A stretch of DNA of 36,587 nt, from assembly GCA_025353965.1 (NCBI GenBank), contig JANXNS010000185.1:1-36587 (forward strand), read 5' to 3'. Source of the stretch: Aquihabitans sp. GTDB lineage: Bacteria > Actinomycetota > Acidimicrobiia > Acidimicrobiales > Iamiaceae. Under the pieces are notes generated by a model. It was given only the letters and a program-made list of their open reading frames with translations, did not search any database and was not told the origin of the DNA. Numbering within the stretch: the stretch's first letter is position 1; each line of letters opens with the position of its first letter. Positions 1 through 36,587 of this stretch are shown piece after piece. The translations under genes and the position numbers were made by a program.

Positions 1-471
1 CTCGCCCTGGCGCTCGTGGACGAAGACCTCGGGCCGGAGGTTGCTCACAACGTGGCGGGGTGGCTGGTGGTGTTTGCCCGCCGACCAGGCGGCCAGGCGC
101 AGTTCAGCGTGCAACTCCAAGCCCAAGCAGCCCGCACACCAGCCATTGCCGCCATCCAACGCTGGCTGCCAGACCACCTGGCCGACGACCTGACCGTCGA
201 ACGCCTGGCCGCCCGGGCAGGGATGAGCGATCGGAGCTTCGCCCGGTCCTTCAAAGCCGAGACGGGAACGACCCCCGCAGCCCATGTTGAGGCGCTGCGC
301 ATCGAGGCCTCCCGACGCCTGCTGGAGACCACTGATCACACCGTGGCCGCCGTGGCCCGGGCCGTGGGGCTACGCCACGCCGAGACGTTCCACCGGGCGT
401 TCACCCGCCGCATCGGCACGACGCCCGCCCGTTACCGCCAGCACTTCGCCCACCAATCCGTCAACGCGTGA
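1..471 (+). CDS. GlxA-like AraC-family transcriptional regulator, C-terminal part
   Basis: The reading frame is open from the left edge, so only the C-terminal ~156 residues are present; the GTG at 16 is internal. The visible part ends in an AraC/XylS-type double helix-turn-helix. The first helix pair lies around LTVERLAARAGMSDRSFAR and the second around VAAVARAVGLRHAETFHRAF, closing with the family's typical TTPARYRQHF ending. GlxA-like regulators carry a DJ-1/PfpI-like sensor domain in front of this HTH; the DxxxN-like stretch at the left edge (VAHNVAGWLVV, then RRPGGQAQF) matches the end of such a domain. It sits 19 bp upstream of a DJ-1/PfpI enzyme gene in the same direction, a common pairing that suggests it controls that gene. 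The family call is firm; the inducer is unknown. Confidence 0.88.
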   Translation, partial: LALALVDEDLGPEVAHNVAGWLVVFARRPGGQAQFSVQLQAQAARTPAIAAIQRWLPDHLADDLTVERLAARAGMSDRSFARSFKAETGTTPAAHVEALRIEASRRLLETTDHTVAAVARAVGLRHAETFHRAFTRRIGTTPARYRQHFAHQSVNA

Positions 472-490
472 CCAAACCCAGGGAGCTTCC

Positions 491-1144
491 ATGCAGATAG
501 CCATCGGCCTCTACCCCGGCCTCACCCTTCTCGATGCCATCGGCCCGTACCAAGTGCTCAGCCAGGTCCCCGGCAACGAACTCATCGTGTGTGCCGAACG
601 GACCGGACGTCTCACCGATGACAACGGCCTCATCCATTTCGATATCGAGCACACGTTTGCCGATGCCCCCCGACCGGACCTGCTCCTCGTTCCCGGCGGA
701 TTCATCTCCCGCAAGCTGGCCCGCGATCGTGACCCGATTGTGGACTGGATCGCGGAGGCCCACCCGCACACGACCTACACCACATCGGTCTGCACGGGTT
801 CCCTCCTACTCGGAGCCGCTGGCCTGCTCGAGGGTCTCGACGCAACCACGCACTGGTCCGCCTACGACGAACTGGCCACCTACGGCGCCCGACCCACCGA
901 GAAGCGAGTGGTTCAGCAGGGCAGGATTTGGACCGCGGCAGGGGTATCGGCCGGGATCGACCTCGCCCTCACGCTGCTGGCCGAAATCTACGGCCCAGAA
1001 ATGTCCCAGGCTGTCCAGCTCGGCATCGAGTACGACCCCCAACCCCCTTTCGATGCCGGTTCACCCTCCAAGGCCCCAGCCGACGTACTGGAACTGGTGC
1101 GAGCGGTGTCAGCCGAAAAGGAAGCCGCCATCCTCGGCCAGTGA
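491..1144 (+). CDS. DJ-1/PfpI family protein, isonitrile hydratase-like
   Basis: A 217-residue single-domain DJ-1/PfpI protein. The nucleophile elbow TTSVCTGSLLLGAAGLL puts the reactive cysteine at about residue 101. The early LLDAIGPYQVL segment supplies the Asp seen in isonitrile hydratase (InhA) relatives, and THWSAYDEL is also typical of that subgroup. InhA hydrates isonitriles to N-formamides; many relatives have no assigned substrate, so the reaction here is an inference. The ATG at 491 is preferred because it follows GGGAGC at a short distance and begins the conserved beta strand (MQIAIGLYPG); the longer ORF in the track runs back through the regulator's frame. The 3' end overlaps the convergent GHMP kinase gene by 36 bases. 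Confidence 0.85.
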   Translation: MQIAIGLYPGLTLLDAIGPYQVLSQVPGNELIVCAERTGRLTDDNGLIHFDIEHTFADAPRPDLLLVPGGFISRKLARDRDPIVDWIAEAHPHTTYTTSVCTGSLLLGAAGLLEGLDATTHWSAYDELATYGARPTEKRVVQQGRIWTAAGVSAGIDLALTLLAEIYGPEMSQAVQLGIEYDPQPPFDAGSPSKAPADVLELVRAVSAEKEAAILGQ

Positions 1145-2230
1145 CCGTTTCAGGCCGGGCGCGAGGGTGAGGTCGACTACCTGCCACGACGGGTCCACCG
1201 CCGATAGGGCGGCGGCCAGGCCTGCGGCGGCGACAGGATCGGCGGCCACGACCGTGAGCGATCCCCCGTCGCCGCCGGCGCCGTTGACCTTCCACCCGCT
1301 TGCGCCGTGCTGACGGGCGACCTCGATGGCTGCAGCATGGGCCTGGCCCACCAAGGACCGATGGAGCGAACGCTGGCCCTCGGTGCAGGCGGTGAGCACC
1401 TTGGCCCAGGTATCGATGTCCCCGGCCCGAAGCGCGGCGGCGGCGTCGGCGGCCAGGGCCGAGAGGTGGCCGAGGGCGGAGCGCGCCTGATCGTGTACCG
1501 GGCCACCGCAGCCGACCATGGCGTCGATGACCGAGGCATGGACGGCGGACGAGTCATGCGGGCCGAACACCACGGTCACCAAGCGCTCCCCTAGTTCCGC
1601 CTCCACCTCAGAGGACAGCTCGACTGGCTGATGACGCACGTCCGGGTAGGGACCGATCGCCAGCAGTGCCGCCCCACCCATGGCCGCCGACCATTGGTCC
1701 TGGACGCCAGACTCGCGGCCGGCCCGGGACGTTTCCACGGCGTGAGCCGCCACCGCCACCTCGGCGGCCGGACGGGCGCGATCGAACAGGCCGTCCAACG
1801 CGCCCAACAGCGCAACCACCACCGCACCGGACGTGCCCAGTGAAGCCCCGGCCGGAACCGCGGAGGAGATAACCACTTCGACCGACAAACCAGCGGGGAG
1901 CTCGACCGTCTCCAGCACGGATGCCGCCGCGTGTTCGAGCAGGGGTTGACGGTTCGCTACGGGCCAGCGCCAACCCCGATCGGCCGACGGACCCGAGCGA
2001 TAGTCCTCCTGGAGCGCAGGCGAAATGATCCGCAGCGGCAGGCCTTCGGTACCACCCGGCACCGAAACCAACGAGGCCTCTACCACCACCCCGGGCCCCA
2101 CGGCCAGGTTGCAAACCTGGCCAGGAGACCCAAACCAGGTATCGGTCCACCCGCCCACATCGGCCATGCGGACCGGGGCGGTGGCCACCGATCGGCGCAC
2201 CAGACTAGTTCCGAGGGGCCCAGGCGCCAT
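1109..2230 (-). CDS. GHMP-family sugar kinase (galactokinase/fucokinase-related)
   Basis: A 373-residue cytoplasmic small-molecule kinase. It begins with the substrate-binding segment RMADVGGWTDTWF (residues ~21-33), the form seen in predicted sugar kinases related to heptose-7-phosphate kinase and L-fucokinase. The phosphate-binding motif PAGASLGTSGAVVVALL follows at ~126-142, and the C-terminal glycine-rich motif VNGAGGDGGSLTVV at ~317-330. All three GHMP motifs are present, so an active ATP-dependent sugar or sugar-phosphate kinase is expected, but the sugar cannot be read from sequence. The same window encodes a GH29 alpha-L-fucosidase and a GH36 alpha-galactosidase, which makes fucose or galactose reasonable guesses only. 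The start at 2230 is the longest ATG; a slightly later start is possible. The gene converges on the DJ-1 gene. Confidence 0.85.
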   Translation of the reverse strand: MAPGPLGTSLVRRSVATAPVRMADVGGWTDTWFGSPGQVCNLAVGPGVVVEASLVSVPGGTEGLPLRIISPALQEDYRSGPSADRGWRWPVANRQPLLEHAAASVLETVELPAGLSVEVVISSAVPAGASLGTSGAVVVALLGALDGLFDRARPAAEVAVAAHAVETSRAGRESGVQDQWSAAMGGAALLAIGPYPDVRHQPVELSSEVEAELGERLVTVVFGPHDSSAVHASVIDAMVGCGGPVHDQARSALGHLSALAADAAAALRAGDIDTWAKVLTACTEGQRSLHRSLVGQAHAAAIEVARQHGASGWKVNGAGGDGGSLTVVAADPVAAAGLAAALSAVDPSWQVVDLTLAPGLKRSLAEDGGFLFG

Positions 2231-2267
2231 GGGGCGAGCCTGCCAGACCGGGCGGGTCCAGGAGCCA

Positions 2268-2765
2268 CTACAAGTCCCGAATCATCTCCACCTGACGAAT
2301 GCGTGGATCAGGCTCGAAGGCCATATCGGCCCCGGTAGGCGTGAAACCTTCGGCCTCGTAGAACCGTCGGGCGAACTCGTTGCGTTCGACTACCCAGAGC
2401 CGCAGGCGGCCGTGGCCCTTGTCTGTCGCCCAGGTGGCCACCGCGTTGAGCAAAGCGGTGGCCACACCGACATCTCGATGCCCAGGCGCAGACCAGAGTC
2501 CAACCAGGTTCGCCACGCCGCCCCGGCTGGCGTAGGCGCCGATCATGCCGATCGGCAGCGCGACCCCGTCGGACTCGGCAAAGAACGTGGCCTGGAGAGA
2601 CCCGGACGCGTTGGCCGAGGCGGAATCTGACCAATGGCCATCCCCGTGGGACTCAGCCCGAGCCAGCGTGGTGGTGGAATCACCCGGCGCATCGGCCAGC
2701 GTGGCCAGCCGCATGGACCGAAGCGTTGGGCCTTCATCAGCCGTCAGCCGCCTCACAGAGAACAT
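2268..2765 (-). CDS. GNAT family N-acetyltransferase
   Basis: A 165-residue GNAT-fold acetyltransferase, predicted to move an acetyl group from acetyl-CoA to an amine or amino-acid acceptor. The acetyl-CoA-binding motif A is visible as NLVGLWSAPGHRDVGVATALL around residues 84-105, followed by the C-terminal RLRLWVVERNEFARRFYEAEGF motif B, which is the standard end of the fold. The ATG at 2765 begins the typical first beta strand (MFSVRRLTADEG). It lies between whiB (35 bp upstream) and the GHMP kinase gene (37 bp downstream) on the same strand, so it could be co-transcribed with either. Nothing indicates the acceptor. Confidence 0.85.
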   Translation of the reverse strand: MFSVRRLTADEGPTLRSMRLATLADAPGDSTTTLARAESHGDGHWSDSASANASGSLQATFFAESDGVALPIGMIGAYASRGGVANLVGLWSAPGHRDVGVATALLNAVATWATDKGHGRLRLWVVERNEFARRFYEAEGFTPTGADMAFEPDPRIRQVEMIRDL

Positions 2766-2800
2766 CGGTTCACGCTACCGCGGCTCGACGCAGGTGCTGG

Positions 2801-3034
2801 TCAGGCTGTACGGCGGCGCTGGCGAATGATGCGGCGGCGTTCACGTTCGGTGTACCCGCCCCAGATGCCGTCCTTCTCACGGCGAGTCAGTGCGTACTCA
2901 AGACAGGCGCTCTGGACCGGGCAGCCTGCGCACACGGATTTGGCGGCTTCAGCCGCTTCATCGGTCTCTGGGTAGAAGTGCTGGGGATCGAGGCCGTGGC
3001 AGGCGGCTTTTTTGCGCCAAGACATGGAGCTCAT
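2801..3034 (-). CDS. WhiB-family Fe-S transcriptional regulator
   Basis: A 77-residue WhiB-like protein, a class found only in Actinobacteria and their phages. The four cysteines that hold the [4Fe-4S] cluster are at 12, 35, 38 and 44 (CX22CX2CX5C). The turn motif GIWGG follows, and the tail is very basic (RERRRIIRQRRR) and likely contacts DNA. WhiB proteins usually act with the principal sigma factor and respond to redox or nitric oxide. The ORF track runs to 3196, but family proteins begin just before the WR..AACHG segment, and the ATG at 3034 is preceded by GGAGTG at about 13 bases. A second ATG at 3025 is possible. The residues encoded upstream are arginine/proline-rich out-of-family sequence and are left out. 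Confidence 0.93.
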   Translation of the reverse strand: MSSMSWRKKAACHGLDPQHFYPETDEAAEAAKSVCAGCPVQSACLEYALTRREKDGIWGGYTERERRRIIRQRRRTA

Positions 3035-3157
3035 TGGGGGAGGTTCACTCCTAGACAGACGGTCGAATGACGACGGGTGCCTCAGATGGCCCCGCCTGGT
3101 GGGTCGGGCGCTGGCCGGCTCGGGGATTCGCCCCGCCCGGGGGCGCACGAAGCAACG

Positions 3158-3187
3158 AGTATGGTCGCCCGCCACCCCAGATGTCCA
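3158..3187 (-). promoter_or_regulatory. candidate promoter of whiB
   Basis: On the minus strand TGGACA (-35-like) and CATACT (-10-like) are separated by 18 bases in the 190-bp gap upstream of whiB. This fits a housekeeping-sigma promoter with a leader of roughly 115 bases. It was chosen by eye and is unproven. Confidence 0.3.
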
Positions 3188-3223
3188 CACCGTCATTTGC
3201 CTGACCGGGACCTGTCTTGGATC

Positions 3224-3820
3224 TCAACCGACCAGATCGGCGACCAGTTCGGCGATGTTGTCGCTGGTCAGAGGGGTCTCGAATACGAACTCGGGATGGT
3301 CCACCACCAGCGCTGAAGGACGGCCTTTGAGCAGCGCAATTTGGTTGGGAGAAAACGAGAAGTGGATGTAGTGGACGGCCGCAGTGATCTCGTCTCGCGT
3401 GAGTTGTTTCTCGTGATCGGCGTCCACCGTGGCGCGAACCCAATCCGCGTCGGGACCGTCGCCGAGCCGGATGACGACGTGCCGTTCGATCCCCACCAGC
3501 TTCGGTAACCACTCCCGCATTTCGTCGTCGACAGTGAGCTCGATGAAGAGGGTTGCCGCGAGATTCCCCGGCTCGGGGATGAGCGGGTTGTAGATGTCCA
3601 ACTCGGTCTGGATGCCTTCGTCGGTGAAGATCTTTTCGGCCCGGGCCATCTCCTGGATCTGGAACCGAATGGTCTCTCGGTTTTCGAACAGGACCGTGAC
3701 TACAGGGCCGACGGAGATCCGTCGCCGCTTCTTGAGCGCAATCACCTCGGTGCGGAACTGGGCCCGCGATCGTTCGTATTCACGGAGATCGGCGATGTCA
3801 TCGATGCCGAGCTTGGTCAT
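3224..3820 (-). CDS. DUF3501 family protein
   Basis: A 198-residue soluble protein matching the DUF3501 pattern: an N-terminal segment MTKLGIDDIADLREYERSR, then VTVLFENRETIRFQIQEMARAE around residues 42-63, and a C-terminal half with VHYIHFSFSPNQIALLKG. The function of the family is unknown. The ATG at 3820 has a strong AGAGGAG ribosome site 9 bases upstream and lies 24 bases after the stop of the Fe-S oxidoreductase gene, so it is the last gene of the rubrerythrin operon. Rubrerythrin, CCG-type Fe-S protein and DUF3501 are recurrent neighbours in bacteria, which suggests a shared role in peroxide or redox handling; this is an inference from gene order. Confidence 0.85.
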   Translation of the reverse strand: MTKLGIDDIADLREYERSRAQFRTEVIALKKRRRISVGPVVTVLFENRETIRFQIQEMARAEKIFTDEGIQTELDIYNPLIPEPGNLAATLFIELTVDDEMREWLPKLVGIERHVVIRLGDGPDADWVRATVDADHEKQLTRDEITAAVHYIHFSFSPNQIALLKGRPSALVVDHPEFVFETPLTSDNIAELVADLVG

Positions 3821-3844
3821 GAGTCTTTCTCCTCTGTGCGTAGA

Positions 3845-5176
3845 TCAGTCGGCGTCGGCGGGGATCCCGTAGGCCCGGGCCATGACCGAAAGCGGGTGCT
3901 GTGGGGTCTTGCCGGTCTCCAGCAGGATCCCGCCGTTGGCGAGGGAGCAATCCCCGGCCACGGTGTCGGCGTCGGCCTTCACGATGGCTTTGGTCATTTT
4001 CTTGGCAACCCCGCGGGCCATCTCGAAATTGTCGGATCGGAGGCCCCAGGTGCCGTCGATCCCTGAACACTCCGCCACCAGGGTGATCTTGGCGCCGGTG
4101 AGCTTCAGGAGGTCTCGACTTTTGAGGCCGATGCTCTGGGCCCGCAGGTGACAGGGGGCGTGGTACACGATCGAGACCGGTACCTCGCCGCCGAACTCCG
4201 TGTCGAGCGAGGTGCCGTCTGCCTTGTGGACCTGCACCAGGTGCTCGGCGGCATCCTGAGTGTGGTCGGCCACGAGACGGGCATCGTCGGTAGCCAGGTA
4301 GGCGACGTAGTCCTTCTTGAGCACGAACCCGCAGGTTGGTTCCGGGACCACGATGGTGAGGTCCTCTCCCCGCGCTTCGGCGTCCCGGATGGCTCCGGCC
4401 AGCACGGCCACGTTGGCCGCAGCGTCCTTGCGGAACTGCTTCAGGTTGCCTTGGTGAAGCGCGGGTGCGCCACAGCATTTGGTGCCGGCGGGCACCGAGC
4501 ATTCGATCCCGTTGTGTTCGTACACGCCCACGAGATCTCGCCCGACCTGGGTGTCGGTGTATTCCACCAGGCAGGTGGGAAACAGGGCCACCTTGCCTTG
4601 ACCGGAACCACGGAGTTTGGGGGTGTGTTTCTTGAACCAGGTGGAAAATCGGGTCTTGGCGTAGGGAGGGAGGATTCTTTCCTCGTGGATGCCAGCCGTC
4701 TTGGCAATGGCCTTGCGCAGCGGAGAACCTGGTGTGCCCAGAACCTTGTTGGCCAGCGGCGCGGTGACGCCGCTGCTGAGCTTGCCTAGGAAGTCCGTCT
4801 TGGACAGTGCCCTGTCGGTTAGGACGGTCTTGGCGGATTTCTGACCGTCGTCCTGCTGGAAGGCCTTGGCCCGCAACATGAGACGGGGAAAGTCGAGCGC
4901 CCATTCGTGCTTGCCCGGCGTATAGGGGCAGTTGACTTCACCGCAGAGCTTGCAATTGAAGCATTCGTCGACCACTTGGAACGCCTGGGCGTCGGTGATC
5001 TTGGCGGCGTCTTGATCGTCGTGCTGGTCGATCGCGTCGAACAACGTGGGGAACGACGGGCAGAACTTGAAGCACAACCGACACCCGTGACAGAGATCGA
5101 ACACCCGGTCCATCTCCTGGCGGAGATCCAAGCCATCGAGGTACTTGGGATGGAACGGGTCATAGGTTGTGGTCAC
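3845..5176 (-). CDS. Fe-S oxidoreductase with two 4Fe-4S motifs and CCG domains (HdrD/GlpC-like)
   Basis: A 443-residue protein with two N-terminal [4Fe-4S] motifs, CHGCRLCFKFCP (Cys 29, 32, 35, 39) and CFNCKLCGEVNCP (Cys 72, 75, 78, 83). Two C-terminal cysteine-rich domains of the heterodisulfide reductase D/GlpC type follow. The first holds a normal CCGAP motif; the second reads ECSGIDGTWG, so one cysteine of its CCG pair is replaced by E. Such proteins pass electrons to or from a soluble partner. The GTG at 5176 is chosen because CCAGGAG lies 9 bases upstream and the protein starts TTTYDPFHPKYLDG; the ATG at 5224 would add a low-complexity arm. It lies 99 bp after rubrerythrin and 24 bp before DUF3501 in one operon, so rubrerythrin is the likely redox partner (inferred). 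Confidence 0.87.
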   Translation of the reverse strand: MTTTYDPFHPKYLDGLDLRQEMDRVFDLCHGCRLCFKFCPSFPTLFDAIDQHDDQDAAKITDAQAFQVVDECFNCKLCGEVNCPYTPGKHEWALDFPRLMLRAKAFQQDDGQKSAKTVLTDRALSKTDFLGKLSSGVTAPLANKVLGTPGSPLRKAIAKTAGIHEERILPPYAKTRFSTWFKKHTPKLRGSGQGKVALFPTCLVEYTDTQVGRDLVGVYEHNGIECSVPAGTKCCGAPALHQGNLKQFRKDAAANVAVLAGAIRDAEARGEDLTIVVPEPTCGFVLKKDYVAYLATDDARLVADHTQDAAEHLVQVHKADGTSLDTEFGGEVPVSIVYHAPCHLRAQSIGLKSRDLLKLTGAKITLVAECSGIDGTWGLRSDNFEMARGVAKKMTKAIVKADADTVAGDCSLANGGILLETGKTPQHPLSVMARAYGIPADAD

Positions 5177-5275
5177 GGGGGAACTCCTGGATGACGGGGG
5201 CAGCCGTGAGCGAAGGGACCCCAACGGCCCCCCCGCTCACCAGCGCAAAGCGCTGGCCCGGTTCAGTGCGAACGA

Positions 5276-5695
5276 TCAGGAAACGTTCTCGAGGCCCTTG
5301 GCGAAGCGGCCAGCGTGACTTTTCTCGGCGCGGGCCAGGGTTTCCAGCCATTCAGCCACCTCGTCGAAGCCTTCTTCGCGAGCGGTCTTGGCAAAGCCGG
5401 GGTACATCTCTGTGTACTCATAGGTCTCGCCGGCGATGGCCGACTTGAGGTTGCTTTCGGTGGGGCCGACGGGCTCGCCAGTGGCCGGGTCGCCAACCTC
5501 GGCGAGAAAGTCGAAGTGGCCAAATGCGTGGCCGGTTTCACCTTCAGCGACGGAGCGGAAAAGGGCGGCGGTATCCGGGTAGCCCTCGATATCGGCCTTC
5601 TGTGCGAAGTACAGGTAGCGACGGTTTGCCTGACTTTCGCCGGCGAACGCTTCCTTCAGGTTTTCTTCGGTCTTGGAACCTTTGAGTTCAGCCAT
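5276..5695 (-). CDS. rubrerythrin-like diiron protein (short form)
   Basis: A 139-residue ferritin-like diiron protein. The four-helix ligands are visible: [18 protein letters not shown] in helix 1, [11 protein letters not shown] (ExxH) in helix 2, [13 protein letters not shown] in helix 3 and [10 protein letters not shown] (ExxH) in helix 4. Rubrerythrins reduce hydrogen peroxide. Full-length members are about 190 residues with a C-terminal rubredoxin domain; this one stops after the diiron domain and has no CxxC pair, so it needs an outside electron donor. The Fe-S/CCG protein encoded next in the operon is the obvious candidate. The ATG at 5695 follows AAGGAGG at 12 bases; the track's start at 6040 lies inside the divergent glpD gene and is rejected. 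Confidence 0.92.
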
Positions 5696-5743
5696 GACGG
5701 AGTCAGGCCTCCTTGATGTTGATGGTTGGGGCCGCCAGATCTG

Positions 5744-5762
5744 GGTCAAACCTACCGTGACC
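5744..5762. promoter_or_regulatory. inverted repeat GGTCA-N9-TGACC in the rubrerythrin/glpD divergent promoter
   Basis: The 163-bp divergent gap contains GGTCAAACCTACCGTGACC, perfect 5-base arms around a 9-base spacer; extending one or two bases gives partial matches (TGGGTCA against TTGGTCA). On the minus strand TTTGACC within it could serve as a -35 element for the rubrerythrin operon. It may be an operator for a dimeric regulator, but short arms like these also occur by chance. Confidence 0.3.
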
Positions 5763-5858
5763 AAGACCCCGCCAGCGGAATTCAGGTGTGGGTAGTCGCC
5801 ATCAGTGCCCGTAGGATCGGCGGATGTTTCGTCACCGCGATCAGCCCGAGACCAACCG

Positions 5859-7532
5859 ATGATCGGGCCGGGCTGGTTCGATCGTGAAGATGCCCTGAGG
5901 CGCCTTGCGGACGACCCGTTCGACGTGTTGGTGGTGGGCGCCGGGATCACCGGGGCAGGGGTCGCTCTCGACGCCGCATCGCGTGGCCTACGCACGGCGC
6001 TCGTCGAACGGGACGACTTTGCTTCCGGTACCTCCTCCAAATCTTCGAAGCTGGCCCACGGCGGGTTGCGCTACCTCCAGCAGGGCGAGATTCGCTTGGT
6101 CTACCAAGCCCTGCATGAGCGTCAGCGCCTACGCCACAACGCACCTCACCTCGTGAAGATGCTCCCGTTCCTGTTGCCTGTGCTCACCGGCCGCGGCAGC
6201 GTCATTCCCAAGAAGCTCTCCCGGGCCTTGGGCATCAGCATGTGGATGTACGACCTCACCGGTGGTGCCCGGATCGGCAAACTCCACGAGCGCATCAGCG
6301 CGGAGAAGACGCTGGAACATATGCCCACGCTGCCAGCGGAGAAGCTGGCCGCGTCGTACCTCTACTACGACGCCACCGTGGACGATGCCCGGCTCACCCT
6401 CACGGTGGCGCGTACGGCCGCCATCGAGTTCGGCGCTGTTGTCGCCAACGGCGCGTCCCTGGTTGGCATCGACAAAGACGACCAGGGTCAGGTGTGTGGG
6501 GCTCGAGTTCTGGCCGACGGCAAGGAGATCATTATTCGCTGTCGATCCGTGGTCAATGCCGCTGGCGTGTGGTCAGACTCCGTGCGCACCATCGACGAGG
6601 GCACGGACCCAGATTCCATTCGCCCGGCCAAGGGCGTCCATATCACGGTGCCTTGGAGCAAAATCCGCAACGACGTTGCGGTGGTGGTGCCGGTACCCAA
6701 GGACAAGCGGGCCGTGTTCGTGGTGCCGTGGGGCGATCTCACCTACATCGGCACGACCGATACCGACTACGACGGTCCGCTCGATGATCCCCAGGTCACC
6801 GAGGAAGATGTGCAGTACCTGCTGGACGCCCTGTCGTTCACGGGTATTACCCGTGAGGACGTGGTCGGCACATGGGCCGGATTGCGGCCCTTGGTCAAGA
6901 GCGGTGGGACCGCCAAGACCGCGGATCTCTCCCGCCGCCACAAGGTGAACCCCTCCCCCAGCGGCGTCGTCACCATCACCGGCGGCAAGCTCACCACCTA
7001 CCGCGAGATGGCGGCGGACACGGTCGACGCCATCGTCGAGCACCTGGGCAAGACGGCCGATGGCGTATCTCGCCGCTCCCAAACCAAGAAGCTCAAGCTG
7101 CGCGGCGCGGAGGGCTACGAAACCCTGGCGGGCGACGCAGATCCGATGATCGCCCACCTGGCAGACCGCTACGGCGGGGAGGCCGCCACCGTGCTGGCGC
7201 TGGCCGACGCCGATCCCACGTTGCGCGAGCCGCTCGTGGCGGGACTGCCGTACATCCGAGCCGAAGCCGTCTACGCCGTGCGCTACGAGATGGCCCGCTC
7301 CGTGGACGACATTCTCAGCCGCCGCACACGGGCGCGTCTGCTGGCCCGAGATGCCTCCGCCGCCGCCGCGCAGAGCGTGGCCATGCTCATCGCTCCCTTA
7401 CTGGGCCTCACCAACGAGGAAGCGGCCCAGCAAGCGGCCGACTACCGGGCGGCCGCTGAGCTGGAGCGCACCAGCGCCAACCTTCCGCTCTCCGCCCTGC
7501 CCGACGCCGCGCTCGAGGGCCTCCAAGGCTAG
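5859..7532 (+). CDS. glpD: aerobic glycerol-3-phosphate dehydrogenase
   Basis: A 557-residue FAD-dependent dehydrogenase that oxidises sn-glycerol 3-phosphate to dihydroxyacetone phosphate and feeds electrons to quinone at the membrane. The Rossmann motif VVGAGITGAGVALDAASRG begins near residue 25. The GlpD hallmark SSKLAHGGLRYLQ follows near 63-75, then DATVDDARLTL and a later TITGGKLTTYREMA segment that closes the FAD domain, and a C-terminal helical domain ends the protein (RYEMARSVDDILSRRTRARLLARD). The ATG at 5859 starts at the usual distance from the FAD motif; the track's GTG at 5805 would add 18 unconserved residues. It is the first gene of a glycerol-lipid-like set, 47 bp ahead of an AGPS-like flavoprotein. 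Confidence 0.93.
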   Translation: MIGPGWFDREDALRRLADDPFDVLVVGAGITGAGVALDAASRGLRTALVERDDFASGTSSKSSKLAHGGLRYLQQGEIRLVYQALHERQRLRHNAPHLVKMLPFLLPVLTGRGSVIPKKLSRALGISMWMYDLTGGARIGKLHERISAEKTLEHMPTLPAEKLAASYLYYDATVDDARLTLTVARTAAIEFGAVVANGASLVGIDKDDQGQVCGARVLADGKEIIIRCRSVVNAAGVWSDSVRTIDEGTDPDSIRPAKGVHITVPWSKIRNDVAVVVPVPKDKRAVFVVPWGDLTYIGTTDTDYDGPLDDPQVTEEDVQYLLDALSFTGITREDVVGTWAGLRPLVKSGGTAKTADLSRRHKVNPSPSGVVTITGGKLTTYREMAADTVDAIVEHLGKTADGVSRRSQTKKLKLRGAEGYETLAGDADPMIAHLADRYGGEAATVLALADADPTLREPLVAGLPYIRAEAVYAVRYEMARSVDDILSRRTRARLLARDASAAAAQSVAMLIAPLLGLTNEEAAQQAADYRAAAELERTSANLPLSALPDAALEGLQG

Positions 7533-7579
7533 AGAACGGCTTCCCGCGGCGGCGAAGGGGCGCCTACCATGGGCAACCG

Positions 7580-9097
7580 ATGACCCCTGTCACGGCAACG
7601 CCCGGCGCACCCACCCCACCGATCGCCATTGCTGGCGACGCGGCGGCCGCCACCGGCCATCTGACCGCCCCCATCGTCTTGCTGGACGACGCCTTCTTGG
7701 CGGACCTCGGCGATGCGTGCGCTGACGTGCGGCTGGACCCGGGCGAACGAGCGGAGGCCAGCCGAGATTGGTGGCCACTAGCCATGATTTGGGCCACCGA
7801 TGGTGAGGTTGGTCAGGTGGCCGGGGCGATCGCTCGGCCCAGCAATGTGGACGAGGTGGCCAACGTGCTGCGCCTCTGCAATGAGGCACGCGTGCCGGTG
7901 ACGCCAGCGGCGGGCCGATCCAGCGTGGTGGGCGGGACCATTCCCGTTCATGGCGGCGTGATCCTCGACCTTTGTGGGTTGGTAGGTATCGGAGCGGTAG
8001 ACGTGACCTCGGGAATCGTCGAGGTTTGGGCGGGTACGTTCGGCGATCGCTTCGAGGACGAACTCCAGTCCACGCATGGCCTCACCGTTGGTCACTGGCC
8101 GCAATCCATGTCGTTGTCCACCGTGGGCGGGTGGCTGGCATGCCGCGGTGCGGGGCAACTTTCCAACCGGTACGGGAAGATCGAAGACATCGTGATCGGC
8201 CTGGAGGTTGTCCTGGCCGATGGCTCCGTGATTCGCACCGGTGGACAACCACGTCAGGCCGTCGGGCCAGATCTCACGCAGGTCTTTGTCGGGTCCGAGG
8301 GCACGCTCGGCGTGATCACCCGGGCGTGGCTGCGGGCCTGGCCGGTCCCCACCCACACCGGTCAATCAGCGTGGGGGTTCACCTCGTTCTCCGGGGCGTT
8401 GGCCGCCATGCGAGCAATCCTCCAGCGTGGCGCCCATCCCGCGGTGCTGCGGCTCTACGACGGGATCGAATCGCAAAGAAATTTCGGGGTTGAGCAATCC
8501 GTCAACGTGTTGCTGGCCTTCGACGAGGGCGACCAGACCATGGTGGATGCTGCCCTCGCGGTAGTGGAGAAGGAGTGTGCGCCGGCCACCCGGCTGGACG
8601 ACGCTCTGGTGGACACCTGGTTTGGGCACCGCAACAACGTCGAGGCCCTGGAGTCGCTGATTTCCAAGGGTTTCGTGGTCGACACCATGGAGATCTCCGC
8701 GCCGTGGTCCGCCCTGGACGCCATCTACGAATCCGCCTCCGCGGCCATCAGCGCGGTGCCCGGCACCATGGCGGTTTCCGCCCATCAGTCCCATTCGTAT
8801 CTGACCGGTGCCTGCTTGTATTTCACGTTCGCGGCCCGGGTGGAGCCGGCCGAGCGGGATGCGTATTACGTGGCCGCCTGGGATGCAGGTAGCCGGGCCG
8901 TCCTGGCTGGCGGTGGGTCCCTCAGTCACCACCACGGCGTCGGTCTTAACCGGGCCCGGTTCGTGGCCGAAGCGTTGGGCAATGGGCTGAATGTGTTTGC
9001 GGCGATCAAGGCCGCACTGGACCCTCATGGGATCTGCAACCCCGGCAAGCTCGGCTTGGCGGACCCATTCGGTCTGGTGCGTTGGCCCTCCCCGTGA
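7580..9097 (+). CDS. FAD-binding oxidase, alkylglycerone-phosphate synthase (AGPS)-like
   Basis: A 505-residue flavoprotein of the PCMH/VAO fold. The FAD-binding domain spans about residues 75-260 (ARPSNVDEVANVLRLCNEARVPVTPAAGRSSVVGG, then GHWPQSMSLSTVGGWLACRGAGQLS and GSEGTLGVITRAWLR). The C-terminal domain has FGHRNN and a histidine run SHHHGVG at ~449-455 that is diagnostic for alkyl-DHAP synthases, and it ends HGICNPGKLGL. AGPS exchanges the acyl chain of acyl-DHAP for a fatty alcohol in ether lipid synthesis. Bacterial relatives are seldom tested and some may be simple 2-hydroxyacid or glycerol oxidases. It follows glpD, which makes DHAP, and overlaps the next gene by a GTGA junction. 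The family is well supported; the reaction is inferred. Confidence 0.82.
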   Translation: MTPVTATPGAPTPPIAIAGDAAAATGHLTAPIVLLDDAFLADLGDACADVRLDPGERAEASRDWWPLAMIWATDGEVGQVAGAIARPSNVDEVANVLRLCNEARVPVTPAAGRSSVVGGTIPVHGGVILDLCGLVGIGAVDVTSGIVEVWAGTFGDRFEDELQSTHGLTVGHWPQSMSLSTVGGWLACRGAGQLSNRYGKIEDIVIGLEVVLADGSVIRTGGQPRQAVGPDLTQVFVGSEGTLGVITRAWLRAWPVPTHTGQSAWGFTSFSGALAAMRAILQRGAHPAVLRLYDGIESQRNFGVEQSVNVLLAFDEGDQTMVDAALAVVEKECAPATRLDDALVDTWFGHRNNVEALESLISKGFVVDTMEISAPWSALDAIYESASAAISAVPGTMAVSAHQSHSYLTGACLYFTFAARVEPAERDAYYVAAWDAGSRAVLAGGGSLSHHHGVGLNRARFVAEALGNGLNVFAAIKAALDPHGICNPGKLGLADPFGLVRWPSP

Positions 9098-9483
9098 AAC
9101 TTGATCGCATGGTGGTGGTACGCGGCGCAGCGGCCGGTGCCCTCCTCGCCGTAACGGCGGCCCTAGCCAACGTGGTCTTGGCCGACCAGGTCCCCAAGCC
9201 CCGCGCCCTGCTGAATCTGACCCTGCTGTTCCTGCTCTTGGGGTTCATCGTGTCCGGGATTTCGGCAGGGCTGGAGGCGACGCACCAGGCCACCCGCCAC
9301 GGCGCGGCCGCCGCATTGTCGGTGTTCGTCCCGGTAGAGATCATTGGCGTACTCGGCCGCCTTGACCGCGGCGAAGGTGTGTCGTTGTTTGCCATGTTGT
9401 TCATCGGTTTATTGGCCTCGTCGGCTGGAACCCTTGGTGCCCTCTTGGGTGCCCGTCGTAAGGCCCGGAGGTCTTCCCTGTGA
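9094..9483 (+). CDS. small integral membrane protein (glpD/AGPS operon)
   Basis: A 129-residue protein with four hydrophobic segments: about VRGAAAGALLAVTAALANVVLA, LLNLTLLFLLLGFIVSGISAG, GAAAALSVFVPVEIIGVLG and LFAMLFIGLLASSAGTLGALLGA, ending in a basic tail (ARRKARRSS). No family is recognised with confidence. The GTG at 9094 overlaps the stop of the AGPS-like gene (GTGA), and the stop in turn overlaps the GTG of the FGGY kinase, so translation of the three genes looks coupled; the TTG at 9082 used in the track is a less likely start. Its place between a lipid-type flavoprotein and a glycerol-type kinase suggests a membrane role in the same pathway, possibly as an anchor or small permease. 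Confidence 0.75.
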   Translation: MKLDRMVVVRGAAAGALLAVTAALANVVLADQVPKPRALLNLTLLFLLLGFIVSGISAGLEATHQATRHGAAAALSVFVPVEIIGVLGRLDRGEGVSLFAMLFIGLLASSAGTLGALLGARRKARRSSL

Positions 9484-10919
9484 AATTGCTCGTGATCGAC
9501 GTGGGCACCAGTGGGGTCCGTGCGGCCATTGTCGAGCCGGGCCGCGGCGTTACCCGCAGTTACCGCCGCGAAGTGCTGCCGGTTTCACCGGCACCCGGAC
9601 TGGTGGAGTTCGACGCAACGGAACTGGCCACGGCGGTGCTCGCCGTGGCCAACGAGGCCGTTGCTGCCGCCAATGGGGCGGACGCGGTGGGCATTGCTAC
9701 CCAGCGAGCCTCCACCATTGTGTGGGATCGGGCGACGGGAGAGCCGGTCGGCCCCGGCCTGGGTTGGCAGGACCTGCGCACGATCGGCGAGTGCCTCACC
9801 CTGGCCGGCCAGGGCTTCCGTCTGGCCCCCAACGCAGCGGCCACCAAGGCCGCCCACCTCCTGGACCTGGCGGACCCGGACCGCATCCGAGATCTGTGCG
9901 TGGGCACGGTCGATAGCTGGGTGGTTTGGACCCTCACGGGCGGCCGCTTGCACGTCACCGATGCCACCAATGCGGCCCTCTACGGGATGCGAACCGTGGA
10001 CCAAACCGACTGGCACGACCCGATCCTGGCGGCGCTCAACATTTCTCGGTCGGCCTTGCCCACCGTGGTGGATTCCATTGGAACGATCGGCGAAGCAACA
10101 GCCCTGAGCGGCGCCCCGCCCATTGCCGGGATTCTGGGTGACCAGCAGGCGTCATTGCTGGGTCAGGGCTGCGTCCGGCCCGGCCAAGCCAAGATCACGT
10201 TCGGTACCGGCGCCATGTTGGATCTCGTACTGGACGGCCGGCCCACCTATGCCACCCAGGGGGCGGGGGGCACGTTCCCGATCGTTACCCGCGCTCAGGG
10301 GGGCGAGCGCCGCTGGGGTCTTGAAGCGGTGATGTTGGCGGCGGGCACCAACATCGAGTGGCTACGCGATGATCTCGGGATCATCGACAGCGCCGAACAT
10401 TCCCACGCCGTTGCGGCCTCGTGCGATGACAGCGGCGGCCTGGCCTACGTTCCCGCCTTACTCGGCCTGGGTACCCCCCGCTGGGATTACGGCGCCCGTG
10501 GGGCACTCTTTGGGATCACCCGCGGGAGTGGCCGCCCGGAGATCGTCCGGGCCGTGCTTGAGGGCATTGCCCAGCGGGCCACCGATTTGGTGGAGGCGGC
10601 GGAGGCCGATGGTGGCATTGCCATCCCGACGCTGCGCGTGGACGGCGGCATGTCCGCCAACCCCACGTTTGTGCAAGCGCTGGCCGATGCCACCGCTCGA
10701 CCGGTGGAGGTTTCGCCGGAGCCTGAGGCCACTACCTTGGGGGCCGCTTACGCCGCCGGGCTGGCCCTTGGTGCTTGGTCGGGCGACGATGACATTGCCG
10801 CCATTTGGTCACCCACCACGGTGGTTGAGCCCATTGGGTCGTTCGATCGGGAGCGCTGGGCCAGCACCTTGGAGCGGGCCGCAGCGTGGTTCCCCGAGCT
10901 ATCGGCGATCTCGTTTTGA
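9480..10919 (+). CDS. FGGY-family carbohydrate kinase (glycerol kinase-like)
   Basis: A 479-residue ATP-dependent kinase of the FGGY family. The N-terminal ATPase motif is VIDVGTSGVRAAIVEPG, a GDQQASLLGQG segment lies near residue 220, and the C-terminal signature is VDGGMSANPTFVQALADATARPVEV followed by EATTLGAAYAAGLALG. The last stretch is close to glycerol kinases, and a glycerol-3-phosphate dehydrogenase lies in the same operon, so glycerol or a related triol/ketone such as dihydroxyacetone is the best substrate guess; xylulokinase-like activity is not excluded. At 479 residues it is shorter than typical GlpK (~500). The GTG start overlaps the stop of the membrane protein gene (GTGA). Confidence 0.88.
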   Translation: MKLLVIDVGTSGVRAAIVEPGRGVTRSYRREVLPVSPAPGLVEFDATELATAVLAVANEAVAAANGADAVGIATQRASTIVWDRATGEPVGPGLGWQDLRTIGECLTLAGQGFRLAPNAAATKAAHLLDLADPDRIRDLCVGTVDSWVVWTLTGGRLHVTDATNAALYGMRTVDQTDWHDPILAALNISRSALPTVVDSIGTIGEATALSGAPPIAGILGDQQASLLGQGCVRPGQAKITFGTGAMLDLVLDGRPTYATQGAGGTFPIVTRAQGGERRWGLEAVMLAAGTNIEWLRDDLGIIDSAEHSHAVAASCDDSGGLAYVPALLGLGTPRWDYGARGALFGITRGSGRPEIVRAVLEGIAQRATDLVEAAEADGGIAIPTLRVDGGMSANPTFVQALADATARPVEVSPEPEATTLGAAYAAGLALGAWSGDDDIAAIWSPTTVVEPIGSFDRERWASTLERAAAWFPELSAISF

Positions 10920-11037
10920 CCCGTTCCGCCAGGGTCGAGCCCTCTCACTTGGACTCGACCCACTCGCGATGACCACACTTCCCCAAGAACTTGTGACGAT
11001 GTCGGGGCCTGTTCGCCTCGACACAGGAGGAACACGC

Positions 11038-11688
11038 GTGCCGCTCGACAACCCGGAGGTCGTTCCGACCACCCGCCGGACCTTCCTAACCCGTGCTGCG
11101 CTTGCTGGCGCATTGGTCACGGTGGGGACCGTCGGGCCGCTCACCAGGCTGCTCCCCGTGGCCGGCGCACAAGATGCTGCTGGTTCCGCACCGAAGCTCG
11201 ACGATGCAACCTTCGCCGCCTTTGCCCTCCCCCTTGAGATGGCTGCCGTGCAGGCGTACCAAGCCGCGCTCGACGGTGGAACGCTCGGTGACGAAGGGCC
11301 CATCGCTCTGAATTTCCAGAGCCACCACCAGTCGGTGGTAGAGGTGCTCACCTCGCTCTTGGCCGATGCCGCCACCACCTCGGCGCCGGACGCAACCATC
11401 ACCGCCAGCACCGTCGCTTCGCTGAAGACGGCAACAGCCAAAGCCGAGGTGCTCACCATCCTCTCCGAGCTGGAAGACGTGCTCGCCGCCACTCACCTGT
11501 ATGCGTTGGGTGGCCTAGTCGAGCCGAGCACCGCCAAGGTCGTGGCACAGGTCCTGGCCGTTGAGTCTCAGCACGCCGTGTATCTCGGTCGAGCAGGCGG
11601 CGGAGATGTCGCCACCCTTACGCCATCGGCCGCTGACACAAGCGCCGCCCGCATTCCAGGCTCCGCAGCGTCCCAGGGGGGCAAATAA
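11038..11688 (+). CDS. Tat-exported ferritin-like protein (intact ligands)
   Basis: A 216-residue protein with a twin-arginine signal (TTRRTFLTRAALAGALVTVG, RR at 13-14) and a cleavage region near VAGAQDA, then a four-helix ferritin-like domain. Candidate metal ligands are E67 (LPLEMAAVQAY), H96/H97 (QSHHQSVVEVL), E144/E146 (LSELEDVLAATH) and the ExxH pair E176/H179 (VESQHAVYL). The GTG at 11038 has an ideal AGGAGG seven bases upstream; the longer ORF of the track is read-through of the kinase region. Its 3' end overlaps the next gene by one base (TAATG). Export of a folded, metal-containing protein via Tat fits a periplasmic or extracytoplasmic iron or oxidant role; the exact function is unknown. 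Confidence 0.82.
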   Translation: MPLDNPEVVPTTRRTFLTRAALAGALVTVGTVGPLTRLLPVAGAQDAAGSAPKLDDATFAAFALPLEMAAVQAYQAALDGGTLGDEGPIALNFQSHHQSVVEVLTSLLADAATTSAPDATITASTVASLKTATAKAEVLTILSELEDVLAATHLYALGGLVEPSTAKVVAQVLAVESQHAVYLGRAGGGDVATLTPSAADTSAARIPGSAASQGGK

Positions 11689-12395
11689 TGATGTCGCAAG
11701 ACCAGCCCGCCCTCACCGCTGGTTTGCCGTCCCGGCGTGCCCTCCTCACCGGTGGCATCGGCCTTGCGGGCGCCGTCCTCCTGACCGCCTGCAGCAGCAA
11801 TCCACCAGCACCGGGCGTGTCAGGCCAGGTTGTGTCCAGCACGAGCACTCCGGCCACCGTGCCGGTCACCACGCCATCGGCCATTGCCTTGGCTGATGAC
11901 AAGACCCAGATCGCCACCGCACAGTCACTTGAGTTGCTGGTCGAGCAGTTCTACGCCAACCAGACACCCAGGCTGACCGACCAGACGATGGCCGATATGG
12001 CCCGCCGGTTCCGCTCCGCCCACACCGAGGCCGCCGCTGTCTACGGTGCGGCCAAGACAGGCATCAAGGGCGCCGACAAGCCCAACGAATCCCTCATGGC
12101 CAGCCTTCTGGTGCCAGCTGAAGAGTCGCTCAACACCGACGCCGCGATCGTTGCCTTCATGCATGACCTTGAGAGCATGCTGGCCGCCACCTACGTGAAC
12201 GCCGTTGGCATCTACACCTCGGCAGAGTGGCGCCAGAAGGCCATGACCTTCGGTGCCGCCAGTGCCCGACGCGTCACCGTGTTGGCCAATGGTGCCGCTG
12301 GCACGCCACCGAGGGGACCGCTGTATCCGCTGTCTGACCTCATCCCTGGCGATGCATTCCTGGGCGCAGCGGCCGCCAAAGCAGAGGGAAGCTGA
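11688..12395 (+). CDS. Tat lipoprotein with ferritin-like domain (degenerate fourth helix)
   Basis: A 235-residue protein with a twin-arginine motif SRRALLTGGIGLAG (RR at 16-17) and a lipobox LLTAC with the lipidated cysteine at 35, so it should be membrane-anchored outside the cell. The remainder resembles the preceding ferritin-like protein: helix 1 LELLVEQFYANQT, helix 2 MARRFRSAHTEAAAVYG, helix 3 HDLESMLAATYVNAVG and helix 4 GAASARRVTVLANG. Helix 4 lacks the ExxH pair that its neighbour keeps. The ATG at 11688 overlaps the upstream stop, with AGGGGG in front; a second ATG at 11691 is equally possible. The pair may act as a heteromer in which this member is a membrane-bound structural partner (inference). 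Confidence 0.78.
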   Translation: MMSQDQPALTAGLPSRRALLTGGIGLAGAVLLTACSSNPPAPGVSGQVVSSTSTPATVPVTTPSAIALADDKTQIATAQSLELLVEQFYANQTPRLTDQTMADMARRFRSAHTEAAAVYGAAKTGIKGADKPNESLMASLLVPAEESLNTDAAIVAFMHDLESMLAATYVNAVGIYTSAEWRQKAMTFGAASARRVTVLANGAAGTPPRGPLYPLSDLIPGDAFLGAAAAKAEGS

Positions 12396-12404
12396 CCGAA
12401 CCCC

Positions 12405-12410
12405 TACACT
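12405..12410 (+). promoter_or_regulatory. candidate -10 box of rnpB
   Basis: TACACT lies seven bases before the predicted 5' end of the RNase P RNA (GACGGTGAG). A clear -35 is not visible at the expected distance. The position relative to the RNA start is what supports it. Confidence 0.4.
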
Positions 12411-12417
12411 CGCCCAC

Positions 12418-12808
<391 letters not shown>

Positions 12809-12844
12809 ACTACCAGCCTGACCTGCGGATACAGTCGCTCGGCA

Positions 12845-13140
12845 CTATCGGGTGCCTCCTAGGCGCACACCACCCGGCCTGGAGTCCAACGTCAGTGCGA
12901 CAATCGCCGGCCCGACAACCGCGCCAGCCGTTTCGAACGCAGAAGCGCCCCATCTGGAAGCCCTGGTCCTTGCTCGACGTATTGGTGATCTTGCCGTCAG
13001 CGGTGATCGAGCCGAACTCGCTCACAGCACACGCCCAGAATGATCAGCCCAACCTTGCGGCAACCGGACCCAGCGCTCGTTGGCGGCCCGCCGGTGGGCT
13101 GCCAGCCCTGATTTCCGTCGCCAAAACCTTGATCGCTCAT
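12845..13140 (-). pseudogene. decayed FxLYD-like small membrane protein gene
   Basis: Reading the minus strand by eye gives pieces of one protein in three frames. From an ATG at 13140 with GGGAG five bases upstream comes MSDQGFGDGNQGWQPTGGPP, a glycine/proline-rich cytoplasmic arm, then a hydrophobic helix KVGLIILGVC; this frame soon stops. A second frame (from ~13022) reads EFGSITADGKITNTSSKDQGF, which matches the start of FxLYD-type domains found in actinobacterial membrane proteins. A third frame reads FETAGAVVGPAIVALTLDS and ends at the stop at 12845. The TM-to-domain linker is much shorter than usual, so there seem to be at least two frameshifts plus a deletion. The domain name is from pattern memory and is tentative; the broken reading frame itself is directly visible. 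Confidence 0.5.
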
Positions 13141-13225
13141 GCGTGCTCCCGCGCCCGCGAGCCAAGGACCGGCCCGCTCAGACCTAAGTCGTCGTAGGTC
13201 ACCCCCACATACCAGGGGTGGACCT

Positions 13226-13702
13226 TCAAACCGGGAGGTCTAGTCGGCCTTCGGCCAGGAAACGCTGCCGCTTGACGGGGTCGTCCAGCCCGAACAGCTT
13301 CCACGCCCACACCGCAACGCCGACCCCCACCAGCTCCAAAATCAAGGAGACGCCGAGATGAGAGAACTCCGGGATCTGGCCGGCGGCGAAACCCGCGCCG
13401 GGGAGCGGCCACCAGAAGACGTTGGTGCGAGTAAATGAACCGTCGAGGATCAGGTGGCACATGAGCCCGATCGGCACACCGAGAAGCCGGCGGCGAACCA
13501 GCCGGTGGCTCCGCGTGGCCAGCATCACCACCGCCATGATCGCGACCGCGCCTACCACTGAATGGAGCAGTCGAGGCCCACCAAGGACACCCTCGATTGC
13601 GGGCAACAAGGCGCCAGCAATGACCGTCCGGTAGTCAATTGCTGGGCTGCGGAATACCACCGCGACCAACACGACCGAGGTAGCGATGAACCAGATGAAC
13701 AA
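13226..13702 (-). CDS. YdjM-like integral membrane protein (putative metal-dependent hydrolase)
   Basis: A 158-residue protein with about four membrane segments (IWFIATSVVLVAVVF, a short re-entrant IAGALLPAIEGVLGG, VVGAVAIMAVVMLATRS and a C-terminal LGVSLILELVGVGVAVWAW). LLHSVVG and GLMCHLILDGSFTRTNVFWWPL resemble the HS and HxxxDxxT signatures of YdjM/LexA-regulated membrane hydrolases, whose true activity is poorly known. The start is a TTG at 13702, 16 bases after the stop of the zinc-ribbon gene, and no good ribosome site is seen, so it probably depends on translation of the upstream gene. It is the last gene of a PBP1/zinc-ribbon/membrane-protein operon. Confidence 0.65.
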   Translation of the reverse strand: MFIWFIATSVVLVAVVFRSPAIDYRTVIAGALLPAIEGVLGGPRLLHSVVGAVAIMAVVMLATRSHRLVRRRLLGVPIGLMCHLILDGSFTRTNVFWWPLPGAGFAAGQIPEFSHLGVSLILELVGVGVAVWAWKLFGLDDPVKRQRFLAEGRLDLPV

Positions 13703-13718
13703 GACAGGCGATCAGCGG

Positions 13719-14432
13719 TTAGGGAACGAGGAGGCGGCCGCACTCTTCACAGTGGGTGACCTCCTCGGGGTGCTTGTGGATTCGGGATGCCTCCACCGCC
13801 GACAGGGTGAGGTGGCAACCGCCGCACTGCGTGCCGACCAGCTTGGCCACACCAATGCCCCCACGGCCACCGCGCAGGCTCTGGTACTCCGCCAGGAGGT
13901 CCGCCGGAATGGCCTCCGCCGTGGAGGCCCGGGCGGTGGTCTCGTTTTCCAGATCTACCGCCAGCTCCGCTTGGGCGGCAATGAGGCGTAGCTCGGCGTC
14001 GTCCAGGACTGTGCTGCGCTGGCCACGAGTGACCACCAGTTCGGCAAGCTGCGTCTCGATCGGCTCGAGTTGTTCCATGATCACGAGATCTTGATCTTCT
14101 AGCTGAGTGATTCGACGGCCGAGGGCCTCGATCTCCTCTTGCAGGTCTTGGAGCTCACGGGCATTGGTGATCGTGCCGCCGTAGAGGGTGACATCGACCG
14201 CTTTGCGCTTGGCGGCAATGGTTTCGATCTCGTCATCCAGCCGCTTCTGCTGGCGGGCCAGACCATCTCGGGCCTCGGTCTCCCCCACGATCTGTTCCTC
14301 GACCGCTTCCAGCGCGGCTCGAGCCGCGTCCCGTTCCTCGCGTGCGGGCAGGTTCTCCAGCAGGTGGTGGATCTGATCCAGCCGCGTGTCGTGGGCTTGA
14401 ACCTCTAGCAAAGTGTCGAAGGTTGTGGTCAT
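13719..14432 (-). CDS. coiled-coil and C4 zinc-ribbon protein (zf-RING_7 type, Rv2229c-like)
   Basis: A 237-residue protein. Residues ~5-165 are a long charged coiled coil (heptads such as LQDLQEEIEALGRRITQLED), then a hinge (AIPADLLAEYQSLRGGRGGIGVAKL) and a C-terminal zinc ribbon with two CxxC pairs (GTQCGGCHLTLS and THCEECGRLL). This architecture is conserved in actinobacteria, including the mycobacterial Rv2229c type; roles near translation or nucleic acid handling have been suggested for relatives but are not established here. The ATG start and the TGA stop of the penicillin-binding protein share one base (TGATG), so the two genes are translationally coupled. That coupling to a cell-wall enzyme is somewhat unusual. 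Confidence 0.87.
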   Translation of the reverse strand: MTTTFDTLLEVQAHDTRLDQIHHLLENLPAREERDAARAALEAVEEQIVGETEARDGLARQQKRLDDEIETIAAKRKAVDVTLYGGTITNARELQDLQEEIEALGRRITQLEDQDLVIMEQLEPIETQLAELVVTRGQRSTVLDDAELRLIAAQAELAVDLENETTARASTAEAIPADLLAEYQSLRGGRGGIGVAKLVGTQCGGCHLTLSAVEASRIHKHPEEVTHCEECGRLLVP

Positions 14433-16555
14433 CAGTTGCCTCCCGGCGGAACGGTGACGAGGGTCCCCGGCGTAGACGTGGCTGTCGTCTGGGGGGTAGT
14501 CGAAGGAACGCTGGTTGGCGTCCGCCGCCGAGTGGTAGTGCTGCTTGAGCTACCGCCAACCTCAAAGGGGATCTTGCCGACGCTTCTTCCGGAACGGGTC
14601 GGCAATGGCGAGAAGAACGGGACCGTGGGCAGCCCCGCGTAGAGAAGGGAGTAGTAGCGCCCCCAAGTTGCCGCCGGGTAACGACCGCCAGTGGCGCCGA
14701 CCAAGGCCGGGTTCGAGGCCAGGCTGATCGACCCGGCTGGCGCACCCATCCAGATGGCAGTGGCCAGGCGGGGGGTGTAGCCCACGAACCAAACATCGGT
14801 GGATTCGTTGGTGGTTCCGGTTTTTCCGGCGGCCACCTGACCGCCATCTATCTGGGCGTTCTTGCCAGTACCACCGGTGACGTTGGCGGTCAGCACCTCG
14901 TTGACCAGCCGGGCCGTTTGGACACTCACTACCTGCTCCGGAACGGATCGGTGTTGGTAAAGGATGGTGCCGTCCCGGGCTACGATTTTATCGATCAGGT
15001 AAGGCGTATAGCGGACGCCATCGTTGGCAAACGTTGCGTAGGCCGAAGCCATCTCCAACGGGGACAACGATGACGTACCGAGCGGCAAGGACGGCACCGA
15101 ATCCAGCTTGCCCGTGACCCCCAGTCGTCGGGCCAGGGTGACCACGTTGTCCGTGCCCACCAACTGCCCCAGGCGAACGAAAGCGCAGTTGGACGAACGC
15201 TGGATCATGGAGGTGATCGTGCCCACCCCGCCCTGGCCCGTGCTGGGCGCATAGGGCTCCACGGTGCGGGGGAACTTGAAAAGGCATTTCCCGCCGTTGA
15301 CCGTGTCCGAAGGGACATACCCCTTCTCGAACAACTCGGCCAGTACGAACGTCTTCATGGTGGACCCCGGCTGGCGTGCGGCCGTGGCCAAGTTGAACTT
15401 CCACTTATCGAAACCGGGCCCGCCCACCATGACCCGGACCGCCCCGGAGGTGGGATCGATCGAAGCAATGGCCTGGGTGCCAAAGGTGGCCTGACCGGTC
15501 TTGGGGTCGATCACATCGAACGTGGAATCACCCTTGTTGGCCGGGAGGGTTTCGTCTCGGGCCTTCTTGGCCTGGGCCTGCATGTTGGGGTCATAGGTGG
15601 TGTACACCGAGATGCCACCCTCGAACACCGTGCGGTTCCGGGCTATCTCTGTTGCCCCGAGGCCGAAGCTGGGGTCCGCCAACAACTGCTGCTTGACCTC
15701 CTCCACGAAGTAGTCGTACGGCGGGGTGGGCTTGTTGGGCACCGTGGGGAGCGGTACCGCCGCCCAGAAAGCCACTTCGTCTTTGTTCATGCGGTTGGTC
15801 TCCACCAACCGCTTGAACACAATGGCCCGCCGCTCGAGGGACACATCCGGGTTCTTGAACGGGTTGTAGTAGTTGGGGCTCCGGATCAGCGAAGCGAGAA
15901 GCGCACCCTCCGCCCAATTGAGCGCGCCGACATCTTTGTTGAAGTAGTACTCCGATGCCGCCTGAACCCCGTAGGCCCCACCACCGAAATAGACGCTGTT
16001 CAGGTAGTACTCGAGGATGGCCTGCTTTGACATTTGCTTCTCGAGCTCCACGGCCAAGAAGGCCTCGCGCAGCTTGCGGCTGAGATTGCGTTCATTGCCC
16101 ACCAACGAGTTCTTTACGACCTGCTGGGTGATGGTGGAACCACCCTGGACCGGGCCACCCTCCAAGTTGGACCTGCCCGCCCGAAGAATCGACCGAATAT
16201 TGACCCCGGTGTGCCGGTAGAAGTTGGCGTCTTCTGTGGCCAGCACCGAGCCCCGCACGGTCTCTGGGATCTTGTCCAACGTGACCTGCGAGCGGTTCTG
16301 CGGATCATCTCGGTTGGTCATGGTACCCAGGCGGGCACCATTGCTGTCGTAGAGGTAAGAGCGCTCGGCCAGGGGCTTGAGGCTTATCCGGTCATGGTCC
16401 GAGCGGTGAGCGCTCACCAGGTGGGAGACCTGCGGTGCGATGACCGCCAGGGCGCCAGCCAGCACCGCAACGAGCGCCGCCATGACCACCACGAAGCGCA
16501 GGAGCCGCTTGAGGTAGGTGGACAGACGTTGGGCGAGGGTCACAGCGTCGCTCAT
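14432..16555 (-). CDS. class A penicillin-binding protein (transglycosylase/transpeptidase)
   Basis: A 707-residue bifunctional peptidoglycan synthase. A single membrane anchor lies at ~20-41 (FVVVMAALVAVLAGALAVIAP). The GT51 glycosyltransferase domain follows, with the catalytic-glutamate motif ATEDANFYRHTG near 107 and GGSTITQQVVKN. The transpeptidase domain carries SxxK (QPGSTMKTF, Ser ~398), SSN (QRSSNCAF) and KTG (GKTGTTNESTDVWFVGYTP, ~577). The protein ends in a Ser/Thr/Pro-rich tail (SSSSTTTRRRTPTS and onward), typical of extracytoplasmic tails in actinobacterial PonA proteins. All catalytic motifs are intact. The ATG at 16555 is chosen; a GTG at 16567 preceded by GGGGTG is possible. 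It is the first gene of a three-gene operon with the zinc-ribbon and YdjM-like proteins. Confidence 0.94.
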   Translation of the reverse strand: MSDAVTLAQRLSTYLKRLLRFVVVMAALVAVLAGALAVIAPQVSHLVSAHRSDHDRISLKPLAERSYLYDSNGARLGTMTNRDDPQNRSQVTLDKIPETVRGSVLATEDANFYRHTGVNIRSILRAGRSNLEGGPVQGGSTITQQVVKNSLVGNERNLSRKLREAFLAVELEKQMSKQAILEYYLNSVYFGGGAYGVQAASEYYFNKDVGALNWAEGALLASLIRSPNYYNPFKNPDVSLERRAIVFKRLVETNRMNKDEVAFWAAVPLPTVPNKPTPPYDYFVEEVKQQLLADPSFGLGATEIARNRTVFEGGISVYTTYDPNMQAQAKKARDETLPANKGDSTFDVIDPKTGQATFGTQAIASIDPTSGAVRVMVGGPGFDKWKFNLATAARQPGSTMKTFVLAELFEKGYVPSDTVNGGKCLFKFPRTVEPYAPSTGQGGVGTITSMIQRSSNCAFVRLGQLVGTDNVVTLARRLGVTGKLDSVPSLPLGTSSLSPLEMASAYATFANDGVRYTPYLIDKIVARDGTILYQHRSVPEQVVSVQTARLVNEVLTANVTGGTGKNAQIDGGQVAAGKTGTTNESTDVWFVGYTPRLATAIWMGAPAGSISLASNPALVGATGGRYPAATWGRYYSLLYAGLPTVPFFSPLPTRSGRSVGKIPFEVGGSSSSTTTRRRTPTSVPSTTPQTTATSTPGTLVTVPPGGN

Positions 16556-16659
16556 GGTAACGCCCACGCCGCGTCACCCCGACGGCAGGCTATTGCCCCA
16601 GGGGTCGGAGCTAGGGTCGCCGTACTCTTTCGCTACTCCCAACCCTGAGGATGCACCCG

Positions 16660-17598
16660 ATGACCCATGCCCGCCGTTTCCGATTTGGCGTCCAAGGCTT
16701 CACCGCGACGTCCGGTGCGACATGGGTGGCCATGGCTCGCCGAGCGGAGGAACTTGGTTACGCAACCCTGTTCATGCCGGACCACTTTGGTGATCAGCTG
16801 GCACCCATCCCGGGACTCATGGCGGCAGCCACAGCCACCACCGACCTGCGGGTCGGGGCCTTGGTTTTCGACAATGACTACAAACATCCACTGGTCCTGG
16901 CCAAGGAACTGGCCAGCATCGACTTGTTGTCAGATGGGCGGCTGGAGATCGGCCTGGGCGCCGGCTGGATGAAGTCCGACTACGACGAAGCGGGCATATC
17001 CTATGACGCGCCTGCCACCCGAGTGGACCGGTTCGAGGAAGGCCTTGCCGTGATCACCGGGCTCCTCGGTCCGGACCCGTTCAGTTTCGAAGGCAAGCAC
17101 TACACGATCACCAATCACAACGGGCTGCCCAAGCCCGTTCAATCCCCCCGCCCGCCAATTCTCATCGGAGGCGGGCTCAAGCGCATGCTGTCTATCGCTG
17201 GCCGCCACGCAGACATCGTGGGCATCAATCCGACCATCCCCAACGGCGAGGTCGACGCCGACGCCGCCCGGAGCGGTACCGCCGAGAAAACCGACCGCAA
17301 GGTGGGATGGATCAAGGACGCAGCCGGCGATCGGTACGGAGACCTGGAGATCAACTTGTTGAATTTTGGGTGTTTCCTCACCGATGATCGGACCTCCCTG
17401 GCCGACCAACTCGCCCCCGCCTTCGGCGTGACCCCTGCGGAGTTGTTGGAGTTCCCTCACACATTGCTCGGAACGGTCGATCAGATCTGCGACGACCTGC
17501 TGGCTCGCCGAGACCGCTGGGATGCCAGCTACATCGTCGTCCAGCACGACGCCATGGAAGCAATGGCACCGGTGGTGGCCCGACTCACGGGTACCTGA
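16660..17598 (+). CDS. LLM-class F420-dependent oxidoreductase
   Basis: A 312-residue luciferase-like (beta/alpha)8 barrel protein. It starts FRFGVQGFTATSGATWVAMARRAEELGY and continues with LFMPDHFGDQLAPIPGLMAAA, the core motif LASIDLLSDGRLEIGLGAGW and PPILIGGGLKRMLSIAGRHADIVG, which together place it with F420-using (TIGR03621-type) members rather than FMN luciferases. Such enzymes move hydride between F420 and an unsaturated or oxidised substrate; the substrate is unknown. The ATG at 16660 is preferred over the one at 16651 because CTGAGG then lies nine bases upstream. It is divergent from the PBP gene and 41 bp before the GGDEF-EAL gene, with which it may share a transcript. Confidence 0.9.
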   Translation: MTHARRFRFGVQGFTATSGATWVAMARRAEELGYATLFMPDHFGDQLAPIPGLMAAATATTDLRVGALVFDNDYKHPLVLAKELASIDLLSDGRLEIGLGAGWMKSDYDEAGISYDAPATRVDRFEEGLAVITGLLGPDPFSFEGKHYTITNHNGLPKPVQSPRPPILIGGGLKRMLSIAGRHADIVGINPTIPNGEVDADAARSGTAEKTDRKVGWIKDAAGDRYGDLEINLLNFGCFLTDDRTSLADQLAPAFGVTPAELLEFPHTLLGTVDQICDDLLARRDRWDASYIVVQHDAMEAMAPVVARLTGT

Positions 17599-17639
17599 TC
17601 CACCGGGCAAGGGGCCAACCGGAGAGGACCGCACGACCA

Positions 17640-19712
17640 ATGGATCGCAAGGCTCTCGACGACGAGGCCGACCACTTCGATGTCGAAGATGACGCCCTCT
17701 CCTGGTTTCGTGGAACAACCAACTTCCGCCTCCGCATAGACCGCGAGGGCATTGTCCGCGGAGGAACCCTCAACGTCGGCGAGGTCCTTGGGTGCGACCT
17801 CACTGCGCTTCTGGGAAGGAAACTCACCAATCTGGTTCATCCCGAGGATCTACCCGCCGCCCGGGAGGCGTGGATTCGGATCACGACTACCGCGGAGGAG
17901 ACAGCCCCGATCCGAGCGCGCCTGGCGCTGTCCGCCGGTGGTTGGCGTTGGTTCGAGGTCACCAGCTGGAACATGCTCGCCGTCCCCCGCCATGGCGTCG
18001 TGATCGGCGAGTTTCGCGACGTCCAGGCGCAGGTCGACGCCGAAGAAGACCAGGCCTCAACCGCTCAAGCCCACCAACGCCTCATGAAGATCTTCGACGA
18101 GATCGAGGACTTGGTGATGGTTGGTCGCCTCGACCATGGCCTCACGTACCTGAACCACGCCGCCCAACTGGTCGTCAGGGACCCGAACATCGGAACGCAG
18201 CCCGAGAGCCAGCTCGCCTCAGAACTGCGATCCTTTGCTCTCCGGGTGATCGAGCCCACCATCCGCCGACTCGAGCGGTGGACCGGGGACCTCGAAATTC
18301 ACGTTGACGGCAAGCCCCGGATCATGGCCACGACCATCACGCCCGTAGCCGAAGGCGGGCCGGACGACATCTACTACGGCGTGATCATGCACGACGTCAC
18401 CGCGGACCGATCGCACACCAGATCTATGGCTCAGCAGGCCCGGCGCGACCCCCTCACCGGCCTTCCGAACCGGCTTGCCCTGATGGAGCATCTCGACGCC
18501 TGCCGGACATCGGGATCACCCACGGCCACGGTCTCGGTGTTCTTCATCGATCTCGACAACCTCAAGATCGTCAACGACGGCCTAGGCCACAGCGCTGGCG
18601 ATCGGCTACTTCGGGCGGTCGGAACGCAGCTCGTGGCCCAGACAGCAGCCTTGGTGGCACGCTTCGGGGGCGACGAGTTCGTGGTCGTCCACGAAGGCCT
18701 GACCGCAGCGGAATCCGCCGCCGCCGCTGAGGAGCTCCTTGACGCTGTACGCCGCGTGCAAGTCCTGGGGATCGCCAACCACATAAGCGCCAGCATCGGC
18801 GTCGCTGGCTACCAGCGTTCCGAGTTGGATCCCGAGCGGGTCATTCGTGATGCCGACGCGGCCATGTACGTGGCCAAGCGGGGCGGGCGCGACCGCGTTG
18901 CCGTGTTCGATCGGACCATGCGCGCCGTGGTGAGTCGTCGGTTCTTCCTCGAATCTGCGCTCCGAGACGGACTGGCCGAGGAAGCACTGGCCATTCATCT
19001 TCAGCCGATCTTTGCGCTCAACGAAGGTGACGTTCTGAGCGGCTTCGAGGCATTGGCGCGATGGCCGGTTGCCTCGCCCAGCGAGTTCATTCCCATAGCG
19101 GAAGACTCTGGGCTGATCGTGCCCCTTGGCCGTTGGGCCGTTGACCAAGCCTTGGGCGCGCTCGCCCAATTGGTGGCGATTTCACCCGAGCTGGCCGAAC
19201 TGCGAATGGGCGTCAACGTGTCGGCTCATCAGCTCCTGGAGCGGGGCTTCATTGACATGATTTTGGGGACCCTGGATCACCATGGCGTGCTGGCCGCGAA
19301 CCTCGTCCTCGAACTCACTGAGTCTGTCCTGATCGACCCCCGCGACGATGTCGACCTGGTTCTGATGGGCCTGGCCGATGCGGGAGTGTCGCTCGCCCTC
19401 GACGACTTCGGCAGCGGCTACTCCTCGCTTGGCTACCTCCGCCGGTACCCGATCGACGTGTTGAAACTCGACACCTCCTACACCCAGGCACTCCTCCACG
19501 ACCCGGGAACCCGAATCATCGCGGAGGGCATCGTGACCATGGCCAACCGCCTGGGGTTGCGGGTGGTGGCCGAGGGCATCGAGACGGCGGAGCAACTCGA
19601 GGTAGTGCGCGAACTTGGGATCGATTGGGCCCAGGGATTTCTGCTCGGGCGCCCAGCGCCCATTGCCGAAATCGTGGCCGGCCTTGCCGTCGATGCGTGT
19701 CTGGCCGACTGA
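17640..19712 (+). CDS. PAS-GGDEF-EAL cyclic di-GMP signalling protein
   Basis: A 690-residue cytoplasmic protein with no membrane segment. An N-terminal PAS domain spans ~20-130 (LIHPEDLPAAREAW-like core, here NLVHPEDLPAAREAW), a second PAS-like stretch ~140-255, then GGDEF (RRDPLTGLPNR; GGDEF at 343-347) and EAL (GFEALARW, E470). The GGDEF motif is intact, but the residues at the usual I-site (RxxD five before GGDEF) read QTAA, so product inhibition is probably absent. The EAL domain keeps the residues needed for hydrolysis: MGVNVS, ELTES, LDDFGSG, VLKLD, AEGIET and WAQGF. It could therefore both make and degrade c-di-GMP, with the PAS domains sensing a signal. The ATG at 17640 follows GGAGAGGA. 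Confidence 0.93.
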   Translation: MDRKALDDEADHFDVEDDALSWFRGTTNFRLRIDREGIVRGGTLNVGEVLGCDLTALLGRKLTNLVHPEDLPAAREAWIRITTTAEETAPIRARLALSAGGWRWFEVTSWNMLAVPRHGVVIGEFRDVQAQVDAEEDQASTAQAHQRLMKIFDEIEDLVMVGRLDHGLTYLNHAAQLVVRDPNIGTQPESQLASELRSFALRVIEPTIRRLERWTGDLEIHVDGKPRIMATTITPVAEGGPDDIYYGVIMHDVTADRSHTRSMAQQARRDPLTGLPNRLALMEHLDACRTSGSPTATVSVFFIDLDNLKIVNDGLGHSAGDRLLRAVGTQLVAQTAALVARFGGDEFVVVHEGLTAAESAAAAEELLDAVRRVQVLGIANHISASIGVAGYQRSELDPERVIRDADAAMYVAKRGGRDRVAVFDRTMRAVVSRRFFLESALRDGLAEEALAIHLQPIFALNEGDVLSGFEALARWPVASPSEFIPIAEDSGLIVPLGRWAVDQALGALAQLVAISPELAELRMGVNVSAHQLLERGFIDMILGTLDHHGVLAANLVLELTESVLIDPRDDVDLVLMGLADAGVSLALDDFGSGYSSLGYLRRYPIDVLKLDTSYTQALLHDPGTRIIAEGIVTMANRLGLRVVAEGIETAEQLEVVRELGIDWAQGFLLGRPAPIAEIVAGLAVDACLAD

Positions 19713-19725
19713 CGGGGCGCTCGTA

Positions 19726-21810
19726 TCAGCGCCTGCGGGTGATCTCCACCACGGAGGCAACCGGGGGCTCGCCGACCGGCCACACCAGGATTTGGCCGAC
19801 AAGCGCAACCTTGCCGGCGGCCGGACCATCGGTGGGTCCGGGCGTTCGGTCCCGAGCGTCGTAGGCCTTCCCGCCATCCAACCAAGGCAGGGCGAAGGCG
19901 GGGGTGGTTCCGTCGTCGCCGGGTAGGCGGAAGGCAAACACCACCGCCCGCTCCCCGTCGGGCGACACGTAGGCCACCGCCCCTCTAGTGGTGCCGATCG
20001 GCGAGACCAGCCGGTGGAGGTCGCCCTGCTGAACCAGATCTCGGAGGTCGGCGTAGGTGACAGCCGCCGAGCGGCAGGTCTCCCATTCCTCGGCAGTCAA
20101 CGCGGTGAGGTCGAGGTCGAACCCGAACCGCCCACTCATCGCCACCGCGCAGCCAAAGGCCAGCGGCCGGTTACCCCAACGAGTCACGTGGGCCGCCAAG
20201 ACAGAGGCCGGAAGCAGGTGAGACGCGCCCCATTGGATGCGCACCCGATCGACGGGATCAGTGTTGTCCGACGTCCAGACCTCGTGGAACCACCGGAGGG
20301 TTCCGAGGTCTGAGCGGCCGCCACCCGAAGCGCACAGCATGAGCTCCACCGTGGGGTGCTTGCGGGCCACCTCGGCCATGAGGTCCCAAGTTGCGAGGAC
20401 CCGGTCCATGGCCAGATGGGACTGACGATGGGGAGCCAACGACGTTGAGCCGGGCTCGGTGATGTCTCGGTTGGCATCCCACTTGAGATAGGAGATGCGG
20501 GGGTGGTCCTGCAGGACCTTGTCGATTACCCCGACCACGAACGTCCGAACCTCTGGCTGGAGCACGTCGAGCACGAGCTGATTGCGTTCCTGACGGCGTT
20601 CCCGCCCGGGTTCCGAGATCACCCAGTCGGGGTGCGCCTCGTAAAGCGCGGACTTCGGGTTCACCATTTCTGGCTCGACCCAAAGGCCGAAACGCAGCCC
20701 GCGCTCAATGGTGTGGTCGATGATCGGCCCGAGACCATCGGGCAGCTTGACTCGATCAACCTCCCAATCGCCGAGGCCGGTGGTGTCGTCATTTCGGGGG
20801 TAGGCGGTCCCAAACCAGCCGTCGTCCAACAAGAACAGTTCTGCGCCGAGGTCCGCCGCCCGGTCCACCTGCGTGCTCAGCACCGCTGGGTCCAGCGCAA
20901 AGAAGATCGCTTCCCAGGTGTTGGCCACCGTCGCCCGGATCTCGGTTCCATCCCGGATCACTTGCTCCCGAGCAAAGCGATGCAGCGCCCGGCTGGCAGG
21001 GCCGATCCCAGCATCGGAACACACCCAACGGGCAACAGGCGATACAAACCGCTCGCCGGGGGCCAAGACTCGCTCCGCACCCCGACCCTGATGGCCAGCA
21101 ATGAGGCGAACATGACCATGGAGGAAGGTCTCGGCATCGAAGCGGATATCGCCGCCCCACTCCACCGAGCACACGCCCACCTCTCCACTGGTCTCGGTGG
21201 CCGGGCCATCGGTGGCCACCACTACCACGGGAGGACGGTAGAGAGACGGCCGCGTCCCGCCCGCAGACGCCACCGTCTTGGTGCCGGCCGTGAGCAACTC
21301 GGTGGTCTCGGTCCACTCTCCCGCCCAGCCACCACCCCAGTGCGTGAGGTGGGGCGCGGTCCCGGCAAAGGCAGGCGCGGTGGCGGCCGCCCGATGGAGG
21401 GTGATCTCAGCGTCGGCATCATTTGTCACCTCAATCCACTGCTCCAGGAGGTGATACGCAGGCCAGGTTCGAAAGCACAGCGATACCGAAAGCGGAGCAA
21501 CCCGCTCCACCATGTTTACGCGGACCACTTGGCCCGCCGCGTGGGCGTCGGTGGAAAGACCCTCGAACCTGAGTCGGGTCGAGAGTTCCCCGTGGGCCTG
21601 GGTCACGCGCAACGCAGGCTCCCGCAAAGGCTCCTCACCAAACGTGGGGTAGGCCAAGGGGTAAAGGACAACCGGCAACACCGGGCGCCGGTCCGCCATC
21701 CCGGGACCGAAGGCCACCTGATGAAGCCGTCCATCGTCGCCCACGGCCAACACCAACCCGGTCTGGCCCGCTTCGATGACGATACGTGGTGCAGTGGTGT
21801 CGTCAGCCAT
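19726..21810 (-). CDS. GH36 alpha-galactosidase
   Basis: A 694-residue glycoside hydrolase of clan GH-D that releases terminal alpha-galactose from oligosaccharides. An N-terminal beta-supersandwich is followed by the barrel with FLLDDGWFGTAYPRNDD and GLWVEPEMVNPKSALYEAHPDW. The nucleophile is in YLKWDANRDITEPGS, and the acid/base aspartate is in WTSDNTDPVDRVRIQWG after the CASGGGRSDLGTL loop. No signal peptide is seen, so it acts in the cytoplasm on imported sugars. The ATG at 21810 fits the family N-terminus (MADDTTAPRIVIEAGQ); the track's start at 22092 would run back through the divergent gene. It converges on the GGDEF-EAL gene with a 13-bp gap. Confidence 0.93.
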   Translation of the reverse strand: MADDTTAPRIVIEAGQTGLVLAVGDDGRLHQVAFGPGMADRRPVLPVVLYPLAYPTFGEEPLREPALRVTQAHGELSTRLRFEGLSTDAHAAGQVVRVNMVERVAPLSVSLCFRTWPAYHLLEQWIEVTNDADAEITLHRAAATAPAFAGTAPHLTHWGGGWAGEWTETTELLTAGTKTVASAGGTRPSLYRPPVVVVATDGPATETSGEVGVCSVEWGGDIRFDAETFLHGHVRLIAGHQGRGAERVLAPGERFVSPVARWVCSDAGIGPASRALHRFAREQVIRDGTEIRATVANTWEAIFFALDPAVLSTQVDRAADLGAELFLLDDGWFGTAYPRNDDTTGLGDWEVDRVKLPDGLGPIIDHTIERGLRFGLWVEPEMVNPKSALYEAHPDWVISEPGRERRQERNQLVLDVLQPEVRTFVVGVIDKVLQDHPRISYLKWDANRDITEPGSTSLAPHRQSHLAMDRVLATWDLMAEVARKHPTVELMLCASGGGRSDLGTLRWFHEVWTSDNTDPVDRVRIQWGASHLLPASVLAAHVTRWGNRPLAFGCAVAMSGRFGFDLDLTALTAEEWETCRSAAVTYADLRDLVQQGDLHRLVSPIGTTRGAVAYVSPDGERAVVFAFRLPGDDGTTPAFALPWLDGGKAYDARDRTPGPTDGPAAGKVALVGQILVWPVGEPPVASVVEITRRR

Positions 21811-21845
21811 GGCGCCGGAGGCTACGCGAGTGCACCAACAGACGT

Positions 21846-21855
21846 GACAGCTGTC
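21846..21855. promoter_or_regulatory. palindrome GACAGCTGTC in the alpha-galactosidase upstream gap
   Basis: A perfect 10-base palindrome lies about 36 bp upstream of the alpha-galactosidase ATG in the 109-bp gap shared with the small divergent gene. It could be an operator for a sugar regulator, but a 10-base palindrome is weak evidence alone. Confidence 0.25.
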
Positions 21856-21919
21856 TCCTGAGGCCTGTTCTCGCACCATTCTGCGTTGCATCTGACCAAC
21901 CAAAGCCCATAGTGATGGG

Positions 21920-22231
21920 ATGGATCCGGGCAAGGAAGGTGTCGTCGTACAAATCGATACTGTCGCGGCCTTTCGCTCCCTTCCCGCTGCCATTCGGGGG
22001 TTCCTGCGGGCCTGGGTCATCTCGTCGGTCGGCGAGGACACCTGGGAACGGACGGTGAGCCTGACGATCGGGCAGGACGGAGCCATCACCATCTCGCGCT
22101 ACGCGGTGGACGAAGACGGCTACGTCCTCGACCCAACTACCCGGCTCGCCCTCCAGGAGCAGGTGACCTTCCAGGCCGCGGCGCCGTTCCCTATCCACAT
22201 CATCGGGCCGATCGGTGTCCCTCGGGGCTGA
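21920..22231 (+). CDS. small hypothetical protein
   Basis: A 103-residue soluble protein with no family I recognise. Alternating hydrophobic strands (DTVAAFRSLPAAIRGFLRAW, then ERTVSLTIGQDGAITISRYAVDEDG and TRLALQEQVTFQAA) suggest a small alpha/beta fold. The amino-acid makeup is balanced and codon third positions are GC-rich, so it looks coding rather than a shadow. The ATG at 21920 has GATGGG directly in front. The gene is divergent from alpha-galactosidase and its stop abuts the stop codon of the convergent monooxygenase gene with no gap. Confidence 0.65.
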   Translation: MDPGKEGVVVQIDTVAAFRSLPAAIRGFLRAWVISSVGEDTWERTVSLTIGQDGAITISRYAVDEDGYVLDPTTRLALQEQVTFQAAAPFPIHIIGPIGVPRG

Positions 22232-24052
22232 CTACCTGGGCGGGCAGAACTCCAGGCCTTCGAACTCGCCTGAGTTGCGCCACTGATCGATGTACTCGAA
22301 ATAGCCAATGGGACCCCGGGGATCCCCGCTGGCGTTGAGCCGCTCCCGCCGACCAAGTTCCTGGCCTTCGTTGTTGTAATACCCGGGGGTGCAATCCGGG
22401 TTGCCCAAGAACGACTGCGTGCTAGTGGCCAGACGTTCTACCCAGGCTTGCTCAGCCGTTTCGGTTGCCTCAACCTCCGCGGCTCCCACGTCCAGGGCGT
22501 GGGCCACGATCATGGCAATGGTCTGGCCGGCCTCGGTGAGGTTGTGGGTGATGTTCGAGATCAGGTTGGCCCCCTGATTGGGGCCCACGATGAACAGGTT
22601 GGGAAACCCCTGCACGTGGATGCCGTGCAGCGTTTGCATGCCGTCGGCCCAGTGATCCGAGAGGCTGAGCCCGTTGCGCCCCACGGTCTCAAAGCCGCTT
22701 CGCCGGGCGTAGTCCGTGCCGACCTCAAAGCCGGACGCAAAGATCAGGCAGTCCAACTCATAGTGCACCCCGCCCACCCAGACACCCGTCTCGTCGATTC
22801 GCTCAACACCCTTGCCATCGGTATCAACGAGATGGGCGCCAGGCTCGTTGTAGGCCTGGAGGTACTCGTCGTGGAAGCACGGCCGTTTGCACAGCTGCCG
22901 GTACCAGGGCTTGAGGCCCTCGGCCGTTTCGGGGTCCGCCACGATGGCATCGACCCGAGCGCGAATCTCCGTCATCTTCTCGTCGTCGCTCTCAGAAAAC
23001 GCCCGCTCGACGGTCTCCGGCGTGTACTCCGCTCCCGCGGTGACCTCGGCGACCACCCGGTCGCGAATGCGCTGGGAGATATCGGTCCAGCCGTCCTTCA
23101 CCAGGTCTTCGTCCGCGAACCCACCGGTCTGCAGAATCGCAAAATTTTCGAGCCACTTCTTCTGCCAGCCTGCCTCCAGCGTGGCAAACCAGTCCGGCTC
23201 GATCGGGTGGTTGTTTCGGATGTCGATCGAAGATGGAGTCCGCTGGAAGACGAATAGTTCTTGGGCGGCCCGAGCAAGGTGTGGGATGCATTGCACCGAC
23301 GTTGCCCCCGTCCCGATGATCCCCACGCGCTTGTCTGCCAACTTCTCCAGCGGCGCCCCGGCCGGGGAACCACCGGTGTAGTCGTAATCCCACCGACTGG
23401 TGTGGAAACTGTGACCGGCGAAGGTCTCGATACCGGCAATGCCGGGAAGCTTGGGACGGTGAAGGGGACCAGTGCCCATGGCCACGAACTGGGCCCGTAT
23501 TTCGTCGCCCCGATTGGTTCCGATGATCCAGCGCGAGGTGACGTGGTCCCAATGCAGGCTGGTGACCTCGGTGGAGAAGAGTGCGTTGTCGTAGAGGCCA
23601 AACGTGGTGGCGATCCGCTTTGCGTGAGCAAAAATCTCCGGCGCCAGCGTGTACTTCTGCGATGGCATATGCCCGGTCTCTTCCAGCAAGGGCAGGTAAA
23701 TCATGGCCGCGGTATCGCATTGCGCACCGGGGTACCGATTCCAGTACCAGGCCCCGCCCACATCACCGCCGCCTTCGATGATCCGCACATCGGTTACGCC
23801 GGCCTGCTTCAAATGGGCACCGGTCACCAGCCCGGCGAAACCACCGCCGATCAAGGCAACGGTCACCTCGTCGGTCAGCGGTTCACGTTCCACCCGCTCT
23901 CCGTAAGGATCGTCAAGAAAATGGGCGAACCGCCCCGAGGGCTGGATGTACTGATCATTGCCATCCGAGCGGATTCGTTTATCGCGCTCGGCGCGGTACT
24001 TGGCTCGCAAGGCATCATTTCCTGCGGCTGTCGTGGCATCGCGATCAGTCAT
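22232..24052 (-). CDS. Baeyer-Villiger-type flavin monooxygenase
   Basis: A 606-residue NADPH/FAD monooxygenase. The first nucleotide-binding motif is ALIGGGFAGLVTG (~66-78), followed by the typical GGDVGGAWYWNRYPGAQCD (96-113). The Baeyer-Villiger fingerprint FxGxxxHxxxW(P/D) reads FAGHSFHTSRWD (211-222), and the second Rossmann motif is IIGTGATSVQ (245-254). These enzymes insert oxygen next to a ketone to give an ester or lactone. With ~60 residues before the first motif and 606 in total, it belongs to the long forms, like those acting on large cyclic ketones or steroids; that substrate guess is an inference. It is divergent from a short-chain dehydrogenase across only 58 bp, which would make a logical alcohol-to-ketone-to-ester pair. 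Confidence 0.92.
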   Translation of the reverse strand: MTDRDATTAAGNDALRAKYRAERDKRIRSDGNDQYIQPSGRFAHFLDDPYGERVEREPLTDEVTVALIGGGFAGLVTGAHLKQAGVTDVRIIEGGGDVGGAWYWNRYPGAQCDTAAMIYLPLLEETGHMPSQKYTLAPEIFAHAKRIATTFGLYDNALFSTEVTSLHWDHVTSRWIIGTNRGDEIRAQFVAMGTGPLHRPKLPGIAGIETFAGHSFHTSRWDYDYTGGSPAGAPLEKLADKRVGIIGTGATSVQCIPHLARAAQELFVFQRTPSSIDIRNNHPIEPDWFATLEAGWQKKWLENFAILQTGGFADEDLVKDGWTDISQRIRDRVVAEVTAGAEYTPETVERAFSESDDEKMTEIRARVDAIVADPETAEGLKPWYRQLCKRPCFHDEYLQAYNEPGAHLVDTDGKGVERIDETGVWVGGVHYELDCLIFASGFEVGTDYARRSGFETVGRNGLSLSDHWADGMQTLHGIHVQGFPNLFIVGPNQGANLISNITHNLTEAGQTIAMIVAHALDVGAAEVEATETAEQAWVERLATSTQSFLGNPDCTPGYYNNEGQELGRRERLNASGDPRGPIGYFEYIDQWRNSGEFEGLEFCPPR

Positions 24053-24110
24053 AGCGGTGACCGTAACCTCGGCGTCGCCCGGCCCATGAAATCAAACGAG
24101 GAGCTTTCCC

Positions 24111-24959
24111 GTGCAGAAATTTTCTGGCAAGGTTGCCGTGATCACCGGAGCGGGCAGCGGCATTGGGTTGGCCATTGCCTCCGCCCTTTCGGCTGAAGGC
24201 ATGCGGGTGTGTCTTGCCGACGTGGACGACGTGGCGCTGGCGCAAGCCAAGGCAACGCTGGTGGCCAGTGGTACACCACCGGCCGACGTCATCACCCGGC
24301 AAACCGATGTGCGCGTGGAGGCAGACGTCGACGGCCTGGCCGATCGGATCTTCACCCAGTGGGGCCAGGTGGACGTGTTGGTGAATAACGCGGGCGTCTT
24401 CGTCGGTGGCCTGCTCTGGGAACGGCCCGCCGCCGATCTCGAGTTTGTGCTGGGTGTCAACGTTTGGGGGATCCTCCATGGGATCCGCGCCTTCGTACCC
24501 CGCATGATCGCCCAGGGCGGGGAAGGCCACATCGTCAACACCTGCTCGGTTGCCGGCCATCTCGGCTCGCCATTTTCCGGCCCGTACGGCATCTCCAAGT
24601 TCGCCGCTCTGGCGGCAACCGAAAGCCTCGCCTTAGACCTGGCGGCGACCGGTTCCACCCTCAAAGTGACCGCGCTCTGCCCCGGCATGGTGGACACCAA
24701 TCTGGCCAACGGGTCCGTGGCCGCCCGGCCCGATGCACTGGCCACCGATGCCACCGAAGACCGCACCTTCGCCCACGAGATGCTCACCCAATTCCTGACC
24801 GAAGGCATCGCTCCCGCCGTGGTCGCCAACCTGGTGGTGAGCGCCATCCGGGCCGAAGAATTTCTCGTGCTCACCCACGAGCACCACCGGGCCCTCATCA
24901 CCAACCGGGCCGAAGAACTCATCAACGGAGCACTCCCCACCCCGGCAGATTTCCGCTGA
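24111..24959 (+). CDS. short-chain dehydrogenase/reductase (SDR)
   Basis: A 282-residue classical SDR: TGAGSGIG (12-19) binds NAD(P), NNAG is at 92-95, the catalytic Ser is in TCSVAG (~146) and Tyr/Lys are in YGISK (159/163). The Asp at the end of the second strand (CLADVDD) favours NAD+ over NADP+. It probably interconverts an alcohol and a ketone. The start is a GTG with GAGGAG eight bases upstream. The divergent Baeyer-Villiger monooxygenase gene begins 58 bp away, so both are likely controlled from the same short region. It converges on the alpha-L-fucosidase gene with an 18-bp gap. Confidence 0.92.
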   Translation: MQKFSGKVAVITGAGSGIGLAIASALSAEGMRVCLADVDDVALAQAKATLVASGTPPADVITRQTDVRVEADVDGLADRIFTQWGQVDVLVNNAGVFVGGLLWERPAADLEFVLGVNVWGILHGIRAFVPRMIAQGGEGHIVNTCSVAGHLGSPFSGPYGISKFAALAATESLALDLAATGSTLKVTALCPGMVDTNLANGSVAARPDALATDATEDRTFAHEMLTQFLTEGIAPAVVANLVVSAIRAEEFLVLTHEHHRALITNRAEELINGALPTPADFR

Positions 24960-24977
24960 ACCCGCAGCCCCGCTGAC

Positions 24978-26465
24978 TTAGCCCTGGCAACCAGTCCCCG
25001 GCAACGCGGAGACGTGGTCCACCGCGATGGCCGTGATGGGCACGAGCGGCGTACCCGCGTGTTCGATTCCGGGAAGGGCAACACAGATACCCGCGGCCGT
25101 CGCCTCGAAGGCCAGCGCCTCACCCGCCGCGTCGGTCACGACCGTCCGAACGGTCGCCAGCATTGGCAGCGTGACCGGAGTTGCCCCCCGCGTGACGTGG
25201 CGATCCACCATGGCCCAGACGCGCTCGCCTCTGGCGGTGAAATGCAGCCCCAACCCTTCTGGGCTGGTGGCCGTTGGAACGACCCATGGCCGATTGCCCA
25301 CCAGGGCCGTACCGTTGGTCCCCATCCAGTCCGCCAACACCGTGAGGCGCCGGAGTTGCTCGTCAGGGATCTGCGCGTCCTCACCGCGTGGGCCCACGTT
25401 CAACAACAGGTTGCCGCCCTTGGCCACCGTGTCCACCAACGAAGCAACCAATTCGTCTGCGTCGAGAAAGTCGCTCTCGGTTGAGCTTCGGTTGTAGCCG
25501 AAGCCCGCGTCCATCCCGCGGGTGACCTCCCACGGCTGAAGATCGATCACCGGCTGGACCGTGAACTCGGGCGTCCGGAACTGGAAAAACTTTGGCTTGG
25601 GCGGAACCAGTCCCTGGCGACGCACCGACTTCTTGGCTATTGATTCAATACCCCGACGCACGCCCGGCACCCGCAACAGCGGCGAGAGGTCCGGCGAAGT
25701 CATCCATCGGTCGTTGACGACACCATCGGGAACCCGCTCGAAGTAGTACGCAAACAGTTCGGCCAACTGCGCGTGGGTGGAGGGCCAGGCAATGTCATTC
25801 CAAAGGACCGAAGGCCGATACCGATCAATCAACTCGCGAACCTGAGCCGTTGCATATTCCACGTAGTCACCACGGGGAATAGCGGCAAGGCCATCGGAGA
25901 AGGTGCCGATCGGCGTGTCGTCGAAGGTCCAGTCGTAACCGCCGGAGTAATACATGCCAAAGCGCATCCCCGTGGCGCGAACCGCCACCGCTAGCTCGCC
26001 CACCAGGTCTCGTTCGCTGTGCCATTTGGCCCGGTGCGGGTTGGTCACGTCGCTGGGCCAGAGGCACCAGCCATCATGATGCTTGGTGACGAGCACCACG
26101 TAGCCCGCGCCGGTTTCGCTGAACCGGGCGGCCCACTCCACCGGGTCCCACTGTCCGGTTCCGGCCACGAAATCTCCCACGAACTCTTCGTAGGGGCGGT
26201 CGCCATAACGGGCAAGATGAAACGCCGAGACGCTGCTCTCGGGGAACCGAAGCGAGTTCTGATACCACTCCGAGTACGGCGTCTCCGAGAGCGGGTTGGG
26301 TGTATCGGACACCAAGAGTTCCTTGATGCCCTGGCTGGTGGGAGCAAAGCCTGGGACCGATGCCGGTACCCAATGAATGAAGATGCCCAGCTTGGCATCG
26401 GCCCACCATGTCGGAACGTTCCCTTTGCGCTTCTTCAAGGATTCACCACCCATGTGGCGAACCAT
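24978..26465 (-). CDS. GH29 alpha-L-fucosidase
   Basis: A 495-residue glycoside hydrolase that removes L-fucose by a retaining mechanism. The N-terminal WWADAKLGIFIHWVPASVPGF is the family's start of the barrel, VLVTKHHDGWCLWPSDVTN and GMYYSGGYDWTF follow, and the nucleophile Asp is in SVLWNDIAWP. TVAKGGNLLLNVGPRGEDAQIP is the conserved end of the catalytic domain, followed by a beta-sandwich. No export signal is visible. The start is uncertain: ATG 26465 (AAGG ten bases upstream) or ATG 26453. Both overlap the end of a small ORF upstream, which may be co-translated. The residues added by the 26531 start in the track are arginine-rich and out of family. Confidence 0.92.
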   Translation of the reverse strand: MVRHMGGESLKKRKGNVPTWWADAKLGIFIHWVPASVPGFAPTSQGIKELLVSDTPNPLSETPYSEWYQNSLRFPESSVSAFHLARYGDRPYEEFVGDFVAGTGQWDPVEWAARFSETGAGYVVLVTKHHDGWCLWPSDVTNPHRAKWHSERDLVGELAVAVRATGMRFGMYYSGGYDWTFDDTPIGTFSDGLAAIPRGDYVEYATAQVRELIDRYRPSVLWNDIAWPSTHAQLAELFAYYFERVPDGVVNDRWMTSPDLSPLLRVPGVRRGIESIAKKSVRRQGLVPPKPKFFQFRTPEFTVQPVIDLQPWEVTRGMDAGFGYNRSSTESDFLDADELVASLVDTVAKGGNLLLNVGPRGEDAQIPDEQLRRLTVLADWMGTNGTALVGNRPWVVPTATSPEGLGLHFTARGERVWAMVDRHVTRGATPVTLPMLATVRTVVTDAAGEALAFEATAAGICVALPGIEHAGTPLVPITAIAVDHVSALPGTGCQG

Positions 26466-26796
26466 ACCGACGAAACCTTGTCGCCTTCGGCGTGAGCTGG
26501 TCGAACCGGGCCATCGCCACCGCAATGCCACCCATCTCCTCCCGTATCCCGAGGCCGGTCAGCACCCGATTGCGGAGCTGGAAGGCATCCAACAGGTCGT
26601 GCGGCGTGGCGTACTCCCCGCTCGACATGACCGACTCGTGGTCCAAACCAAAGAGTTCCGCCAACTCGGCCGCCACTACATCGCTCAGCTCCGGAGTTCC
26701 GTCGGTGCGGAACCGGCCCGGGTGCGGGCCATGCCGGGCAACGGCGAAGGCCTCACGCTGCGGCACACCGCCAGGCGGTGTTCGTGTTGGACCCAT
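26443..26796 (-). CDS. small hypothetical protein upstream of the fucosidase gene
   Basis: An ORF whose C-terminal ~85 residues look coding: a helical segment PELSDVVAAELAELFGLD, a motif ATPHDLLDAFQLRNRVLTGLGI and EEMGGIAVAMARFDQL, with high GC at third codon positions. No family is recognised. The start is unclear: ATG 26796 and GTG 26766 are options and the track goes to 26859. Another frame upstream (an ATG near 26880, MIRSAFVAIVAKPGRRLVRR) also looks protein-like and ends just before, so the gene may be frameshifted or the start further upstream. The 3' end overlaps the fucosidase start by 11-23 bases. Confidence 0.45.
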   Translation of the reverse strand: MGPTRTPPGGVPQREAFAVARHGPHPGRFRTDGTPELSDVVAAELAELFGLDHESVMSSGEYATPHDLLDAFQLRNRVLTGLGIREEMGGIAVAMARFDQLTPKATRFRRYGSPHGW

Positions 26797-26990
26797 CGGG
26801 GAATCGGGCCATCTTGCGTCGTACCAGCCTCCGCCCAGGCTTGGCCACGATCGCCACAAAGGCGCTGCGGATCATGCGGTCCCTTTTCCCGTTGCGTCAG
26901 AGGTTATGCCGGTGCGCCGCCGCCCGCAGCGTTAGGTTCCGCCCATCGGGGTGGGATCGGACCTGCCCCCGCCGCGCCTCTGGAGCATGC

Positions 26991-28169
26991 ATGAGCAACG
27001 ACCGATTCAATCGTGACCGTCTTGTGGCCGAAGCGATTGCCCAGGCCGGCACCGAAGAATTTGGCGAGCCCACCTGGCAGGAGGGGCTCGACGTGCTTCT
27101 CGACGGCTACAAGAACGAAGCCCGCTTGCACGAACTCGGGGTGGAAATCGCCGCTGGCGACGTGGTCAACCAACTGGCCATGCGGCTGGGCATGACGGCC
27201 TGGCGCGGGGACCACCCGGAAATCACCAAGGTCGGCGTTGAGCATCCGATCGTGATCGTTGGCCAACCCCGGACCGGCACCACCATCCTTTATGACCTGT
27301 TAGCACTCGACCCCGCGCTGCGCGCCCCCCGCACCTGGGAGGTCGATCGCCCCCTTCCCCCGCCCGAAACCGCGACCTACACCACCGATCCACGCATTGC
27401 GGAGGTCGACGCCACATTGGCTATGGCCGACGCGCTCATCCCGGGCTTCACCACCTTTCACCCCATGGGCGCTGGGCTGGCCCAAGAGTGTGTGCGCATC
27501 ACCGCCGGAGACTTCCGGAGCATGATTTTCCCGATCCAGTTCCGACTACCCACCTACAACCAGTGGTTGCTGCACGAGGCCGACCTTGCCCCTGCCTACC
27601 GGTGGCATCGCCGCTTCCTCCAGCATCTGCAATCCCGCCACCCGGCCCAGCAGTGGCTGCTCAAATCCCCCGCTCACCTCTGGCACCTGGATGCGCTGGC
27701 CCACGAATACCCCGATGCACTCATCGTTCAGACCCACCGGGACCCACTCAAGGTGATTGCCTCCACCAGCGCCCTAGCCACCCACCTGCAGCACATGGCT
27801 AGCGACCAGCCGGATATTGTCGAGATTGCCGCCGCCTACGCCGAAGACATCTTCCTCGGACTCGACCGGGGCATCGATGCCCGGAGCCGGGGGGTCATCT
27901 CGGCAGATCGCATCGTGGACGTGCAGTTCTCCGCGTTTGTGGCGGACCCCATTGCCACCGTCCGCCACATCTACGGCGCCCTGGGACGCGACCTCGACGA
28001 CTCGACCGAACAGGCCATGAGGGTCTTCCTGGCCAAGAATCCCGGAGATGGTGGAGGAGGCGGTACCCGCTACCGCTTCGCCGACACGGGCCTCGACCCC
28101 TTGGCCCTTCGCGAACGCGCTACCGCCTATCAGGATTATTTCGACGTCCCCTCCGAACCAATCGTGTAG
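26991..28169 (+). CDS. PAPS-dependent sulfotransferase family protein
   Basis: A 392-residue cytoplasmic sulfotransferase. The 5'-phosphosulfate loop is IVIVGQPRTGTTILYDLLA (~87-105), and the 3'-phosphate motif is VQTHRDPLKVIAS in the second half, preceded by WLLKSPAHLWHLDAL. It matches the family common in mycobacteria and other actinobacteria that sulfates lipids, sterols or other small molecules; the acceptor is unknown. The ATG at 26991 has TGGAG five bases upstream; the track's earlier start adds an arginine-rich arm with no family match. It is divergent from the small ORF/fucosidase genes. It shares a reading frame with the GNAT remnant just after its stop. Confidence 0.88.
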   Translation: MSNDRFNRDRLVAEAIAQAGTEEFGEPTWQEGLDVLLDGYKNEARLHELGVEIAAGDVVNQLAMRLGMTAWRGDHPEITKVGVEHPIVIVGQPRTGTTILYDLLALDPALRAPRTWEVDRPLPPPETATYTTDPRIAEVDATLAMADALIPGFTTFHPMGAGLAQECVRITAGDFRSMIFPIQFRLPTYNQWLLHEADLAPAYRWHRRFLQHLQSRHPAQQWLLKSPAHLWHLDALAHEYPDALIVQTHRDPLKVIASTSALATHLQHMASDQPDIVEIAAAYAEDIFLGLDRGIDARSRGVISADRIVDVQFSAFVADPIATVRHIYGALGRDLDDSTEQAMRVFLAKNPGDGGGGGTRYRFADTGLDPLALRERATAYQDYFDVPSEPIV

Positions 28170-28206
28170 CGGGTCGTTACCGGATCAACCGTCACCCAGC
28201 AAAGGA

Positions 28207-28457
28207 ACTTCCAGGGCTCCGTCGGCTCATGCAGCGTCCATCGCCGTTCACTGAATGACCCGCCACCAGGCGCCCAGGCCCTTGAGCCCTCGGACTGTTC
28301 CACCGAGTTCGAATGCCGATCATCTGAGCAGACCACGTGGCTCCGACACCATGCCCGACAATCTGCATCTTCTGGTTCGACCAAGGTGCTCGTCGTTACG
28401 CAACCTGGGAGTCGTGACATCGTCGCCTACTACGCCTGGTGCATGGCCCTGATCTTG
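28207..28457 (+). pseudogene. GNAT acetyltransferase remnant (toxin-type N-terminal half)
   Basis: The 327-bp gap after the sulfotransferase holds an open frame with no start codon, which reads ALEPSDCSTEFEC, then QTTWLRHHARQSASSGSTK, then VLVVTQPGSRDIVAYYAWCM. This is the usual N-terminal half of GNAT proteins of the toxin-antitoxin type (position of the first beta strands, the WL..HA.Q helix and the VVAYYA strand). The acetyl-CoA-binding half is missing: after ~28457 the frame runs into the antisense of the ligase gene. It therefore looks like a truncated relic, cut at both ends. The ORF track splits it as 28386-28658. Assignment is by pattern only. Confidence 0.5.
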
Positions 28458-28496
28458 CCGCGGAAACCGCGAGCTTTGGTACATGGCCGAGCCCGC

Positions 28497-30059
28497 TCAG
28501 ATGCGGGCCGACCGACCTTCCCAATGGGGATCGCGGAGCAGGCGCTTCGTGAGTTTTCCGGCCTCGTTGCGAGGCAACGATTCGTGAACCTCAAACCCGC
28601 GGGGGCATTTGTAGCCGGCCAGCCGCTCGCGACACAGGGCAACCAGTTCGGCCTCTAGGGCGTCGGACCACACGAACCCGTCTCGCAGCGCAACGGCCGC
28701 CCGAACCTGCTCGCCCATCTCCTCGTGAGGAATACCGAACACGGCGACATCGGCCACGGCGCGATGCTCCACGAGCACGCTCTCGGTCTCGGCGGGGTAG
28801 ATGTTCACGCCGCCCGACACGATCATGTCCACCCGTCGGTCAGACAGGTAGAGGTACCCGGCATCGTCGAAGTAACCGATGTCCCCGAGCGTGCCAAGGC
28901 CCGCTTCAAGGTGCGCAGAGGCCGTCTTCTCTGGCGCCTTGTGGTATTCGAAATCGCTCCCCATGAGATTGCGGAAGTACAAGTCTCCTGCCTGCCCGGG
29001 GCCGAGAAGTGCCCCGTCCGGGCCAACGACGGAGATCTCGACGATCGGCAATGGCTTGCCCACACTGCCCGGCCGTTCCTGCCATTCCGCGGCAGTGATG
29101 AGGGCCAGAAAGCCACCCTCGGTACCGCCGTAGTACTCGGTGACAATGGGCCCCCACCAGGAAATACATCCGCGTTTGACATTCAGTGGGCAGGGCGCAG
29201 CACCATGGATCACGGTCCGCAGAGTCGCCCCGGAGAACGCCGATCGCCGCTCGTCGGGAAGATCCAGCAGCCGACGCATTTGGGTGGGCACCAGGTGCAT
29301 GTTGGTCACGCCGTGGCGATCCACCAGGGTGAGCAGTCCATCGGCATCGAAACGATGCTGCAGCACAACCGAAGCACCACAGGCCAATGCGAACAGGGCA
29401 AACACCCATTGGGCGGAGTGGTAGAGCGGGCCGCAGACCCCCTGCACCCCTCCCCCCTCGGCGGGAAGGTCCACGATGGGCCGGAAGGAGTGCGCCATGA
29501 GGGTGAAGATCTCGGGCGTTCCCCCCACCTTGGACAGGCTGGAGCGGACACCCTTGGGCCGGCCCGTCGTGCCCGATGTGTAGAACATCGGCCCACCGCG
29601 CTCCGGGTCCACCGGCACCTCGGCTGACGCCGTAGCCAAGGCCGATTCATAGGACTCGAACCCGGGGTCGGTTCCGTCCACCAAGAGGCGGCAACGGGGT
29701 TCGATGTTGGTCGCCGCCAGGGCAGCTGTCACCACATCGAGCCAGCGGCCGTCGGCAATCACCGCCCGGGCGTCGCTGTCATCGAGGACATAGGCCAGTT
29801 CGTCGGCCACCCAATGCCAGTTCACGGGGACCAACACCCAACCGCCTTGGATGCAGGCCAATGAAACCTCTATGAGCTCAGCCTGGTTTCCGAGCATGGC
29901 CACGACCGTCTCGCCGCTGGCCAGGCCCCGATCACGTAGCGCGTGAATCAAGCGGTCCACCCGCTCGTCCAGCTGGGCCCACGTGGTCACGCCACCGGCG
30001 TCGATCACCGCCGGTACCTCTGGGCGCGCCGCCACCGTCGCAGCCAGGAGCGCACCCAC
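28497..30059 (-). CDS. acyl-CoA synthetase / AMP-binding ligase
   Basis: A 520-residue adenylate-forming enzyme that activates a carboxylic acid with ATP and joins it to CoA. The P-loop FYTSGTTGRPKGV is at 159-171, a YYGGTEGG core lies near 310, and the C-terminal motif LYLSDRRVDMIVSGGVNIYPAE and a final lysine motif (EAGKLTKRLL) are both present, so it should be active. The substrate may be a fatty or aromatic acid. Its GTG start shares a base with the TAG stop of the carotenoid-oxygenase gene (TAGTG), so the two are translationally coupled; a plausible flow is oxidative cleavage, then oxidation of the aldehyde, then CoA activation (inferred). Confidence 0.92.
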   Translation of the reverse strand: MGALLAATVAARPEVPAVIDAGGVTTWAQLDERVDRLIHALRDRGLASGETVVAMLGNQAELIEVSLACIQGGWVLVPVNWHWVADELAYVLDDSDARAVIADGRWLDVVTAALAATNIEPRCRLLVDGTDPGFESYESALATASAEVPVDPERGGPMFYTSGTTGRPKGVRSSLSKVGGTPEIFTLMAHSFRPIVDLPAEGGGVQGVCGPLYHSAQWVFALFALACGASVVLQHRFDADGLLTLVDRHGVTNMHLVPTQMRRLLDLPDERRSAFSGATLRTVIHGAAPCPLNVKRGCISWWGPIVTEYYGGTEGGFLALITAAEWQERPGSVGKPLPIVEISVVGPDGALLGPGQAGDLYFRNLMGSDFEYHKAPEKTASAHLEAGLGTLGDIGYFDDAGYLYLSDRRVDMIVSGGVNIYPAETESVLVEHRAVADVAVFGIPHEEMGEQVRAAVALRDGFVWSDALEAELVALCRERLAGYKCPRGFEVHESLPRNEAGKLTKRLLRDPHWEGRSARI

Positions 30060-31504
30060 TAGGGGGCGTCAGGCAGGAAGCTGCCGTGGAATCCGAACGG
30101 CACCCGTCGCGGCGCGTGGACCCGGGCGACTTCGGTGAGCGTCTCCGCGTCCAGCACCACCATGGCGCTTTCGTTGGTGGACCGCTCGGTGACCCAGTTC
30201 AGGATCCACCCGGCATCCTCGGTGGGGTTACTCGGATCGGGCGTGAAGACGGGCTCGCCGGAGACCGAGTCCGGGCCGTACCCGACCGAGATGGAAGTCC
30301 CGGCGTGCAGGTCGTGCTTGACCACACCATCGAACTCGGCTTCATCTTCGGACCACTGTCGGGTCCGGCCCAAGTAGCCGTACCGGGCGTCGAGGCCGGC
30401 GCGCCGGTCGTCCATCCGCGGGAAGTCCGCAGGGCGGTCGTCGAGTTGCTCGGTCGTGAACGTTCCGGCCCGGGCGTCGATGCGCCAGCGGTGCAAGGAC
30501 GGCTCCACCGGCTCAGACAGCGCCTCCTCCCCAAACGACGTGTTGAGCCGGGAGGCACGACACCCGGTGACGATCACGGCATCATCGTCGCCGCGAACAT
30601 CGTGTGCGTTGAGGAAGTGAAAAACCCAGAACGGGTCCACCTCGATCCAGCGGATCGTGTCTCCCGGAGCACCACGGTCCAGCACGCCGACCCTGGCGCC
30701 GTTTTCGGGCATCCACCGGATACCTTCGCCGCCCTTGAGCATGGACTCGAGGTCGAACAGTGCGGGCAAATCGAAGATCACGACCTTGGTCGCCGTGACC
30801 ACGAAGTCGTGCATCATGACCGGGTTCGGAAGCTCGACCGGGGTGGTCCAGGTGAGGGTGCCGTCGACAGAAGCCGTGTGGACCCGCAGGTGTGGGGGGA
30901 ACGGCGAATACCCGAAGAAGGTCATCTCACCGGTAGCCGGATCAATCTTGGGGTGCGCCGTCATCCCTCCCTGGAGGGCGCCGGCGAAATCGAACTCTCC
31001 GAGGGTCTCGAGTTCCCGGCTCATTTCCATTGGCTTGGCCGCTTCCATGAGCGCCAAGATCCGGCCGGCGTGGCTCACCACATGGGTGTTGGCGGTGTTC
31101 TTCATGCCGCCGACCTTCTCCATCACTTCCGCCGGAGGGAGGCGGAAGTCCGACAGACCGCCGAACAAGGCTTCCCCCGCGTCGGCCTCCGCCTGGAATC
31201 CGGCTGAGCGAATCCAGCGGTTGCGGTACTTCGCCCCGCCTTGGCCGTCGAGTTCCAACCCGTGAAGCATGCCGTCGCCGTCAAAGATGTGATAGCGCCC
31301 AAGGGGAGCAAACGCGGGGTTCGGCCCGTTGCGTAAAAAGGTGCCGCGCAGGCCAGCGGGAAGGTTGCCGGTGACGCGCAGGTCGGCCACGTCGAGCTCA
31401 TCGGTGACCGGGGCGTACAGGCCCGCCAGCCAAGGATTGGTGCTGCCGGGGGCCACCAGTGCTTCGGCGGCGTGATCGGTCCGGGGATCGCTGTCGATCG
31501 TCAT
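30059..31504 (-). CDS. carotenoid-cleavage-type oxygenase (RPE65/CCD family)
   Basis: A 481-residue non-heme iron(II) dioxygenase of the beta-propeller family that splits carbon-carbon double bonds in carotenoids, apocarotenoids or stilbenes. The four iron-binding histidines are recognisable: H184 (MTAHPKID), H232 (MMHDFVVT), H296 (FWVFHFLNAHD) and H473 (FGFHGSFLPDA). The N-terminal GTFLRNGPNP and YHIFDGDGMLHG motifs are also typical. Which double-bond substrate is used cannot be told from sequence; the CoA ligase coupled downstream and the ABC importer nearby favour catabolism of an imported compound over pigment processing. ATG at 31504. The promoter overlaps a palindrome shared with the TetR gene side. 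Confidence 0.93.
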   Translation of the reverse strand: MTIDSDPRTDHAAEALVAPGSTNPWLAGLYAPVTDELDVADLRVTGNLPAGLRGTFLRNGPNPAFAPLGRYHIFDGDGMLHGLELDGQGGAKYRNRWIRSAGFQAEADAGEALFGGLSDFRLPPAEVMEKVGGMKNTANTHVVSHAGRILALMEAAKPMEMSRELETLGEFDFAGALQGGMTAHPKIDPATGEMTFFGYSPFPPHLRVHTASVDGTLTWTTPVELPNPVMMHDFVVTATKVVIFDLPALFDLESMLKGGEGIRWMPENGARVGVLDRGAPGDTIRWIEVDPFWVFHFLNAHDVRGDDDAVIVTGCRASRLNTSFGEEALSEPVEPSLHRWRIDARAGTFTTEQLDDRPADFPRMDDRRAGLDARYGYLGRTRQWSEDEAEFDGVVKHDLHAGTSISVGYGPDSVSGEPVFTPDPSNPTEDAGWILNWVTERSTNESAMVVLDAETLTEVARVHAPRRVPFGFHGSFLPDAP

Positions 31505-31520
31505 AGGTCAAACCGTAGCA

Positions 31521-31526
31521 AGGATA
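31521..31526 (-). promoter_or_regulatory. candidate -10 box of the oxygenase-ligase operon
   Basis: On the minus strand TATCCT lies 16 bases before the oxygenase ATG, and the palindrome at 31535-31549 sits just upstream, where it would cover the spacer and -35 region. This is a by-eye assignment. Confidence 0.3.
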
Positions 31527-31534
31527 CCGAGAGG

Positions 31535-31549
31535 GTGAACGCTGTTCAC
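31535..31549. promoter_or_regulatory. palindromic operator GTGAAC-GCT-GTTCAC (likely TetR site)
   Basis: A perfect inverted repeat with 6-base arms around GCT lies in the 94-bp gap between the divergent oxygenase and TetR genes. Its AACGCTGTTCACT core matches 11 of 13 bases of AACACTGTTCAGT in front of the ABC importer. TetR regulators usually bind such sites next to their own gene, so autoregulation and control of the oxygenase operon are likely (inferred). Confidence 0.6.
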
Positions 31550-31598
31550 TCTGGCGATTGGACAAGGTGCGCAAACCCGGCCCGGTAGCCTCATTGCT

Positions 31599-32228
31599 AT
31601 GACTGCGTTGCCCTCCACATCGGAGACGATCCCTGAACCACAGGACCGGCCACTCCTGCAACGCGAAACAATTGTGGCCGCGGCGCGCGAGCTCGTGTCC
31701 ACCAAGGGGCTCGAGGCACTCTCGTTACGCCGGCTGGCAGCCACCCTGGGGGTGACTGCCCCCGCGCTCTATGCCCACGTGACCGACAAGAACGATCTTC
31801 TTCGAGCCATCGCCGAGGTGGAATTCGACGAGCTCGTCTCCCGGTTCGAGGCCGTCCATGTAGATGATCCAGTGGCCCTCATTCGGGCCCACGGAAGGGC
31901 CTACCTGGATTACGCCCGGGAGAACCCGGCCCTTTTCCACGTCATGTTCTTGTTCCCACCGGACCTCGGCAACGGGGCTGCCGAGCGGACGGGCATTGAA
32001 TTGCCCGCCGCCACCCGGGTTTTCACCATGGCCGCACAGGCCGTTACCGATGCCATCGACTCCGGCGCCCTCGTGTCCGACAACCCCCTACTCGCCGTGT
32101 TGGCCATTTGGGCCAGCGTGCACGGGGTGGCCCAGGTCTTACTCCTCGGCTTTGCCCTGACCCGTGAGTCCGAGGACGCACTGATGACCGAAGTGACGGA
32201 TCGGCTCCTCGCCGGGTACCAGCCCTGA
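31599..32228 (+). CDS. TetR-family transcriptional regulator
   Basis: A 209-residue repressor with an N-terminal helix-turn-helix at about 22-68 (RETIVAAARELVSTKGLEALSLRRLAATLGV, then TAPALYAHVTDKNDLL) and an all-helical ligand domain with the WHG-like signature AIWASVHGVAQVLLLG of the TetR_C_13 group. The ATG at 31599 is the natural start. It lies between the oxygenase-ligase operon (divergent) and the ABC importer (downstream, same strand, 87-bp gap), and related sites precede both. The ligand is probably the substrate of that pathway or its CoA ester; this is not readable from sequence. Confidence 0.93.
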   Translation: MTALPSTSETIPEPQDRPLLQRETIVAAARELVSTKGLEALSLRRLAATLGVTAPALYAHVTDKNDLLRAIAEVEFDELVSRFEAVHVDDPVALIRAHGRAYLDYARENPALFHVMFLFPPDLGNGAAERTGIELPAATRVFTMAAQAVTDAIDSGALVSDNPLLAVLAIWASVHGVAQVLLLGFALTRESEDALMTEVTDRLLAGYQP

Positions 32229-32258
32229 CCGGGATGCTGGCACGCTTCGGTTCCATCG

Positions 32259-32264
32259 TATAAA
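32259..32264 (+). promoter_or_regulatory. candidate -10 box (TATAAA) of the ABC importer operon
   Basis: TATAAA directly precedes the palindrome at 32265-32276, so a repressor bound there would cover the transcription start. No convincing -35 is visible (CTGGCA is the nearest at 16 bases). The importer ATG is 51 bases downstream. Confidence 0.35.
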
Positions 32265-32276
32265 CACTGTTCAGTG
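32265..32276. promoter_or_regulatory. palindromic operator CACTG-TT-CAGTG before the ABC importer
   Basis: A perfect inverted repeat with 5-base arms, 40 bases before the binding-protein start. The longer string AACACTGTTCAGT shares 11 of 13 positions with AACGCTGTTCACT in the oxygenase/TetR promoter, pointing to the same regulator. The centres of symmetry of the two sites differ slightly, which lowers the certainty. Confidence 0.5.
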
Positions 32277-32315
32277 GTTGGGAGGGGACTTCCCAACCAG
32301 AACCACAGGGGACTC

Positions 32316-33626
32316 ATGAAACGCACCGCGCTGGCCATCACTTTTGTCACCCTCGCGCTCCTAGCCACGTCATGTAGCGAGGCGGCACCCAAGGGCACCG
32401 ACGCGAAGAGCCCCGGCACAACGATCCCCAGCACTTCGTGCGAGGGCCCCAAGCTCCTCGCCTGTGCCCGGGCGTCCATGCTCGGCAATCTCGTGCCAGC
32501 CAAGGCCACCAAGGCCACCGGCACCCCGATCACCCTTGGCATGATCAACCAGGAGAACACGCCCGCCGGGTCGTTTCCCGAGCTGAGCCAAGCAGTCCAA
32601 GCTGCGGTGACCTTTGTAAACGATGAACTCGGCGGGGTCGACGGCCACCCCATCAAGGTCGAGGTGTGCAACACCAAGTTCTCCACCGAAGGCTCCACCG
32701 CCTGCGGCCAAAAGTTCGTCGACGAGAATGTGCCGGCCGTCCTCGGCGGCATCGATGTCTTCGGCAACGCCAATGACGTTCTCGACCAAAATGACATTCC
32801 CTTCATTGGGGGCATCCCCGTCAGCACCCAGTCGGTCACCTCACCGAACTCGTTCCAGTGGAGCGGCGGTACCTGGGGGGCAACGGTTGCCTTTGCGGAC
32901 TACGCCATCCACACGCTGAAGGCCAAGAACGTCGCCATCGTTTACAGCGAGTTCGGCTCCATCACCGACAGCGCCAGATACGGCGAGCGGGTGCTCAAGG
33001 ACAGTGGTATCCAGGTCGAACTGGTGCCGTTCCCCATCATGTCGCCAGACATCAGCACCCCGCTCCAAGCGGCGGCCGCCAACAAGCCCGATGCCATCAT
33101 GGTGTTGGCCGCCGACACAAGTTGCAAGGCCGCCTTCGACGCCTTGGACGCCCAGCAAATCACCGCGACTCCCTTCTTCACGGGGGCATGCGCACCGCCC
33201 ACAATCATCGACCCGCTGCCGGAGGCCAAGACCAACGGCACCATCTTCAACGTCGAGGGGCCCATTGCCCGCGACAACCCGGGGCCAGATCCGACTCTCT
33301 ACAACGCCGTGATCAATCAGTACGGCAAGGGCTTGAACCCGGTTGGCGCCGGCACCGTCTCGTTCCGCAGTTTCATGAACCTGTACGCCGTGATGCGTCA
33401 CATAGGGGCCGACAAGCTCAGCCCGGCAAACCTCATCAAGGCCCTTCGGGCCACCGTGGACGAACCCAGCTTCATGGGCCACCCTTATACATGCGATGGC
33501 AAGCAATTCAAGGGGCTCCCGGGCATCTGCTCCCCTCAACAAGTGTTGGCCCGTATGGAACACAAGCAGTTGAGCCAGGTGGGCGGCTGGATCGACGTAG
33601 GTGCCATTTACGCCGCAACGTTCTGA
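32316..33626 (+). CDS. ABC transporter substrate-binding lipoprotein (LivK/HAAT type)
   Basis: A 436-residue lipoprotein with the signal MKRTALAITFVTLALLATSC; the cysteine at ~20 is the lipidation site. The mature part is a type I periplasmic-binding fold (GTPITLGMINQENTPAGSFPELSQA, then VCNTKFSTEGSTACGQKFVDENVPAVLGG, IVYSEFGSITDSARYGERVLKDSG). Relatives bind branched-chain amino acids, amides, urea, or aromatic and other acids, so the ligand must be read from context; the oxygenase/ligase operon suggests a hydrophobic or aromatic compound. The ATG at 32316 with AGGGG in front is preferred over the track's 32274. It is the first gene of a complete importer operon. Confidence 0.9.
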   Translation: MKRTALAITFVTLALLATSCSEAAPKGTDAKSPGTTIPSTSCEGPKLLACARASMLGNLVPAKATKATGTPITLGMINQENTPAGSFPELSQAVQAAVTFVNDELGGVDGHPIKVEVCNTKFSTEGSTACGQKFVDENVPAVLGGIDVFGNANDVLDQNDIPFIGGIPVSTQSVTSPNSFQWSGGTWGATVAFADYAIHTLKAKNVAIVYSEFGSITDSARYGERVLKDSGIQVELVPFPIMSPDISTPLQAAAANKPDAIMVLAADTSCKAAFDALDAQQITATPFFTGACAPPTIIDPLPEAKTNGTIFNVEGPIARDNPGPDPTLYNAVINQYGKGLNPVGAGTVSFRSFMNLYAVMRHIGADKLSPANLIKALRATVDEPSFMGHPYTCDGKQFKGLPGICSPQQVLARMEHKQLSQVGGWIDVGAIYAATF

Positions 33627-33656
33627 GGCCTGCTCATCTCCACCTCTATCGGGTTT

Positions 33657-35621
33657 TTGTTGGCTGGCCTTGGCAGCGGTGCGGTGGTTGCCTCACTGGC
33701 GCTTGGCCTCGTGCTCGGGCATCGAGCCAACGGTGTCATCAACTTTGCCCACGCCGCCATGGGCATGTATCTGGCCTACGCCTACTTTGAGTTTCGGGAG
33801 ACGGGCGACCTGGTCCTGCCCGTCATTGGATTGCCGTCGCGGATACACCTGCTCGCCCGCCCCACCCTGGGGAGCGCGCTCCTGGTGACGGTGCTCCTGG
33901 GCCTCGCCCTGGGTGTCGCCGTTTACTGGCTCGTGTTCCGGCCGCTGCGCGAAGCACCGCCCTTGGCCCGAGTCGTTGCATCGCTGGGTCTGCTCCTCTA
34001 CACACAAGAAATGGCGCGGCTGCGCTTCCCGACCTCGGGGGCGGGTGTAGTGGTGCGCCGGGCGATTCTCCCGGACGGCCCGGTACATCTTCTCGGGTCC
34101 ACGGTTAGCGCCAACCGCCTACTCCTCACCGCCATGGTGATCGTGGCCACGATCGTCCTCACCGTGGTCTTCCGGCTCACCCGATTCGGACTAGCCACCA
34201 GGGCTGCGGCCGGCAACGAAAAGGGGGCCCTCCTCATCGGCATCGCCCCCGACCAACTCGGTTCGATCTGCTGGGCCATTGCCGCAGCGCTAGCCGGAGC
34301 CGCGGTCATCTTCATCGAACCGATTTCTGGCCTTGACCCCGCCATCACAACCTTGCTGGTAGTTCCAGCGCTCGCCGCCGCGCTCATTGGCAGCCTGGAG
34401 TCGTTCGCCATCACCTCGGCCGCCGGGATCGGCATCGGGATGGTCCAGTCGCTCATTCTCGGCTGGGCGGTGCGCCCGTCCACCACGTGGATTCCGCACT
34501 GGCTGCCCACCACCGGAATTCAGGCCGCAGTGCCCGTCGTGCTCATCATTTTGGTGCTGGTCCTTCGCGGTGATGCGCTACCAGATCGGTCGGCCATTGC
34601 GCCCCGATCGCTCCCCGCCTCACCGACCCCCCGGCACGTAGTGGCCTGGACCCTGCTCTTGTCTGGGTTGGCTGGCGGCGGCCTGTTGGTCTTCAGCGCG
34701 TCGTATCGGCAGGCGCTGGTGGTCACCATGATTTTTGCGTTGCTTGCCCTGTCGGTGGTGGTAGTCACCGGCTACAGCGGCCAGATTTCCTTGGCCCAGA
34801 TGGCATTCGCCGGGGTGGCCGGCTTTGCTGCGATCCGCCTTTCTGAGCACGGCGTCGCCTTCTTACCGGCGCTTGTCATGGCGGCCCTGGTATCCACGGC
34901 TCTCGGTCTGCTCATTGGCTATCCGGCCACGCGGGTGCGCGGCATGACGTTGGCGGTGGCCACTCTCGCCATGGCCGTGGCCATCGAGGGCTTGATCCTG
35001 GCCAGCGAACCCTTCTCGGGCGGTGCCGCCGGGTCGAGCGCCCCGCGACCATCGCTGTTCGGGATCGACATTGGCTTCAATGCGCGGGGCGCCGACAACT
35101 TCCGACCGGCGTTTGGTTTCGTCGTGATCGTGGTGCTGGCTCTTGCCGCGTGCGCAGTGGCGAACTTGCGTCGGAACCGAACCGGGTTGCGCTGGCTTGC
35201 GGTTCGTGCCAATGAGCGGGCGGCTGCGGCGGCAGGGATCGACGTGACCCGATCCAAGCTGGGCGCCTTCGCCACCTCGTCATTCCTCGCCGGTCTGAGC
35301 GGCGGGCTCACCGCGTTTGCCACCACTACCTTGTCGCCCACGTCGTTCGCGGTCATCGGTGCCCTGGTAGCGCTATCGCTCACCTACCTGGCCGGTGTCT
35401 CGAGCATCTCCGGGGCATTTCTGGCCGGCGGATTGGCGCAGGCCGGCATCATCACCACCGCCATGAATACCCAGACCGATGGGTGGGCAGGTCGCTATGC
35501 CTTTGCCATCAGCGGGTTGGCGTTGATCATCACGGCGATCCTTGCGCCTCAAGGCTTGACCGGGCTCTGGCGCAACCGTCTGGCAACCATGACGGCCCAC
35601 ACCGCAAAGGCACCATCGTGA
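33657..35621 (+). CDS. fused LivH-LivM ABC permease
   Basis: A 654-residue protein that joins the two permease subunits normally encoded separately. The LivH half has ANGVINFAHAAMGMY near 24-38; the LivM half begins after a linker at ~310-325 and has VVVTGYSGQISLAQMAFAG near 368 and a C-terminal SGAFLAGGLAQAG. About 16-18 membrane segments are expected. The start is unclear: no ATG or GTG exists near, and TTG 33657 is used here, while the frame stays open back to the binding-protein TGA (CTG at 33630 would give LLISTSIGFL). It lies 30 bases after that stop and in the same frame, so coupled initiation is likely. The end overlaps LivG by GTGA. Confidence 0.9.
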   Translation: MLAGLGSGAVVASLALGLVLGHRANGVINFAHAAMGMYLAYAYFEFRETGDLVLPVIGLPSRIHLLARPTLGSALLVTVLLGLALGVAVYWLVFRPLREAPPLARVVASLGLLLYTQEMARLRFPTSGAGVVVRRAILPDGPVHLLGSTVSANRLLLTAMVIVATIVLTVVFRLTRFGLATRAAAGNEKGALLIGIAPDQLGSICWAIAAALAGAAVIFIEPISGLDPAITTLLVVPALAAALIGSLESFAITSAAGIGIGMVQSLILGWAVRPSTTWIPHWLPTTGIQAAVPVVLIILVLVLRGDALPDRSAIAPRSLPASPTPRHVVAWTLLLSGLAGGGLLVFSASYRQALVVTMIFALLALSVVVVTGYSGQISLAQMAFAGVAGFAAIRLSEHGVAFLPALVMAALVSTALGLLIGYPATRVRGMTLAVATLAMAVAIEGLILASEPFSGGAAGSSAPRPSLFGIDIGFNARGADNFRPAFGFVVIVVLALAACAVANLRRNRTGLRWLAVRANERAAAAAGIDVTRSKLGAFATSSFLAGLSGGLTAFATTTLSPTSFAVIGALVALSLTYLAGVSSISGAFLAGGLAQAGIITTAMNTQTDGWAGRYAFAISGLALIITAILAPQGLTGLWRNRLATMTAHTAKAPS

Positions 35622-36376
35622 CCGGCGAGCCGATTCTGGATGTCCGAGATCTGACCGTGAGTCACGGTGGGCTCATAGCAGTCGACGACTTGTCGTTTCA
35701 AGTGGGGCCGCGCCAAATCGTTGGCCTTATCGGCCCGAATGGTGCCGGTAAGACCACGTGCATCGACACCCTCACCGGGTTCACTGCCCTCAAGCGAGGG
35801 CGCATCTTGTTCTTGGGTCAACCCATCGACGGGCTTCCTGCGCACGCTCGAGCTCGAATCGGGTTGGTCCGGACCTTCCAATCGCTCGAGCTCTTCGATG
35901 ACCTAAGCGTTCGAGAGAACCTGCTGGTCTCGGCCAGTACCCCCACCTGGCGATCAACCCTCACCGATATGTTCCGAGCCAAGCCCGCGGTCGACCGACA
36001 GGTCGACGCCGTACTGGCTCAACTCGACCTCACGGGGCTGGCCGACCGGTCACCATCGTCGTTGTCCAACGGCCAGCGCCACCTCGTTGCCCTGGCCCGA
36101 GCGTTGGTCGCCCGCCCCAAACTACTCCTCCTCGACGAACCAGCGGCCGGCCTTGATCCGGCCGAGACCAACGAGCTCAAGGACCTCCTCCGAACCCTGC
36201 CGGAGGCGGGAACCAGCCTGCTTCTGGTGGACCATGACATGTCCTTGGTCCTCGGCGTGTGCGACCTGATTCACGTCATCGACTTCGGGCGCCTCATCGC
36301 CAGTGGCCCCCCAGCGGAGATCCGCACCAACCCGGCGGTCATCGCCGCCTATCTCGGCCAGGAGCACCAGCCATGA
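35618..36376 (+). CDS. livG: ABC transporter ATP-binding protein LivG
   Basis: A 252-residue ATPase subunit of the importer. Walker A GPNGAGKTT is near 38-46, the Q-loop FQSLELFDDLSVRENLL follows, the signature is LSNGQR (~149) with N where G or Y is usual, Walker B is LLLLDEPAAGLDP (~168-180) and the switch His is in LLVDHDMSLV. It carries the LivG-type insert between the Q-loop and signature (TPTWRSTLTDMFRAKPAVDRQ). The GTG start overlaps the permease stop (GTGA), and its own TGA overlaps the ATG of LivF (ATGA), so the importer genes form one tightly coupled operon. Confidence 0.93.
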   Translation: MTGEPILDVRDLTVSHGGLIAVDDLSFQVGPRQIVGLIGPNGAGKTTCIDTLTGFTALKRGRILFLGQPIDGLPAHARARIGLVRTFQSLELFDDLSVRENLLVSASTPTWRSTLTDMFRAKPAVDRQVDAVLAQLDLTGLADRSPSSLSNGQRHLVALARALVARPKLLLLDEPAAGLDPAETNELKDLLRTLPEAGTSLLLVDHDMSLVLGVCDLIHVIDFGRLIASGPPAEIRTNPAVIAAYLGQEHQP

Positions 36377-36587
36377 CTGGCCCCGACTCGTCACCGGCGT
36401 TGGTGGTCCGTGACCTCGAGGCCGGCTACGACCGGGTCCAGGTGCTGTACGGCGTCGAGCTCACGGTTGGCGCAGGTGAGGTCGTTGCCCTGCTCGGCGC
36501 CAACGGTGCGGGAAAGACCACCACCCTGCTCACGATCAGTGGGATCGTTCCCCGCCAGGCCGGAACCGTTGAGGTGCTGGGCGAGAC
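36373..36587 (+). CDS. livF: ABC transporter ATP-binding protein LivF, N-terminal part
   Basis: The first 71 residues of the second importer ATPase, cut by the window edge. LVVRDLEAGYDRVQVLYGVELTVGAGEVVALLGANGAGKTT shows the LivF-type start (GYD.VQVLYGV) and Walker A. The ATG at 36373 overlaps the LivG stop. With it the importer has all expected parts (binding protein, two permease halves, two ATPases). Confidence 0.92.
   Translation, partial: MTGPDSSPALVVRDLEAGYDRVQVLYGVELTVGAGEVVALLGANGAGKTTTLLTISGIVPRQAGTVEVLGE

Follow-up and report, generated by a model that had tools for sequence, protein, structure and literature searches.

The window analysed here, a stretch of 36,587 nucleotides from Aquihabitans sp. 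(contig JANXNS010000185.1), contains a gene for a TetR-family regulator flanked on one side by a divergent carotenoid oxygenase/CoA-ligase operon and on the other by genes of a Liv-type importer. An earlier note on this DNA had pointed to a 13-nucleotide likeness between the two promoter regions and proposed that a single TetR protein represses both the uptake of a substrate and the enzymes that cleave and activate it. The locus raises three questions: whether the shared motif is real, whether this TetR acts on it and which compound the genes serve.

A palindrome shared by two promoter regions

The proposed repressor (31599-32228, + strand) consists of TetR_N and TetR_C_33 domains. The helix-turn-helix of TetR_N scores over the Pfam gathering score (43.9 bits vs 24) and TetR_C_33 is also above its Pfam cut-off; no NCBIfam equivalog cut-off was reached for this protein, the best model giving 48 of 265 bits. 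Divergent from it lies the gene for CCO1 (30059-31504, - strand), a member of the RPE65/carotenoid oxygenase family (PF03055, 424 bits), in which the four Fe-ligand histidines (H184, H232, H296 and H473) are invariant in the orthologue alignment. The gene for a FadD-like acyl-CoA ligase (28497-30059, - strand) overlaps the CCO1 stop by one base, and we therefore treat the two as one operon; a CoA ligase orthologue also adjoins CCO1 in genomes G009, G004, G006 and G005.

Downstream of the regulator, all on the + strand, follow genes for a lipoprotein-type solute-binding protein (Peripla_BP_6, Liv/HAAT type; 32316-33626), a fused LivH-LivM-type permease of 650 residues (BPD_transp_2; 33657-35621, with the start at either 33657 or 33684), a LivG-type ATPase with a BCA_ABC_TP_C tail (35618-36376) and a LivF-type ATPase, of which only the beginning (36373-36585, from translation) precedes the window end. 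The presence of Peripla_BP_6, BPD_transp_2 and LivG/LivF in one operon, with LivF only begun, identifies a Liv-type (HAAT) importer.

The likeness between the two promoter regions was confirmed, as AACGCTGTTCACT (31538-31550) and AACACTGTTCAGT (32263-32275) are equal at 11 of 13 positions. The register, taken from relatives, defines the conserved unit as a 15-bp palindrome, STDAACRNYGTTHAS, with two 6-bp arms and a 3-bp spacer (6-3-6). Operator 1, GTGAACGCTGTTCAC (31535-31549), is a perfect 6-3-6 palindrome in the divergent CCO1/TetR gap, with 38 bp to the CCO1 start and 57 bp to the TetR start. Operator 2, ATAAACACTGTTCAG (32260-32274), is centred 49 bp upstream of the importer start codon. 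The sequence CACTGTTCAGTG is found ahead of the importer (32265-32276), but the 5-2-5 palindrome CACTG-TT-CAGTG that had been noted at this site is out of register: since relatives conserve the 15-mer with a 3-bp spacer, the site reads ATAAAC-ACT-GTTCAG. A TATAAA box had also been described before the importer. The hexamer is present, but it overlaps the left arm of operator 2, and a sigma-70-type scan at this site returned no promoter, leaving the promoter role of the box unsupported.

Distribution of the palindrome

Taken alone, the window provides modest evidence for the motif, only marginally over chance: with up to two mismatches it holds four matches where 1.2 are expected, a count also seen in 5% of shuffled sequences. 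The comparative data described below lift the shared motif far above a chance match.

TetR orthologues in congeners are 61-64% identical to the protein of the window. Three congeners with such orthologues keep CCO1 divergent from TetR, and in two of the three the importer is on the same contig, 4-5 kb off, with other genes in between. Operator 1 is kept in the CCO1/TetR gap of G009, G004 and G006, and operator 2 is kept ahead of the binding-protein gene in G009, G006, G014 and G004. The importer of G004 stands on a separate contig (C168) and has two site copies. In alignments of both gaps the operator is the conserved block, the rest of the intergenic DNA having diverged. The earlier note had made its proposal depend on conservation among relatives; the alignments bear it out, with the motif kept at both positions even though the gene order differs. 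The CCO1 gene of G009 (L012 9867-11305) is split over two reading frames, owing to a frameshift or to an error in sequencing.

Random occurrence throughout the genome, which would have spoken against the proposal, was not seen either. In the 3.18 Mb genome of the window the palindrome matches exactly once, at operator 1. Allowing one mismatch yields 13 places, compared with 8 when the pattern is reversed as a control. The top five by score are operators 1 and 2, C209:3031, C127:7388 and C127:2673; the remaining eight, equal in number to the control, score <18 bits. The C209:3031 site is located 56 bp upstream of a second oxygenase gene, CCO2 (L114), and the C127:7388 site 40 bp upstream of a Rieske oxygenase gene, which is followed by CCO3 (L113). 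The last of the five (L113 2673-2687) stands ahead of a gene for a secreted-looking protein of 508 residues (L113 2801-4327) that has no match in Pfam; its position makes it a candidate further member of the regulon. Two other PF03055 matches in this genome (C143 and C49) are without a site.

At the level of the order (43 genomes), the exact pattern matches 57 places, compared with 2 for the reversed pattern. Our own tally puts 39 of these places at the promoters of CCO, importer, CoA-ligase or TetR genes and 4 more at a secreted hydrolase gene; the other 14 adjoin no recognised regulon gene. Column counts over the collected sites are partly circular, because most sites were chosen with the pattern itself, and the binomial statistic on site placement, which uses a rough background, is indicative only. 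A matrix was also built from seven congener sites and then run on more distant TetR loci. At a threshold of 14 bits, chance alone would give ~0.13 hits in 19 kb; the matrix detected strong out-of-sample sites (19.8 to >24 bits) in L015-L020, L052, L063, L064 and L066, mostly from other genera or families. When the matrix was symmetrised, nearly all such sites were no more than ~100 bp away from the start of a CCO or binding-protein gene. Two genomes of other families (G027 and G279) have the genes spread over many contigs with an operator of its own at each; the genes that bear one code for the CoA ligase, the importer, a hydrolase and CCOs from several clades. On L206, an actinobacterial contig of metagenomic origin, TetR, CoA ligase, CCO2 and permease genes occur together with two sites.

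Several individual sites deserve mention. An operator variant, GTTAACGACGTTAAC, occurs in G027. Another variant, CCTAACACTGTTAGG, is found between CCO2 and a Rieske gene on an Acidimicrobiales contig (L208, ~5950-5975); its flanks are changed and the AAC-N3-GTT core is retained. An entry titled Bifidobacterium breve (L197) contains a TetR/CCO1/CCO3 cluster with operators typical of Acidimicrobiales, and its taxonomic label looks wrong.

In the CCO tree, the site is present in clades 1-4 and missing from most of the other CCO clades of the same genomes; scattered additional site-bearing CCOs fall outside the four clades. Genomes without sites still possess other CCOs, so the motif is not a general feature of CCO promoters. 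The regulon as first outlined was partial: a Rieske oxygenase and two or more additional CCOs belong to it as well, as does a secreted hydrolase in relatives.

The CCO3 and CCO4 proteins (L012 4873-6573, L017 6371-8053, L113 4392-5990) are ~530-580 residues long and ~30% identical to each other. They keep the four iron histidines and have Asp and Ser/Pro at the positions of the CCO1 outer-shell residues Glu154 and Glu417. The secreted alpha/beta hydrolase is preceded by an operator in G004, G006, G009 and G027 (L117 7252-8190, L120 1768-2694, L116 8116-8892 and L287). Its similarity to chlorophyllase and other hydrolase families is weak and stays below the cut-offs, and in these relatives its presence suggests an extracellular ester as a substrate; a search for its homologue in the window's genome found none.

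Substrate of the putative regulon

Among solved structures, the closest to CCO1 are plant carotenoid 9,10-dioxygenase (241-244 bits) and NCED (215 bits), ahead of lignostilbene dioxygenases (LSD, 156 bits). Its top NCBIfam model is the 8'-apo-carotenoid 13,14-cleaving dioxygenase (NF052295; 332 vs 225 bits). As the score reaches 331.5 of the 675 bits of the equivalog cut-off, CCO1 belongs to the same superfamily and is not an NF052295 equivalog. Our best guess from these similarities is that the substrate would be an apocarotenoid or a similar polyene.

A different substrate, a lignin-derived stilbene of the lignostilbene or resveratrol type, should be weighed against it. The CCO would then produce aromatic aldehydes, the Rieske oxygenase would act as a demethylase and the importer would take up aromatic acids. 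Such a pathway would be in keeping with the scores of the CCO paralogues against lignostilbene dioxygenase models, with a Rieske oxygenase within the regulon and with the many aromatic-acid binders among the proteins that the binding protein resembles. The carotenoid-type scores of CCO1, including the sub-cut-off match to the apo-carotenoid model, speak against it, and so do the active-site residues. In stilbene cleavers (LSD/NOV), Tyr101 and Lys134 (LSD numbering) hold the phenolic hydroxyl of stilbenes. CCO1 has Leu and Met there, and CCO2-4 have Trp or Tyr instead of the Lys. Because CCO1 is without both stilbene-binding residues, an apocarotenoid is favoured over a lignostilbene, and we regard a stilbene substrate as unlikely.

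The importer does not discriminate between the apocarotenoid and stilbene readings. The AlphaFold model of its binding protein (pLDDT 75.6, from 8 sequences) matches LivK and p-coumarate binders in fold. Since amino-acid, aromatic-acid and fatty-acid binders match alike, at 12-18% identity, the fold is uninformative on the substrate. A phmmer search with the binding protein against PDB gave no hit.

The TetR protein as candidate regulator and comparison with known systems

The question of whether this TetR acts on the sites was approached through their co-occurrence. In the window, G009, G004, G006, G021 and L206 a site is present in the promoter region of the TetR gene itself. Among 30 loci with TetR homologues, all 15 that have a site also hold a CCO, and none of the 15 site-less loci holds one. 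In three genomes of the site-less loci, sites stand elsewhere at CCO genes, and TetR may therefore act in trans. Site-bearing loci cluster on the TetR tree (3 changes vs 10.3 shuffled). Within the window's family (24 genomes, TetR presence called at E<=1e-20), all 9 genomes that have TetR also have operators at CCO or importer genes, compared with 1 of the 15 that lack it (Fisher P = 7.6e-6, phylogeny ignored). The window's TetR is the sole close relative of its kind in its genome, and a scan of genome contigs with TetR alone as the query found nothing.

These associations have to be set against the idea that some other regulator, encoded in trans, controls CCO genes through the palindrome, with TetR controlling something else or being a mere target. 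In favour of this idea, some of the CCO genes with a site are remote from any TetR gene. The single exception in the family, G001, has sites at CCO genes but gave no match to TetR at E<=1e-20. This MAG is 88% complete, and its contig ends inside the CoA ligase gene, the place at which a relative with a similar arrangement (L019) has its TetR gene. In addition, TetR homologues without a nearby site have a nearly identical recognition helix (VTAPALYAHV), so the helix alone fails to explain specificity, and a search for palindromes upstream of these TetRs gave nothing convincing. Against this stand the sites in TetR's own promoter region, the tracking of operators by TetR presence and the clustering on the TetR tree, in view of which we judge another regulator improbable.

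That the 13-mers match by chance, or represent an SOS (LexA) box or a generic half-site, has next to no probability: the in-window count is close to chance and actinobacterial SOS boxes likewise contain GAAC...GTTC, but conservation of both positions in relatives and genome-wide specificity for these promoters rule out a chance match, the spacer is 3 bp instead of the 4 bp of the actinobacterial LexA box (GAAC-N4-GTTC), and the targets are CCO and importer genes, not SOS genes.

At the sequence level, the motif is established together with its conservation, its placement and the families of the genes behind it. Building on this, we consider it highly probable that the two sites are operators of one TetR-family repressor, which most likely is autoregulated, is released by a ligand and governs polyene uptake and cleavage. 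The original one-TetR proposal thus holds as regards a shared-operator regulon, which turns out to be larger; binding and repression by TetR are what we infer, as is a substrate common to importer and oxygenase. According to the proposed mechanism, a TetR dimer would bind STDAACRNYGTTHAS in the CCO1/TetR gap, thereby regulating its own gene and repressing the CCO1-CoA ligase operon, and would also bind ahead of the importer operon. Copies on other contigs would bring CCO2, and the Rieske oxygenase followed by CCO3, under the same control. Once the pathway compound enters, the compound or its cleavage product would bind the TetR C-terminal domain and free the operators, so that the importer, cleavage oxygenases and CoA ligase would be induced jointly. 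Import would be followed by oxidative cleavage of the conjugated C=C chain, with aldehydes or ketones as products, by their oxidation to acids, by CoA activation and by beta-oxidation.

The arrangement resembles that of autoregulated TetR repressors with divergent targets (TetR type, or catabolic ones such as RutR), which likewise have a short palindrome in their own divergent gap and several operons with a common operator. Here, the operator sequence and the target set match no regulon described in the literature searched, and an open-access search found no paper describing the present TetR/CCO/importer regulon. A TetR-controlled catabolic regulon is already a familiar type of system; the pathway behind the present one is possibly new.

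Its components also have known counterparts. CCO1 shares PF03055, the four iron histidines and its best NCBIfam model with the apocarotenoid oxygenases of bacteria, among them MtCCO (Rv0654), which are the subject of a review (PMC5133782); a term search of that review showed no regulon setting with an importer and a CoA ligase. Sphingomonad lignostilbene dioxygenase pathways (PMC12997858) similarly have several CCO-family paralogues per genome that serve catabolism. They differ in that the Tyr/Lys signature is absent from CCO1 and that the present regulon includes an importer, whereas for such uncharged dimers that review reports no implication of transporters. The importer has the Peripla_BP_6, BPD_transp_2 and LivG-type ATPase components of Liv/HAAT importers of branched-chain amino acids and aromatic acids. 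Here, LivH and LivM are fused, the operon is predicted to be co-controlled with carotenoid oxygenases, and no NCBIfam equivalog cut-off was reached.

Carotenoids are plentiful in surface waters and sediments, and to our knowledge their degraders and the uptake systems of these are poorly known. The palindrome before CCOs, CoA ligase and importer points to co-ordinated uptake and breakdown of a carotenoid-like compound. A broader reading, which we put forward only tentatively, is that many Acidimicrobiales, from Ilumatobacteraceae and other families, possess dedicated, jointly regulated import and consumption of (apo)carotenoids or similar polyenes. For this they would use a Liv-type importer of their own, a Rieske oxygenase and co-regulated CCOs from as many as four clades, CCO3/CCO4 being a divergent subfamily in which the four iron histidines remain and two of the customary outer-shell glutamates are absent. 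The analysis offers a concrete, testable set of elements, made up of the operator, the repressor, the importer, several oxygenases and the CoA ligase, for which relatives are named. With the operator as a bar code, more pathway genes can be traced in uncultured Actinobacteria, and the importer binding protein provides a direct route to the substrate.

The window further codes for a short-chain dehydrogenase (24111-24959), without an operator ahead of it, that is 64% identical to the one following a site-bearing CCO in G004 (L126 5562-6410). On account of this identity, it may belong to the same pathway.
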